Below are positions 1-46,122 of a stretch of 46,122 nt of DNA, one piece after another. The stretch lies in the NCBI GenBank assembly GCA_024278775.1, contig JAJRSP010000003.1, positions 1-46,122 on the forward strand, in the 5' to 3' direction. A model generated the notes under the pieces. That model made no database searches. It was not told the DNA's origin and was given only the letters and a program-made list of their open reading frames with translations. The DNA comes from Planctomycetota bacterium (GTDB lineage Bacteria > Planctomycetota > Phycisphaerae > UBA1845). Within the stretch, counting starts at the first letter, position 1. Every line of letters begins with the position of its first letter. The position numbers and the translations under genes were made by a program.

Positions 1-138
1 GCCCCATGACGTTGGCGGTCTTGCTGATTCCGGTTTCTCAAACCCCCGCGCGGACGCGAAGCGGACTGGCCAATGCCCCAACCCTGATCCCGTTGGTTCA
101 GCCCGTTTCTCGGACAGACTCCTAGTTGGAGTCTCGCC

Positions 139-216
139 ATGATGACTGCGCTTCTGCTCATTGCCGGTACTTTGTTCCCTCGCAGGAAGCGCGTCGCGCT
201 TGTCGTTCCCGCGTAG
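139..216 (+). CDS. Possible 25-aa hydrophobic small protein
   Basis: A short ORF starts at ATG 139 and stops at TAG 214-216. A GGAG ribosome-binding site (128-131) lies 7 bases upstream. The peptide has a hydrophobic core (LLLIAGTLF) followed by a basic patch (RRKR) and a second hydrophobic stretch, so it could be a small membrane peptide or the relic of a membrane anchor. No family is recognised. The ribosome site is the main support; a 25-codon ORF can easily arise by chance, so the call is weak. Confidence 0.2.
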   Translation: MMTALLLIAGTLFPRRKRVALVVPA

Positions 217-261
217 AGACACCTCCCACGGCCTGATCGGCGAGTTGGCCATAATTGCCGT

Positions 262-289
262 TTGCATACCTAACCGGCATGCTTACTAT
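262..289 (+). promoter_or_regulatory. Candidate sigma70-type promoter for the M1 peptidase gene
   Basis: TTGCAT at 262-267 and TACTAT at 284-289 are separated by 16 bases. This would place transcription start about 70 bases before the ATG at 367. The match is moderate and rests on sequence alone. Confidence 0.3.
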
Positions 290-366
290 GGTGGCTCAGG
301 TGATCCCGAGTAGTGTTTGGTAACGGCCGATAAAAGGTGGCCGCGCCACAAACCGGAGATATCTTC

Positions 367-2538
367 ATGACCGGCGTATCCCGTTCTTCGTTTGTCACCC
401 TATGGGTCTGCGGTGGCTGTATCGCCGGGTTGTTGCCCGGCTGCGCGTCCGCGCCCATAGTCCATGCCTCCGCCAACCGATACCGTATCGAAGTGGCTCT
501 TGATCCAACCGCTCACACGCTGGCGGGCCGAACCGTCATGGACCTTACCCTGGAACCCGCGGAATCTTCCGCCGGCACGCCGGACGAGCCGGTGGCCATG
601 GCCTTTCGACTCCACCCGAATCTCAAGGTACGGGCGGTTTCTGTGGCCGGTGCCACACTGCGGGGCTATCGCAATCTCGGGCCCGATGAGGACGCGGACG
701 ACGACCCGGCTCCCAACCGTTACGCCGTCACCCTGGATCGACCCACGGATACGCTGACACTCTTCGTTACCTATGACGGCATCATTCATCAAGACGTCTC
801 CGCAGGCGAAAAAATAGGCGAGATCCACAACTTCGATATGACGGCGCATGTCGGTGAGGAAGGCGTGTACCTGGCCGGTGGCTACTGGTATCCCGAGCCG
901 ATCGGTGATGACGATGCCCTTCCGCTGGCGGATTATACCTTGCTCGCGACGCCGATCGACGACATGCCGCTCGTGGCCGGTGGGGTTTCCGACCCGGCAC
1001 TCGCCGAACAGACCGGCCTGCGCGCCTGGCGCAGCCCGTTTCCGCTCACCGACATGGTGCTCGTCGGCGGTCCCCACGAAGTCCACCAAGCCACCCGACA
1101 CGGTGTGGACATCTCCCTACACCTGACACCCGACCAGGCGCAGTTTAGCGAGGGGTTGATGCAGGCCGTCCAACGCAATTTCGACCGATACGAACCATTG
1201 ATCGGCACCTACCCCGCGTCCGAGTATGCCATCGTGGATAATTTCTTCAGCAGCGGGTTCGCCTTCCCCACGTTCACGCTTCTTAGCTCGGCCGTCATCA
1301 ACATGGGGGAGCGATCGCAAACCGCCCACGGCTATATCGACCATGAAATGCTGCACAGTTGGTGGGGCAACGGGGTTATGGTGGACCCGCAAGACGGCAA
1401 CTGGTGCGAGGCGCTCACCAGCTATGCGACCAACTACTACGGATACATCCTGGATGGCGAGCCGGACGAAGCCCGTCGCAAACGCCGCAACTACGCGCAC
1501 TTCTTGTCCCGTATGAAGCCGGAGCGAGACCGCCCGCTTGGCACGTTCGGACAGAAGGACGGCTGTGGTCGGGGTATCGCCTATAACAAGGGGGCCGCGG
1601 TCTTCGACATGCTCGCCCGAACCATCGGCCAGGACGATTTCTGGGCCGCGATGAGAGATTTCACGAAACAATTTGTCGGGCGCTATGCCTCTTGGGAGGA
1701 CATCCGCCGCGTGTGCGAGGAACACAGTGCCACCTCTCTGGATACTTTTTTCAAGCAGTGGGTTCGTTCGGCCGGTGCGCCGGAACTCACGATCACCGGT
1801 ACGACCTACCTCCCTGCTACGCAGGTGTTGATGCTGATTGTGTCACAGGGTGGCACGGTGTTCGATCTGGATGTGCCCGTGCGAATCGTTCACGCGTCCG
1901 GTACGATGGATGTCAGCGTTCACCTCACCAAGGCCGCAGAAACCTTTGAGCTACCGTTGCAGGTGGTCCCGCTCACCGTTGAGTTGGACCCGGACTATCT
2001 CGTGTTTCGAAAAATCCCACTCGGCGATATCCTACCCACGACGGCCGCCACACGGTATGGCGATAAGTTGACCGTGGTACTCCCCCCGGAAGGTGCGCCC
2101 GAAGCCTACGCGACGGTGCAAAGCATCTTCGAATCGAGCTTTGAAGAAGACGAACGGATCACCATGGCCGCAGGAGAGCCCAACGAAACGGCGCTGGCCA
2201 AACGATGCGTGCTCATTCTCGGTGACGCCGTGCGAAATCCCTATATCGCAGCGTTTCTCAGCGCGGTGGAGTTCCCCGTCAGTTGGGACGAGGACGGCTT
2301 CGAGGTGTCCGGCGTACGCTACGACGCCCCCGACGACGGCATCCTTTGCACCATGGCTCACCCCGGCGTCCCCGGCGGCGGTATCACCGTTGTCTACGGA
2401 AACAGCGAAGCGGGCATCCCCAAACCCATGAACATCCCCATGTACGAACACAGCCTCGTCATTTTTGATCAGGCCAAACCCATCGTCCGACTTGATTTCG
2501 AAAAACACCCGACTGTTACCGTCGAGACCGTGCCCTGA
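367..2538 (+). CDS. M1-family (gluzincin) metallopeptidase lipoprotein
   Basis: Probable zinc aminopeptidase acting at the cell envelope. The zinc motif HEMLH is at residues 326-330 and a downstream Glu, the likely third ligand, is at about 348 in 'NWCEALTSY', a spacing one residue shorter than in classic M1 enzymes. A Tyr within 'AYNKGAAVFDML' matches the position of the M1 transition-state Tyr. The usual GxMEN exopeptidase motif is not seen; 'SGFAFPTFT' stands in that region. The N-terminus is a lipoprotein signal (LLPGC). The ATG at 367 is chosen over GTG 337 because a GGAG site (355-358) precedes it at 8 bases and the signal peptide then starts cleanly. The last ~190 residues form an extra domain of unknown role. 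It converges on an M29 aminopeptidase gene, suggesting a peptide-use locus. Confidence 0.85.
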   Translation: MTGVSRSSFVTLWVCGGCIAGLLPGCASAPIVHASANRYRIEVALDPTAHTLAGRTVMDLTLEPAESSAGTPDEPVAMAFRLHPNLKVRAVSVAGATLRGYRNLGPDEDADDDPAPNRYAVTLDRPTDTLTLFVTYDGIIHQDVSAGEKIGEIHNFDMTAHVGEEGVYLAGGYWYPEPIGDDDALPLADYTLLATPIDDMPLVAGGVSDPALAEQTGLRAWRSPFPLTDMVLVGGPHEVHQATRHGVDISLHLTPDQAQFSEGLMQAVQRNFDRYEPLIGTYPASEYAIVDNFFSSGFAFPTFTLLSSAVINMGERSQTAHGYIDHEMLHSWWGNGVMVDPQDGNWCEALTSYATNYYGYILDGEPDEARRKRRNYAHFLSRMKPERDRPLGTFGQKDGCGRGIAYNKGAAVFDMLARTIGQDDFWAAMRDFTKQFVGRYASWEDIRRVCEEHSATSLDTFFKQWVRSAGAPELTITGTTYLPATQVLMLIVSQGGTVFDLDVPVRIVHASGTMDVSVHLTKAAETFELPLQVVPLTVELDPDYLVFRKIPLGDILPTTAATRYGDKLTVVLPPEGAPEAYATVQSIFESSFEEDERITMAAGEPNETALAKRCVLILGDAVRNPYIAAFLSAVEFPVSWDEDGFEVSGVRYDAPDDGILCTMAHPGVPGGGITVVYGNSEAGIPKPMNIPMYEHSLVIFDQAKPIVRLDFEKHPTVTVETVP

Positions 2539-2582
2539 CGGACACATACTCCCAGCCCCCCTTCAATGGGTCGAGCCAAGGA

Positions 2583-3731
2583 TCACGCACGCTTGTGTGG
2601 GGGCTGTGGCCAGGTGGCTCTGACAAACCGGCCGTTCTTGGCGATGGTCTTGCCGTCGACTTCGATGCGGCCGCCCTTACGCAGGTCGCACACCATATCC
2701 CAGTGCAGGCCGCTTTTGTTTTTGCCGCCTGATTCGGGATAGGCCGCCCCGAGGGCCAGGTGGATCGTGCCGCCGATTTTCTCATCGAAGAGGGTGTTGC
2801 GCGTGAACTGGGTGATGGAATAATTGGTGCCAAACGCCAACTCGCCGAGGGTTCGCCCGCCCTTGTCCTGGTCCATCATCTGAAACAGAAAGTCCTCGTT
2901 CTTGGACGCGCCGGCGTCCACGACCTTGCCGTTTTTGAATCGCAGCCAGGCGTCGGTCACCTCGCGACTCTGGTAGACGGCTGGGAACGTGAAATGGACC
3001 TCGCCCTCGGTGGCGTTTTCCACGGGGCCGGTGAACACCTCGCCGTCGTGGAAGTTGTTCTCCCCGTCACAGTTGATCCAGTGCCGACCCTTGACACCAA
3101 ACGAGATGTCCGTGCCGTTCGGCGCGACGAAACGCACCTCAGACGCCTTGTTCATATAGTCCGCGAGCCGTTGTTGCGTGGTGTGGATTTTTTTCCACGC
3201 GGCGATCGGGTGGGGCCGGTGCAACAGCCCCGCGCGAAACACAAAGTCGGCATATTCCGAGATGGACATCTCCGCATCTTGGGCGGCCGCGTGCGTGGGG
3301 AATTGCGTGCCGACCCACCGCAGTTTGCGGCGGCCCTTGGCGCTCATGCGGGTCATGGCGATATCCAGCAGCGGGTGGCGCGCCTTGCTGATGGTCGCCT
3401 GCTTCTTCGGGTCCACGTTGCTCATGGTCCGTGTGTTGCGCTGCGCCCACGCGGCGATGTCCACGTTGATCGTGTGGTACTCATCCTTTTCGAGCGGGAA
3501 GAGATAGCTGAGTTGTTCCGCGTTACCCTGGGCGGCCAAGACGTACTGGCATCCTTCCGAGGCCATGCGCACCACCGGGTGTCCGCCGGCCTTCAAGACG
3601 GCCTTGCACACCGCGATGGCGAGCGGCTCGCCCACTGTGGGCATGCGAATCCGAACGATGTCACCTTTTTTGACTTTCGTAGAATAGTTCACGAGCACGG
3701 AAGCGAGTTTGTCGAGTCGTTGGTCGTACAT
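2583..3731 (-). CDS. M29-family aminopeptidase (AmpS/aminopeptidase T type)
   Basis: Predicted cytoplasmic metal-dependent aminopeptidase releasing N-terminal residues from peptides. The 382-aa length is close to the M29 norm of about 400. Family metal ligands are all in place: E231 in 'DGEVFTGP', E297 in 'TLGELAFG', H324 in 'TIHLALGAAY', and H343/D345 in 'LHWDM'. There is no signal peptide. ATG 3731 has an AAGGA site 7 bases upstream. It is the last gene of a minus-strand group with the lipoprotein (49-base gap) and the OPT transporter, so imported peptides could be digested by this enzyme (inference from context). Confidence 0.9.
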   Translation of the reverse strand: MYDQRLDKLASVLVNYSTKVKKGDIVRIRMPTVGEPLAIAVCKAVLKAGGHPVVRMASEGCQYVLAAQGNAEQLSYLFPLEKDEYHTINVDIAAWAQRNTRTMSNVDPKKQATISKARHPLLDIAMTRMSAKGRRKLRWVGTQFPTHAAAQDAEMSISEYADFVFRAGLLHRPHPIAAWKKIHTTQQRLADYMNKASEVRFVAPNGTDISFGVKGRHWINCDGENNFHDGEVFTGPVENATEGEVHFTFPAVYQSREVTDAWLRFKNGKVVDAGASKNEDFLFQMMDQDKGGRTLGELAFGTNYSITQFTRNTLFDEKIGGTIHLALGAAYPESGGKNKSGLHWDMVCDLRKGGRIEVDGKTIAKNGRFVRATWPQPPHKRA

Positions 3732-3780
3732 CAGAGAGAATCCTTCGGAGGCTTGGTATGGCTATCGTTGCCGTAACAGG

Positions 3781-4701
3781 TTAGTCCGTGTGACTCTTTT
3801 CTGCGGCGGCTGCCGCTTCATGTTGTTTTTTGAATTTCTCGGCCCATTTGATGCGCGTATCGTAATACTCGAAGAGAAGTTCGAGCCGCCGGTACTGGCG
3901 CATTTTTTCCGAATCAGTCGTGATGTCAGACCGCAAAGCCTGCTTCTGTTCCAAGGCGGTTTGTTTAAGCATATTTTCTTGGGCCAGTATGTCGGTGGCC
4001 TTAGCAAAATCCATGTCGGTCCAGCTCTTGACTACATCATGAATCCCCTGCCACGTCGACGTTGCTTGCGATGTCAGCTCGGCATCCGCGAAAACCAGGC
4101 CGGGCTTATCCGCTTTGAGTTCGTCGGCATGGTCGACGATCATCGACAGTAGCTTGATGTAGCCCGCGGCCAAATCCGCGTATCCCGCCTCCGGCACGGT
4201 GACGCCCAGGTAACCGGTGATGTCGTCGATCATCTTCTGTTTGGAGGAGCTTGTGGCATCAGGCAGTGACGGCAACTTGGCGATCTCTTCACTTATCGCG
4301 GCCAAGAGTTTCGGGCGGGCTTTTGCCTTTGGATCATCGGGGTCGGCTTTGTCCTCCTGCCATTTGACGAGCTTGTCACGCAGCTTCTTGATCTTCTTTT
4401 CATCGCGCCATGTTGCGCTATCCTGCGGCCACAGCGCCTTGTCCTTGGTGAGGTCGGCCACCGGTTTGCAGGCTTTCTGGTACGCGCCGTATGCCTTCAT
4501 GACCCGATCCACATAAGCCTGCGGTTCGGGATCCAGCCGGCGTACGACCGCCCCGGCTCTGGCGTTTCGAATGTAGTCAATCACATCTTGCGACTGGGTG
4601 GCCGGTGGTTGGTCGCATCCGGCCGAGAAGGCGACCCCCATGACCAACAAGCCCGGCAGCCATACGCGCCATGCCACATTTTGTTTCATCGTACTATTCA
4701 T
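3781..4701 (-). CDS. Hypothetical lipoprotein between transporter and peptidase
   Basis: A 306-aa protein with a lipoprotein signal (lipobox FSAGC at about residues 26-30), so it is probably anchored in a membrane facing the periplasm. The mature part is charged and mostly helical-looking, rich in Lys, Asp, Glu and Ala, with no domain I recognise. ATG 4701 is preferred over an internal ATG because AGGG lies 7 bases upstream. It sits 33 bases downstream of the OPT transporter and 49 bases upstream of the M29 aminopeptidase, which suggests cotranscription. A role as a partner of the transporter is a guess from position only. Confidence 0.75.
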   Translation of the reverse strand: MNSTMKQNVAWRVWLPGLLVMGVAFSAGCDQPPATQSQDVIDYIRNARAGAVVRRLDPEPQAYVDRVMKAYGAYQKACKPVADLTKDKALWPQDSATWRDEKKIKKLRDKLVKWQEDKADPDDPKAKARPKLLAAISEEIAKLPSLPDATSSSKQKMIDDITGYLGVTVPEAGYADLAAGYIKLLSMIVDHADELKADKPGLVFADAELTSQATSTWQGIHDVVKSWTDMDFAKATDILAQENMLKQTALEQKQALRSDITTDSEKMRQYRRLELLFEYYDTRIKWAEKFKKQHEAAAAAEKSHTD

Positions 4702-4734
4702 TGATAGACCCTATGGACACCGCTCTACCATCTG

Positions 4735-6639
4735 TCAACCGGTCGCCACGGTGTAGATGGCCACCGCAATGCCCATCAGCGCACCTCCGGCGATCACACC
4801 GGCACAAACAGGCTCCAGATTCTGTACAAGCACACGGTGCAGTAGCGACTCCTCTCGCTTCCACAGCTTGGACGCGACCCAGAAGAAGAAGGAGCCGAAA
4901 AACATGGCGAAGCAAGTCGTGAAAGGAATGACAAACGCCAAGCCCATCCCCACCGCGGAAATCGGGAAACGCCCTTTGGTGATGAGCTTCAACAGTTCAA
5001 AGAGAATGCCGATGGCCCCGCCGATGGCTGCCGCGTAGAGTGCAGTCGGGGGTAGCTCCGACAAACCGCGCGTGAGGATCTCGGCCACCGCTTTCCAGAT
5101 GGTGGCTCCCGGCATGGGGTACTTGTCGCTGATAAGACCTTGCGGGTCGCCCTTTAGAAAGGCGAAGTAGAACACGGGTACACACACCGCGGCCCCGGCG
5201 AGGATGCCGAGGACGTGGCCGATGGCCTGGTGCCGGGGTTTGCCACCCAGCATGTAGCCGGGTTTGATATCCATCATGAGGTTCGACGCGTTGCCGGCCA
5301 CCTCACCGGTGATGCTGGCCGTAATAATGTTGGTGGTCATACTCGGCGACAGACTCGCGAATGTCAGTTGGGTGAGCTTGCCCATGGCCCCGGTGGGGGT
5401 GATCGACGTCAGCGCCGTCGAGTGCGCGGCGATGATCGAAAAGAGGAACACGAGCGGTATGGCCAGAATGCCGAGCCAGATGCCCACACCGAAGAAGATG
5501 TGGGCGAGCAGGACGACCGCGCCTCCGACGAGCGGGATACCTATCAGAAACACCGAGATGGGCAGTTCGATATGGCTCAGGCAGTCTTCTTTGGTCTTGT
5601 TGCCGCCGAACAAACCGGCGAATGCACTGAAGATCATCTTCGGCTTGCTCATAAAGGCGAAAATGCTTGCGGTGGTCATCATGGCCACACCGCCCCACAG
5701 TGCCCATGTCGTGATGTGTCGAAACCCAAACGTCAGGGCACCGTCGCCGTCGACGACGCCGTAGATGTCACCATACTGGATGATCAGCGGAGCCAGCACG
5801 CAGTAGTTGAGCACCGCGCCGATCAGAAGTGACACGCCCGTGCGGATTCCCATCAAGCCGCCGGCCGCCACCATCACATGATCCGGTTCCAGGCTGACCG
5901 TGAGCTGGTGGAGAGAAACGCCTGCGATCTTCGGCACCCATCCGGTGATATGATACAGTCCCGCTTCGAGCGCGTCCGGAACCTTCATGAAAGCGAGGTG
6001 GAGTTCCGCCAATATCTCTTTCTGCTTGAAGAATTCAAAGATTGCGGAGCCGATCGCGGTGGCGATCAGAATCTTTGCCTTGAAGAGTCCTTCGCTCGCG
6101 CCGCTGGTGTGGAGCGCGTCCATGACGATGCCGGCCGCCCGCCCTTCCGGAAAAGCGTGCTGCTCATCATTGATAAAACGGAGTTTGAGGGGGAAGGCAA
6201 ACAGCACGCCCAGCACGGATATCGCAATCATCCACATGATGGTGACGTGCCAAGGCACGACGGAGTCGGTGATAATCATGTAGGCTGCGAGGCTGGCAAT
6301 GAGGGGGCTGGTCATGTAGCCGGCGGCCGTGGCGATCGACTGCATGCAGTTGTTTTCGAGAACCGAGAACTCCTCGGCGAGCCCGATCTTGGACATGGCT
6401 TTGAACATGGCGAACGCCACGATCACGGAGGTGATGCCGACGCCCAGCGTCCAGCCGGTCTTCATCCCGATGTAAAGGTTAGTCAAGGAGAGGATGGAAC
6501 CGATGGCCATCCCCGACAGCGCGGATCGGAGCGTGAGCTGGGGCATGTCGCCCCGGAAGACGTTCTCAAGCCACCAGCGGTCTTTTTGCTCGACGGTCCA
6601 GGTGCGGACTTGCTCCTCCGTTAGCTGTTTGATCGCCAT
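4735..6639 (-). CDS. OPT-family oligopeptide transporter
   Basis: A polytopic membrane protein of 634 aa, with about 14 hydrophobic segments, of the OPT (oligopeptide transporter) superfamily, which import peptides or peptide-like metal chelates with protons. Supporting features are the N-terminal region 'LTNLYIGMKTGW', the conserved Asn/Gly-rich middle 'ITGEVAGNASNLMMDIKPGY', and length typical of bacterial members. An upstream ATG (6648) touches the AGGGG site directly, whereas ATG 6639 (MAIKQL) has the same AGGGG at 9 bases, so 6639 is taken as the start. It is first in an operon with a lipoprotein and an M29 aminopeptidase. The substrate cannot be read from the sequence; a di/oligopeptide fits the neighbours. 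Confidence 0.88.
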   Translation of the reverse strand: MAIKQLTEEQVRTWTVEQKDRWWLENVFRGDMPQLTLRSALSGMAIGSILSLTNLYIGMKTGWTLGVGITSVIVAFAMFKAMSKIGLAEEFSVLENNCMQSIATAAGYMTSPLIASLAAYMIITDSVVPWHVTIMWMIAISVLGVLFAFPLKLRFINDEQHAFPEGRAAGIVMDALHTSGASEGLFKAKILIATAIGSAIFEFFKQKEILAELHLAFMKVPDALEAGLYHITGWVPKIAGVSLHQLTVSLEPDHVMVAAGGLMGIRTGVSLLIGAVLNYCVLAPLIIQYGDIYGVVDGDGALTFGFRHITTWALWGGVAMMTTASIFAFMSKPKMIFSAFAGLFGGNKTKEDCLSHIELPISVFLIGIPLVGGAVVLLAHIFFGVGIWLGILAIPLVFLFSIIAAHSTALTSITPTGAMGKLTQLTFASLSPSMTTNIITASITGEVAGNASNLMMDIKPGYMLGGKPRHQAIGHVLGILAGAAVCVPVFYFAFLKGDPQGLISDKYPMPGATIWKAVAEILTRGLSELPPTALYAAAIGGAIGILFELLKLITKGRFPISAVGMGLAFVIPFTTCFAMFFGSFFFWVASKLWKREESLLHRVLVQNLEPVCAGVIAGGALMGIAVAIYTVATG

Positions 6640-6959
6640 AGGCGGCATCCCCTGTTCGGTTCAAGAAGGATCGCATCAACTTACCCGGCGTGCCAGTGGT
6701 ATGACGCCGCCGTCGGGAGGATCATCCCGGTCTCGGGTAGGGCTGTCAAATGAGGGTTGCATCTCACGTCGGTCAGCGGTAGACTGCCCGGTCCGCTTGC
6801 GCTTGGGGTGCGCTCTTTGTGAGCGCTATCGGGTGAGATGGTTGGCAGCGGAAATGAGCGGGCGACTGCTCGGAATGACTTTTGGTTGGGCAGCCGCGTC
6901 GCACGCGGATGGGATCGATCCGTGGCGAGCCCGGTCAGCGGCAAGGAACGAGAAGACTT
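6640..6959. other. Divergent intergenic region, OPT transporter / TPR-alphaCTD gene
   Basis: About 320 bases between divergent genes must hold promoters for both, but no convincing pair of -35/-10 boxes stands out. The one clear structure is a perfect inverted repeat GCGCTC-TTTGT-GAGCGC at 6810-6826, which might be a protein-binding site or a small hairpin. Confidence 0.35.
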
Positions 6960-7925
6960 ATGACAGCAACTCTCGAAGCCATCACGCAGCAGATTAAGGA
7001 CGGGGATCTTGATGGCGCTTCGGCCGCCCTGGCGGGCTTTCCGGAAACCGATGAGAACCGGGGCGAAGTGGCCTTCGTGCGTGGTACCCTGAAGGAAGTT
7101 GCCAGAGACATTGCGGGTGCCGGGGAAGAATACGAGAAGGCCGTGGAAGCCGGCGGGGATATTCGAAAGGCGGCTTTTCATGCGGCCGTGTTGTTCGATC
7201 GTTCCGGCGATGATGATCACGCGATTGAATATTACGAAAAGTGCATCAGCGAACCGCCCGCGCCCATCAACGCGATGGTGAATCTTGCGGCGCTGTACGA
7301 GGAGCGCGGAAAGCTGGATGAGGCCACGGTGCTTCTCGAAAGTGTGCTGGATGCTTTTCCGAATCATGCGCGAGCGAGGCAATACCTGCGGTCGGCCGAA
7401 AGCTCCTACGATATGGTCTTTGATGAGCAATCGCAGCGCGATCGGGAACGCCGAAGCGCGGTTCTTGATACGCCGATCGGAGATTTTGAGCTGAGCGTTC
7501 GTAGCCGAAACTGTCTGCGTCAGATGAACATTCGGAGCTTGGGTGATCTCTTGCGTACCGGCGAGACGGAGCTTCTGTCGTATAAGAATTTTGGCGACAC
7601 ATCGCTTAACGAAATCAAGGTATTGCTCGAACAAAAAGGCCTTAATCTGGGGCAGATGGCTGCGGAGGCTGCGGAGAGCGACACGGCCTCCCCATTGCCG
7701 GCCGATGTGTCTTCGGATACTTCGGCGTTGATGCGTCGTAGTGTGGCCGAGCTGGAACTCTCCGTTCGTGCCCGAAAGGCGCTGCAGCGTCTTGGGATTA
7801 CTTCGTTGGGCGAGTTGACTCAGCGGAGCGAAGCGGAACTGATGACGATTAAGAACTTCGGCTTGACTTCGCTTAGCGAGATCAAGCGCCAACTCGAAGC
7901 CGCGGGGCTTTCATTGCGGGCTTAG
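6960..7925 (+). CDS. TPR protein with two RNA polymerase alpha-CTD-like domains
   Basis: A 321-aa predicted cytoplasmic protein. Residues ~1-145 are tetratricopeptide-like helix pairs. Residues ~171-230 and ~260-320 are two copies of a domain closely resembling the C-terminal DNA/activator-binding domain of RNA polymerase alpha. The first copy keeps 'ELSVRSRNCLR' and 'NFGDTSLNEIK', including the Arg and Asn at the positions of E. coli alpha R265 and N268 that contact UP-element DNA; the second keeps the Arg ('ELSVRARKAL') but has Lys for Asn. No N-terminal polymerase assembly domain is present, so this is not rpoA. ATG 6960 is chosen because the TPR region begins there; AAGGA lies 12 bases upstream. 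A role in transcription is inference; binding protein partners is an alternative. Confidence 0.85.
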   Translation: MTATLEAITQQIKDGDLDGASAALAGFPETDENRGEVAFVRGTLKEVARDIAGAGEEYEKAVEAGGDIRKAAFHAAVLFDRSGDDDHAIEYYEKCISEPPAPINAMVNLAALYEERGKLDEATVLLESVLDAFPNHARARQYLRSAESSYDMVFDEQSQRDRERRSAVLDTPIGDFELSVRSRNCLRQMNIRSLGDLLRTGETELLSYKNFGDTSLNEIKVLLEQKGLNLGQMAAEAAESDTASPLPADVSSDTSALMRRSVAELELSVRARKALQRLGITSLGELTQRSEAELMTIKNFGLTSLSEIKRQLEAAGLSLRA

Positions 7926-8042
7926 GTGCTCGGAGGTGGCGCGGTTTCGTTAGCCCGTGAGCCTCTCGCCCTTCCGCGCTATGGCGGTTTCGATCACGTT
8001 TGTTCCGTCAGGCGGGCCGATCAGCTCGCGCCGGTGTAGCGA

Positions 8043-9314
8043 ATGAGAACTTGCCGGTTTTCACCTTCTGTCTTTGCGCTGTTCGCGTCGCTGGTGGTCG
8101 ATGTGGGTGCGTTTCCCGTGAAGAGTCAGACGGTGGAGCCGCCTCCTGAGGCTGTCACGCCGCCCCAGGTGGCCGGGACGGGCCTGCGCGATGTTCGGGT
8201 GTTAATCGCCGCGAAGGAAAAACGAGTTCGTGTGCAGGCGGACGGTGCGATCTATCTGCTCAACGAAGATGGGGTGCGCGTGGGTTCCCTCGAAGCGGCA
8301 ACCCGGCACCTCGTGGAATACCGCGCATCGGAGTCTGCTCGGCTTAGTGGTGAAAACCGATCACTCCCCTTCGGGATGGAGACCGATCAAGGCGGAACCA
8401 TGGGCGTTTCCGTGTTTCGCAACGGTGCGTGGTCTGGCACCCGGTATTATCCCGGTCATCTGGAGTTTCGATCGAACCGCGGTGGCGTAGACGTCATCAA
8501 CCATGTGGGCCTGGAACGGTATGTGGCTTGTGTGGTCGGAAACGAAGTCTGGCCCACGTTCCAGACGGAATCATACCGTGCGCAGGCCGTCGTATCACGC
8601 ACGTACGTGCTCTTCCAGATGAAACGAAATCCCGCGTCTCGGGTGGACGTGTCAGCCACGCAGGGATCCCAAGTCTATCAAGGCATACGCGACGATGTGG
8701 TCGGACGGCGTGCCATGGCGGCCGCACGGTTTACTCGCGGGATTGTGTTGACCTATCCACACCAGGGCAAAGATGACTTGTTCTGTACCTACTTCAGCGC
8801 AGCGTGCGGCGGCGTGTCGCAGTCGGCCGGTATGTTCGGCAAGGAAGGTGATATCCCACCGTTGAGTGGGGGCGTGCGATGCGACTACTGTTCGATCGCG
8901 CCGCCCGGCAATTACCGGTGGGGGCCAGTGACGCTGGCGCTTTCGGACTTGGAGGAGCGACTGGTGTCGCGATATCCGAAAATGAAATCGCTTGGTCATA
9001 TTCGGTCCATCGAAGTGGTCGAAAGGAACCGCTATGGGCGACCGCTGCGGCTCCGTATTCACGGGGCCAATCATAAGACGGAAGAACTCACGGCGGAGCG
9101 GTTTCGGCTGGCCGTCGGCCCCAGCAAGATCAAGAGCACCGATTTCCAAATCGAAAACCGAAGCCATGGGGTGGTCTTTAAGCATGGGCGCGGGTTTGGT
9201 CACGGCCTCGGGCTATGTCAGTGGGGCATGGAGGGTCAGGCCCGTTTGGGACGCCGGGCCGGTGAAATCCTGCGGTTTTACTTCCCCGGTGCGAGTCTAA
9301 CCCGAGTTTATTAG
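8043..9314 (+). CDS. SpoIID/LytB-domain protein
   Basis: An exported 423-aa protein with an N-terminal signal peptide and a SpoIID/LytB domain. Family hallmarks are 'LERYVACVVGNEV', 'ESYRAQAVVSRTYVL', and the C-terminal 'GFGHGLGLCQWGMEGQA'. SpoIID of Bacillus is a lytic transglycosylase acting on stem-peptide-free glycan; homologues outside spore-formers are thought to remodel cell-wall glycan. It lies 117 bases after the TPR/alpha-CTD gene in the same direction and could be cotranscribed. The start ATG has only a weak GGTG site. Activity in peptidoglycan remodelling is inferred from the family. Confidence 0.85.
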   Translation: MRTCRFSPSVFALFASLVVDVGAFPVKSQTVEPPPEAVTPPQVAGTGLRDVRVLIAAKEKRVRVQADGAIYLLNEDGVRVGSLEAATRHLVEYRASESARLSGENRSLPFGMETDQGGTMGVSVFRNGAWSGTRYYPGHLEFRSNRGGVDVINHVGLERYVACVVGNEVWPTFQTESYRAQAVVSRTYVLFQMKRNPASRVDVSATQGSQVYQGIRDDVVGRRAMAAARFTRGIVLTYPHQGKDDLFCTYFSAACGGVSQSAGMFGKEGDIPPLSGGVRCDYCSIAPPGNYRWGPVTLALSDLEERLVSRYPKMKSLGHIRSIEVVERNRYGRPLRLRIHGANHKTEELTAERFRLAVGPSKIKSTDFQIENRSHGVVFKHGRGFGHGLGLCQWGMEGQARLGRRAGEILRFYFPGASLTRVY

Positions 9315-9323
9315 ATCCGTCTG

Positions 9324-9353
9324 TTGACTTGGTGACGAAAAAGCAAGTATCAT
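9324..9353 (+). promoter_or_regulatory. Sigma70-type promoter of the tetR-like gene
   Basis: TTGACT (9324-9329) and TATCAT (9348-9353) with an 18-base spacer make a good housekeeping promoter match. It lies just upstream of the TetR-type gene start at 9392 and directly before a palindrome at 9361-9376, an arrangement typical of autoregulation. Confidence 0.6.
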
Positions 9354-9360
9354 GCCTGCA

Positions 9361-9376
9361 TAGCAAGCGCTTGTTA
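9361..9376. promoter_or_regulatory. Palindromic operator candidate for the TetR-type regulator
   Basis: A perfect 10-base palindrome CAAGCGCTTG (9364-9373) extends to 16 bases with one mismatched pair. It covers the region just downstream of the -10 box and ends 15 bases before the ATG, so binding would block transcription start. TetR-type repressors commonly bind such sites next to their own gene; that this protein binds here is inference. Confidence 0.55.
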
Positions 9377-9391
9377 GGCGAGGGCCGGATC

Positions 9392-9979
9392 ATGTCGGAG
9401 ACAACGATAGCTCGTCGGGACGTGTTACTGGCGGCGGCTGAGCAGATGTTCGCTGCTCGCGGGTACCAGGCCACGAGTGTGCGTGACATTGCCGAGACGA
9501 TGGGCATCAAAGCGGGAAGCCTCTACGCGCACATCGACACCAAGGAGGATCTCCTCTGGGAGATTTTAACCGCAGCGGCCGATCGGTTTTTCGAGGCGTC
9601 CAACCCAATCGTCGAATCCGACCTGCTCCCCATCGAGAAGCTCAGGCGGTTGATCGCGGCGCATGTGAAAGTGATTACGGACGGTTCGTCGCTGGCGGCC
9701 GTGTACATGAACGAGTGGCGACATCTGACCGACCTGCGCCGGACGGAGTTCGCGGCGCGACGAGACGCCTACGAAAATCTTGTGCGTGATCTGGTGCGCG
9801 ACGGCATTCGCTCCGGGGACTTGGCCGACGTCGACGAGAAGTTTGCCACGCTGCTCATTCTGTCGTCCATGAACTGGATCTACCAGTGGTACCGCGCCGA
9901 CGGGCCGATGACGCCGGAGGAGATCGCGCGAAAGTTGACTGATATGTTGTTCAAAGGATTGCGCAGGGCGGGCACCTGA
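9392..9979 (+). CDS. TetR-family transcriptional regulator
   Basis: A 195-aa regulator. The N-terminal helix-turn-helix is clear: '[20 protein letters not shown]' followed by '[20 protein letters not shown]' at about residues 13-55. The C-terminal part is the variable ligand-binding domain, of a size usual for acyl-CoA-sensing TetR proteins. ATG 9392 is used because GAGGG lies 7 bases upstream; the upstream GTG at 9329 would start inside the promoter. It lies 47 bases before paaA on the same strand and probably controls itself and the paa genes, sensing a CoA thioester such as phenylacetyl-CoA (inference from neighbourhood). Confidence 0.85.
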
Positions 9980-10026
9980 TCGTCAGCGCGAATCGTGTGG
10001 CCTCAAGGCCAGGGAGAGATGCTGCA

Positions 10027-11010
10027 GTGGTGGACACGAAAAGAGAATTGGGCGGTCTGTCTCAGGCCGAGTACGACGAGCGCCTTTCGGCGTTTGAGGC
10101 GCGCATCAATCGCGGCGAGAAGATCGAGCCGTCCGATTGGATGCCGGAGGCGTATCGTCAGCAATTGATTCGCCTGATTCATGTTCACGCGAATAGTGAG
10201 ATCTGCGGCGCGCTGCCCGAGGGCAAGTGGATTCCCCATGCGCCCAGTCTCAAACGAAAGCTCGCGCTCTGTGCGAAGGTGCAGGATGAGGTGGGTCATG
10301 CGCAGCTCCTCTACCGGGCGGCCGAAACGCTCGGCCCGTCGCGGGAGCAGATGCTGGAGGATCTTATCTCCGGCAAGAGTAAGTTTTCCAACGTCTTCCA
10401 CTATCCGTCGGAGACCTGGGCGGACGTGGCCGTGATCGCTTGGCTGATCGACGCGGCCGCGATCATCAATCAGGCGATGATGGCCGAAGGCTCCTACGGG
10501 CCGTATGCCCGGGCGCTGAAACGCATCTGCTATGAGGAGGCGTTTCACTTCAAACATGGTTACGAGATGTGCGTGACGCTGGCGCGGGGTACGAAGGTGC
10601 AACGGGACATGCTCCAGGAAGCGCTGAACCGGTGGTGGACACCGATCATGATGTTTCACGGGCCGTCGGATAAAAACTCCAAGCATACCGGTATTCTCGT
10701 GCGCTGGCGGGTGAAGCTCAAAACGAACGACGAACAACGGCAGCAGTTCTTGAAACAGTTTGTGCCGAAGATTTTCGACCTCGGCCTCACGCTGCCCGAC
10801 AAGGGCCTTCGCTTTGACAAAGAAGCGCAGGAGTGGCGATACACCGAACCGGACTGGGAAGAGTTCAAGCGCGTCGTGCGCGGCGGTGGTCCCATGACCA
10901 AGGATCGGATCAATACGCGCCGGCTCGCCCATGAAGACGGGTTATGGGTGCGCGAGGCGATGGCGGCCGTTGCGGCGAACCGGCCCGTGCCCATGCCAAC
11001 GGGCGGGTAA
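10027..11010 (+). CDS. paaA: Phenylacetyl-CoA 1,2-epoxidase catalytic subunit PaaA
   Basis: The diiron oxygenase subunit that inserts oxygen into the aromatic ring of phenylacetyl-CoA to give the 1,2-epoxide, in a complex with PaaB and PaaC. Ferritin-like ExxH pairs are present: E88/H91 in '[10 protein letters not shown]' and E171/H174 in '[10 protein letters not shown]'. Length is about 327 aa, within the PaaA range. No ATG fits; GTG 10027 (or 10030) lies 10 bases after the strong AGGGAG site (10011-10016), so a GTG start is proposed. The order paaA-B-C-D with tight spacing supports the assignment. Confidence 0.92.
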
Positions 11011-11041
11011 CAGTGAAAGGCAAACAGACCAGGGTGCAACC

Positions 11042-11350
11042 ATGACAGACTCACAGTGGCCCATTTATGAGGTCTTTCACCAGCAGGCGCGCGGCGAACC
11101 GCATGTCTATGTGGGTTCGGTTCATGCGACCGATCCGGAGATGGCGCTGCTTCTCGCCAAGGAGCAATACGCCCGGCGTCAGGCCTGCGTGAATATCTGG
11201 GTGGTGCCGATCGAGGCGATTACGGCTAGTCGATACGAAGACGACGACATCTTCGAACGCGGCACGGACAAGAGCTACCGGGAGTCGTGGGGCTACGTCA
11301 CGCCGAAGACGACCCAGCAGGCGGACCAGGAAAAAGAGGCGTCCTCATGA
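11042..11350 (+). CDS. paaB: Phenylacetyl-CoA epoxidase subunit PaaB
   Basis: A 102-aa protein of the PaaB family, a non-catalytic subunit that bridges PaaA-PaaC heterodimers in the epoxidase. Family features include the N-terminal 'WPIYEVFHQQARGEPHVYVG', 'ALLLAKEQYARR' and 'SIWVVP'-like 'VNIWVVPIEAI'. AGGG lies 7 bases before ATG 11042. Its stop codon overlaps the paaC start (ATGA), so translation is probably coupled. The C-terminus is polar and has no further domain. Confidence 0.92.
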   Translation: MTDSQWPIYEVFHQQARGEPHVYVGSVHATDPEMALLLAKEQYARRQACVNIWVVPIEAITASRYEDDDIFERGTDKSYRESWGYVTPKTTQQADQEKEASS

Positions 11351-12135
11351 AAACTTTCGAAACGCTCGAAGAGATCAATGAGATCGAGCGCGATGCCGTG
11401 CTCGATTTACTCACTCGGATGGGCGATGATGATTTGATTATGGGTCATCGCAATTCCGAGTGGACGGGGCTGGCCCCGATTCTGGAGGAAGACATCGCGT
11501 TCTCGTCGATGGCGCAGGATGAGATGGGTCATGCTCAGGCGTATTATCAGTTGATTCACGAACTGGGCGGCGATGATCCCGACACGCTTGCGTTTGGTCG
11601 TGGTCCGCGGGCGTATCGCTGTGCCTCGTTGGTGTCACTGCCGAATGATCGCGACTGGGGCTTCTGCGTACTTCGGCAATTTTTGTATGACTTAGCTGAG
11701 ACGGTTCGGCTTTCGGCTTTGGAACAATCCTCACTTGTGCCGCTGGCGCAGTTGGCCCGCAAACTTCGCGGCGAGGAAAAATACCACCTGATGCACGGTC
11801 GAACCTGGGTGCTGCGTCTGGGGAATGCTACCGACGACGCGCACGAGCGACTTCAGGCGGCGCTCTACAAAGCCTACCCCCATGCGTTGGGGTTGTTCGA
11901 GCCGACCAGTGCCGACGTGACGCTGTCGCAGGCCGGCATCTGTCCGAGTGAGGAAGACCTGCGGCGGCAGTGGGAGTCGGCCGTCGTGCCCGTGCTGGGC
12001 GACGCCGGTTTGGAGGTTCCCGAAAATGTGCAGCCGGTATACGGCGGGCGCGTGGGTCGACAACCGGAGGCGCTCAAGACGCTCCTCGAAAGCATGCAGC
12101 TTGTTTATCACATCGACCCGGGGGCGAAGTGGTGA
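11347..12135 (+). CDS. paaC: Phenylacetyl-CoA epoxidase structural subunit PaaC
   Basis: A 262-aa ferritin-like protein, paralogous to PaaA, which forms the structural heterodimer partner in the epoxidase. 'MAQDEMGHAQAYY' and 'RGEEKYHLMHG' are the family motifs. The ATG at 11347 overlaps the paaB stop and has AGAGG 7 bases upstream; an in-frame upstream start at 11287 would only extend into paaB. The stop TGA overlaps the paaD ATG (TGATG). Confidence 0.92.
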   Translation: MKTFETLEEINEIERDAVLDLLTRMGDDDLIMGHRNSEWTGLAPILEEDIAFSSMAQDEMGHAQAYYQLIHELGGDDPDTLAFGRGPRAYRCASLVSLPNDRDWGFCVLRQFLYDLAETVRLSALEQSSLVPLAQLARKLRGEEKYHLMHGRTWVLRLGNATDDAHERLQAALYKAYPHALGLFEPTSADVTLSQAGICPSEEDLRRQWESAVVPVLGDAGLEVPENVQPVYGGRVGRQPEALKTLLESMQLVYHIDPGAKW

Positions 12136-12701
12136 TGTCCAAAAACGCAGCCAACTCTACGTCAGGTGATCGCGATACCGTAGTCGGGGACTCAGCGAAC
12201 GCACACGTTTCGGCCGGCGCCCCGGATCGGTTGGCTGGCGTGTACGCCGCGCTGGACAGGGTGACCGATCCGGAGATTCCCGTCATCACCATCGGCGAAA
12301 TGGGGATGGTGGCCGACGTTCGTATCGAGGGGGATGCCGTCATGGTGGATATGACGCCGACGTTTGCGGGCTGTCCGGCGCTGGACGTGATCCAATCGGA
12401 CATCGTTCGCGCCGTTCAAGAGGCTGGCGAAAAGCACGTCACCGTTAAGGTGGTATATGATCCGCCCTGGACTTCAGATCGCATTACGGATGAGGGTCGG
12501 CGCAAGTTAAAAGAGTTCGGCCTCGCGCCGCCGGGTCAGCGCTGCGGGGATCACGGCGTGGTGGACCTGGAGCAGACGCCCTGCCCCTTCTGCGACTCCA
12601 CCGAGACCGATCTCGAATCCATCTTCGGCCCCACCCTCTGCCGATCCATTCATTATTGCCGAAAGTGTCTTCAATCATTTGAGCATTTCAAAGCAGTCTG
12701 A
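12135..12701 (+). CDS. paaD: PaaD, MIP18-type maturation factor of the epoxidase
   Basis: A 188-aa protein with a non-conserved ~30-residue N-terminal tail, a DUF59/MIP18 domain ('VTDPEIPVITIGEMGMV', then 'FAGCPALD'), and a C-terminal zinc-ribbon-like part with CPFC and CRKC pairs. PaaD is required for epoxidase function and is thought to help metal centre assembly. Translation is probably coupled to paaC through the TGATG overlap. The next paa gene normally found, paaE (the flavin/iron-sulfur reductase), does not follow; the gene is instead succeeded by a palindromic repeat and a convergent gene. Confidence 0.9.
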   Translation: MSKNAANSTSGDRDTVVGDSANAHVSAGAPDRLAGVYAALDRVTDPEIPVITIGEMGMVADVRIEGDAVMVDMTPTFAGCPALDVIQSDIVRAVQEAGEKHVTVKVVYDPPWTSDRITDEGRRKLKEFGLAPPGQRCGDHGVVDLEQTPCPFCDSTETDLESIFGPTLCRSIHYCRKCLQSFEHFKAV

Positions 12702-12721
12702 TCTGTACGGCATTCAGACGT

Positions 12722-12758
12722 CCCCTACCCTTTGCCTTGGGGCAAAGAATGGGGCACC
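12722..12758 (+). repeat. Dispersed palindromic repeat, copy 1
   Basis: Outer arms CCCCTACC and AATGGGGCACC enclose an inner stem CTTTGCC / GGCAAAG with a TTGG loop. It lies between the convergent paaD and sulfatase-like genes, where it could act as a two-way terminator although it lacks a long T-tract. Three further copies occur in this window (29528, 29653, 43893), two of them with a different but still pairing inner stem. Confidence 0.75.
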
Positions 12759-12781
12759 ATCAGTTGGGGTGTGTCGGAGCG

Positions 12782-15247
12782 CTACTTCGTATCGTCATTC
12801 TCAAACTGACCAATGTAGCCGAGCGATTGGAGTTCGCGCAGTTGGTCGGGGTCCAGCTCAAGCTGTTCGGTGTCGATCCCGGCTTCATAGGGCGGCTGCG
12901 TACGGCGATAGGCGATGAGCTTGCCTATCAGCTTTCGGGCCAGAGGTTGGTGTTCGGCAATAACGTCGTGTCGCTCGTTGTGGTCGCGCTCCAGGTCATA
13001 CAATTCAAAACGTACGGGGCGTTGTGTCGTTGGCATTGGCTCCCGCGCGAAGCGGTAGAGGAGCTTCCACCGGCCCCGCTCGATGACGGCGGCTTCGATT
13101 ACGTGAGCCGAGATGTAAGCGTGGTTCGAGGCGAACAGCGTGCGCTGCGCGAGTGAGTTGCGTCGCCGGGAGGTAAACTCGTCAGCGCTGCTGCGCTCCC
13201 CTCGTGCATCTTGAAGAAACGGCGTCAAGCTGTCACCGTTGAGCGCGTAGGGCTGGGGGAGACCGAACTGATCCAGCATCGTCGGCATGATGTCGTGTAG
13301 CTGGACCGGCGCGTCGACTTCTCCGCGTGCGGTCACCTTCGGTCCGACGAACAGCAGCGGCACACGCTGGGCTTCGTTGTGAAGGTTCTCGCCGTGCGTC
13401 CACGCGCCGTGTTCGAGAAACTCCTCCCCATGGTCGGCGGTGACGACGAGACTCATCCGCTCGTACAGCCCGGCCGACCGCACCGCTTCGAGAAACGTGT
13501 GCAGCCGGTGGTCGGCGTAGGCGCACTCCTCATCGTAGAGGGACACGACATAGGCGATTTCTTCGGGCGTGCGTGCGGTGTGGAAGCCATGATGTTTTTT
13601 GTCGTAGCCGCCGTTGATCGGCCCATGGTATCCGGTATCGAACTTTCCGGCGAAGCCTTGGGGTGGGGTGTACGGCCCGTGCGGTTCGGCCGTGTGAATG
13701 TACAGCATCATCGGGCGATCGCCGTGGCCGTCGATCCAATTCATCACCTGCGCAATGGGGACGGTCCGGTCGGCGTGCGCCGTCCACCAGTAGGCGATGT
13801 GGTCGAAGAAATGATCGAAGCCCTGATCGACGTTCTGCCGGGGGCCGGCGTTGACGTTGGTGCAAAAGCTGGCCGTGGCATAGCCGGCCGCACGAAAAAC
13901 TTCCGCCAGGCTGACCAACTCATCCGGCGCGCGAAACGAGGCATGTATCACACCGTGGCGTTCCGTGGGCATGGAGAAGAAGATATCCGGGATCGAGTTG
14001 ACGGTCTTCGGTGAGTTCGCGAACGCGTTCGCGAACCAAACGCCCTTTCGGGATAGCCCGGCCAGTCGCGGCATGGTGTCGCGCGTGTATCCGTATAGCC
14101 CGATATGCTGCGCGGCGAGCGTGTCAATAAGGTACACGATGACGATCGGCGGTTTTTTCGCGGGCTCATAGATGATCGGGTTGCCCCACAGCGCGACATC
14201 GCCGTTAGACGCCTTGGCTTCCAGTGTGATCGAAACCGTTTTTCCACCAAACGCGGCGAGTGACACCGACACGTCGCGCCAATGATCGGGGCGGCCCCAC
14301 ACTTCGGAAAGCAGGTCCGTCGTCTTCCCTGCGTATTCCACGCGCACCGTAAATCGAACGGAGGAGGGGGATACGGCCTGGGTGCCCACGATCAACCCCA
14401 GTCCCGTTTGCAACTTGCCGTTGGGTGGAATCGCAACGTGATCGAAACGAATCGTGGCCGGCGTATGCGCGTAGAGGGCCGTGCGAATCTCTCGGTCAAG
14501 ATTCACGCGACCCATACCCACAGGTTTTGGAAAGGCGTTTTCCCGCCCGAACAATCGGATGGAGCCGATCTCCACCACGCCGGTACCCACGCCGTCCGTG
14601 CGAATGGCGAGTTGTGGGAGCGGTCCCTGCCAGTCGGCCAGCCCGTCCGTGGTAACGCTGAGCGTCCATAATCGATCGTGACTCGGCAGCGGCAGACGGA
14701 TTTTCCCGGCGCTGGACCAGATGAGATCAACGTGCTGCCCCCAGGGCACTTTGATGTCTATGGTGATGCGTCCGACATCCTTGCTGGGCACAGAGAACCC
14801 CTGCGCCGTCATCAGAAGACCGGCGTGGGGATCCTTCGGTCGTTCGACGAGCCACCGCGGCGTCGGGCGATCACTGCGAAACGGCCCCAGCGAGAGCAGC
14901 GCCGCACCGTCGCGGTCGGTTGGTTGCCAATCGCATTGAACGTTGGCCGATGCGAGCCGTTCGTCCAGCCGGACGAGGCCCACTCCGGATTCGGGTATCG
15001 TTGGATCCTGCGGCAGGGCGACCGGGTCCGGTGTGATGGTGAGCTGTTCGTCGGCCCAGTGAAGAAACGCCTCCCACGGTTTCGGGGCACCGGCCAGCGG
15101 ATCTAGCGGGTTAAACGCGGTCTTGCCGCCGGTGTCCGGTGGTGGTGTCGTCTCAGTCGCTTTCCGGCATGTCGTGGCTGCTACCCCCACGAGCGCGACC
15201 AGTGCGATCAGGAGTAGGTGTCGTGTGGAGGTCATGCCGCTTTTCAT
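12782..15247 (-). CDS. Sulfatase-fold (alkaline phosphatase superfamily) exported protein
   Basis: An 821-aa protein. The N-terminus is a signal peptide ending near C27, with a poor lipobox (ATTC), so it may be exported or lipid-anchored. Residues ~50-355 form a beta-rich region of unknown role. The C-terminal half is the sulfatase domain: 'PPIVIVYLIDTLAAQHIGLYG', 'TADHGEEFLEHGAWTHGENLH' with the metal-binding Asp-His, and 'RVPLLFVGP'. At the active site the formylglycine motif CxPxR is absent; 'SPKTVNSIPDIFFS' stands there, so Thr or Ser would have to be the nucleophile, as in phosphoglycerol/phosphoethanolamine transferases. Start 15247 is taken because GAGGA lies just upstream; ATG 15235 is possible. 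Confidence 0.8.
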   Translation of the reverse strand: MKSGMTSTRHLLLIALVALVGVAATTCRKATETTPPPDTGGKTAFNPLDPLAGAPKPWEAFLHWADEQLTITPDPVALPQDPTIPESGVGLVRLDERLASANVQCDWQPTDRDGAALLSLGPFRSDRPTPRWLVERPKDPHAGLLMTAQGFSVPSKDVGRITIDIKVPWGQHVDLIWSSAGKIRLPLPSHDRLWTLSVTTDGLADWQGPLPQLAIRTDGVGTGVVEIGSIRLFGRENAFPKPVGMGRVNLDREIRTALYAHTPATIRFDHVAIPPNGKLQTGLGLIVGTQAVSPSSVRFTVRVEYAGKTTDLLSEVWGRPDHWRDVSVSLAAFGGKTVSITLEAKASNGDVALWGNPIIYEPAKKPPIVIVYLIDTLAAQHIGLYGYTRDTMPRLAGLSRKGVWFANAFANSPKTVNSIPDIFFSMPTERHGVIHASFRAPDELVSLAEVFRAAGYATASFCTNVNAGPRQNVDQGFDHFFDHIAYWWTAHADRTVPIAQVMNWIDGHGDRPMMLYIHTAEPHGPYTPPQGFAGKFDTGYHGPINGGYDKKHHGFHTARTPEEIAYVVSLYDEECAYADHRLHTFLEAVRSAGLYERMSLVVTADHGEEFLEHGAWTHGENLHNEAQRVPLLFVGPKVTARGEVDAPVQLHDIMPTMLDQFGLPQPYALNGDSLTPFLQDARGERSSADEFTSRRRNSLAQRTLFASNHAYISAHVIEAAVIERGRWKLLYRFAREPMPTTQRPVRFELYDLERDHNERHDVIAEHQPLARKLIGKLIAYRRTQPPYEAGIDTEQLELDPDQLRELQSLGYIGQFENDDTK

Positions 15248-15464
15248 TCTTCCTCTGCCGGGCCGCCAAACCGCGGCGGTTTCGTCCATCATAGGGGCAT
15301 CGGCTCTGCGTGCGTAGAATCGGGATGGGTTTTCCCTCGATTTTCAGCCCGATACACCGAGTTTTGAGGGGTTGGCCGCTTTGGATACGTCTCCCTCTCG
15401 GGGCGTGGCGTCGTGCGGCGGGTTGTCCAAACTTGTAGGGTTTCGGCGCTGCCGTGGATTTCTC

Positions 15465-15493
15465 TTGATTGTCTCCTACGAATGTAGTAGGTT
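15465..15493 (+). promoter_or_regulatory. Sigma70-type promoter of the blaI-M56 operon
   Basis: TTGATT (15465-15470) and TAGGTT (15488-15493) with a 17-base spacer. The first BlaI-like operator lies inside the spacer and the second covers the start region, the expected layout for repression by the adjacent regulator. Confidence 0.5.
15474..15489. promoter_or_regulatory. BlaI-like operator 1
   Basis: TCCTACG-AA-TGTAGTA reads against the BlaI/MecI-type palindrome TACTACA-NN-TGTAGTA with a perfect right arm and 5 of 7 matches on the left. It sits inside the promoter spacer of the blaI-type gene. The consensus used is from knowledge of the family; binding is inferred. Confidence 0.65.
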
Positions 15494-15496
15494 ATC

Positions 15497-15512
15497 TCCG
15501 ACAAGTGTAGTA
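15497..15512. promoter_or_regulatory. BlaI-like operator 2
   Basis: TCCGACA-AG-TGTAGTA has the same right arm and again 5 of 7 matches on the left. It starts 23 bases after operator 1, about two helical turns, so two repressor dimers could bind one face of the DNA and cover the transcription start. Confidence 0.65.
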
Positions 15513-15541
15513 GGCAGACGAACCGGTGGGATGAACCATCC

Positions 15542-15928
15542 ATGGCGATGCGGCGGCAATATGATCTCGGCTCTTCCGAACTAGAGGTGTTGAAGGTGCT
15601 TTGGGACGAGGCACCCTGCACGGTTCGCGAGGTATTGAACCATATGCATGCCCGCGGGCGGCGTGTGGCCTATACCACCGTGCAGACACTGCTCACCCGG
15701 CTGGAGCAGAAACGTTTTGTTCGCAGCAACAAGACGGGGCTGGCCCACGTCTTCCGTCCGAAGGTGTCGCGTGAGCGCGTGACGAAATCCCGGCTGAAAA
15801 CACTGGTGGATCAGCTTTACGATGGGGCGGCCGGCCCGCTCGTGCTCCAGCTCGTGCGGACCGAACACTTGAAACCCGACGAGCTTGAGAAACTACAAGA
15901 GATGATCGAATCCCTGGACGACGAGTAA
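15542..15928 (+). CDS. BlaI/MecI/CopY-family transcriptional repressor
   Basis: A 128-aa winged-helix repressor. The N-terminal DNA-binding domain shows 'LGSSELEVLKVLWDEAPCTVREVLNHM' and the recognition region 'RRVAYTTVQTLLTRLEQKRF', highly typical of BlaI/MecI. The C-terminal helices serve dimerisation. In the classic system the repressor is cut after its partner M56 protease senses a beta-lactam. The partner gene follows after 29 bases. ATG 15542 or 15548 are both possible. Two matching operators upstream point to autoregulation. Confidence 0.92.
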   Translation: MAMRRQYDLGSSELEVLKVLWDEAPCTVREVLNHMHARGRRVAYTTVQTLLTRLEQKRFVRSNKTGLAHVFRPKVSRERVTKSRLKTLVDQLYDGAAGPLVLQLVRTEHLKPDELEKLQEMIESLDDE

Positions 15929-15957
15929 CCGATAATGTTTCTTCTCGGAGGGAAGAC

Positions 15958-18900
15958 ATGACCGAGATCATCACGCCCGTGACTGACCTGCTCTGGCGAA
16001 ACGGCTTGGCTGTGCTGCCGCTCGTGCTGCTGGTGGCGGTCGTGACGCGGTTTGTGCCGTGCCGACCATCGACGAAGCACCTGTTGTGGGTCATGGTGCT
16101 GGTGTGGCTGGTGATTCCGCCGCTTGTGCCGGGTGTTGATTTGGATACCCGGTTTGCCGGAGCGGTCGCCGTCGATGTGGGGATGCCTGATGTCTCTGCC
16201 GCACCGAAGTCGCCGGACGATGCCGTGCTGATTCTCGCTGATCGTGTGGCGGCTTTGTCGGATGACCTGCAAGCCGCGACCTTAGATTCAGTTGATCCCG
16301 TTGATTCCGCTTTTGTGGCTGATACCCACGAGGACTTCCCCCCGCCCTTAGCCCGTTCCGTGGAGCGGACGCCCAACACGCTCGCCCGGGCGTTCGTCCC
16401 GGACGGGCGTTGGCCAAGCGTTTCCCTTTCGATGTCCGTCGCGGACTCCGACGAGATCGCCGCGTCGCCGGCCGCATCGAATGTGGCTGAGGCAGGCGGA
16501 TCGGAGCAGGGTGTTACCCGGCCGGTGGTGGTCGAACGAGATACACCCAAGAGAGTTGTGGCCGATACCCCTGTCCGGAAACCGGCCGGGTGGCGAGCGT
16601 GGTTGGCGTCGATTGTGGCAGTGCGTGATGCGGTGGGGCGGATCCCCGCGATTCCATCGAGTCTCTGGATCGGAGGCGTCGCGGCGCTGGGGTTGATCTG
16701 TGTCATCCGACTGGTGGCGTTGGCCGTCCGGATGCGCGCGGCTTCGCCGGCTGATCGGTCGGTGCGGCGCCTCGTACTGCGAGCGGCCAAGCGGATGCGG
16801 CTCCGTCGCGTGCCGGTCGTGTTGATGGTGGAAGACCGGGTGTCTCCGATGGTGTCGGGCGGGTGTTGGCCGCGGTTGATCTTGCCGCGCCGGCTCTGGG
16901 CCGAGCTTGACGACGCCGGTCGTGAGGCTGTCGTGTGTCACGAGCTGGCACACCTGCGCCGGTGCGATCACCTGGTGGTGTGGGCCGATACGTTCGTCGG
17001 TCTGCTGTACTGGTGGCATCCGATCGTCTGGTGGGTGCGCAGCCGGCTTCATGCGGAAGCAGAGAATTGTTGTGACGCCTGGGTGACGACGCTGAGACCG
17101 ACGGAGCGGCGCATCTATGCGCAGACACTGTTGCGGACGAGAGAATACTTGAGCGGTGAGCCGCGGGTGTGGCCCGCGATGACCGTAGGAATGACGTCTG
17201 GGCGAGCCAAACGTTTTGCGAGGAGACTGACCATGGTAATGACGAACAGGGTAAAGCCGGGGCTATCGGCACCGGGTGTGGTGTTGGCACTGGCGGTGGC
17301 GGTGATGGGGTGGCTGGCGTCGCCGGCACAATCATGCCCCAACGAGAAGAGCCCGCGCGGGCTGATCGAAAGTCAGACCACCAGTGATGTTCATCTGGCC
17401 GTCGACGAACCCAGAGGTGATGGCGTGGTAGAGGTTCGCCTGGTTGGTGATCGCGGTGACGATAACGGCGAGATCGAGGAGCGGATGGAGCGACTGGAAA
17501 GGCAGCTCGAACATCTGATGCGTGCGTTGGAGAGAAATGGAGGCCCCGGAGATCGGAGACCGCGCGAGCATCGCAGGCACGATCGCCGCGAAAGACGTGA
17601 CCGCGCCGAGCGCGAACACGGCGACCACCGGTGCGGTGAGTGTGGGCATGGCGGACCCGACCACCACGGTGATCACGAACGCGGCGAGCGTAGGCATGGT
17701 CAGCGCGGGCGTGGTGACGATCATGGGCACCCCGGTCTCCGCGGACGGATGGGCCCACACGTTTTTGCAGATCCGCCAAGACCCGATGCGCCGTGGCCGC
17801 CACGCGCCCCCAGAGCTCCTCGCGCACCGAGAGCGCCTTGGCCCGGCGCGGATCACATGTCATGGCGAACGTATGAGCTGCCCGGTGGGAAGCTTGAGGC
17901 CTTCACTTCGCTGATGGCACTCGATGACGTGCCGATTCTGGTACGTCCGGGGAAGGACTCGATCGAAATACAGGCCACCGACCATCAACATGATTTATTC
18001 GAAGCCTTTTTGCGGATGATCGATGGCAGAGAGACGCACGCGCGTTTCATGCCGGGGCCGCCGATCGGACCGAGAGGCGGATGGGGGCACGCCGAGGGTG
18101 GCTGGGCTCCAGGTCCGAAAGGGCGACACGCCGACGCGGCGCGTAGGTGCCACGAAAAACGCGGATGTAAGAACGGCAAAGACGGGTGTCAACACGGTGC
18201 CGCCGGGGGGGGGACATGTGCGGATTGTAAGAAGCATCGGAAGTCCGCCGCGGTGCGTCGCACGATCACGAAGGCGCAACAGTTGGTGCGTCGAGAGCTT
18301 GCCAAGGTGCAGGCTGAACTGGGAGGTGAAGTGGCGGAGCTTCGTGAAAAAGCTCGTGTGGGTGTCCAACGGGCCCGGAGGCAGATTCGTAAGCAAATCC
18401 GCGATATCCGTAAGAAGGCGGAATCCCAAGAGGCCATGCTGGAGTCGCTACGCGAACAGGTGGACACCCTGCGGGACGAGGCCGAGTCCTACCGTGATCG
18501 AGCGGCTGAGATCCGCAATCGTGCCGAGGCGTGGCGTGACCGGATGACGGAAGAGCTGGGTGACGCCGAGGCGCGCGCGACTCTTGAGACGCACGTTCTC
18601 GGGCTCATCAAGGGGGCGGCCGACTTGGAAGGCAAGGCCGTTTCTATGGAAGACCTCGCCCGGGTTTTCGAAGAGAAGTCCCACGCCGTGGAGGATCAGC
18701 TTCGTTCGTTCGAAGTCTATCTCGTCGGGAGAGCCGACGCAGAGCCGACAACTCCAGAGGGTCGGACTGTTGAAATCACAACCGTGGCACCGAACGTTCC
18801 CGCGGAAGAGGCCGAAGTTTCGGTAGTCATCGAAGCGGGACCGCAGACGGTTGAATCCGAAAACTCACAAGTCGCGGTTGATGTCGCCAAGGCATTGAAG

Positions 18901-18972
18901 GCCTCGTTGGCGGTTGTGGAAAGCGAAACCGACGAAACGGCCCATGTCGCCGAAAGGCACGATCGCGATTGA
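15958..18972 (+). CDS. BlaR1/MecR1-type M56 membrane metallopeptidase with unusual C-terminal domain
   Basis: A 1004-aa membrane protein. N-terminal transmembrane segments (from ~14 and ~42) and the M56 zinc protease core with HELAH at residues 328-332 and 'AENCCDAWV' match BlaR1. A further membrane segment lies near 440-458. The exported C-terminal ~540 residues are not a penicillin-binding domain. They contain a His/Arg/Asp/Gly-rich stretch (~520-605), a run of Pro-Arg-Ala repeats (~615-630), a Cys/His-rich patch with CHEKRGC, CQHG and CADC (~720-760), and a long charged coiled coil (~765-920). GGAGGG before ATG 15958 supports the start. The metal-binding look of the region suggests a metal or envelope-stress signal rather than beta-lactam (inference). 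It should inactivate the adjacent BlaI-type repressor. Confidence 0.85.
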   Translation: MTEIITPVTDLLWRNGLAVLPLVLLVAVVTRFVPCRPSTKHLLWVMVLVWLVIPPLVPGVDLDTRFAGAVAVDVGMPDVSAAPKSPDDAVLILADRVAALSDDLQAATLDSVDPVDSAFVADTHEDFPPPLARSVERTPNTLARAFVPDGRWPSVSLSMSVADSDEIAASPAASNVAEAGGSEQGVTRPVVVERDTPKRVVADTPVRKPAGWRAWLASIVAVRDAVGRIPAIPSSLWIGGVAALGLICVIRLVALAVRMRAASPADRSVRRLVLRAAKRMRLRRVPVVLMVEDRVSPMVSGGCWPRLILPRRLWAELDDAGREAVVCHELAHLRRCDHLVVWADTFVGLLYWWHPIVWWVRSRLHAEAENCCDAWVTTLRPTERRIYAQTLLRTREYLSGEPRVWPAMTVGMTSGRAKRFARRLTMVMTNRVKPGLSAPGVVLALAVAVMGWLASPAQSCPNEKSPRGLIESQTTSDVHLAVDEPRGDGVVEVRLVGDRGDDNGEIEERMERLERQLEHLMRALERNGGPGDRRPREHRRHDRRERRDRAEREHGDHRCGECGHGGPDHHGDHERGERRHGQRGRGDDHGHPGLRGRMGPHVFADPPRPDAPWPPRAPRAPRAPRAPWPGADHMSWRTYELPGGKLEAFTSLMALDDVPILVRPGKDSIEIQATDHQHDLFEAFLRMIDGRETHARFMPGPPIGPRGGWGHAEGGWAPGPKGRHADAARRCHEKRGCKNGKDGCQHGAAGGGTCADCKKHRKSAAVRRTITKAQQLVRRELAKVQAELGGEVAELREKARVGVQRARRQIRKQIRDIRKKAESQEAMLESLREQVDTLRDEAESYRDRAAEIRNRAEAWRDRMTEELGDAEARATLETHVLGLIKGAADLEGKAVSMEDLARVFEEKSHAVEDQLRSFEVYLVGRADAEPTTPEGRTVEITTVAPNVPAEEAEVSVVIEAGPQTVESENSQVAVDVAKALKASLAVVESETDETAHVAERHDRD

Positions 18973-19051
18973 TTGGTTTTCTCCACGTGGTTTGAGTCAT
19001 GAGGTAGTGTCGTTCCTTACGTCTATCGGTTGAAGTCACCCCGACCTGTTT

Positions 19052-19079
19052 CGGAGGCCATGTGAATTGTGCGCCTCCG
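19052..19079 (+). terminator. Hairpin after the M56 gene
   Basis: A perfect 7-base inverted repeat CGGAGGC / GCCTCCG with a 14-base loop, 80 bases after the M56 protease stop. No T-tract follows, so it is either a factor-assisted terminator or another structured element. A second hairpin follows at 19089-19114. Confidence 0.35.
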
Positions 19080-19088
19080 GAGTGCGCG

Positions 19089-19114
19089 GCCAAGGGGCGT
19101 TCCTCACCCTTGGC
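19089..19114 (+). terminator. Second hairpin before the TPR operon
   Basis: A perfect 8-base inverted repeat GCCAAGGG / CCCTTGGC with a 10-base loop, followed by CTCTGTCG rather than a clean T-run. Together with the hairpin at 19052-19079 it forms a tandem pair in the 248-base gap between two operons, so termination is the simplest reading. Confidence 0.4.
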
Positions 19115-19220
19115 TCTGTCGTTCAGGATCGGGTACACTCGCCACGAAGACGGGCTTGGTTTACCAAGTGATAGAATCGAACGTCCAATCCCTACCGCTG
19201 TCGAAAGGAGGTTGGCCAAT

Positions 19221-22200
19221 ATGAATCGCTATGGGTTCGTTAGGTCAACAGGCGTGGTCTCTGTGTTCGTGCTTCTTGCCGCTGCTTTGCCGTCGGCGAA
19301 TGCGCGAGCGAACGGCGCTGACTCATACGATCCGGCGTTGCGCAGCTATCTTGCCGGCAACGGTTTGTTGAATCGCGGTTTGTATGACCTGGCCGCTACG
19401 GAGTATCGCCGGTTTCTCTCCGATCACAGTGACCATGATCGCGCACCGCTTGCGCAGTATGGGTTGGGCGTGTGTCTGTTCCGTACGAAGCAGTACGCCG
19501 AAGCGATCGAGCAGTTGACGCCTGTCGCAGCGGCGTCTGACTTCGAGTTTGCCGCCGAAGTCGCCACGATGCTGGGTCAGTCGCATCTAGCGTTGAAGCA
19601 GTACGAACCGGCCGCTAAGTTCTTTCAAGCGGGTGCCCGGAAACACCCCAAGCATGCCCTGGCTGATGAGGCGGCCGTGGGCGCGACGGAGTCGTTGTAC
19701 CTGTTGGGGCGCTACGGCGAGGCGGCGGGGTGGGCCACACGCTTTGGCTCGCAGTGGCCGGATAGTCCGAATCGACCGCGGGCTGAGTTTTTCGGCGGGT
19801 TGGCCGAGATGGCGCGCGAGGGTTACGAGGCGGCCAGCAAGCTGTTCGCCGGTGTGCTAGAGCTTGATCCGGATGGACCGTTCGCCGATCAATCGTGTCT
19901 GTTTCTGGCGCAATGCTACGAGCAGGGTCAATCGAGTCAGCCCGCAATACGCCAATATCAAGCGCTGCTCCAACGCAAGAAGACCAAGTACGCGCCGGAG
20001 GCATTATATGGCTTGGGTGTGCTGCACCGTCAACGAGGTGAGCGGAAAGAAGCGGCCTTGGTGCTCGATACGCTGCTCGATCGGTTTGGTCAGAGCAAGA
20101 TCGTGCCCCGCGCTGCGCTGCTTCGCGGGCGTGTGGCGTTTGAACAAGAAGCCTTCGAGGCGGCGGCCGGTTTCTTTCAGAAGGCGGGTCAGGCGGATGC
20201 CGACTTGCGCGATCGCACCGAGTACTGGCGTGCCAAGTGCGACCTTCGTCTCGAACATTTCGATAAGGCCAACGCGCGTTTAACCAAGGCGGTTGAGTCA
20301 TATCCGCAGAGCGCATTGCTGGCAGAGATGTGGTACGATCTGGCCATCGCCCGGCTTCGTATGAAGTCTTTTGACGGAGCGATCGAAGCACTCAACACGT
20401 TTCGGAAACGTTTCCCCGATCATGATCTGGCTGCGGAAGCGTTGCGGCTTCTGGCGATGACGGAACACCAGCGGCGCGGATTTGATGAGAGTCTCCGATA
20501 CGCTCGTTTGTTTCTGGCGACATACCCATCTCATGCGGACGCTGTGGATTTGATATTCCTCGTGGGAGAAAACGATTTTCTCACCGGTCGGTATGAACAA
20601 GCCGTGGATGACTACCGGCAGTATCTCTCAAAAAGTGAACAGGATGCACAGTCGGCCAAGGCGAAGCTGCGTCTCGGCCCCGCCTTGCATCGACTCGGTC
20701 GCCTTGATGAGGCCGAGCCGTATCTGGCAGAAGTGAGCGGCCACACGGATGATGCCGCCATCTTCGGGGCGTCTCACCTGGCGTTGGGAGACATTCATTT
20801 TCGGCGCGGCGAGTGGAAGCAGGCCGAGAAAGAGCTTCGTGCATTTCTCCAAGCCGGGACAGATCAACCCGGTGCCGATGATGCGCTCATCAAGCTCGGC
20901 CTGTCGCTGCAACGTCAGGAGCGACCCGAAGAGGCGGTTTCCGTGTACAACGAATTGCTCGGCTTTGACTTTTCCAGCCCCCATCGGCTGCAGGCGCTCT
21001 TCGAAAAGGGACAGTCGCTGGTGATGCTGGAACGCCGAGACGAAGCGGAGAAGGTGTTTCGGATGCTTCTGGCTGAGGATGATGAGTCGCGTTTTGCCCC
21101 GCATGCGCTGAACCATCTTGCGGCGCTGGCCATGCACCGCGGCGCGTACGACGAGGCCAACACGCTCTACGGCAAGGCCGCGGGTTCGCCGGCCGATGAT
21201 GAACTCCGGTCCGGGGCCGCCTATCAGCGCATCAAGGCGCTCATGGCCTCCAAACGGTTCGCCGAAGCCGAAACGGCCATTACGGCCTACCTGTCGAACT
21301 ATGGTGCCACGGGTGCCGCGCCGGCGGCCCGCGCGCAGTTGGCGATTGCGCTCGCTCGTCAGGACAAGTATGAGAAGGCTGTTGGGGCGGTGGATCGCGC
21401 GGTGGCTTCGGCGGCGGCGCTGGAACCGTCGTTGTTGGCTGCGGTGCAGTACGAGAAGGCGTGGTGCCTTCGCGAGTTGGGCCGAACGGATGAAGCGGCA
21501 AAGGCGTACGCCCAACTCATCGAGCAGGGAGTGACTCGCGACTATGAGTTGCACGCGCTGCTCGAGCTGGCGAGTATCGAAAGCGGGGCGAAGCGATTTA
21601 AGCAAGCCGCGGGGCTGTTGAGACGGATCAGAGAGTCTGGTGACGCCGGCGAAGTCCCTGCGGCCGTGATGGCGCAGGCGACGTACCGACTCGGGGTGTG
21701 TGAATTTGAGTTGGGTCGTTTTGCGGAGTCAGTGTCTCTGTTCGAGGCGTACCTCACCGGTGCGGGAGGAGATCAGCTTACGGCGTCGGCGGCGTTCTAC
21801 GCCGGCGAATCGGCTTTCAAGCTCGGACAGTTCGAGCGCTCGGTGAAACATCTGGCGCGTGTGATCAAGGAATTTGCGACGGACGACGTAGCAGCACCGA
21901 GCATGCTGCGGCTGGGTGAGGCGTATGCGAAGCTCCAGCAGTTCAGCCGGAGCGAGCGCGTGTTTAAAACCTACCTCGACTCACACGCGGACAGCGATCA
22001 GTGGTACCAGGCGCGATTTGGGTTGGGATGGGCGCAAGAAAACCAACAGCGCCAAGATGCGGCGATCCGCACGTACCAGCAGGTCATCGAGCGACATCAA
22101 GGGCCCACCGCCGCTCGGGCGCAGTTTCAGATTGGCGAATGTCTTTTTGCGCAACAGAAATATGCGGCCGCGGCGGCCGAGTTGCTCAAGGTGGACATTC

Positions 22201-22391
22201 TCTACGCTTATCCGCAGTGGAGTGCGGCCGCGTTGTTTGAGGCGGGGCGTTGTTTCGTCAAGCTGAACAAGGTGGCCGAGGCACGAAAGCAGTTTGAGCA
22301 AGTGGCGAAGGTCGATCAGAAGTCCCGGTGGGCGGAGATGGCACAGCAGCAGCTCGATGCGCTGGCGACGGCGTCGGTTCCGGGGTCGTAG
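19221..22391 (+). CDS. Giant exported tetratricopeptide-repeat protein
   Basis: A 1056-aa protein with a signal peptide (cleavage likely after ~ANA, residue ~28) and TPR-like helix pairs along nearly its whole length ('GLYDLAATEYRRFL', 'KQYAEAIEQL', 'GRFAESVSLFEAYL' and many more). It should be a periplasmic solenoid scaffold. ATG 19221 has a strong AAAGGAGG site 9 bases upstream, so the longer frame from 19062 is rejected. It is the first gene of a five-gene operon with ExbB/TolQ and ExbD/TolR; in Tol-Pal systems a TPR protein (CpoB/YbgF) is likewise encoded with TolQR, though it is far smaller. Confidence 0.88.
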   Translation: MNRYGFVRSTGVVSVFVLLAAALPSANARANGADSYDPALRSYLAGNGLLNRGLYDLAATEYRRFLSDHSDHDRAPLAQYGLGVCLFRTKQYAEAIEQLTPVAAASDFEFAAEVATMLGQSHLALKQYEPAAKFFQAGARKHPKHALADEAAVGATESLYLLGRYGEAAGWATRFGSQWPDSPNRPRAEFFGGLAEMAREGYEAASKLFAGVLELDPDGPFADQSCLFLAQCYEQGQSSQPAIRQYQALLQRKKTKYAPEALYGLGVLHRQRGERKEAALVLDTLLDRFGQSKIVPRAALLRGRVAFEQEAFEAAAGFFQKAGQADADLRDRTEYWRAKCDLRLEHFDKANARLTKAVESYPQSALLAEMWYDLAIARLRMKSFDGAIEALNTFRKRFPDHDLAAEALRLLAMTEHQRRGFDESLRYARLFLATYPSHADAVDLIFLVGENDFLTGRYEQAVDDYRQYLSKSEQDAQSAKAKLRLGPALHRLGRLDEAEPYLAEVSGHTDDAAIFGASHLALGDIHFRRGEWKQAEKELRAFLQAGTDQPGADDALIKLGLSLQRQERPEEAVSVYNELLGFDFSSPHRLQALFEKGQSLVMLERRDEAEKVFRMLLAEDDESRFAPHALNHLAALAMHRGAYDEANTLYGKAAGSPADDELRSGAAYQRIKALMASKRFAEAETAITAYLSNYGATGAAPAARAQLAIALARQDKYEKAVGAVDRAVASAAALEPSLLAAVQYEKAWCLRELGRTDEAAKAYAQLIEQGVTRDYELHALLELASIESGAKRFKQAAGLLRRIRESGDAGEVPAAVMAQATYRLGVCEFELGRFAESVSLFEAYLTGAGGDQLTASAAFYAGESAFKLGQFERSVKHLARVIKEFATDDVAAPSMLRLGEAYAKLQQFSRSERVFKTYLDSHADSDQWYQARFGLGWAQENQQRQDAAIRTYQQVIERHQGPTAARAQFQIGECLFAQQKYAAAAAELLKVDILYAYPQWSAAALFEAGRCFVKLNKVAEARKQFEQVAKVDQKSRWAEMAQQQLDALATASVPGS

Positions 22392-22430
22392 CGTGTGGGC
22401 ACGGGTCAACACAGATAGGAGTATGGGGCG

Positions 22431-23231
22431 ATGAGAGTTATCTTGGTGGTGGCGGTGCTTGGGTTCGCGCGGGCTGCGCTGGGGCAGGGCGCGTCGGTCA
22501 ACGTGACGGACGCGGCCGTGCAAGTGGGTTCCGTCTGGGATCTCGCCATCAAAGGCGGTCCGGTTATGATTCCCATCGGTCTTTGTTCGTTGGTGGCGTT
22601 GACCATCGTGATCGAGCGGTGGGTCAGCCTTCGTCGCAAGCGAGTGATCCCGCCTTTGTTTTTGGCTCAACTCAATGAACACCTGGAAGAAGGAGACGGT
22701 GATTATAGCAAGGCGCTTTCGTACTGTGATACCGACGGCAGCCCGATCGCGACGGTGTTTGCGGCCGGACTCAAGCGAATGGGCCAGCCGATCGACGTGA
22801 TCGAAAAATACATTGTCCAGGCGGGAGAGGGCGTGGTGTTTACACTGCGAAAGAACCTGCGTGCGCTGGCGGTGATTGCCTCTATTGCGCCGTTGCTCGG
22901 TTTGCTCGGGACGATTTTCGGCATGATTGCCGCTTTTCAGACGGTGGCGACTTCCGGCGAGGCGTTGGGGAAGACGGAAGTTCTCGCCAAGGGCATTTAT
23001 CAGGCGATGATTACCACGGCGGCCGGTCTCATGTTGGCGATCCCCGTCTTGATCGCGTACCACTTCTTCACCACGAAAATAGAACGTCTGGTCCATGACC
23101 TTGATGCAAAAACGGTAGCGTTTGTGGAAACGTACGGGGGGCGTGTCGGAGAAAGGGCGTTGCATGCGCCGAAGTTGCAGGCGGTGAGTGAAACGTCTTC
23201 GAACCCGGCAGCGGCCGCCGTGAGCGCGTAA
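22431..23231 (+). CDS. MotA/TolQ/ExbB proton-channel family protein
   Basis: A 266-aa inner-membrane protein that with its ExbD/TolR partner forms the proton-driven motor of Tol, Ton-like or Agl-type systems. It has an N-terminal signal-like segment, a first membrane helix (~'MIPIGLCSLVALTIVIERWV'), a cytoplasmic loop, and the conserved two-helix region 'IASIAPLLGLLGTIFGMIAAF' and 'AMITTAAGLMLAIPVLIAYHF'. An AGGAG site precedes ATG 22431 by 9 bases. It follows the TPR gene by 39 bases and precedes the ExbD gene by 12. Confidence 0.93.
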   Translation: MRVILVVAVLGFARAALGQGASVNVTDAAVQVGSVWDLAIKGGPVMIPIGLCSLVALTIVIERWVSLRRKRVIPPLFLAQLNEHLEEGDGDYSKALSYCDTDGSPIATVFAAGLKRMGQPIDVIEKYIVQAGEGVVFTLRKNLRALAVIASIAPLLGLLGTIFGMIAAFQTVATSGEALGKTEVLAKGIYQAMITTAAGLMLAIPVLIAYHFFTTKIERLVHDLDAKTVAFVETYGGRVGERALHAPKLQAVSETSSNPAAAAVSA

Positions 23232-23243
23232 GGAGCCGTAACC

Positions 23244-23660
23244 ATGCTCATCAAAGCGAAGCCGCAAGAGGCTGACGGCTTGTCGATCGAAATGACGCCG
23301 ATGATCGACATGGTGTTTTTGGTGCTGATTTTCTTTCTGGTGGCTACGACGTTTCACCAGACCGAGCGGGAAATGAGAATCGCGCTTCCGTTTGCGGCGT
23401 CCGCCGCGCCCATCAGCTCGATGTTGCAAGAGATGGTCGTCAACGTCGACGAGAACGGTTCGATTTTGCTTGGCGGGCGTCGTGTCACGGCCGCCGCCCT
23501 GGAGCAGCGGGTGGTCCAGGCCGTGGCTGCGAATCCGGAACAGAAGGTGACCGTGCGTGGTGATCGTGTAACGGCCTATGCCAACATCGTCACGGTGCTC
23601 GATATTTGTAAACGTGCCGGGGTTCAGGAGCCGTTTTTGGATACGGTCATAGGGGATTAG
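23244..23660 (+). CDS. ExbD/TolR-family biopolymer transport protein
   Basis: A 138-aa protein with one N-terminal membrane helix and a periplasmic domain. The proton-carrying Asp is D22 in 'MTPMIDMVFLVLIFFLV', the family signature. The periplasmic part includes 'VNVDENGSILLGGRRV', normal for ExbD/TolR. Pairs with the upstream ExbB/TolQ protein to convert proton motive force into movement of envelope partners. Only 3 bases separate it from the next gene. Confidence 0.93.
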   Translation: MLIKAKPQEADGLSIEMTPMIDMVFLVLIFFLVATTFHQTEREMRIALPFAASAAPISSMLQEMVVNVDENGSILLGGRRVTAAALEQRVVQAVAANPEQKVTVRGDRVTAYANIVTVLDICKRAGVQEPFLDTVIGD

Positions 23661-23663
23661 CTG

Positions 23664-24860
23664 TTGAGAGGCTTCGGTCATGTCACTCGTGCGGCGCTGA
23701 TGGCTCTGGCGTGGGTTGGCGCTACGCCGTCGGCTCATGCGACCCCACCCACACCGAACCCCCATCAGACCCCCAGGCGATTTTTCCTTCCCGAAACAAC
23801 GGGTTCGTTGAAGGTGGGTGTGCGCCAACTGCTGTTCGAAGACACCTCGCGTGACGAGCCGTTTACCGTTCAAACGAGCGACCGGCGGAGATGGGTGGCT
23901 TCCATCTACTATCCCGCGCAGGTGGCACCGCGCGCAGCCCGGGCTTTGTATATGGATTCGCTCAGTGCCATCGTCTGGGCGAAGCTACGTCACCTGTGGC
24001 AGCGCTTTGAACGCAGCGTGATCACGCGCGCCTTCCGGGACGCACCGGTGCTCCCTGGAACGGAGCAGTATCCGGTCGTCATCTATTCACCGGATATCTT
24101 CTCCCTTCCCGAAAATTATCACTCGCTGGTAACTGATCTCGCCAGTCATGGCTACGTCGTAGTCGGGATCAACCACACCTACGCCTCGGCCGCCGCATCT
24201 TTTCCGAAGCAGGGTTTTGTCTCCGATCGGATCTGGGCGAACGGCTACGCCAACAAGAACACGCGGCAGCGGGCGATGACCTCTTATCTTCCGACATGGA
24301 TCGCGGATATTCGTTTTGTGGCCGACGACCTTGTGCGTCGGGACGAGGACCCGGGCTTCTTTCTTTCGGGGCGACTCGACGTCAACAAGATCGGCGTGTG
24401 GGGTCATGGCTACGGTGGCTGGGCGGCGGCGCGCGCGCTGCTTGCGGAGGATCGGTTTGTGGCCGGCGTCGCCCTGGATGGACGTGTTGAAGATCCGGCG
24501 CAGATTCCCATGCAGATGACAAAACCGTGGTTGCAAATCGTGGGCAAGGCGGAACATGAGCACGCGGGGATGCACTTTTTGGGTCGTTATGCGGATGTGG
24601 CGGAGCTTGTGGTTGAGGGGGTCAACCATGTGTCGTTTGAGGATTTGGCGTTGTTGCGTGAGCGGTTTGACCGAAGCACTGTGGCCGTTCGTAAAAAGAA
24701 GCCGGAAGTCGATCCGGCGCATTTGATCAACATCATCCGTGCCTATGTGTGGGCTTTTTTCGATCATCATTTGAAAGGGCGGGAGCCGGGGCTGATGGCT
24801 TTGGAACAGTCTCCCTATTCCGAGGCGCACCTCCGACGCGGGAACCCCGCCGCACCATGA
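23664..24860 (+). CDS. PAF-acetylhydrolase-like alpha/beta protein lacking the nucleophile Ser
   Basis: A 398-aa exported protein (signal peptide ending ~'PSAHA') with the overall plan of plasma platelet-activating-factor acetylhydrolase: 'YPVVIYSPD', 'LASHGYVVVGINH', a nucleophile elbow, 'ALDGRV' and 'GVNHVSFEDL'. The elbow, normally GHSxGG, is GHGYGG here: codon 249 is GGC (Gly) instead of Ser. The Asp and His candidates of the triad remain. It is thus likely a non-catalytic relative with a binding role, or it uses another mechanism. The start is TTG 23664, supported by AGGGG 8 bases upstream and by the signal peptide; it is tightly coupled to the ExbD gene. Confidence 0.8.
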   Translation: MRGFGHVTRAALMALAWVGATPSAHATPPTPNPHQTPRRFFLPETTGSLKVGVRQLLFEDTSRDEPFTVQTSDRRRWVASIYYPAQVAPRAARALYMDSLSAIVWAKLRHLWQRFERSVITRAFRDAPVLPGTEQYPVVIYSPDIFSLPENYHSLVTDLASHGYVVVGINHTYASAAASFPKQGFVSDRIWANGYANKNTRQRAMTSYLPTWIADIRFVADDLVRRDEDPGFFLSGRLDVNKIGVWGHGYGGWAAARALLAEDRFVAGVALDGRVEDPAQIPMQMTKPWLQIVGKAEHEHAGMHFLGRYADVAELVVEGVNHVSFEDLALLRERFDRSTVAVRKKKPEVDPAHLINIIRAYVWAFFDHHLKGREPGLMALEQSPYSEAHLRRGNPAAP

Positions 24861-24901
24861 GGCCACATGGCGTGGTCCGCCGACCATGAACACAAGGTGA
24901 C

Positions 24902-27900
24902 ATGATGAGGCGATCGTTAATCGTGGTGGGTCTGGTGCTGCTGCTGGGGATCGGCGGCACGATTGCGTGGCGTCTGTGGCCGATGCAGCGCGTGTTTTAC
25001 ACGGATGCGGATACCATCAAGGCTCCCACCCATGCGGCCGCGATTCGTCAAATTCTTTGGCAGCCGCCCCGGTACAGGCCCGACCTGACCCGCGCCTTCG
25101 CGGCGGATCACGTACCGTTTGTGACCGAAGACGGACTGACGCTGCTCTTCTCGCGCCGCGATCACGGTCATCCCGCGAATATCTACTACGCGCGCAAGTC
25201 GGCCTCCGGATGGTCCGAGCCGGTCGCGTTGACCGCCGTCAATTCGGACAGTGATGATCTTGGTCCTGTACTCTCGAACGATGGCCGCGCACTCTATTTC
25301 TATAGCGATCGTGCGGGGAGCATCGGCGGCTATGATCTCTGGGTGTCGTATCGCCATAGCGGAGAGGCGTTCGAGTTTGACGAGGCGATCAATCTCGGGG
25401 CCGCGGTCAATTCACCGTTCAATGACTACGCCCCCGCGCCCACGCCGGATGGTGACCTCTTGTACTTTTCGTCGAACCGCCCGCCGCCCGAAGACGAGCT
25501 GGGTGAACAGGCCCGGTCGGCGACGCTGCACGAAGATTCATTCGAGCGGACGTACGATCTGTATGTCTCCGCGGTGACCGGACAGCGCGTCGGGTCCGCC
25601 CGCCCGCTTCGTACGCTCAACACGCCGGCCAACGAAGGTGCCCCGGCCGTCAGTCCGGTCGGGGATTTCCTTTATTTCGCGTCGGATCGCGCAGGGGGAC
25701 GGGGTGGGTTTGATCTCTACCGATCCCGCCGTCTGGAGGGATTGCTCGAAGCCGCTCACAACCTGGGTGAGACGGTCAACTCGGCCTTCCATGATCTCGA
25801 CCCGAGCGTGGGACACGGTGGCTTCGATCTGTATTTCAGTTCCGATCGAAGTGTCGGCGATCCGATCGCGGAGAGAGATTCGCCGCGCGAATACAAACTC
25901 TATCACACGATCTCACGAGAAGTGTTTGTGGATTCCGAGGTGATCCAGAGAGCGCCGATCCGTTGGGCGGCGATTTGGTCGGCGATCTGGCCAAACCTGC
26001 TGTGGATGCTGACGGCTTTCACTCTGGCAGTTCTTCTGTTCACGCTGATGCGTCGATCCGGGGAGCGGAGGCTCAGCCTGCTCATGCGATGCCTTCTGGG
26101 TTCGGTGCTGGCGCATCTGGTGTTGGTGATGCTGCTCACGATCTGGGGGGTGACGGCCAGCATTGCCGGAGAGTATTCCCGTCGCGGTAGGATTCAGATC
26201 GCACTCGCGTCGCCGGCCACCGGCCAAGAGGTCGCCGCGCAGATTACGGGCGGTCTGACCACCTTGGAATCTCCCATGATCGCGTCACCATCGTTCGAGC
26301 GTGCCGAAACACCGAAAGAGCGTCCCGTGGAGGCGAGTGAGGCGCGACTCGAAGTGTCACATCAAGTCGTGCCCGTGGACCCATCACCAGATGTGGAAAT
26401 GACACTGGCCGACGCCGGCGCAACCTGGCAGTCAGAATCGAGAGCGTGGAGCAAGCCGAAAGCATTACGGCCGCCCTCGGCTGAGGTGTCGCTGTCGACG
26501 CCGACCGAATCGTTGCGCGTGAGCCGCCAAGAATCCACGCGGAAAGTGTCGCCGTCGGAGACCCCGGTCGAAGACGTCAAGCGTCCCGAAGTCGTGGTGA
26601 CCGCCGAGCCACAACCCACCCAATCCGTTGCGGTGGAACTAGCGCGGCTCGATCAGTTGCCTGTGATGCGCAAGGGGTTGATCGAGCGGGTTGTCGCGGG
26701 TGACGCCGTGGTGCCAAAGGCTCGTGTGGTCGATGATCTTTCCGTGCCCAGGCCGACCTCCGATCTGCCTCCCGCACCCGGCTTTCCACTCGCGACGGCC
26801 ACGGCGGAAAAACTCCCGGATGTCGCGGAGATTCGGCTTGATCCCTCGGAGCGGACGCGGACGGTGCCTCCATTGCGTATCACGTCTCATGGAGGGTCCG
26901 GGCCCATTCCGGACGAGTTTGCCAACATCCAGCCGGAGGCGACCGAATCAGCAGAGGATGTCGGGCGTTCGTTGGCCGGGTCGTCACTCGCCCAAGCGTC
27001 GGACGCGATCCCGGTTTCAGCCACGGTGACGAGACCGGAGGTCGCTGTCGACATCACACCGTCGAGCGCCGAGCCCGCCGACGTGTCCACGCCGCAGGAG
27101 TTGGTGAAGATGGCGCGGGCGACCGAGGGAGCGGTTCGAGTTGATCCGACGGTCCGGCCCGAGGTGATCCGAGCAGAAACGCTTCCCGTTCATGTCGAGC
27201 CATCCGAGATGCGTTTCGACCGGATGGATCCCGTTCGAGCCCCGTCCGTCGTGGGAGAGGCGTTGATGGTTTCGGTGCGGCGTGGGGGGGAGTTGGACAA
27301 AGACATCCCGTTTGTGCCACTCGCCAAGCCAACAGCCGCGCTTGCGGCGTCGGTGTGGCCCGAGCGGAAGGCGATTGAGCTACCTCCGGTGGAGGAGGCT
27401 CGGGAGGCCCAGACGTTCGAATCCAAAGAGCCGGTGGAGCGCGTCGCGATGGCGGATCTTCGCGCCGACGTCGATTCGTGGTTGAGTCAAGCCGTGCGTG
27501 AAGTGCACCGGCCCCATGTTGATGTTGAGCTGTCGCGCGAGGAGGTTGCCGTTGCGCCCGACACCTCCTTCTTCCCCACTCCGACGGTTCCGGATGATCT
27601 GGCTCCGGTCAAGCCGGTTTCGTATGTCGCTACGATACCGGTGGACATTCCCGATGATCAGAAACCCATGGAGCTGGACCTCGAACTGTCGCCCGAGGAA
27701 TCGCCACCGGAGAACGCTTTTTTGCAACGCAGCGCGCCGAACAAAATGGAAATCGTCGAGCGCATGGGCGGTAGTGAGGCGACGGAGGCGGCCGTTGCGC
27801 TTGCGCTGAAATGGCTTGCGCAGCACCAAGACGCAGAGGGGTTTTGGAACATTCGCGTGTTTGATGAGCGGTGCGGTGGTTGTGACCACACCCAACCGAT

Positions 27901-29458
27901 TCACGCCGACGTGGCCCTAACCGGGCTGGCGACGCTCTGCTTTCTCGGGGCCGGGCACACGCAAGATTCAGGCGGACCCTATGAAGCTACCGTCGGTCGA
28001 GCCATTGATTGGCTGCTTGCGCAGCAGGCTCCGAACGGAGATCTGCGCGGCGATGAAACGATGTACACGCAGGGCATCGCGACCATCGCACTCGCCGAGG
28101 CGTTGGCAATGACGGATGACGAACGCCTGCGCGAACCAGTCGAGTGGGCCCTTCGGTTTATCCACGCCGCGCGGAGTCGTCACGAAGGCGGATGGCAATA
28201 CGATCCGACGCAGGCGAGTGACACATCCGTGCTGGGTTGGATGATGATGGCCATGAAGAGTGCGTCGACGGCCGGTCTGCCTGTGCCGCGAGATGCATTT
28301 GACGTTGGCACTGATTGGCTCGAACGGGTGAGTGATCCCGACCAGCCGGGTCTCTATCCCTTTCGTCCGGACCAACAGGCTTCGCCCGGCATGACGGCGG
28401 AATCGATGTTCGTTCAGCAGATCCTTGGCAAGACCGCCGCTGATCCGATCATGCAGGCGTCGGCCGACTATATCTTGGAGCACCTTCCCGATTGGGACCG
28501 CAACCCCGACACCTACTTCTGGTACTACGCTTCGCTTGCGCTCTTTCAGCATCAGGGACCGGCATGGACCACGTGGAATAACGCGTTGAAACGCGAACTG
28601 GTCGCGCATCAGCGCAAAGACGATCAAGCCGCGGGCAGTTGGGATCCGCAGGGTAATCAATGGTCCGAGCTTGGTGGCCGTGTCTATCAGACCGCGCTGT
28701 GTACGTTGATGCTCGAAGTGTATTACCGATACCTGCCGATGTATTCGAACGATGACCCGACGATTCCCGATCGGCCGGATGACGCCTTCGGTACGATTGC
28801 CGGCGTGGTGCGCGATGCCGATACCGGCAAGCCGCTCGTCGGCGCGACGGTGCGTCTGGACGTGCCGGATGGGGCACCGATCTTGGCACAGACCGACCGA
28901 GATGGGTTCTACTATCTTTGGACGCCGGAGCTGCCGCCGTTTTTTGCGTTGTCGGCGGCTCAGCAAGGGTATGTGCCGGAGTCTCTGAATGTCGACTCGA
29001 CGGCGTTGCGGCAGAGTGTGCTGGATGTGGATTTTGACCTACGGTCCGACCGTGGCGTAGTGTTCTCTACGGAAGCCGTGCCCGAGGTACACCACCTCGG
29101 CGACAATCGGTTCGACGGAAAAATCAACAGCCGGTTCCAGAAGCGAACCGAAGGTGCGGAGTACGGTTCGGAGTTTGTCATTACCTCCGAGCAGCTAGCG
29201 CGGCGCTTTCGTCGGGCCGAGGTGCGGCTGATGGCCAAGGGGGTGCAGCGGGGGCATTCGCTCTTCATCAATGGCATCATGCTGGACGATAAGCTGGAAC
29301 GCGCACCGCGTGATGGTAGCTTTGGTGATTTTCGTGCGCGTTTTGATCCGAACATACTTCGCGCCGGCACGAATACGATCGACCTGATCGCCAAACCGAG
29401 CAACACCGACATCGACGACTTCGAATTTGTCAACGTACAGATTCACCTGTTCCCGTAG
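24902..29458 (+). CDS. Giant membrane fusion: PD40 propeller, TM hairpin, linker, terpenoid-cyclase-like toroid
   Basis: A 1518-aa protein. Residues 5-23 are a membrane anchor. Residues ~60-340 carry about five WD40-like PD40 motifs ('DGRALYFYSDRAGSIGGYDLWV', shortened variants follow), as in TolB. Two membrane helices follow (~358-380 and ~397-420) with a basic loop (RRSGERR) between them, so both flanking parts should face the periplasm. A Pro/Glu/Val-rich linker spans ~430-950. Residues ~956-1280 form an alpha/alpha-toroid like the squalene cyclase/prenyltransferase repeat group. A carboxypeptidase-regulatory-like beta domain (~1297-1380) and a beta-rich tail complete it. It ends the ExbBD operon, 41 bases after the hydrolase-like gene, and may be the mechanical partner of the motor (inference). 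ATG 24905 is an equally good start. Confidence 0.82.
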   Translation: MMRRSLIVVGLVLLLGIGGTIAWRLWPMQRVFYTDADTIKAPTHAAAIRQILWQPPRYRPDLTRAFAADHVPFVTEDGLTLLFSRRDHGHPANIYYARKSASGWSEPVALTAVNSDSDDLGPVLSNDGRALYFYSDRAGSIGGYDLWVSYRHSGEAFEFDEAINLGAAVNSPFNDYAPAPTPDGDLLYFSSNRPPPEDELGEQARSATLHEDSFERTYDLYVSAVTGQRVGSARPLRTLNTPANEGAPAVSPVGDFLYFASDRAGGRGGFDLYRSRRLEGLLEAAHNLGETVNSAFHDLDPSVGHGGFDLYFSSDRSVGDPIAERDSPREYKLYHTISREVFVDSEVIQRAPIRWAAIWSAIWPNLLWMLTAFTLAVLLFTLMRRSGERRLSLLMRCLLGSVLAHLVLVMLLTIWGVTASIAGEYSRRGRIQIALASPATGQEVAAQITGGLTTLESPMIASPSFERAETPKERPVEASEARLEVSHQVVPVDPSPDVEMTLADAGATWQSESRAWSKPKALRPPSAEVSLSTPTESLRVSRQESTRKVSPSETPVEDVKRPEVVVTAEPQPTQSVAVELARLDQLPVMRKGLIERVVAGDAVVPKARVVDDLSVPRPTSDLPPAPGFPLATATAEKLPDVAEIRLDPSERTRTVPPLRITSHGGSGPIPDEFANIQPEATESAEDVGRSLAGSSLAQASDAIPVSATVTRPEVAVDITPSSAEPADVSTPQELVKMARATEGAVRVDPTVRPEVIRAETLPVHVEPSEMRFDRMDPVRAPSVVGEALMVSVRRGGELDKDIPFVPLAKPTAALAASVWPERKAIELPPVEEAREAQTFESKEPVERVAMADLRADVDSWLSQAVREVHRPHVDVELSREEVAVAPDTSFFPTPTVPDDLAPVKPVSYVATIPVDIPDDQKPMELDLELSPEESPPENAFLQRSAPNKMEIVERMGGSEATEAAVALALKWLAQHQDAEGFWNIRVFDERCGGCDHTQPIHADVALTGLATLCFLGAGHTQDSGGPYEATVGRAIDWLLAQQAPNGDLRGDETMYTQGIATIALAEALAMTDDERLREPVEWALRFIHAARSRHEGGWQYDPTQASDTSVLGWMMMAMKSASTAGLPVPRDAFDVGTDWLERVSDPDQPGLYPFRPDQQASPGMTAESMFVQQILGKTAADPIMQASADYILEHLPDWDRNPDTYFWYYASLALFQHQGPAWTTWNNALKRELVAHQRKDDQAAGSWDPQGNQWSELGGRVYQTALCTLMLEVYYRYLPMYSNDDPTIPDRPDDAFGTIAGVVRDADTGKPLVGATVRLDVPDGAPILAQTDRDGFYYLWTPELPPFFALSAAQQGYVPESLNVDSTALRQSVLDVDFDLRSDRGVVFSTEAVPEVHHLGDNRFDGKINSRFQKRTEGAEYGSEFVITSEQLARRFRRAEVRLMAKGVQRGHSLFINGIMLDDKLERAPRDGSFGDFRARFDPNILRAGTNTIDLIAKPSNTDIDDFEFVNVQIHLFP

Positions 29459-29527
29459 AGCACTTTCAGTAAACGTGCAACGGCTCGGAACACTCCCCGA
29501 GGGCGTGGCAAATCTTTTTGGCAACGG

Positions 29528-29565
29528 GTGCCCCCCTTCTTCGAGTACTCCCGAAGGGTGGGGGA
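29528..29565 (-). repeat. Dispersed palindromic repeat, copy 2
   Basis: On the minus strand it reads GTCCCCCACC, inner stem CTTCGGG / CTCGAAG with an AGTA loop (one G-T wobble), then AAGGGGGGCACC. It has the same outer arms as the other copies and the same inner-stem version as copy 4. It lies about 70 bases after the giant fusion gene. Confidence 0.7.
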
Positions 29566-29652
29566 CCTGTCTGCGTGCGTACTCGCACAGGCAGGCAGAC
29601 TTCGCATGAAATACTCCGTTCGCCGCCCAAATCGTTATCCCTCCGTTTTCTT

Positions 29653-29687
29653 CCCCCACCCTTTGCCTTGAGGCAAAGAATGATTCC
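29653..29687 (+). repeat. Dispersed palindromic repeat, copy 3
   Basis: CCCCCACC, inner stem CTTTGCC / GGCAAAG with a TTGA loop, then AATGATTCC. The inner stem equals copy 1; the right outer arm has decayed (GATTCC for GGGGCACC). It faces copy 2 in inverted orientation about 90 bases away. Confidence 0.7.
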
Positions 29688-29919
29688 ATGAAAGGGAGGC
29701 ACCCGCCGACGGTTTTGGTCACCTATGGACCGAGCGTCGGATAATCAATCCTGTTCACGCCGGGGTGCCGCATAGTTATCACACGTGAGCGAGTTTCGCG
29801 GTTTTTTCTCCTGCCGGGTTGATCGGGTTTGCCTTTGTGCGAATGATATGGTAACCGCCCGAGTCATCCACGGCTCACGGGGAAGCCAACGGAACGGGCG
29901 ATGCGTGGGAACGAGAGTG

Positions 29920-30156
29920 ATGAACCACACAGGTCAAGGATTACGTGGGTGGGCTCGGCGAATCCGTCGCGATCAACACGGTGCCGTGGCTACGGAATAC
30001 GCGGTTCTTCTGGGGTTGGTAATCGTTGTGGTCGTGGCCGCAGCCAGCGTGCTCTGTGGTCACGTCGACAAAACGACCAGCACCATATCGCGCAACATAG
30101 CCGCAGAGAGTGGAATGAGCTTTGTGTCATACTCCGACACTTCGTCGGTGAACTGA
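29920..30156 (+). CDS. Flp-family type IVb pilin
   Basis: A 78-aa prepilin-like protein. The leader 'RRIRRDQHG' is followed directly by 'AVATEYAVLLGLVIVVVVAAAS', the Flp signature with cleavage after Gly and Glu at mature position 5 next to Tyr. Such pilins build tad-type adhesive fibres. No tad/cpa assembly gene is in the window, so it stands alone. ATG 29920 is used because it gives a short leader of ordinary length; the in-frame GTG directly before it is possible. The gene converges on fabI with only 13 bases between stops. Confidence 0.8.
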   Translation: MNHTGQGLRGWARRIRRDQHGAVATEYAVLLGLVIVVVVAAASVLCGHVDKTTSTISRNIAAESGMSFVSYSDTSSVN

Positions 30157-30169
30157 CGGTTTGTCCCGC

Positions 30170-30949
30170 TTACAACCCGACGGTGTTGTATCCGGCATCT
30201 ACAAAGATGTTCTCACCGGTGACGCCACTGGACAGGTCGCTCAGGAGATAGGTGGCCGTCTTACCCACTTCGTTCGCGTCGATGTTGCGACGGAGCGGGG
30301 CTTTTTGTTCCACCCACTGAAAAATCTCGTCGATGCCGCCGACGGCCATCGCGGATAATGTCTTGACCGGTCCGGCGCTGATCGTGTTCACCCGAATGCC
30401 GTATGCACCGAGTTCGAGAGAGAGATAGCGCGTACACGCTTCGAGGGCCGCCTTGGCGACTCCCATCACGTTGTAGCCGGGGACGGCCTTGTCGCTACCG
30501 TAGTAGGTCATGGCGATGATGGAGCCGCCGCGCGGCATCAGCGATTTCGCCCGACGCGCCATCGACACCAGCGAATAGGCGGAGATGTCGAGTGCCTGCG
30601 CAAACGTCTCTCGGGGTGTCTCAGCAAACATGCCGGGCTTGAGATAGGTGCGATCCGCATAGGCCACCGAGTGAACTAAAAAATCGATCGTGTCGAACCT
30701 CTCCTTCACCGCGGCGAAGGTCTTGTCCAGATCATCATCACAGGAGACATCGCACGGCAGCATCCACGGGTCGGTCACACCCACGCCCGACAGCGCCTTG
30801 TTGACGCGACGTTCATTTTTTTCTCCCGGCAAGTAGGGAAACGCGCACGTCGCCCCTTCGTCCATCGCCACCTTACCAATGTGGCAAGCAATGCTGCGAT
30901 CATTGGCGATTCCAAACACAAGCCCCTTGCGGCCATCAAGCAGTCCCAT
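30170..30949 (-). CDS. fabI: Enoyl-[acyl-carrier-protein] reductase FabI
   Basis: NADH-dependent reductase that completes each fatty-acid elongation cycle, a cytoplasmic short-chain dehydrogenase relative. 'KGLVFGIANDRSIA' is the FabI cofactor motif. Catalytic residues fit the family spacing: Y149, Y159 and K166 in 'YYGSDKAVPGYNVMGVAK'. 259 aa is a normal length. The second of two adjacent ATGs (30949) is taken because GGGAG lies 7 bases upstream. It follows uppS on the minus strand by 136 bases and may share its transcript. Confidence 0.95.
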   Translation of the reverse strand: MGLLDGRKGLVFGIANDRSIACHIGKVAMDEGATCAFPYLPGEKNERRVNKALSGVGVTDPWMLPCDVSCDDDLDKTFAAVKERFDTIDFLVHSVAYADRTYLKPGMFAETPRETFAQALDISAYSLVSMARRAKSLMPRGGSIIAMTYYGSDKAVPGYNVMGVAKAALEACTRYLSLELGAYGIRVNTISAGPVKTLSAMAVGGIDEIFQWVEQKAPLRRNIDANEVGKTATYLLSDLSSGVTGENIFVDAGYNTVGL

Positions 30950-31085
30950 CATTTTGCTCCCGGAGTAGGTTGCCGTACGACTTCGGGCCGGATTTTCCGA
31001 CATTTTCGACGCCTTGGCAAGAGACGCGGTCACCCGGCGCGCTACGGACCGGCATGACCGTTACAACGGCACCATCACGGTCGTG

Positions 31086-31847
31086 CTAAGTCGTGGGTGA
31101 TTCCACATCGCCGAAGCGCCGCTCGCGCCGGGCGAAGTCCTGGACGGCTTCATTGAGATGCTGCCCGGTGAAGTCGGGCCAGAGCACCGGACAAATATGA
31201 ATCTCCGTGTAGCTCATCTGCCAGAGAAGAAAATTGCTGATGCGCCGCTCGTTGGCGGTACGGATCAGCAGGTCCGGGTCGGGCAAACCGGCCGTGTAGA
31301 GCGAGCCGGAGATCAACGACTCATCAATGCGCTCCGGATCGAGCGTGCCGGCCCGTACGTCCGCGGCGATGCTGCGCACCGCATCGATGATCTCGTCACG
31401 CGAGCCGTAATTCAGCGCGAGGCAAAGCCTCAGCCCCGTGTTGTCGGCGCTCATCGAGACGGTCTCATCCATTTCCCTCAGTACGTTCTCAGGAAGTTCC
31501 TCTCGCCGACCGAGGTGAAGAAAACGCACGTTGTTGGACATGATCGTGTCTCGTTCGGCGACAAGGTACCAGGCGTACAAACCCATCAGAAACTCGACTT
31601 CATCCTCCGGCCGCTTCCAGTTTTCCGTGCTAAAACTAAATAGCGTGAGTGTGTCGATACCCAGTCGGGCGCAGTGAGTGACGATCTTGCGGACGGTCGT
31701 GGCCCCGCGTTCATGCCCGGCCACGCGCGGCAACCCCCGCTCCTTCGCCCACCGACCGTTGCCGTCCATGATGATCGCGATATGTCGAGGCAACTGTTCG
31801 GGCGTGAGCCCTACGGTATGTGGCACGTCGAGAGGTGGCTCGGTCAT
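31086..31847 (-). CDS. uppS: Isoprenyl (undecaprenyl) diphosphate synthase
   Basis: Makes the C55 lipid carrier for cell-wall glycan synthesis from farnesyl and isopentenyl diphosphate. Family motifs are 'IIMDGNGRWAKERGL' with the metal-binding D28, 'LFSFSTENWKRP', and 'RISNFLLWQMSYTEI'. Length 253 aa is typical. ATG 31847 begins a normal N-terminus; a longer frame from 32018 lies inside purA. It begins 10 bases after the purA stop and has no strong ribosome site, so translation may depend on coupling to purA. Confidence 0.95.
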   Translation of the reverse strand: MTEPPLDVPHTVGLTPEQLPRHIAIIMDGNGRWAKERGLPRVAGHERGATTVRKIVTHCARLGIDTLTLFSFSTENWKRPEDEVEFLMGLYAWYLVAERDTIMSNNVRFLHLGRREELPENVLREMDETVSMSADNTGLRLCLALNYGSRDEIIDAVRSIAADVRAGTLDPERIDESLISGSLYTAGLPDPDLLIRTANERRISNFLLWQMSYTEIHICPVLWPDFTGQHLNEAVQDFARRERRFGDVESPTT

Positions 31848-31857
31848 AGTGGTTCGT

Positions 31858-33201
31858 TTACGCGGTCGTCGTCTCTGGAGACGGGATGAAGTCACGCAGA
31901 GGCCCGCGGAGGAGCACCTGCGACCTTTCGGGGCCGATCCCGATGATCGACACGTGGGCGCCCAACAGCCCCTCGATACGTTCAATATAGTCACGCGCTG
32001 GCTGCGGTAAGTCCTCAAAAGATCGCACCGAGCGAAGATCGCCCGCCCAACCCGGCATGAACTCGATCACCGGCTCGGCCGCCTCAAGCTGCGAGGCATG
32101 GGCCGGTGGTGCCGAGAGGTTTTTCCCATGAAGTTGGTAGGCCACGCAGATCCCCACCCGGTCAAAGCCGCCGAGTGTGTCCAAGTGCATCAACGCGATG
32201 TCGGTCGTGCCGGTGAGACGCACCGCGTGCCGACCGCTTACCGCGTCAAACCACCCGCATCGCCGTGGTCGCCCCGTGGTGGTGCCGAATTCATGACCCT
32301 GCGTGCGGATGCGGTCACCCGTATCGTCGGTGAGCTCGGACACGAACGGTCCGGAACCGACGCGCGTGGCGTAGGCTTTCATCGTCCCGATGACATACGA
32401 GATCATCGCCGGCGACACCCCGGCCCCGTTGCCGATCCCGTGCGGTCCCGTGCTGCTCGAAGTCACGAACGGATAGGTGCCGTGGTCGACATCGAGCAAA
32501 GTGCCGTTTGCCCCCTCAAAGAGTACCGTGTTGTTTTTGTCCATGGCGTCGTGCAAGAACGAGGTGGTATCGCAGATGAGATCGGTGAGCCGTGCCTTGG
32601 CCACCATGACATCCGCCATCACAGCGTCGGCATCGAGACCGCCGTCGTCGCCGAACACCGCGCGTAGCATCAACCGCCGCCGTTCGACAATCGACCGAAC
32701 GCGCTGCCCAAGATCGGGATCATGAATCAGGTCGGTAAACCGCACAGCCGTCGTGCGTTTCATCTTGTCGGCGTAGCAGGGGCCGATGCCGCGTGCCGTC
32801 GTGCCGATTTTTTTATCGCCACCGGCTTGGTGTTCCCCAAGTTGATCTTCCAGCTTGTGATACGGAAGGACCAAATGCGCGCGATCGCTAATCTTGAGCC
32901 GCCCACCCACATCAATACCGCGTGCGGCAAGTCCATCCATTTCGGATATCAACTGGACAGGGTCCACCACCACACCAGGACCGATCACACTGGTCATCGT
33001 GTCGTGTAATACGCCGATCGGGAGGAGGTGCAACGCAAACTTCTCGTCGCCCACGCAAACGGTATGACCTGCGTTGGCCCCGCCGTTGAACCGCACCACG
33101 ACATCGAACGCGGGGCAAAGCAGATCAACCACCTTGCCCTTGCCCTCGTCGCCCCAGCCGAGGCCGAATACGCAGGTGTGTTTGCGAGCCGTCTTCGTCA
33201 T
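31858..33201 (-). CDS. purA: Adenylosuccinate synthetase PurA
   Basis: Catalyses the GTP-dependent first step from IMP to AMP. 'FGLGWGDEGKGKVVDLL' is the N-terminal GTP/IMP signature, 'RFNGGANAGHTV' and 'GTTARGIGPCYADK' follow in the expected order, and 'GRPRRCGWFDAV' near the C-terminus. Length 447 aa is normal. ATG 33201 (MTKTARK) is preferred to ATG 33276 and 33324, which would add a non-conserved leader running into a terminator hairpin at 33283-33309. It heads a minus-strand group with uppS and perhaps fabI. Confidence 0.95.
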   Translation of the reverse strand: MTKTARKHTCVFGLGWGDEGKGKVVDLLCPAFDVVVRFNGGANAGHTVCVGDEKFALHLLPIGVLHDTMTSVIGPGVVVDPVQLISEMDGLAARGIDVGGRLKISDRAHLVLPYHKLEDQLGEHQAGGDKKIGTTARGIGPCYADKMKRTTAVRFTDLIHDPDLGQRVRSIVERRRLMLRAVFGDDGGLDADAVMADVMVAKARLTDLICDTTSFLHDAMDKNNTVLFEGANGTLLDVDHGTYPFVTSSSTGPHGIGNGAGVSPAMISYVIGTMKAYATRVGSGPFVSELTDDTGDRIRTQGHEFGTTTGRPRRCGWFDAVSGRHAVRLTGTTDIALMHLDTLGGFDRVGICVAYQLHGKNLSAPPAHASQLEAAEPVIEFMPGWAGDLRSVRSFEDLPQPARDYIERIEGLLGAHVSIIGIGPERSQVLLRGPLRDFIPSPETTTA

Positions 33202-33282
33202 CAAACGCCCGTCCGCGTCCGGGTGGTAAGCAAGGTCCAGGCATCGCCCATTCGTGAGCTTGCCGCCCCGTGACATGGGCAG

Positions 33283-33309
33283 AAAAAAAGGGCCACACAC
33301 CTGCGGCCC
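33283..33309 (-). terminator. Intrinsic terminator hairpin in the purA leader
   Basis: On the minus strand an 8-base stem GGGCCGCA / TGTGGCCC (one G-T pair) with a GGTG loop is followed at once by seven T residues. This is the best intrinsic terminator in the window. It lies 82 bases before the purA ATG and only about 17 bases after the predicted transcription start, so it would attenuate purA unless bypassed. Confidence 0.75.
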
Positions 33310-33332
33310 GAAATCAGTCACCACTTTTTCGG

Positions 33333-33361
33333 ACCGTATCGGCCGGGACGGCTCGTGTCAA
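33333..33361 (-). promoter_or_regulatory. Sigma70-type promoter of purA
   Basis: On the minus strand a perfect -35 TTGACA (33361-33356) and a -10 TACGGT (33338-33333) are separated by 17 bases. Predicted transcription start is near 33326, leaving a leader of about 125 bases before purA that contains the terminator. Confidence 0.55.
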
Positions 33362-33608
33362 CGATATGAGTACCGCGTTCCATAAGTTCCACGACTACCT
33401 GAGCTGCGGGCTTCAGCCCGCGCGGTTTCGAGGATTCGTGCGAGTCTCGGCATTCCATCGCCGCGCAAGCTAACGCATGCGGTTCTGGGGGAGATATCAT
33501 AGTCGCAATAGTTGTGAAACATGGTTCCAGGGCCCTACGTCGATTTCATCATGCCCCCCACGCCACCGTACATCAACAAAATTCACAGGATATGGGTCCA
33601 GGCGGCTC

Positions 33609-33661
33609 GATTTATCATAATTGTAGTCGAATTAACTTGATCTGACGGATGATTTATCATA
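33609..33661 (+). repeat. Direct repeat GATTTATCATA upstream of glnA
   Basis: GATTTATCATA occurs at 33609-33619 and again at 33651-33661, 42 bases (about four helical turns) apart. The second copy runs into the glnA -10 box. The same-face spacing would suit a regulator contacting both copies; alternatively they are two start sites. Confidence 0.45.
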
Positions 33662-33665
33662 TTAT
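33637..33665 (+). promoter_or_regulatory. Sigma70-type promoter of the glutamine synthetase gene
   Basis: TTGATC (33637-33642) and TATTAT (33660-33665) with a 17-base spacer in an AT-rich stretch, giving a start near 33672 and a leader of about 46 bases. Confidence 0.6.
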
Positions 33666-33717
33666 CGTGCAAACTTAGTATTATTGTCGTTTCTATGGCT
33701 GTTTGGAGGTGCGATAC

Positions 33718-35160
33718 GTGGATACGAATGAACTGCGGAAGTTCCTGAAAATCCCTTACGATGAGTTAGAGGAGCGTAACCTCGAGGCCAAGCGGCAGCG
33801 GCACGAACGCGTCGATCGGGGCATGGTCGAGGAGGCTCGTCGGAAGTACCTCGCCGAGGAAAAGCGGATCAAGGCCGTCACCGTCTGCTTTTCGGACTTG
33901 GAGGGGCGGTTCCACATGCTGGATTACGATAAGAAGTTCCTGCTCGACTCGGCCGATAACCTCACATTTGACGGCTCGTCGATCCACGGGTTTTCCAACA
34001 TCTCCGAGTCGGATCTGAAGCTGATGATCGATTGGCCGGCGTTCTATTGGCTGCCGGCCGACATCTTCGGGCCGGGCAAAGTCATCGTTTTCGGTGAGGT
34101 GCAGGGACAGGACGGCTCTCCCTATGCCAACGATTTCCGTTCGCGCCTGCGCCACTACACTGATGAGCTATTCAAAAACGAAGGCATGACGCTGCACGTC
34201 GCTCCGGAGATCGAGGGTTTTTTGTTTCAAGGCACCGATGCCGAGCGTCACTATCACGAACACGGCCAGTTCGAGTTCGTGTCGACCGGTGGCTATTACC
34301 ACTCGTTGCCGCAGGATCCGTTGCGCCAGTTCATGGACCGGGCCGCCGAGGCGCAGCGCGCGATGGGGCTGTCCAACGAAAAGGATCACCCCGAGGTCGC
34401 CCCATCTCAGTTTGAGATGAACTTTTGCTATGCCGACGCGGTGGTCGCGGCCGATCAGATTCAGCTCTACAAACTCACCTGCCGACAGGTGGCGCGCATG
34501 TTCGGGCTGACGGCATCGTTTCTGCCGAAGCCGGTCGCGGGCGTCAACGGCAACGGCATGCACTGTAACATGTCCCTCTCGAAAAACGGCAAAAACCTGT
34601 TCTACGACAAGAACGGACGTGATGGGATTTCAGACTATGCGTGGACGTTCGTCGAACGGATTCTCAACAACGCCGTGGACATCTGCCTGGTGCTGAACTC
34701 CAGCGTCAACGGCTACCGGCGGCTCGATCCGAACTTTGAAGCGCCGAATCAGATCAAGGCCTCGGCGACGAACCGGGCCTCGATGATCCGTATTCCGCTG
34801 GGCAATGAGCGGTCCGCGCGGGTCGAGTTGCGATCCGTCGCGCCGGACGCCGGCCCCTATCTGCTGTTTTACGCGCTGGCCAGAGCGGGTCTCGAAGGGC
34901 CGCTGCCGGACCCGGCCGAGGCGGAAGGCAAACGCGCGCGGACGCGGTTTCTCCCCGACAACATCCACGACGCGATCCGCCTGTTCAAAGCGAGCCGGCT
35001 CAGCGCGGAGATACTCGGCGACAACGTACACGGCAAATACATCGAACTGAAACAGGCGTCGGCCGACCGCTGCCCGAAAGAACTGGGGAGCCGAGTCAAA
35101 CGCGAAGAGATCATGTTCCACCACGAGGTGACCAACCAGTGGCTCTGGAGCCAGTTTTAG
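33718..35160 (+). CDS. glnA: Glutamine synthetase
   Basis: Joins ammonia and glutamate with ATP to form glutamine, in the cytoplasm. 480 aa. Conserved elements appear in order: 'VTVCFSDLEGRFHML', 'FDGSSIHGF', 'APEIEGFL', 'EVAPSQFEMNF', 'PKPVAGVNGNGMHCNMSL', 'NRASMIRIP' and 'RVELRSVAPDAGPYL', covering ATP, glutamate and metal sites. The N-terminus has a charged ~45-residue extension before the core. The tyrosine-containing adenylylation loop of enteric enzymes (consensus NLYDLPPEE) is not visible, so control by GlnE-type adenylylation is unlikely. GTG 33718 is chosen because GGAGGT lies 7 bases upstream; the TTG at 33703 overlaps that site. Confidence 0.92.
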   Translation: MDTNELRKFLKIPYDELEERNLEAKRQRHERVDRGMVEEARRKYLAEEKRIKAVTVCFSDLEGRFHMLDYDKKFLLDSADNLTFDGSSIHGFSNISESDLKLMIDWPAFYWLPADIFGPGKVIVFGEVQGQDGSPYANDFRSRLRHYTDELFKNEGMTLHVAPEIEGFLFQGTDAERHYHEHGQFEFVSTGGYYHSLPQDPLRQFMDRAAEAQRAMGLSNEKDHPEVAPSQFEMNFCYADAVVAADQIQLYKLTCRQVARMFGLTASFLPKPVAGVNGNGMHCNMSLSKNGKNLFYDKNGRDGISDYAWTFVERILNNAVDICLVLNSSVNGYRRLDPNFEAPNQIKASATNRASMIRIPLGNERSARVELRSVAPDAGPYLLFYALARAGLEGPLPDPAEAEGKRARTRFLPDNIHDAIRLFKASRLSAEILGDNVHGKYIELKQASADRCPKELGSRVKREEIMFHHEVTNQWLWSQF

Positions 35161-35202
35161 GATCGAGCCGTTACGGTCGGATGGGCAATGGATACCCGGA
35201 AG

Positions 35203-35589
35203 ATGATACCCCCAGTCATAGAAAAACGGCGGTACCGGATTGGCTGGCTGTTCCTCGGTATCTCAGTCGGGTGCATGGTCGTAGTGTGCCTTCTGCTGTT
35301 CTTTGGGTTTCATCGCCAATGGCCGTGGCTGTTGACTCCATATCCGTGCCTTGGTGCTGTAGCTGTGGCAAACGCGTTCGTGATTTCCCTCCGAGTCAAA
35401 GAAAGCAGACTCAAGAAAGGTGTGAAGGCGGCCCACTACCAAATATGCACGGACTGCCTGTACAACCTGGAAGGGCACGAGTCCCTCGGTATCTGCCCGG
35501 AGTGCGGTACACCGTTTACGGCACGCGGCCTTGAGACGGATTGGCGAGAGTTCACCGACCCCGATCGGCGTTTCTGGCGTTTTCCATAG
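35203..35589 (+). CDS. Zinc-ribbon membrane protein, tandem paralogue A
   Basis: A small protein of about 128 aa with two hydrophobic helices (~10-32 and ~40-60), a basic stretch, and a C-terminal zinc ribbon (CTDC...CPECG) with the 'YNLEGH' spacer, then 'W' rich tail 'FWRFP'. This ribbon is common in planctomycete small membrane proteins, but its function is unknown. ATG 35203 aligns with the starts of the two paralogues; an in-frame ATG at 35188 adds five residues and may be used. It starts about 42 bases after glnA and may be cotranscribed with it. Confidence 0.75.
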   Translation: MIPPVIEKRRYRIGWLFLGISVGCMVVVCLLLFFGFHRQWPWLLTPYPCLGAVAVANAFVISLRVKESRLKKGVKAAHYQICTDCLYNLEGHESLGICPECGTPFTARGLETDWREFTDPDRRFWRFP

Positions 35590-35609
35590 CCAGTCTGCTG
35601 CGAGACTGG
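35590..35609 (+). terminator. Hairpin after paralogue A
   Basis: A perfect 7-base stem CCAGTCT / AGACTGG with a 6-base loop starts at the base after the stop codon. No T-run follows, so it may slow transcription or protect the mRNA end rather than terminate alone. Confidence 0.4.
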
Positions 35610-35680
35610 AAAGCGTTCTCGGATTCGGCGATGTAACGACCGTCGCTTGCCCAAGAAGGAGCCTGTTGCGGATATCCAGG

Positions 35681-36064
35681 ATGATGCCCCCGGTCATAGA
35701 AAAACGGCGATTTCGGATTAGCTGCTTGGTTGTTGGTCTTGTTCTTGCGTACTGTATGACACTGCTCCTCGTGTCGGTCTTTGGCCTTTTCTCACGATGG
35801 GCGTCGCAGATTTCGTTCATGAGCTACGGCGTAATGAGCATGATGTTCGTGTTTGGTATTGCGCTCCGAGTCAGAGAACGCAGACTCAGGAAAGCGGTGA
35901 AGGCGGCGCACTATCGCATCTGCACGAACTGCCTGTACAACCTGGAAGGGCACGAGTCCCTCGGTATCTGCCCGGAGTGCGGCGCGCCGTTCACGGCGCG
36001 CAAGTTGGAGGAAGATTGGCGGGATTTCACGGAGCCGTTCCGGAACTTCTGGCGTTTTCCTTGA
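35681..36064 (+). CDS. Zinc-ribbon membrane protein, tandem paralogue B
   Basis: About 127 aa. The N-terminal 'MMPPVIEKRR' and the C-terminal zinc ribbon with the 'FTEPFRNFWRFP' tail match paralogues A and C almost exactly, while the two membrane helices between them are quite different in sequence. The conserved ends flanking a divergent middle suggest exchange between copies or different membrane partners. The start at ATG 35681 (or 35684) is set by the shared upstream sequence GGATATCCAGG. Upstream in-frame extension from 35531 overlaps paralogue A and is rejected. Confidence 0.72.
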   Translation: MMPPVIEKRRFRISCLVVGLVLAYCMTLLLVSVFGLFSRWASQISFMSYGVMSMMFVFGIALRVRERRLRKAVKAAHYRICTNCLYNLEGHESLGICPECGAPFTARKLEEDWRDFTEPFRNFWRFP

Positions 36065-36094
36065 ACACGAACTCGGCATTGTAGGCGCTGTGGT

Positions 36095-36135
36095 CACCGG
36101 CGTGCGAACTCGATCAAAAAAGTTCGACGCCGGTG
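36095..36135. terminator. Inverted repeat after paralogue B
   Basis: CACCGGCGT(G)CGAACT at 36095-36110 pairs with AGTTCGACGCCGGTG at 36121-36135, a 15-base stem with one bulge around a 10-base loop. The same structure follows paralogue C, so it belongs to the duplicated unit. It lacks a T-run. Confidence 0.5.
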
Positions 36136-36302
36136 GCCGGTGCCTGGTGGTTCCGTGCGACTATGCAAACTACGCAACGCGTGAGGTGCCTGGGAGGGAA
36201 TCTCGTGAGCAGCCGAGGAACATTGCCTCGTGTGGCCCAACAGCGAAGGGGCGGTTCCGCGTGTTGCAATCTTCCGGACACCATTTGTGGCGGATATCCA
36301 GG

Positions 36303-36689
36303 ATGATGCCTTCGTTTGTAGAAAAACGGCGACACCTGTTAGGCTGGACGTTCCTCGGAATCACAGTTGGGAGCATGGCCGTAGAGTGCCTTCTTCTGTT
36401 CTTTGGGTTTCATCGCAAATGGCCGTGGCTGTTGACTCCATATCCGTGCCTTGGTGCTGTAGCTGTGGCAAACGCGGTCGTGGTTTCCCTCCGAGTCAAA
36501 GAAAGCAGACTCAAGAAAGGTGTGAAGACGGCCCACTACCAAATATGCACGAACTGCCTGTACAATCTGGAGGGGCATGAGTTGCTTGGCATCTGCCCGG
36601 AGTGCGGCACGCCGTTTACGGTGCGCAAGTTGGAGGACGACTGGCGGGATTTCACGGAGCCGTTCCGGAACTTCTGGCGTTTCCCTTGA
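36303..36689 (+). CDS. Zinc-ribbon membrane protein, tandem paralogue C
   Basis: 128 aa, nearly identical to paralogue A through the membrane helices ('FFGFHRKWPWLLTPYPCLGA') and close to B in the last ~30 residues. The zinc ribbon CTNC...CPECG and 'FWRFP' tail are intact. The start ATG 36303 (or 36306) follows the same GGATATCCAGG sequence as in B. The mosaic of A-like front and B-like end, plus a shared downstream hairpin, indicates recent duplication with recombination. Function unknown. Confidence 0.75.
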   Translation: MMPSFVEKRRHLLGWTFLGITVGSMAVECLLLFFGFHRKWPWLLTPYPCLGAVAVANAVVVSLRVKESRLKKGVKTAHYQICTNCLYNLEGHELLGICPECGTPFTVRKLEDDWRDFTEPFRNFWRFP

Positions 36690-36719
36690 ACGCGTCCTCG
36701 GCATGGTAGGCGCGGTGGT

Positions 36720-36760
36720 CACCGGCGTTCGATCTGGAATCAATCAGTTCGACGCCGGTG
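36720..36760. terminator. Inverted repeat between paralogue C and the MmgE/PrpD gene
   Basis: CACCGGCGTTCGATCT (36720-36735) pairs with AGTTCGACGCCGGTG (36746-36760) with one bulge and one mismatch. It lies between convergent genes, 12 bases from the MmgE/PrpD stop, and could serve both strands. Confidence 0.5.
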
Positions 36761-36772
36761 GCACGCATCCGC

Positions 36773-38128
36773 CTACAGCACGTCAAACGCGAACAGCGGC
36801 GTCAGGTCGGCCATTGTGTCCAGCTTCCACGCCTGATCCAGGATTTTCTTGGCCGTGTCGGCGGAGATTACGCCGTCGGCCATGCGGTGGAACTTGGCCG
36901 TCACCTCGTCGTCGGTCATCGGGTTCTCGGCGTGGCCACGTGGGAAATCCACCCGCTTATTCACCTTCGTGCCGTCCGCACAGGTGATCGTGATATCGTT
37001 CGGGATGCCCTTGGGGTAGTCCTTGTTCAGCTCGGGAATCTCGACAATCTCGGTGCGATCAATCAGATCGAGCAGCACGGGGTCGGTGAGCCGGGCATTG
37101 TCAAACGTCGCCAGGGTGACGTCGCCGTCGGTCAGGGCGGCCGCACAACAATAGAACATGGAATGGTCGGCCGTCTCGCGCGAGGTCGGACGCAGCTTCT
37201 CCGGCTCCGAGCCGATAATACTCACGGCCGCCTCAAAACTGCCGATGTGAATCTTCTCGATTTTTTTGCCTTCGATCTGCGGACGCAACTGCAAACAGGC
37301 GTCGATGGCCGACTGCGAATGGTACTCCGCCGGCCAAAACTTGATGTAGGTCTTGTCGAGCATGAAGTCGCCGTCGCGGCCGAGCACCAGGTCCGCCGCA
37401 CCGGGAATGTCGCACTGGTTCATCAGGCCCTTCGGCCCCTCAAAGATTTCATTCGGACCGGTCAGTCCGCGCCGCGCGAGGTCGGCCGCAAACACGCCGT
37501 TTCGACCGGCGTTGGCAAAGGCGCACGCCTTCCAGTCGGAAATCTGCCCCGTGCGCGTCTGCCGTGTGGTGATGTTGCAGACACCGGCCAGCCCGAGCGC
37601 GTGTTCCAACTCGTCCTCCGACAGCTCCCATAGCTTGCCCGCGATCATCGCCGTCGAGAGCGCGCCATACGTGACGTGATCCCAACCGCCCGCGCGGAGG
37701 CTGGCCGCGTCACACAGTCGGCACTGAACCTCATACCCGATTACCGTGGCGAGGATCATGTCCTTGCCCGTCTTGCTCGCGTTTTGCGTCACCGCGACGG
37801 CGGAGGGAATGTTGTCCGACGGGTGCGCCGGCTCAAGACTGAGGTAGGTATCGTTGTAGTCGAGATATCGCACCATCGTGCCGTTGGCAAACGCCGCAAG
37901 CTCCGCCGTCGTGTAATGGTTCGTGCCCCACACCGTGGCGGCCGGCACCGGATCATTCACCGACATCGCCTTGGCCCGCGCGACCATCGCCGGCCGAGAC
38001 GAATACGCCCCCAGCGTCGTCGCGAGCGAGTCGATCACGCGCCGCTTCACCTCATGCACCGTCTTGTCCGGCAAGTCCTCATATTTAAGCTGGTTTGTCC
38101 ACTGTGCGATCTTTCGTCCGATGGTCAT
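36773..38128 (-). CDS. MmgE/PrpD family protein
   Basis: A 451-aa protein of the family that includes 2-methylcitrate dehydratase (PrpD) and cis-aconitate decarboxylase. Matching features are the N-terminal 'KTVHEVKRRVIDSLATTLGAY', 'FANGTMVRYLDYNDTY', 'HPSDNIPSAVAV', and 'KFWPAEYHSQSAIDACLQL'. The family acts on tricarboxylic or related acids, but the exact substrate cannot be read here and no prpB/prpC is adjacent. It lies 86 bases after the EMO-type gene and may be the last gene of the etf operon, hinting at propionate or branched-acid breakdown (inference). Confidence 0.88.
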   Translation of the reverse strand: MTIGRKIAQWTNQLKYEDLPDKTVHEVKRRVIDSLATTLGAYSSRPAMVARAKAMSVNDPVPAATVWGTNHYTTAELAAFANGTMVRYLDYNDTYLSLEPAHPSDNIPSAVAVTQNASKTGKDMILATVIGYEVQCRLCDAASLRAGGWDHVTYGALSTAMIAGKLWELSEDELEHALGLAGVCNITTRQTRTGQISDWKACAFANAGRNGVFAADLARRGLTGPNEIFEGPKGLMNQCDIPGAADLVLGRDGDFMLDKTYIKFWPAEYHSQSAIDACLQLRPQIEGKKIEKIHIGSFEAAVSIIGSEPEKLRPTSRETADHSMFYCCAAALTDGDVTLATFDNARLTDPVLLDLIDRTEIVEIPELNKDYPKGIPNDITITCADGTKVNKRVDFPRGHAENPMTDDEVTAKFHRMADGVISADTAKKILDQAWKLDTMADLTPLFAFDVL

Positions 38129-38214
38129 GTCTTTCGTCTTTCCTCTTGATTGGCGGTTACGGTCCCTGTAGTGGGACGTGGTATCGCTCAGGTTTCGTTC
38201 CTTGTCGCGGCCCT

Positions 38215-40386
38215 CTACGCTTGCGGCTCCTCGTCCATCACCGACTGCAGCAGCAACTCGGCGAAGTCAAGCTGCGGCACGTCCTCGCGATCTTTGCCGG
38301 CCAGCCCATCCGTGAGCATTTGTGCGCAGAAAGGACAGCCGCTGCTCACGCAATCCGGTTTCGTCTCCAGCAGTTGCTCGGTGCGTAAGATGTTGACACG
38401 CTCGGTGCCTTCTTCCTCTTCCTTGAACATCTGTGCGCCGCCCGCCCCGCAGCACATGCCCCGGTCGCGGGTTTCTTTCGGTTCGAGCACGGTCAGACCG
38501 GGGATACTTCTGAGCGTGTCGCGCGGGTCGTCGTACACCTCGTTGTACCGGCCAAGATAACACGAGTCATGCCAGGCCACTCTTTTATCCACGCGATGTT
38601 TCGGCGTCAGCTTGCCCTCGCGGATCAGCTTGGTGAGGAAGGTCGAATGATGCACCACGTCGTACCGGCCACCGAAGTCGGCGTACTCATTGGCCAGCGT
38701 GTTGAAACAGTGGGGGCAGGTCGTGACGATGGTTTTTTTGTCCACCCCGTAACCGTTGAGCGTTTCCACGTTCGCCTCGGCCAGCATCTGAAACAGATAC
38801 TCGTTGCCGCCGCGGCGCGCGGGGTCTCCGGTACACTGCTCCTCCGGACCGAGGATGGCAAAATCCACACCGGCCTTTTTCATTAGCTCGGCCGTAGCTC
38901 GCGTGACCTTCTTGGCACGGTCATCATACGCGGGTGCGCAGCCAATCCAGAAAAGCACCTCCGCGTCACCGTGTTCCGCCAGTGTTTTGATATCGAGTCC
39001 GTCGGCCCACTTGGCCCGATCCTCCGCAGGAAAACCCCACGGATTGGACGCCGATTCCAAGCTGCGAAACGCCCCCTGCAATTCGTTCGGGAACTCGCCG
39101 CGTTCCTGCACGAGGTAACGCCGCATGTCGACGATCTTGTCGACATAGGTGATAAACAGGGGGCACTCCTGCTCGCACGCGCGACATGTGGTACAGGCCC
39201 AGAGCACCTCGGGATCAATCACGCCGTCCACGAGGTCTTTCATGTGTTCCGGGGCATCACTCTCGGTGGGTTCACTGGTGCCTTCCCCATTCTCCGTTTG
39301 ACCGTGGGCGGCGACCAGCGCCTCATCGTGCTTGTAGAGAAAGTTGCGTAGGTCAATCGTGAAATGCTTCGGCGAAAGTTTCTTGCCGGTCGTCGCCGCG
39401 GGGCAGTGATCGGTACACCGTCCACACTCCGTACAGGTGTAGAAATCAAGGATCGCCTTTCGCGAAAACTGATCGATGCGTTTGATGCCCAGCGTTTCTT
39501 CGCGTTCGAGCATGCCCTCGATGTCTTCCAGCTTCGGCAGCCGACCGACCGGATCGAGGTTTTGAGAAAACACATTCGGGATGCCGGTGATGACGTGAAA
39601 ATGCTTCGAATACGGCAGCAGGTTGAGAAAAAGCAACACCATGGCCGAGTGCGTCCAGAAGCCGAGCTGGGCAATGACGGAAAGCGCGCCCTCGGGAAGA
39701 CCCTGCACGACCCGCGCCGCGAGTGATCCTGCCGGTTCATACCACACCCACGGCACCGGACCGGTCACATGGCCCGCCGCGTCTGTTGCCGCCGCCCGCG
39801 AGATCTCTTCGCTATGGTTTGTCTCGCCGGAGAATTCATGGGGTGTCATGACGAGGCTGTGCGTTGCCGGGGCGTTTGCGTGTTTGACCAGCGACGCGCC
39901 GTCGTAAAAGATGTCAGCGAGCATCATCACAAGAATAATGCAAAGAATGACAAGCCCTTCGGTGCTCAGCGTCATACGTTTGAGACGCTTGATGACCCGA
40001 TAGTAGACAAACACGCACGTGCCGAGCATCACGATGACGGCGAAGACATCCTTCAGCAGCGAGTAGAATTGCCCCGGGGCATGGGCCGGATCGAGCACCC
40101 AGAGGTGGAACGATTCATCGAACCCGCGGCCCCAGAGGATCAACGTGCGCGGTAGCAACACGACGAAGCCGGAAAAAATCATCATGTGGGCGATGCCGGC
40201 CAGCGGATAACGCCGCATACGCATCTGCTGGATCGCATAGTTGAAAACCAGCAGGAGCCGTTTGCCGTACCGGTCCAACGGCTTCGTGGGTGCCCCCACC
40301 ATGAGCAGTTTCCACCGCCGCATGGCCGAGTAGGCAAAAATACCCCAGCCCGCAAGAAGCAGCACGGTCATGAAGATCGGACTCAT
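38215..40386 (-). CDS. Membrane-bound iron-sulfur ETF:quinone oxidoreductase (EMO/EtfD type)
   Basis: A 723-aa fusion. The N-terminal ~190 residues are membrane helices of the NarI/b-type cytochrome kind with several His residues. Two [4Fe-4S] motifs follow (CTECGRCTDHCP and CTTCRACEQECP). Two CCG domains end it ('WIGCAPAYDD...CTGDPARR', 'TTCPHCFNTL', 'CCGAGGAQMF', 'SSGCPFCAQML'), as in heterodisulfide reductase HdrB. Proteins of this build next to etfAB pass electrons from acyl-CoA dehydrogenases via ETF to the quinone pool (known as EMO or EtfD). AAGGG lies 10 bases before ATG 40386, and the gene begins 6 bases after etfA. Confidence 0.9.
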   Translation of the reverse strand: MSPIFMTVLLLAGWGIFAYSAMRRWKLLMVGAPTKPLDRYGKRLLLVFNYAIQQMRMRRYPLAGIAHMMIFSGFVVLLPRTLILWGRGFDESFHLWVLDPAHAPGQFYSLLKDVFAVIVMLGTCVFVYYRVIKRLKRMTLSTEGLVILCIILVMMLADIFYDGASLVKHANAPATHSLVMTPHEFSGETNHSEEISRAAATDAAGHVTGPVPWVWYEPAGSLAARVVQGLPEGALSVIAQLGFWTHSAMVLLFLNLLPYSKHFHVITGIPNVFSQNLDPVGRLPKLEDIEGMLEREETLGIKRIDQFSRKAILDFYTCTECGRCTDHCPAATTGKKLSPKHFTIDLRNFLYKHDEALVAAHGQTENGEGTSEPTESDAPEHMKDLVDGVIDPEVLWACTTCRACEQECPLFITYVDKIVDMRRYLVQERGEFPNELQGAFRSLESASNPWGFPAEDRAKWADGLDIKTLAEHGDAEVLFWIGCAPAYDDRAKKVTRATAELMKKAGVDFAILGPEEQCTGDPARRGGNEYLFQMLAEANVETLNGYGVDKKTIVTTCPHCFNTLANEYADFGGRYDVVHHSTFLTKLIREGKLTPKHRVDKRVAWHDSCYLGRYNEVYDDPRDTLRSIPGLTVLEPKETRDRGMCCGAGGAQMFKEEEEGTERVNILRTEQLLETKPDCVSSGCPFCAQMLTDGLAGKDREDVPQLDFAELLLQSVMDEEPQA

Positions 40387-40392
40387 TGTCTG

Positions 40393-41379
40393 CTATCCCT
40401 TGAGCCGGCGAATCTCTTCCGTCAATAGCGGTACGAGCGTAAACAGATCACACACGCAGCCATACGTCGACACGTTGAAAATCGGCGCGTCCTTCTTCGT
40501 GTTGATCGCGACGATCACCTTGCTCCCGCGCATGCCGGCCAGGTGTTGGATGGCACCGTCGATTCCACAGGCAATATACAGCACGGGCGTGACCACCTTG
40601 CCCGTCAAGCCAACCTGACGTGTGTGCGGCTGATAGCCCGCGTCGCACGCGGCGCGCGATGCCCCCACGGCCCCGTCGAGCAGCTCCGCCAGGTCATACA
40701 TCAGCTTGAAATTGTCTTCGGATTTCAACGAACGACCGCCGGACACCACGATATCCGCCTCGGTGACATCCTTCACGCCGGAGCTGGTGGCTGCGATCTC
40801 TTTGATCGTGAGACGTTTGTCGGCGTCAGACAGCGATAGCGCCACCTTCACGACATCGGCCGAGGTTCCGGGCTGCGGTGCTGCGGCCATGTAGGCGTTG
40901 GAGCGAATCGTCGCGATCTGCAACCGGCTGCCGGAGAGCCTGAACTTGCCGGTCAGTTTGCCGGCGTACATCGGTTTCGTCGCGATCAGATCGTCGCCAT
41001 CCAGCGCCACCTTGATACAGTCGATCGCCAGCGCCGCGCGCTGCCTGGCGGCCACCCGAGCGGCCAGGTCACGCCCCATGGCTGATGTCGGCACGAGCAC
41101 GATTTTCGGCTGTGCTTCGGCAATCACAGCACACACCGCGGTGGTGTAGGGCATCGCCCGATACATCGCCAACTCGGCGTCATCCACGACGTACGTTTTC
41201 TTCGCACCGTGTTCGGCCACCGATGGGGTCAAACTGTCCACGCCGGAGCCGACCAGACACGCCTCGGCTTGTCCACCGGTCGCGCCGGCCAGCTCATTGG
41301 CCAGGGTCAACAGCTGGAAGGAAGCCGGCAGAATCTTGCCGTCACGTTGTTCAATAAACACAAGAATGTTGTTTGCCAT
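40393..41379 (-). CDS. etfA: Electron transfer flavoprotein alpha subunit
   Basis: 328-aa alpha subunit of ETF, the soluble FAD carrier that takes electrons from acyl-CoA dehydrogenases. The C-terminal FAD site is clear: 'VVSGGRSLKSEDNF', 'QVGLTGKVVTPVLYIACGI', 'GAIQHLAGM', and 'INTKKDAPIF'. It starts 2 bases after etfB, so the two are surely cotranslated, and its stop is 6 bases before the EMO-type gene. Confidence 0.95.
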   Translation of the reverse strand: MANNILVFIEQRDGKILPASFQLLTLANELAGATGGQAEACLVGSGVDSLTPSVAEHGAKKTYVVDDAELAMYRAMPYTTAVCAVIAEAQPKIVLVPTSAMGRDLAARVAARQRAALAIDCIKVALDGDDLIATKPMYAGKLTGKFRLSGSRLQIATIRSNAYMAAAPQPGTSADVVKVALSLSDADKRLTIKEIAATSSGVKDVTEADIVVSGGRSLKSEDNFKLMYDLAELLDGAVGASRAACDAGYQPHTRQVGLTGKVVTPVLYIACGIDGAIQHLAGMRGSKVIVAINTKKDAPIFNVSTYGCVCDLFTLVPLLTEEIRRLKG

Positions 41380-41381
41380 TG

Positions 41382-42173
41382 CTATATGACTTTCGCCTCC
41401 TCACGCAGTACCCGCGCCAGCTCTTTGGCCATCTCCGCCGGCTCGCCCTCGATGAACTGGCACTCCGGACGCGGCGGCGGCGGCTCCACGGAGAGAAAAT
41501 CAGTACCGGACTCGCTCGCGTTTTCGCCGGGAATGTCGGCAGATGTCAGCACCGCGACCGGTTTCTTCTTTGCCTTCATCAGGTTGGGCAGAGACGGGTA
41601 ACGCGGCTCGACCAGACCCTTTTCGATGGTTAATACCACTGGCAACGCACCCTCGAGAACCTCCTCCGCACCTTCGATGCGGCGGCGTGCCGTAAACGTT
41701 TTACCATCTTCCGCGATATCCAGCCCGGTGACGGCACCGACGTGGGGCCAGCCCAGGAACTCGGCCAGCGCCGGACCTACGGCCCCGGCATCCAGGTCGA
41801 TGTTGTATTTGCCGCAGAGGACCAGGTCGAAGTCATCGGCGTCTTTCTTGATGGCCTCCGACATGACATACGCGGCGAACAGCTCGTTATGGGATTCGAA
41901 CGCGGTATCGTTCAGGTGAATGCCGCGGTCCGCGCCCATCGCCAGCGCCACGCGAAGCGCCTCAGACGCCTTGTCCGGTCCCAGTGTCATCGCGACGATC
42001 TCGGAAACATCGCCGCGCTTCTCGCGAAGCTGGACGCCCAACTCGATCCCGAATTCGTCGAACGGGTCCGCGAGCAGCTTCAGTCCGGTTCGATCGATAT
42101 CGCTCCCGTCGTCGGCCACCTTGATCGTGGCGTTCGAGTCGGGAACCTGTTTGACTACGGTCATGATTCTCAA
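41382..42173 (-). CDS. etfB: Electron transfer flavoprotein beta subunit
   Basis: 263-aa beta subunit of ETF with the typical N-terminus ending 'VVKQVPDS' and 'NPFDEFGIE'-like 'ADPFDEFGIEL', then 'AMTLGPDKASEALRVALAMGAD'. The start is set at TTG 42173: AGGAG lies 9 bases upstream and the resulting MRIMTVVKQ matches the family N-terminus (MKIVVCVKQ); the ATG at 42164 has no ribosome site. First gene of the etfB-etfA-EMO operon. No acyl-CoA dehydrogenase gene is in the window. Confidence 0.95.
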   Translation of the reverse strand: MRIMTVVKQVPDSNATIKVADDGSDIDRTGLKLLADPFDEFGIELGVQLREKRGDVSEIVAMTLGPDKASEALRVALAMGADRGIHLNDTAFESHNELFAAYVMSEAIKKDADDFDLVLCGKYNIDLDAGAVGPALAEFLGWPHVGAVTGLDIAEDGKTFTARRRIEGAEEVLEGALPVVLTIEKGLVEPRYPSLPNLMKAKKKPVAVLTSADIPGENASESGTDFLSVEPPPPRPECQFIEGEPAEMAKELARVLREEAKVI

Positions 42174-42369
42174 TGCATCGTTCTCCTAATGGTGGCAAAC
42201 GGTCAGTCGGCGCTTCGCCGCGTACCCGGAAGGTTACAGCAAGAAGCGGGCCACACATCTTAGTGGAAACTTTCCTTTTTGTGCAGTGGTGCCAGACGAC
42301 ACCTGGTGAGCTATGCCAAAGAGGCAGTTGGCCTTGGATGGGGCCGTGTGGGGTCGGATGGATGGGCCC

Positions 42370-42669
42370 TCACCGATGTATGGAAAAGTCTGTAAACACC
42401 TCTGGAAAAATAGTTTGTGATTCTGTTCGGCTGTCAATGAACCCCTCCATGGCTCTTTCGATGTTCTGGATGAACCGGTCCAGCTCGGCTGGTATGCCCT
42501 CTGCGACGACTTCCACCCGACCATCCGGCAGGTTGCGGACGAAGCCGACGACGTCATGTCGTTGGGCGACGGCCTGCGTGGTGTAGCGGAATCCGACGCC
42601 TTGGACGCGGCCTGTGAAAAACACTTGTCGGCTCTCGATATTCGGCTTGGTGTCTCGTGGTTCAGCCAT
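42370..42669 (-). CDS. acyP: Acylphosphatase
   Basis: A 99-aa small enzyme that hydrolyses acyl phosphates. Both family signatures are present: '[14 protein letters not shown]' with the catalytic Arg, and '[17 protein letters not shown]' with the catalytic Asn. A ~15-residue polar leader precedes the core. The ribosome site is weak. It lies 20 bases after the RsbW-like kinase gene on the same strand, so the two may be cotranscribed, though a functional link is not obvious. Confidence 0.93.
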
Positions 42670-42689
42670 GACGGATCGGAGAGGAGCGG

Positions 42690-43124
42690 TCAGGTCTTGG
42701 ATCGGCGTTTGGCAAACCGGACTTCGCGTCCTTGGTCTCGGTATTCCACTTCATCCATGTAAGCACACAGCAACATGATGCCCCGGCCTCTGGGCACGGA
42801 GAGTCGTTCGGGAGTGGTGGGGTCAGGAACTTCGGCCGGGACGAAACCGGCCCCCTCATCTCGAACAATTACCACCAGGAGGTCGGGCGTCACCGCGTAA
42901 CGAACCGTTACTTCCTTTTCGGGGTCGCAGCCGTTGCCGTGTTTCACGGCGTTGGTGAGCGTTTCCTGCAGGGCGAGCTTGATTGCGAAGACTTCCGCGT
43001 CGCTGAATCCACAATCCCTGACTCGGTGGAGAATGTCTTCTTGCGGGGCACATACTTTCTCCAGGCAACTGGAGAACCTGCACACGCAGTACGTATCCTC
43101 GTTGAGCGGGTCGACGTCGGTCAT
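42690..43124 (-). CDS. RsbW/SpoIIAB-type anti-sigma factor serine kinase
   Basis: A 144-aa GHKL ATPase of the anti-sigma kinase group. The N box is '[15 protein letters not shown]', the G1 box '[10 protein letters not shown]', and the G2 region '[16 protein letters not shown]'. Such proteins bind a sigma factor or another target and phosphorylate an STAS-domain antagonist. The STAS partner gene lies 85 bases upstream on the same strand. No sigma factor or PP2C phosphatase gene is adjacent, so the controlled target lies elsewhere. Confidence 0.9.
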
Positions 43125-43209
43125 GGTCTTTCGCGGGGTTCGACGACCACAACCGGTGTGTGTTCAGAGCGATGACGCACACCGGAGCATCGCGTCGTGG
43201 TTCAATTCG

Positions 43210-43566
43210 CTAGAAACTGCCCATCGCCTCTTCGACGGTGCTACGTATATCGAACAGCTTGTCCAGACGGGTGATCTTGAAGACCTCGAAAATCTGGGGA
43301 GAAATCTTGGCAAGCCGTAACTGCCCGTCAGCCTCACTCACACGCTTGTTCAATGTGATGAGCATGCCCAGGGCGGCGCTGGAGAGATGATCCACCTTCT
43401 CAAAGTCGAGGAGCATCTTGATACGGTCTACACTGTCGACAACCGCGACCAGCTCAGCCATAATCTCGTTGATTACCAACTCATCAAGGATTTTTCGATC
43501 GGAAAACTCGATTCGTTTTACATCGTTCACGTCAATCACGCTGACGTGGCTGGATTCTTCGGCCAT
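43210..43566 (-). CDS. STAS-domain anti-sigma factor antagonist
   Basis: A 118-aa SpoIIAA/RsbV-like protein. The strand-helix motif 'MLLDFEKVDHLSSAALGMLI' carries the Ser residues at the usual phosphorylation site, and 'LRLAKISPQIFEVFKITRLDKLFDI' is the standard C-terminal half. In partner switching the unphosphorylated form frees the target by binding the kinase. ATG 43566 is chosen because GGAG lies 9 bases upstream; a longer frame to 43593 lacks support. First gene of the STAS-kinase-acylphosphatase group. Confidence 0.92.
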   Translation of the reverse strand: MAEESSHVSVIDVNDVKRIEFSDRKILDELVINEIMAELVAVVDSVDRIKMLLDFEKVDHLSSAALGMLITLNKRVSEADGQLRLAKISPQIFEVFKITRLDKLFDIRSTVEEAMGSF

Positions 43567-43795
43567 GATCTGCCACTCCGTATGCGAAAGCACGATTTCG
43601 CCGTTGTTGAGACATACGTCACGGTAGGGAAGTCTAGTTGGCCGGCGCTCGGCATGTCAATACATCCCCTTGCGGAACGCAAAATACGCTGGGTGTGGCC
43701 ATTCTTGTTGGCTAAAGCCCCTGTACGTGGGTGCAAGGCACATGGGGCGGCACCAACGTAGGGCAGGAAGTTCCCCCGGCCTTGCCGCGGGGTGT

Positions 43796-43868
43796 ACCTG
43801 CCTCCTCCGTGACGCTTCCAAACGAACGAAACCCAAAGAAAAGACGAAGCGTCATTGTAAAGGCAGGT
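43796..43868. repeat. Nested inverted repeat
   Basis: Outer arms ACCTGCCT (43796-43803) and AGGCAGGT (43861-43868) and inner arms GACGCTTC (43811-43818) and GAAGCGTC (43846-43853) are both perfect 8-base complements, separated by equal 7-base internal loops, around a 27-base A-rich loop. This could be a structured RNA or a small mobile element. It lies 24 bases from palindrome copy 4. Confidence 0.6.
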
Positions 43869-43892
43869 CAACCACCTCGTATGCGAAGTCCG

Positions 43893-43930
43893 TCCCCCAC
43901 CCTTCGGGAGTACCCGAAGAATGGGGCACC
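43893..43930 (+). repeat. Dispersed palindromic repeat, copy 4
   Basis: TCCCCCACC, inner stem CTTCGGG / CCCGAAG with an AGTA loop, then AATGGGGCACC. It is the most complete copy, combining the second inner-stem version with intact outer arms. The bases upstream (ATGCGAAGTC) also recur beside copies 2/3 (29600-29610, minus strand). Confidence 0.75.
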
Positions 43931-44224
43931 CGGCGGAAGAACGACCTGCCCTACCGCTTGCCACGGTCGCCGATTCCGTCTTGCACCCCCTGAACGTCGA
44001 AAGCGTCTGTTTTGGTATGAAAACTGCCCCGCAGCCTTGCCGATGGTATAATCACGCGGCACCGAGTGATGGGGTACCTTGGGGGGGCTTGGTTCGGACG
44101 AGCATGCTCGCTCCTGGGTGGGCTTGGCAGTGGATCGATGTGTTCAGGCGAGCCGGAAGTCGAACAACCGTCGCGGAGGGAGCCGCACAAGTTTCCGAAG
44201 CGGATCGCAGTGTAGGGAGTCGTA

Positions 44225-45121
44225 GTGACAAGACCGATCGTACTCATTATCGCGGTCATCGCCGTTTTGACCTGCGTGGATGACGCGTGGGCGTGGGGAC
44301 CGGCGATGCACGTGGGTCTGGCCGATACCGTCTGGTCTCAGCTTGGCCTTTTGCCGGCGGGCGTGGCGGCGTTGCTGGCCCGACATCGAATCCCGTTTCT
44401 CTACGGAAGCATGGCGGCCGACGTCGTGGTCGGAAAGCGACTCAGCCGTGTCAAGCAGTTTTGCCACCACTGGTCGACGGCCTTTCGCGTTCTGGATTCG
44501 GCCGATGATGATCGCTCGAAAGCATTTGCGTACGGGTATCTGTCACACCTGGCCGCTGACACCGTGGCCCATGGAAAGTTTGTACCCCGGCAGATCGTGA
44601 TCACAGACGGTCCCGTGAACACCGGTCATCTTTATTGGGAGCTTCGTGCGGACGCGGTATGTCCGACAATTACGCATTCGCTGGTCAAGCATGTGCTTCA
44701 CGCGGAACACGCCGATCATCACGCGCTGTTGTCGCGGCATCTCACCGGGACGCTGTTGCCCTATGGTCTCAACCGCCGGCTCTTCCATCGGATGAACGTG
44801 TGGAGTGTCAGGCCATTGGTTCGCCAGGGGATTAGCGCATGGAGCCGCTACTCGCGTTGGCCTCTGCCGTCCGATTTGCTAAGCGGGTATCACGCGGAAT
44901 GCGTCGATCGGATCTGCGCCATCCTCACAGATGGACCCCGTTCCGCGCTGACTCGGGAGGATCCCAACGGAACGTCCGCCCTGATGCAACTGAGTGTTCG
45001 TCGTAAAGAGGTGCGGAAACTGCGTCGGCGCGGTGACGGGTGTCACCATCGCAGGGCCGAAGCCGCCCGAGGTTTGGTGCCGGCCGGATGGAGTGCCGAT
45101 CGCGACACGCGCAACTGGTGA
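44225..45121 (+). CDS. Zinc-dependent phospholipase C-like exported protein
   Basis: A 298-aa protein with a signal peptide. Cleavage after 'AWA' would leave W24 at the mature N-terminus, as in Bacillus phosphatidylcholine phospholipase C, where the N-terminal Trp binds zinc. H29 ('WGPAMH') follows, and further candidate ligands occur in 'GSMAADVV', 'FCHHWSTAF' and the HxxxDxxxH stretch 'SHLAADTVAHG'. The C-terminal ~60 residues are basic and unlike the family. The GTG start has AGGGAG 5 bases upstream. A phospholipid or other phosphoester substrate outside the cytoplasm is inferred. Confidence 0.82.
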   Translation: MTRPIVLIIAVIAVLTCVDDAWAWGPAMHVGLADTVWSQLGLLPAGVAALLARHRIPFLYGSMAADVVVGKRLSRVKQFCHHWSTAFRVLDSADDDRSKAFAYGYLSHLAADTVAHGKFVPRQIVITDGPVNTGHLYWELRADAVCPTITHSLVKHVLHAEHADHHALLSRHLTGTLLPYGLNRRLFHRMNVWSVRPLVRQGISAWSRYSRWPLPSDLLSGYHAECVDRICAILTDGPRSALTREDPNGTSALMQLSVRRKEVRKLRRRGDGCHHRRAEAARGLVPAGWSADRDTRNW

Positions 45122-45638
45122 GCCGATTCCCGACAGAAACCGTCACCGTCTACGATGGCATTCGTCGCACGCGACAGAATAGTCCGGACGCCTCTTCCAT
45201 GCATACCCCCAAACCACATTAGAAAAGGCCCGCGCCGAAGCACGGACCCTTCTTTTTGTGTCCGTCGGGCATAACCGCCGCGATGCCGTCGGAAGCCAAC
45301 TGCAGAACCCAAAATCAAAACAGTGGGTGACCCAGCCAAGCCCGGACCGCCAACCTCGAAAGGGGTCGGTACGTCGTTACGGCCATAATTCTCAAGTCCC
45401 CATGGGTCTGCGAAAGGCTCAGGCAATTACGCTCCCGTATCGAACATGGAAGCCACACCCAGCAGACACCCACATTGTACCATCGGCTCCTCCGAAAGAA
45501 AAGAATCATCCTTCGGTCCCGATCGGTGAGCACCTTATCAAGACGTAAACGTTCGGGTATGGTGTGGGCTGTGAGCCGGCCTAACTACAGCGGCCGCAGA
45601 GAGTTAATGCACGATAGGTTCATGGACCGAGACCTGAA
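45122..45638. other. Intergenic region before trpA
   Basis: About 515 bases. The start holds an intrinsic terminator (45221-45257). The remaining ~380 bases contain no convincing gene or promoter. A 34-codon frame ending at 45222 overlaps the phospholipase stop and is not supported. Confidence 0.45.
45221..45257 (+). terminator. Intrinsic terminator after the phospholipase gene
   Basis: AGAAAAGG and a GC-rich arm pair with GCACGGACC and CTTCT around a CGAA loop, with two C-A mismatches, followed by TTTTT. A competing stem ACGGAC / GTCCGT (45242-45247 with 45259-45264) spans the T-run and would exclude it; this may be chance. Confidence 0.55.
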
Positions 45639-46122
45639 ATGGTGGCATCACGAATCACTGAGCGGCTAGCCGCGACTAGGCCATACGGTGCCCTTCTTCC
45701 CTATTTCACGAGCGGATTTCCGGACGTGACCGCGACGGCCGAGTTCATACGCCGTGCGGACCACCTCGGTGTGGCCGCCGTAGAGCTGGGAATCCCCTAC
45801 TCGGATTCGATCGCGGATGGTCCGGTAATCCAATCTTCGTTTCACGCGGCTTTGGCAAACGGTCATCGGCTGCACCATGCGTTTGACATGGTTACGCAGC
45901 TTCGACCCACGATTCACTGCGCGATGATCGCGATGCTCTCTTATTCGATGGTTCACCGATTTGGGCTTACACCGTTCATGCAAGAAGCAAGCCGCACCGG
46001 CTTCGACGGCGTGATTCTTCCGGACGTGCCGGTTGAAGAGTCCACCCCCACGTCGAAGGCCGCCCAAGATGCGGGGTTGTCCTACATCGGACTGGTCGCG
46101 CCCACAACAAGCCCGGCGAGAC
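45639..46122 (+). CDS. trpA: Tryptophan synthase alpha subunit, 5' part (cut by window end)
   Basis: The first 161 codons of the alpha subunit, which cleaves indole-3-glycerol phosphate to indole. 'ALLPYFTSGFPD' and 'VAAVELGIPYSDSIADGPVIQ' carry the catalytic Glu (in VELG) and Asp (in ADGP); 'GFDGVILPDVPVEES' and 'YIGLVAPTTS' follow in the expected order. The reading frame is open to the window edge, so the gene continues beyond it. ATG 45639 is the first suitable start (MVASRITERL), with no strong ribosome site. No trpB lies upstream in the window. Confidence 0.9.
   Translation, partial: MVASRITERLAATRPYGALLPYFTSGFPDVTATAEFIRRADHLGVAAVELGIPYSDSIADGPVIQSSFHAALANGHRLHHAFDMVTQLRPTIHCAMIAMLSYSMVHRFGLTPFMQEASRTGFDGVILPDVPVEESTPTSKAAQDAGLSYIGLVAPTTSPAR

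Follow-up and report, generated by a model that had tools for sequence, protein, structure and literature searches.

The window analysed here, a stretch of 46,122 nucleotides of planctomycete DNA, carries an operon for a conserved, apparently regulated and motor-driven system within the TonB/TolA/vWA transducer class. The unit comprises, in this order, blaI, an M56/BlaR1-like gene and the genes for a TPR protein, ExbB, ExbD and a 1518-residue fusion protein, the last of these being, most likely, a force transducer of the TonB/TolA class with a toroid and CRD-like tip on a five-bladed, PorE/TolB-like chassis. We consider it probable that the whole is a BlaI/M56-controlled, proton-driven force-transduction system, in which an ExbBD motor would enable the fusion transducer to pull on a partner in the outer envelope. 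A sequence-only reading of the same DNA had described five genes in a tight operon. These five ORFs are present, all on the + strand with short gaps between them, and their domains are real; the unit, however, is larger, as blaI and the M56 gene had been missed, and starts about 3.7 kb upstream of the five-gene set (blaI at 15542). Its features are as follows.

15473..15490 (+), BlaI-operator-like dyad 1 (CTCCTACGAATGTAGTAG), carrying the GTAGTAG found upstream of blaI in 33/38 loci
15496..15513 (+), BlaI-operator-like dyad 2 (CTCCGACAAGTGTAGTAG), 23 bp downstream of dyad 1
15542..15928 (+), blaI-type repressor (PF03965, Penicillinase_R/BlaI, E 5e-32)
15958..18972 (+), M56/BlaR1-like membrane metalloprotease (PF05569, 3e-30)
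19221..22391 (+), exported TPR solenoid, 1056 aa (Pfam; upstream of exbB in 50/52 loci)
22431..23231 (+), ExbB/TolQ motor protein (Pfam; S53, T161, T196 and P205 conserved)
23244..23660 (+), ExbD/TolR motor protein (Pfam; D22 conserved)
23664..24860 (+), PAF-acetylhydrolase-II-like pseudoenzyme (PAF-AH_p_II, 1.5e-17; Ser replaced by Gly)
24902..29458 (+), 1518-aa fusion protein of transducer, propeller chassis and toroid/CRD tip (Pfam, homologues, alignment), with the parts below
24902..24979 (+), TM1, the N-terminal anchor (hydropathy; positive N-terminus, presumably inside)
25049..25936 (+), PD40 propeller, five blades as read from the model strands (Pfam, AlphaFold2, Foldseek; probably periplasmic)
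25979..26056 (+), TM2 of the hairpin, followed by the RRSGERR loop, probably cytoplasmic (hydropathy, model)
26075..26176 (+), TM3, the TonB/TolA-like motor-binding helix (Ser401 at 26102-26104, His405 at 26114-26116)
26186..26215 (+), conserved segment GRIQIALASP, candidate D-box-like ExbD-binding strand (conservation; analogy to PMC10907165)
26222..27691 (+), Val/Pro/Ala/Glu-rich linker of ~490 residues, unconserved (conservation profile)
27710..28756 (+), alpha/alpha toroid of squalene-cyclase-like fold, no DxDDTA (AlphaFold2, structure matches, motif scan)
28793..29029 (+), carboxypeptidase-regulatory-like (CRD) domain (Pfam, AlphaFold2)
29054..29455 (+), C-terminal beta domain (AlphaFold2; conserved within the CTER profile)

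When GTDB genome contigs were scanned, 71 loci were obtained (from the best 80 of 116 confirmed stretches), or 72 with the window. Gene order was counted by script in the 52 of these 72 loci that reach 4.6 kb upstream of the fusion gene, and in 50 of them TPR, ExbB, ExbD and fusion genes follow one another in this order on one strand. The two misses (L042 and L063) also carry all four genes; in L063 the start of the fusion ORF was over-extended across ExbD. The gene order on which the sequence-only reading depended is thus conserved in relatives. Among the 20 shorter loci, six have all upstream genes (L002, L013, L029, L040, L055 and L059), L066 has ExbD, and 13 show no upstream genes, being cut off or starting inside or just before the fusion gene. 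At E <= 0.001, the 7994 scored candidates include 421 homologues of the fusion protein, and the named organisms among the 120 matches listed all belong to Phycisphaerae, Phycisphaerales or Planctomycetota/Planctomycetes. Because of these homologues and the same gene order in distant genomes, we judge the conservation to lie far beyond chance. Except for blaI, the M56 gene and ORFs overlapping them, any given neighbour of the operon recurs in at most seven loci. Some individual loci deserve mention: L042 (5441-23015) holds two complete tandem TPR-ExbB-ExbD-fusion sets whose fusion ORFs are 1629 and 1242 aa long, and L001 (1674-5168) and L005 (1289-4849) encode an exported-looking, unannotated protein of 1164-1186 aa between M56 and TPR, of which L130 (10765-12135) has the start only. 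In the window, a small + strand ORF without a Pfam match at 0.001 follows the fusion gene (29901-30251); we take its product to resemble a Flp-type pilin.

The gene between exbD and the fusion gene stands apart from this core. Its product had been described as an exported PAF-hydrolase-like protein without its Ser, and this is borne out: GHGYGG occupies the nucleophile position at which 14 of 16 aligned rows have GxSxG, and the nucleophile Ser expected of a PAF acetylhydrolase II is absent. Gly at this position is common to the window, P0122 and the L002 copy, which has lost the His as well. The gene was found in only 2 of 72 loci, the window and L002, and is therefore an accessory outside the conserved core, not the integral operon part that it had been taken for.

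The assignments of the 1056-aa exported TPR protein, ExbB/TolQ and ExbD/TolR hold. The TPR protein contains 13 TPR_16 stretches (PF13432, 8e-66) and reaches 286 bits against TIGR02795 (cut-off 90.1); its match to the CpoB equivalog NF008068 is weak (70 bits versus a cut-off of 383). Pfam identifies MotA_ExbB at 8e-29 and ExbD at 7e-28. D22 of ExbD is conserved at >=95% in 60 sequences, and S53, T161, T196 and P205 of ExbB at >=95% in 59; ExbD and the C-terminal part of ExbB were equated to E. coli residues via alignments with solved chains, S53 by position only. At the TM1 position four residues after S53, where the E. coli Trp contacts TonB or TolA, 73% of the ExbBs have Leu. The proposed ExbBD-type motor is supported by these domains and by the linked genes. 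Three MotA/ExbB-type genes are present in each of the genomes G005 and G009; of those outside this operon, one in G005 is close to a Ser-x3-His protein that matches vWA weakly (L120:4913-7876), and one in G009 belongs to a separate TPR-ExbB-ExbD-ExbD array (L121:5841-8831).

For the fusion protein, the reported combination of PD40 propeller, TM hairpin, long linker and cyclase-like toroid within 1518 residues was confirmed by Pfam (PD40, 4e-26; CarboxypepD_reg, 4e-6, sub-cut-off; SQHop_cyclase_C, 0.001, weak) and by AlphaFold2, which predicts a beta-propeller with TM hairpin (pLDDT 77.7) and an alpha/alpha toroid with beta domains (pLDDT 84.9). Its membrane part needs one correction, in that TM1 exists besides the TM2-TM3 hairpin and TM3 is a TonB-like helix. 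Positive residues at MMRR and RRSGERR suggest a topology with the N-terminus inside, the propeller outside, the hairpin loop inside and the linker outside. Conservation is low across the linker and high again at the tip.

Coupling of the fusion protein to the motor is well supported by sequence comparison. According to the available text of PMC12215075, TonB and TolA share a Ser-x3-His-x6-Leu-x3-Ser motif that contacts ExbB/TolQ, the Leu-Ser half of this SHLS motif being less conserved in Ton; the available part of PMC12204202 uses the motif to recognise vWA transducers. In the fusion, Ser400 and His404 of the alignment (Ser401 and His405 of the ORF) are invariant in the 32 rows of A1 and the 34 rows of A4. 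The last TM segment before the toroid contains Ser-x3-His in 73 of 80 toroid ORFs and [STGAC]-x3-His in 78, proteins that are related and hence not independent. From 95 toroid ORFs, 11 that begin beyond the edge of the locus and 4 in which no TM was predicted (L028, L013, L066 and L025, apparently pieces) were removed to give these 80, and the loci had been chosen by toroid or propeller patterns or by A1 profile rank (mostly the toroid part), not by Ser-x3-His. As controls, the pattern occurs in 69 of 1744 TM segments of other ORFs, spurious ORFs included, and, within the toroid proteins themselves, in 4 of the 125 remaining TMs. For L002, the segment scored was a hydrophobic part of the linker without [STGAC]-x3-His. 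One clear natural exception among the 80, L119 (6822-8945), has Asn at the position of the motor-helix His (SALVN). The full SHLS motif is not present, since Leu412 is in place and the position of the last Ser, 416, is Gly. The TolA/TonB-like anchor and long linker of the sequence-only reading are nevertheless upheld: a Ser-x3-His TM helix and linkage to ExbB/ExbD in 50 of 52 loci mark the TonB/TolA class. No TonB/TolA family is among the Pfam matches of the fusion at E <= 0.1, and its tip is predicted to be a toroid with beta domains. By analogy with TonB, in which the D-box strand is the attachment point for ExbD (PMC10907165, available part), the segment GRIQIALASP is a candidate for a D-box-like ExbD attachment strand.

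The chassis is kept while the tips change. Among 66 proteins with propeller and TM, 23 end in TOR+CTER, 29 in TOR only and 14 in CTER only; the linker has a median of 459.5 residues (52 chassis proteins). Profile A1 matches in 347 of 392 Planctomycetota genomes, with most of the matches listed being toroid only, and any A1 match is seen in 69 of 120 genomes of the class. Among the matches listed, a near-full-length propeller+TM protein occurs in at least 18 of these 120 genomes and its two halves, lying apart, in at least 4 more. We inspected 37 further regions, picked from the top of the matches listed and not at random. TPR-ExbB-ExbD lies beside a transducer in 17 of them, including L105-L107, in which a propeller chassis bears a CRD/beta tip and no toroid. 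In 12 regions, ExbD is directly upstream of a ~750-residue TM and toroid protein with no adjacent ExbB (in L092 and L098, an ExbB-ExbD-ExbD set lies some kb away), and 8 regions have neither arrangement. Ser-x3-His toroid proteins in L094, L095, L099, L102, L111, L115 and L117 have no recognised ExbB/ExbD in the region; such proteins may be orphan transducers driven by a motor that serves another system. For the ~750-residue type, 2324 of 7998 scored candidates are homologues. A motor-binding helix with a toroid recurs in other Planctomycetota. Some of these homologues, from Gimesia, are named prenyltransferase/squalene oxidase repeat-containing protein, and a transducer role may be missed because of such names.

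Upstream of the motor genes, an adjacent PF03965 repressor and M56 protease constitute a BlaI/BlaR1-type pair. BlaI relatives are present in 39 loci and M56 relatives in 48, the window counted in both. M56 occurs in 41 of the 42 loci that reach 3.3 kb above a TPR ORF >800 aa; the exception, L010, belongs to genome G009, where the ~14 kb preceding the TPR gene contain no blaI/M56 relative (L135). Between 200 nt upstream of and 60 nt inside blaI, GTAGTAG is found in 33 of 38 loci (shuffle mean 0.38; the one remaining BlaI locus has too little upstream DNA), as compared with 43 of 4320 random 260-base windows and 0 of 48 M56-TPR gaps. Altogether 49 GTAGTAG sites, two pairs of them overlapping, sit in a dyad with the consensus CTMCGACN3TGTAGTAGR, and 14 of the 33 loci have tandem sites 19-25 bp apart. 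A search of 7 whole genomes with CTMCGACN4GTAGTAG gave 4 exact matches (3 genomes; reversed control pattern also 3), and each of these 4 immediately precedes such a blaI-M56 pair. This pair is joined directly to the operon in G414. In G040 the TPR gene begins after the pair but continues far away, together with exbB-exbD-fusion; in G005 the pair is followed by the start of the L001/L005-type intervening gene, with exbB-exbD-fusion again far away. As the G005 and G040 pieces (L130-L133, from single-contig MAG chromosomes) contain 200-300 N each, the split looks like a scaffolding error. No exact operator match was found in the search of genome G009. The BlaI/M56 switch is thus not universal across loci, because G009 has neither blaI/M56 at its operon nor an exact site and GTAGTAG is missing near blaI in 5 of the 38 loci.

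The original interpretation was a rebuilt Tol system, with the TPR protein as CpoB and the fusion as TolA plus TolB; such a system would serve outer-membrane constriction in place of Tol-Pal. We regard this reading as unlikely. In its favour, the top Foldseek matches of the propeller are TolB (E 1.4e-11), and TM3 and the linker are TolA-like; the propeller, however, scores better against the models of PorE (6.7e-30) and CHU_0125 (1.4e-31; two stretches each) than against that of TolB and has five blades versus six. Pfam detects neither TolB_N nor Pal nor a TolA/TonB C-terminal domain among the operon's products, and the absence of Pal and TolA noted at the outset is confirmed; nor is there an OmpA domain in operon genes or scanned window neighbours that would indicate a linked Pal. 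OmpA-type proteins, about three each, are encoded in 48 of 48 carrier genomes and could be partners. Separate Tol genes, which the sequence-only reading had asked after, were sought as single domains, not whole operons: TonB_C occurs in 6 of 47 carriers, including G002, the genome of the closest relative, and TolB_N, whose surroundings were viewed over ~1.5 kb, exceeds the cut-off in just 2 of 47 (4 at E <= 0.001). This scarcity fits a replacement of Tol, but TolB_N is equally rare across the phylum (4 of 119 genomes, 5 at E <= 0.001), counts from which some planctomycete TolB may be missing because the positive controls, E. coli, Caulobacter and Bacteroides (a signal in 3 of the 14 named genomes), include no planctomycete. 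Its absence therefore does not track the fusion, and replacement of Tol is unproven. Judged by its components, the system is not Tol-Pal, though it probably works like Tol or Ton.

The toroid might instead be an enzyme for hopanoids/terpenoids or glycans on a membrane protein, with the motor genes serving it, which we hold to be rather improbable. Conserved polar and aromatic toroid residues (E1066, W1113, R1260 and R1276) would also fit an enzyme and count to that extent against a transducer. The DxDD(T) catalytic acid motif defines class II terpene cyclases; none of 90 toroids has DxDDTA or GCGEQ, 8 have DxDD at some position and 2 a looser DxDDT-like form. Toroid-fold glycosidases and epimerases also rank high among the structure matches, so the fold does not tell the function, and the toroid is missing or swapped on the same chassis (CTER only in 14 of 66). 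Import of the TonB kind, in which the tip would open an outer-membrane receptor for large substrates, agrees with ExbBD, the TonB-like helix and the long Val/Pro-rich linker; it appears quite improbable, as the tip has no TonB_C match and any downstream neighbour recurs in at most seven loci (receptors were not sought by name). Least likely of these readings is a PorE/T9SS-type machine linked to secretion or motility. It draws on the propeller matches to PorE and CHU_0125 and on the combination of TPR, five-bladed propeller and CRD that the available part of PMC5053529 describes for PorE, yet the fusion lacks an OmpA domain and its scores of 104 of 600 and 110 of 620 bits are far below the respective cut-offs.

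We thus favour the regulated force-transduction system. From the observed genes, their order, the motif, the predicted folds and the operator-like sites, we infer topology, pulling, adaptor role and sensing as follows. ExbB and ExbD would form the motor, and the fusion would be anchored in the inner membrane by TM1 and the TM2-TM3 hairpin, with the propeller in the periplasm near this membrane. TM3 would dock on ExbB via Ser401 and His405, as TonB and TolA do, and the conserved strand after TM3 may, by analogy, bind ExbD and probably aid docking. The ~490-residue linker would carry toroid, CRD and beta domain outward, where the tip would grip an outer-envelope partner; proton flow through the motor would then exert a pull that keeps inner and outer layers coupled or moves an outer component. 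The TPR solenoid is most likely a periplasmic or outer adaptor. M56 would sense the state of the envelope and relieve BlaI repression at the tandem dyads, turning the operon on. Counting against this model are the predominance of Leu over the ExbB Trp, Gly416 in place of the SHLS Ser and the extra membrane helices compared with TonB.

TonB and TolA are known to transmit force across the envelope, and the same has been proposed of vWA proteins; the present system adds a class with an alpha/alpha-toroid tip. The planctomycete cell plan has long been debated, and toroid transducers recur in a phylum in which TolB_N is rarely detected. As a tentative extension, Planctomycetota might phylum-wide couple their two membranes by toroid-tipped ExbBD transducers and not by Tol-Pal, with long linkers suited to a variable periplasmic width; in Phycisphaerae, a TolB/PorE-like propeller and a dedicated BlaI/M56 switch for envelope damage would have been added. 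Both parts of the model can be tested directly through the invariant His and the operator dyads, and the Gimesia-named relatives point to candidate cultured hosts.

Compared with known systems, the regulatory pair resembles BlaI-BlaR1/MecI-MecR1 in its PF03965 repressor, PF05569 M56 protease and operator-like dyads before blaI. It differs in being linked to a motor operon instead of a beta-lactamase, and no penicillin-binding/transpeptidase sensor domain was found in the Pfam matches of the M56 proteins of the window or L114. With Tol-Pal (TolQRAB-Pal-CpoB) the system shares motor, TolA-like helix, propeller and TPR protein, whereas it lacks TolB_N, Pal and the TolA C-terminal domain and has BlaI/M56 genes in its operon. 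Like ExbBD-TonB and TolQR-TolA, it has an ExbB/ExbD-type motor, a Ser-x3-His TM, a long linker and a globular tip; in contrast to these, a propeller and two extra TM helices precede the motor helix and the tip is toroid/CRD. PorE and the CHU_0125 OmpA-like proteins have the same TPR, five-bladed TolB-like propeller and CRD parts, but PorE, in the text available, is a lipoprotein of the outer membrane that bears an OmpA domain and for which no motor helix or toroid is described, and PF00691/OmpA is absent from the fusion. In the literature searched, largely outside subscription papers and partly in excerpt, we recognised neither a toroid-tipped or propeller-bearing ExbBD transducer nor a BlaI-linked motor operon. 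The nearest system described there is that of the vWA transducers, which, as far as the accessible part of PMC12204202 goes, include Planctomycetes and likewise combine TPR, tolQ-like and tolR-like genes with an SHLS-helix transducer and a non-TonB tip. They differ in their vWA tip, a domain without a Pfam match in the fusion, in a domain II of ~100 residues and, in the PVC group, often in having paired tolR genes.
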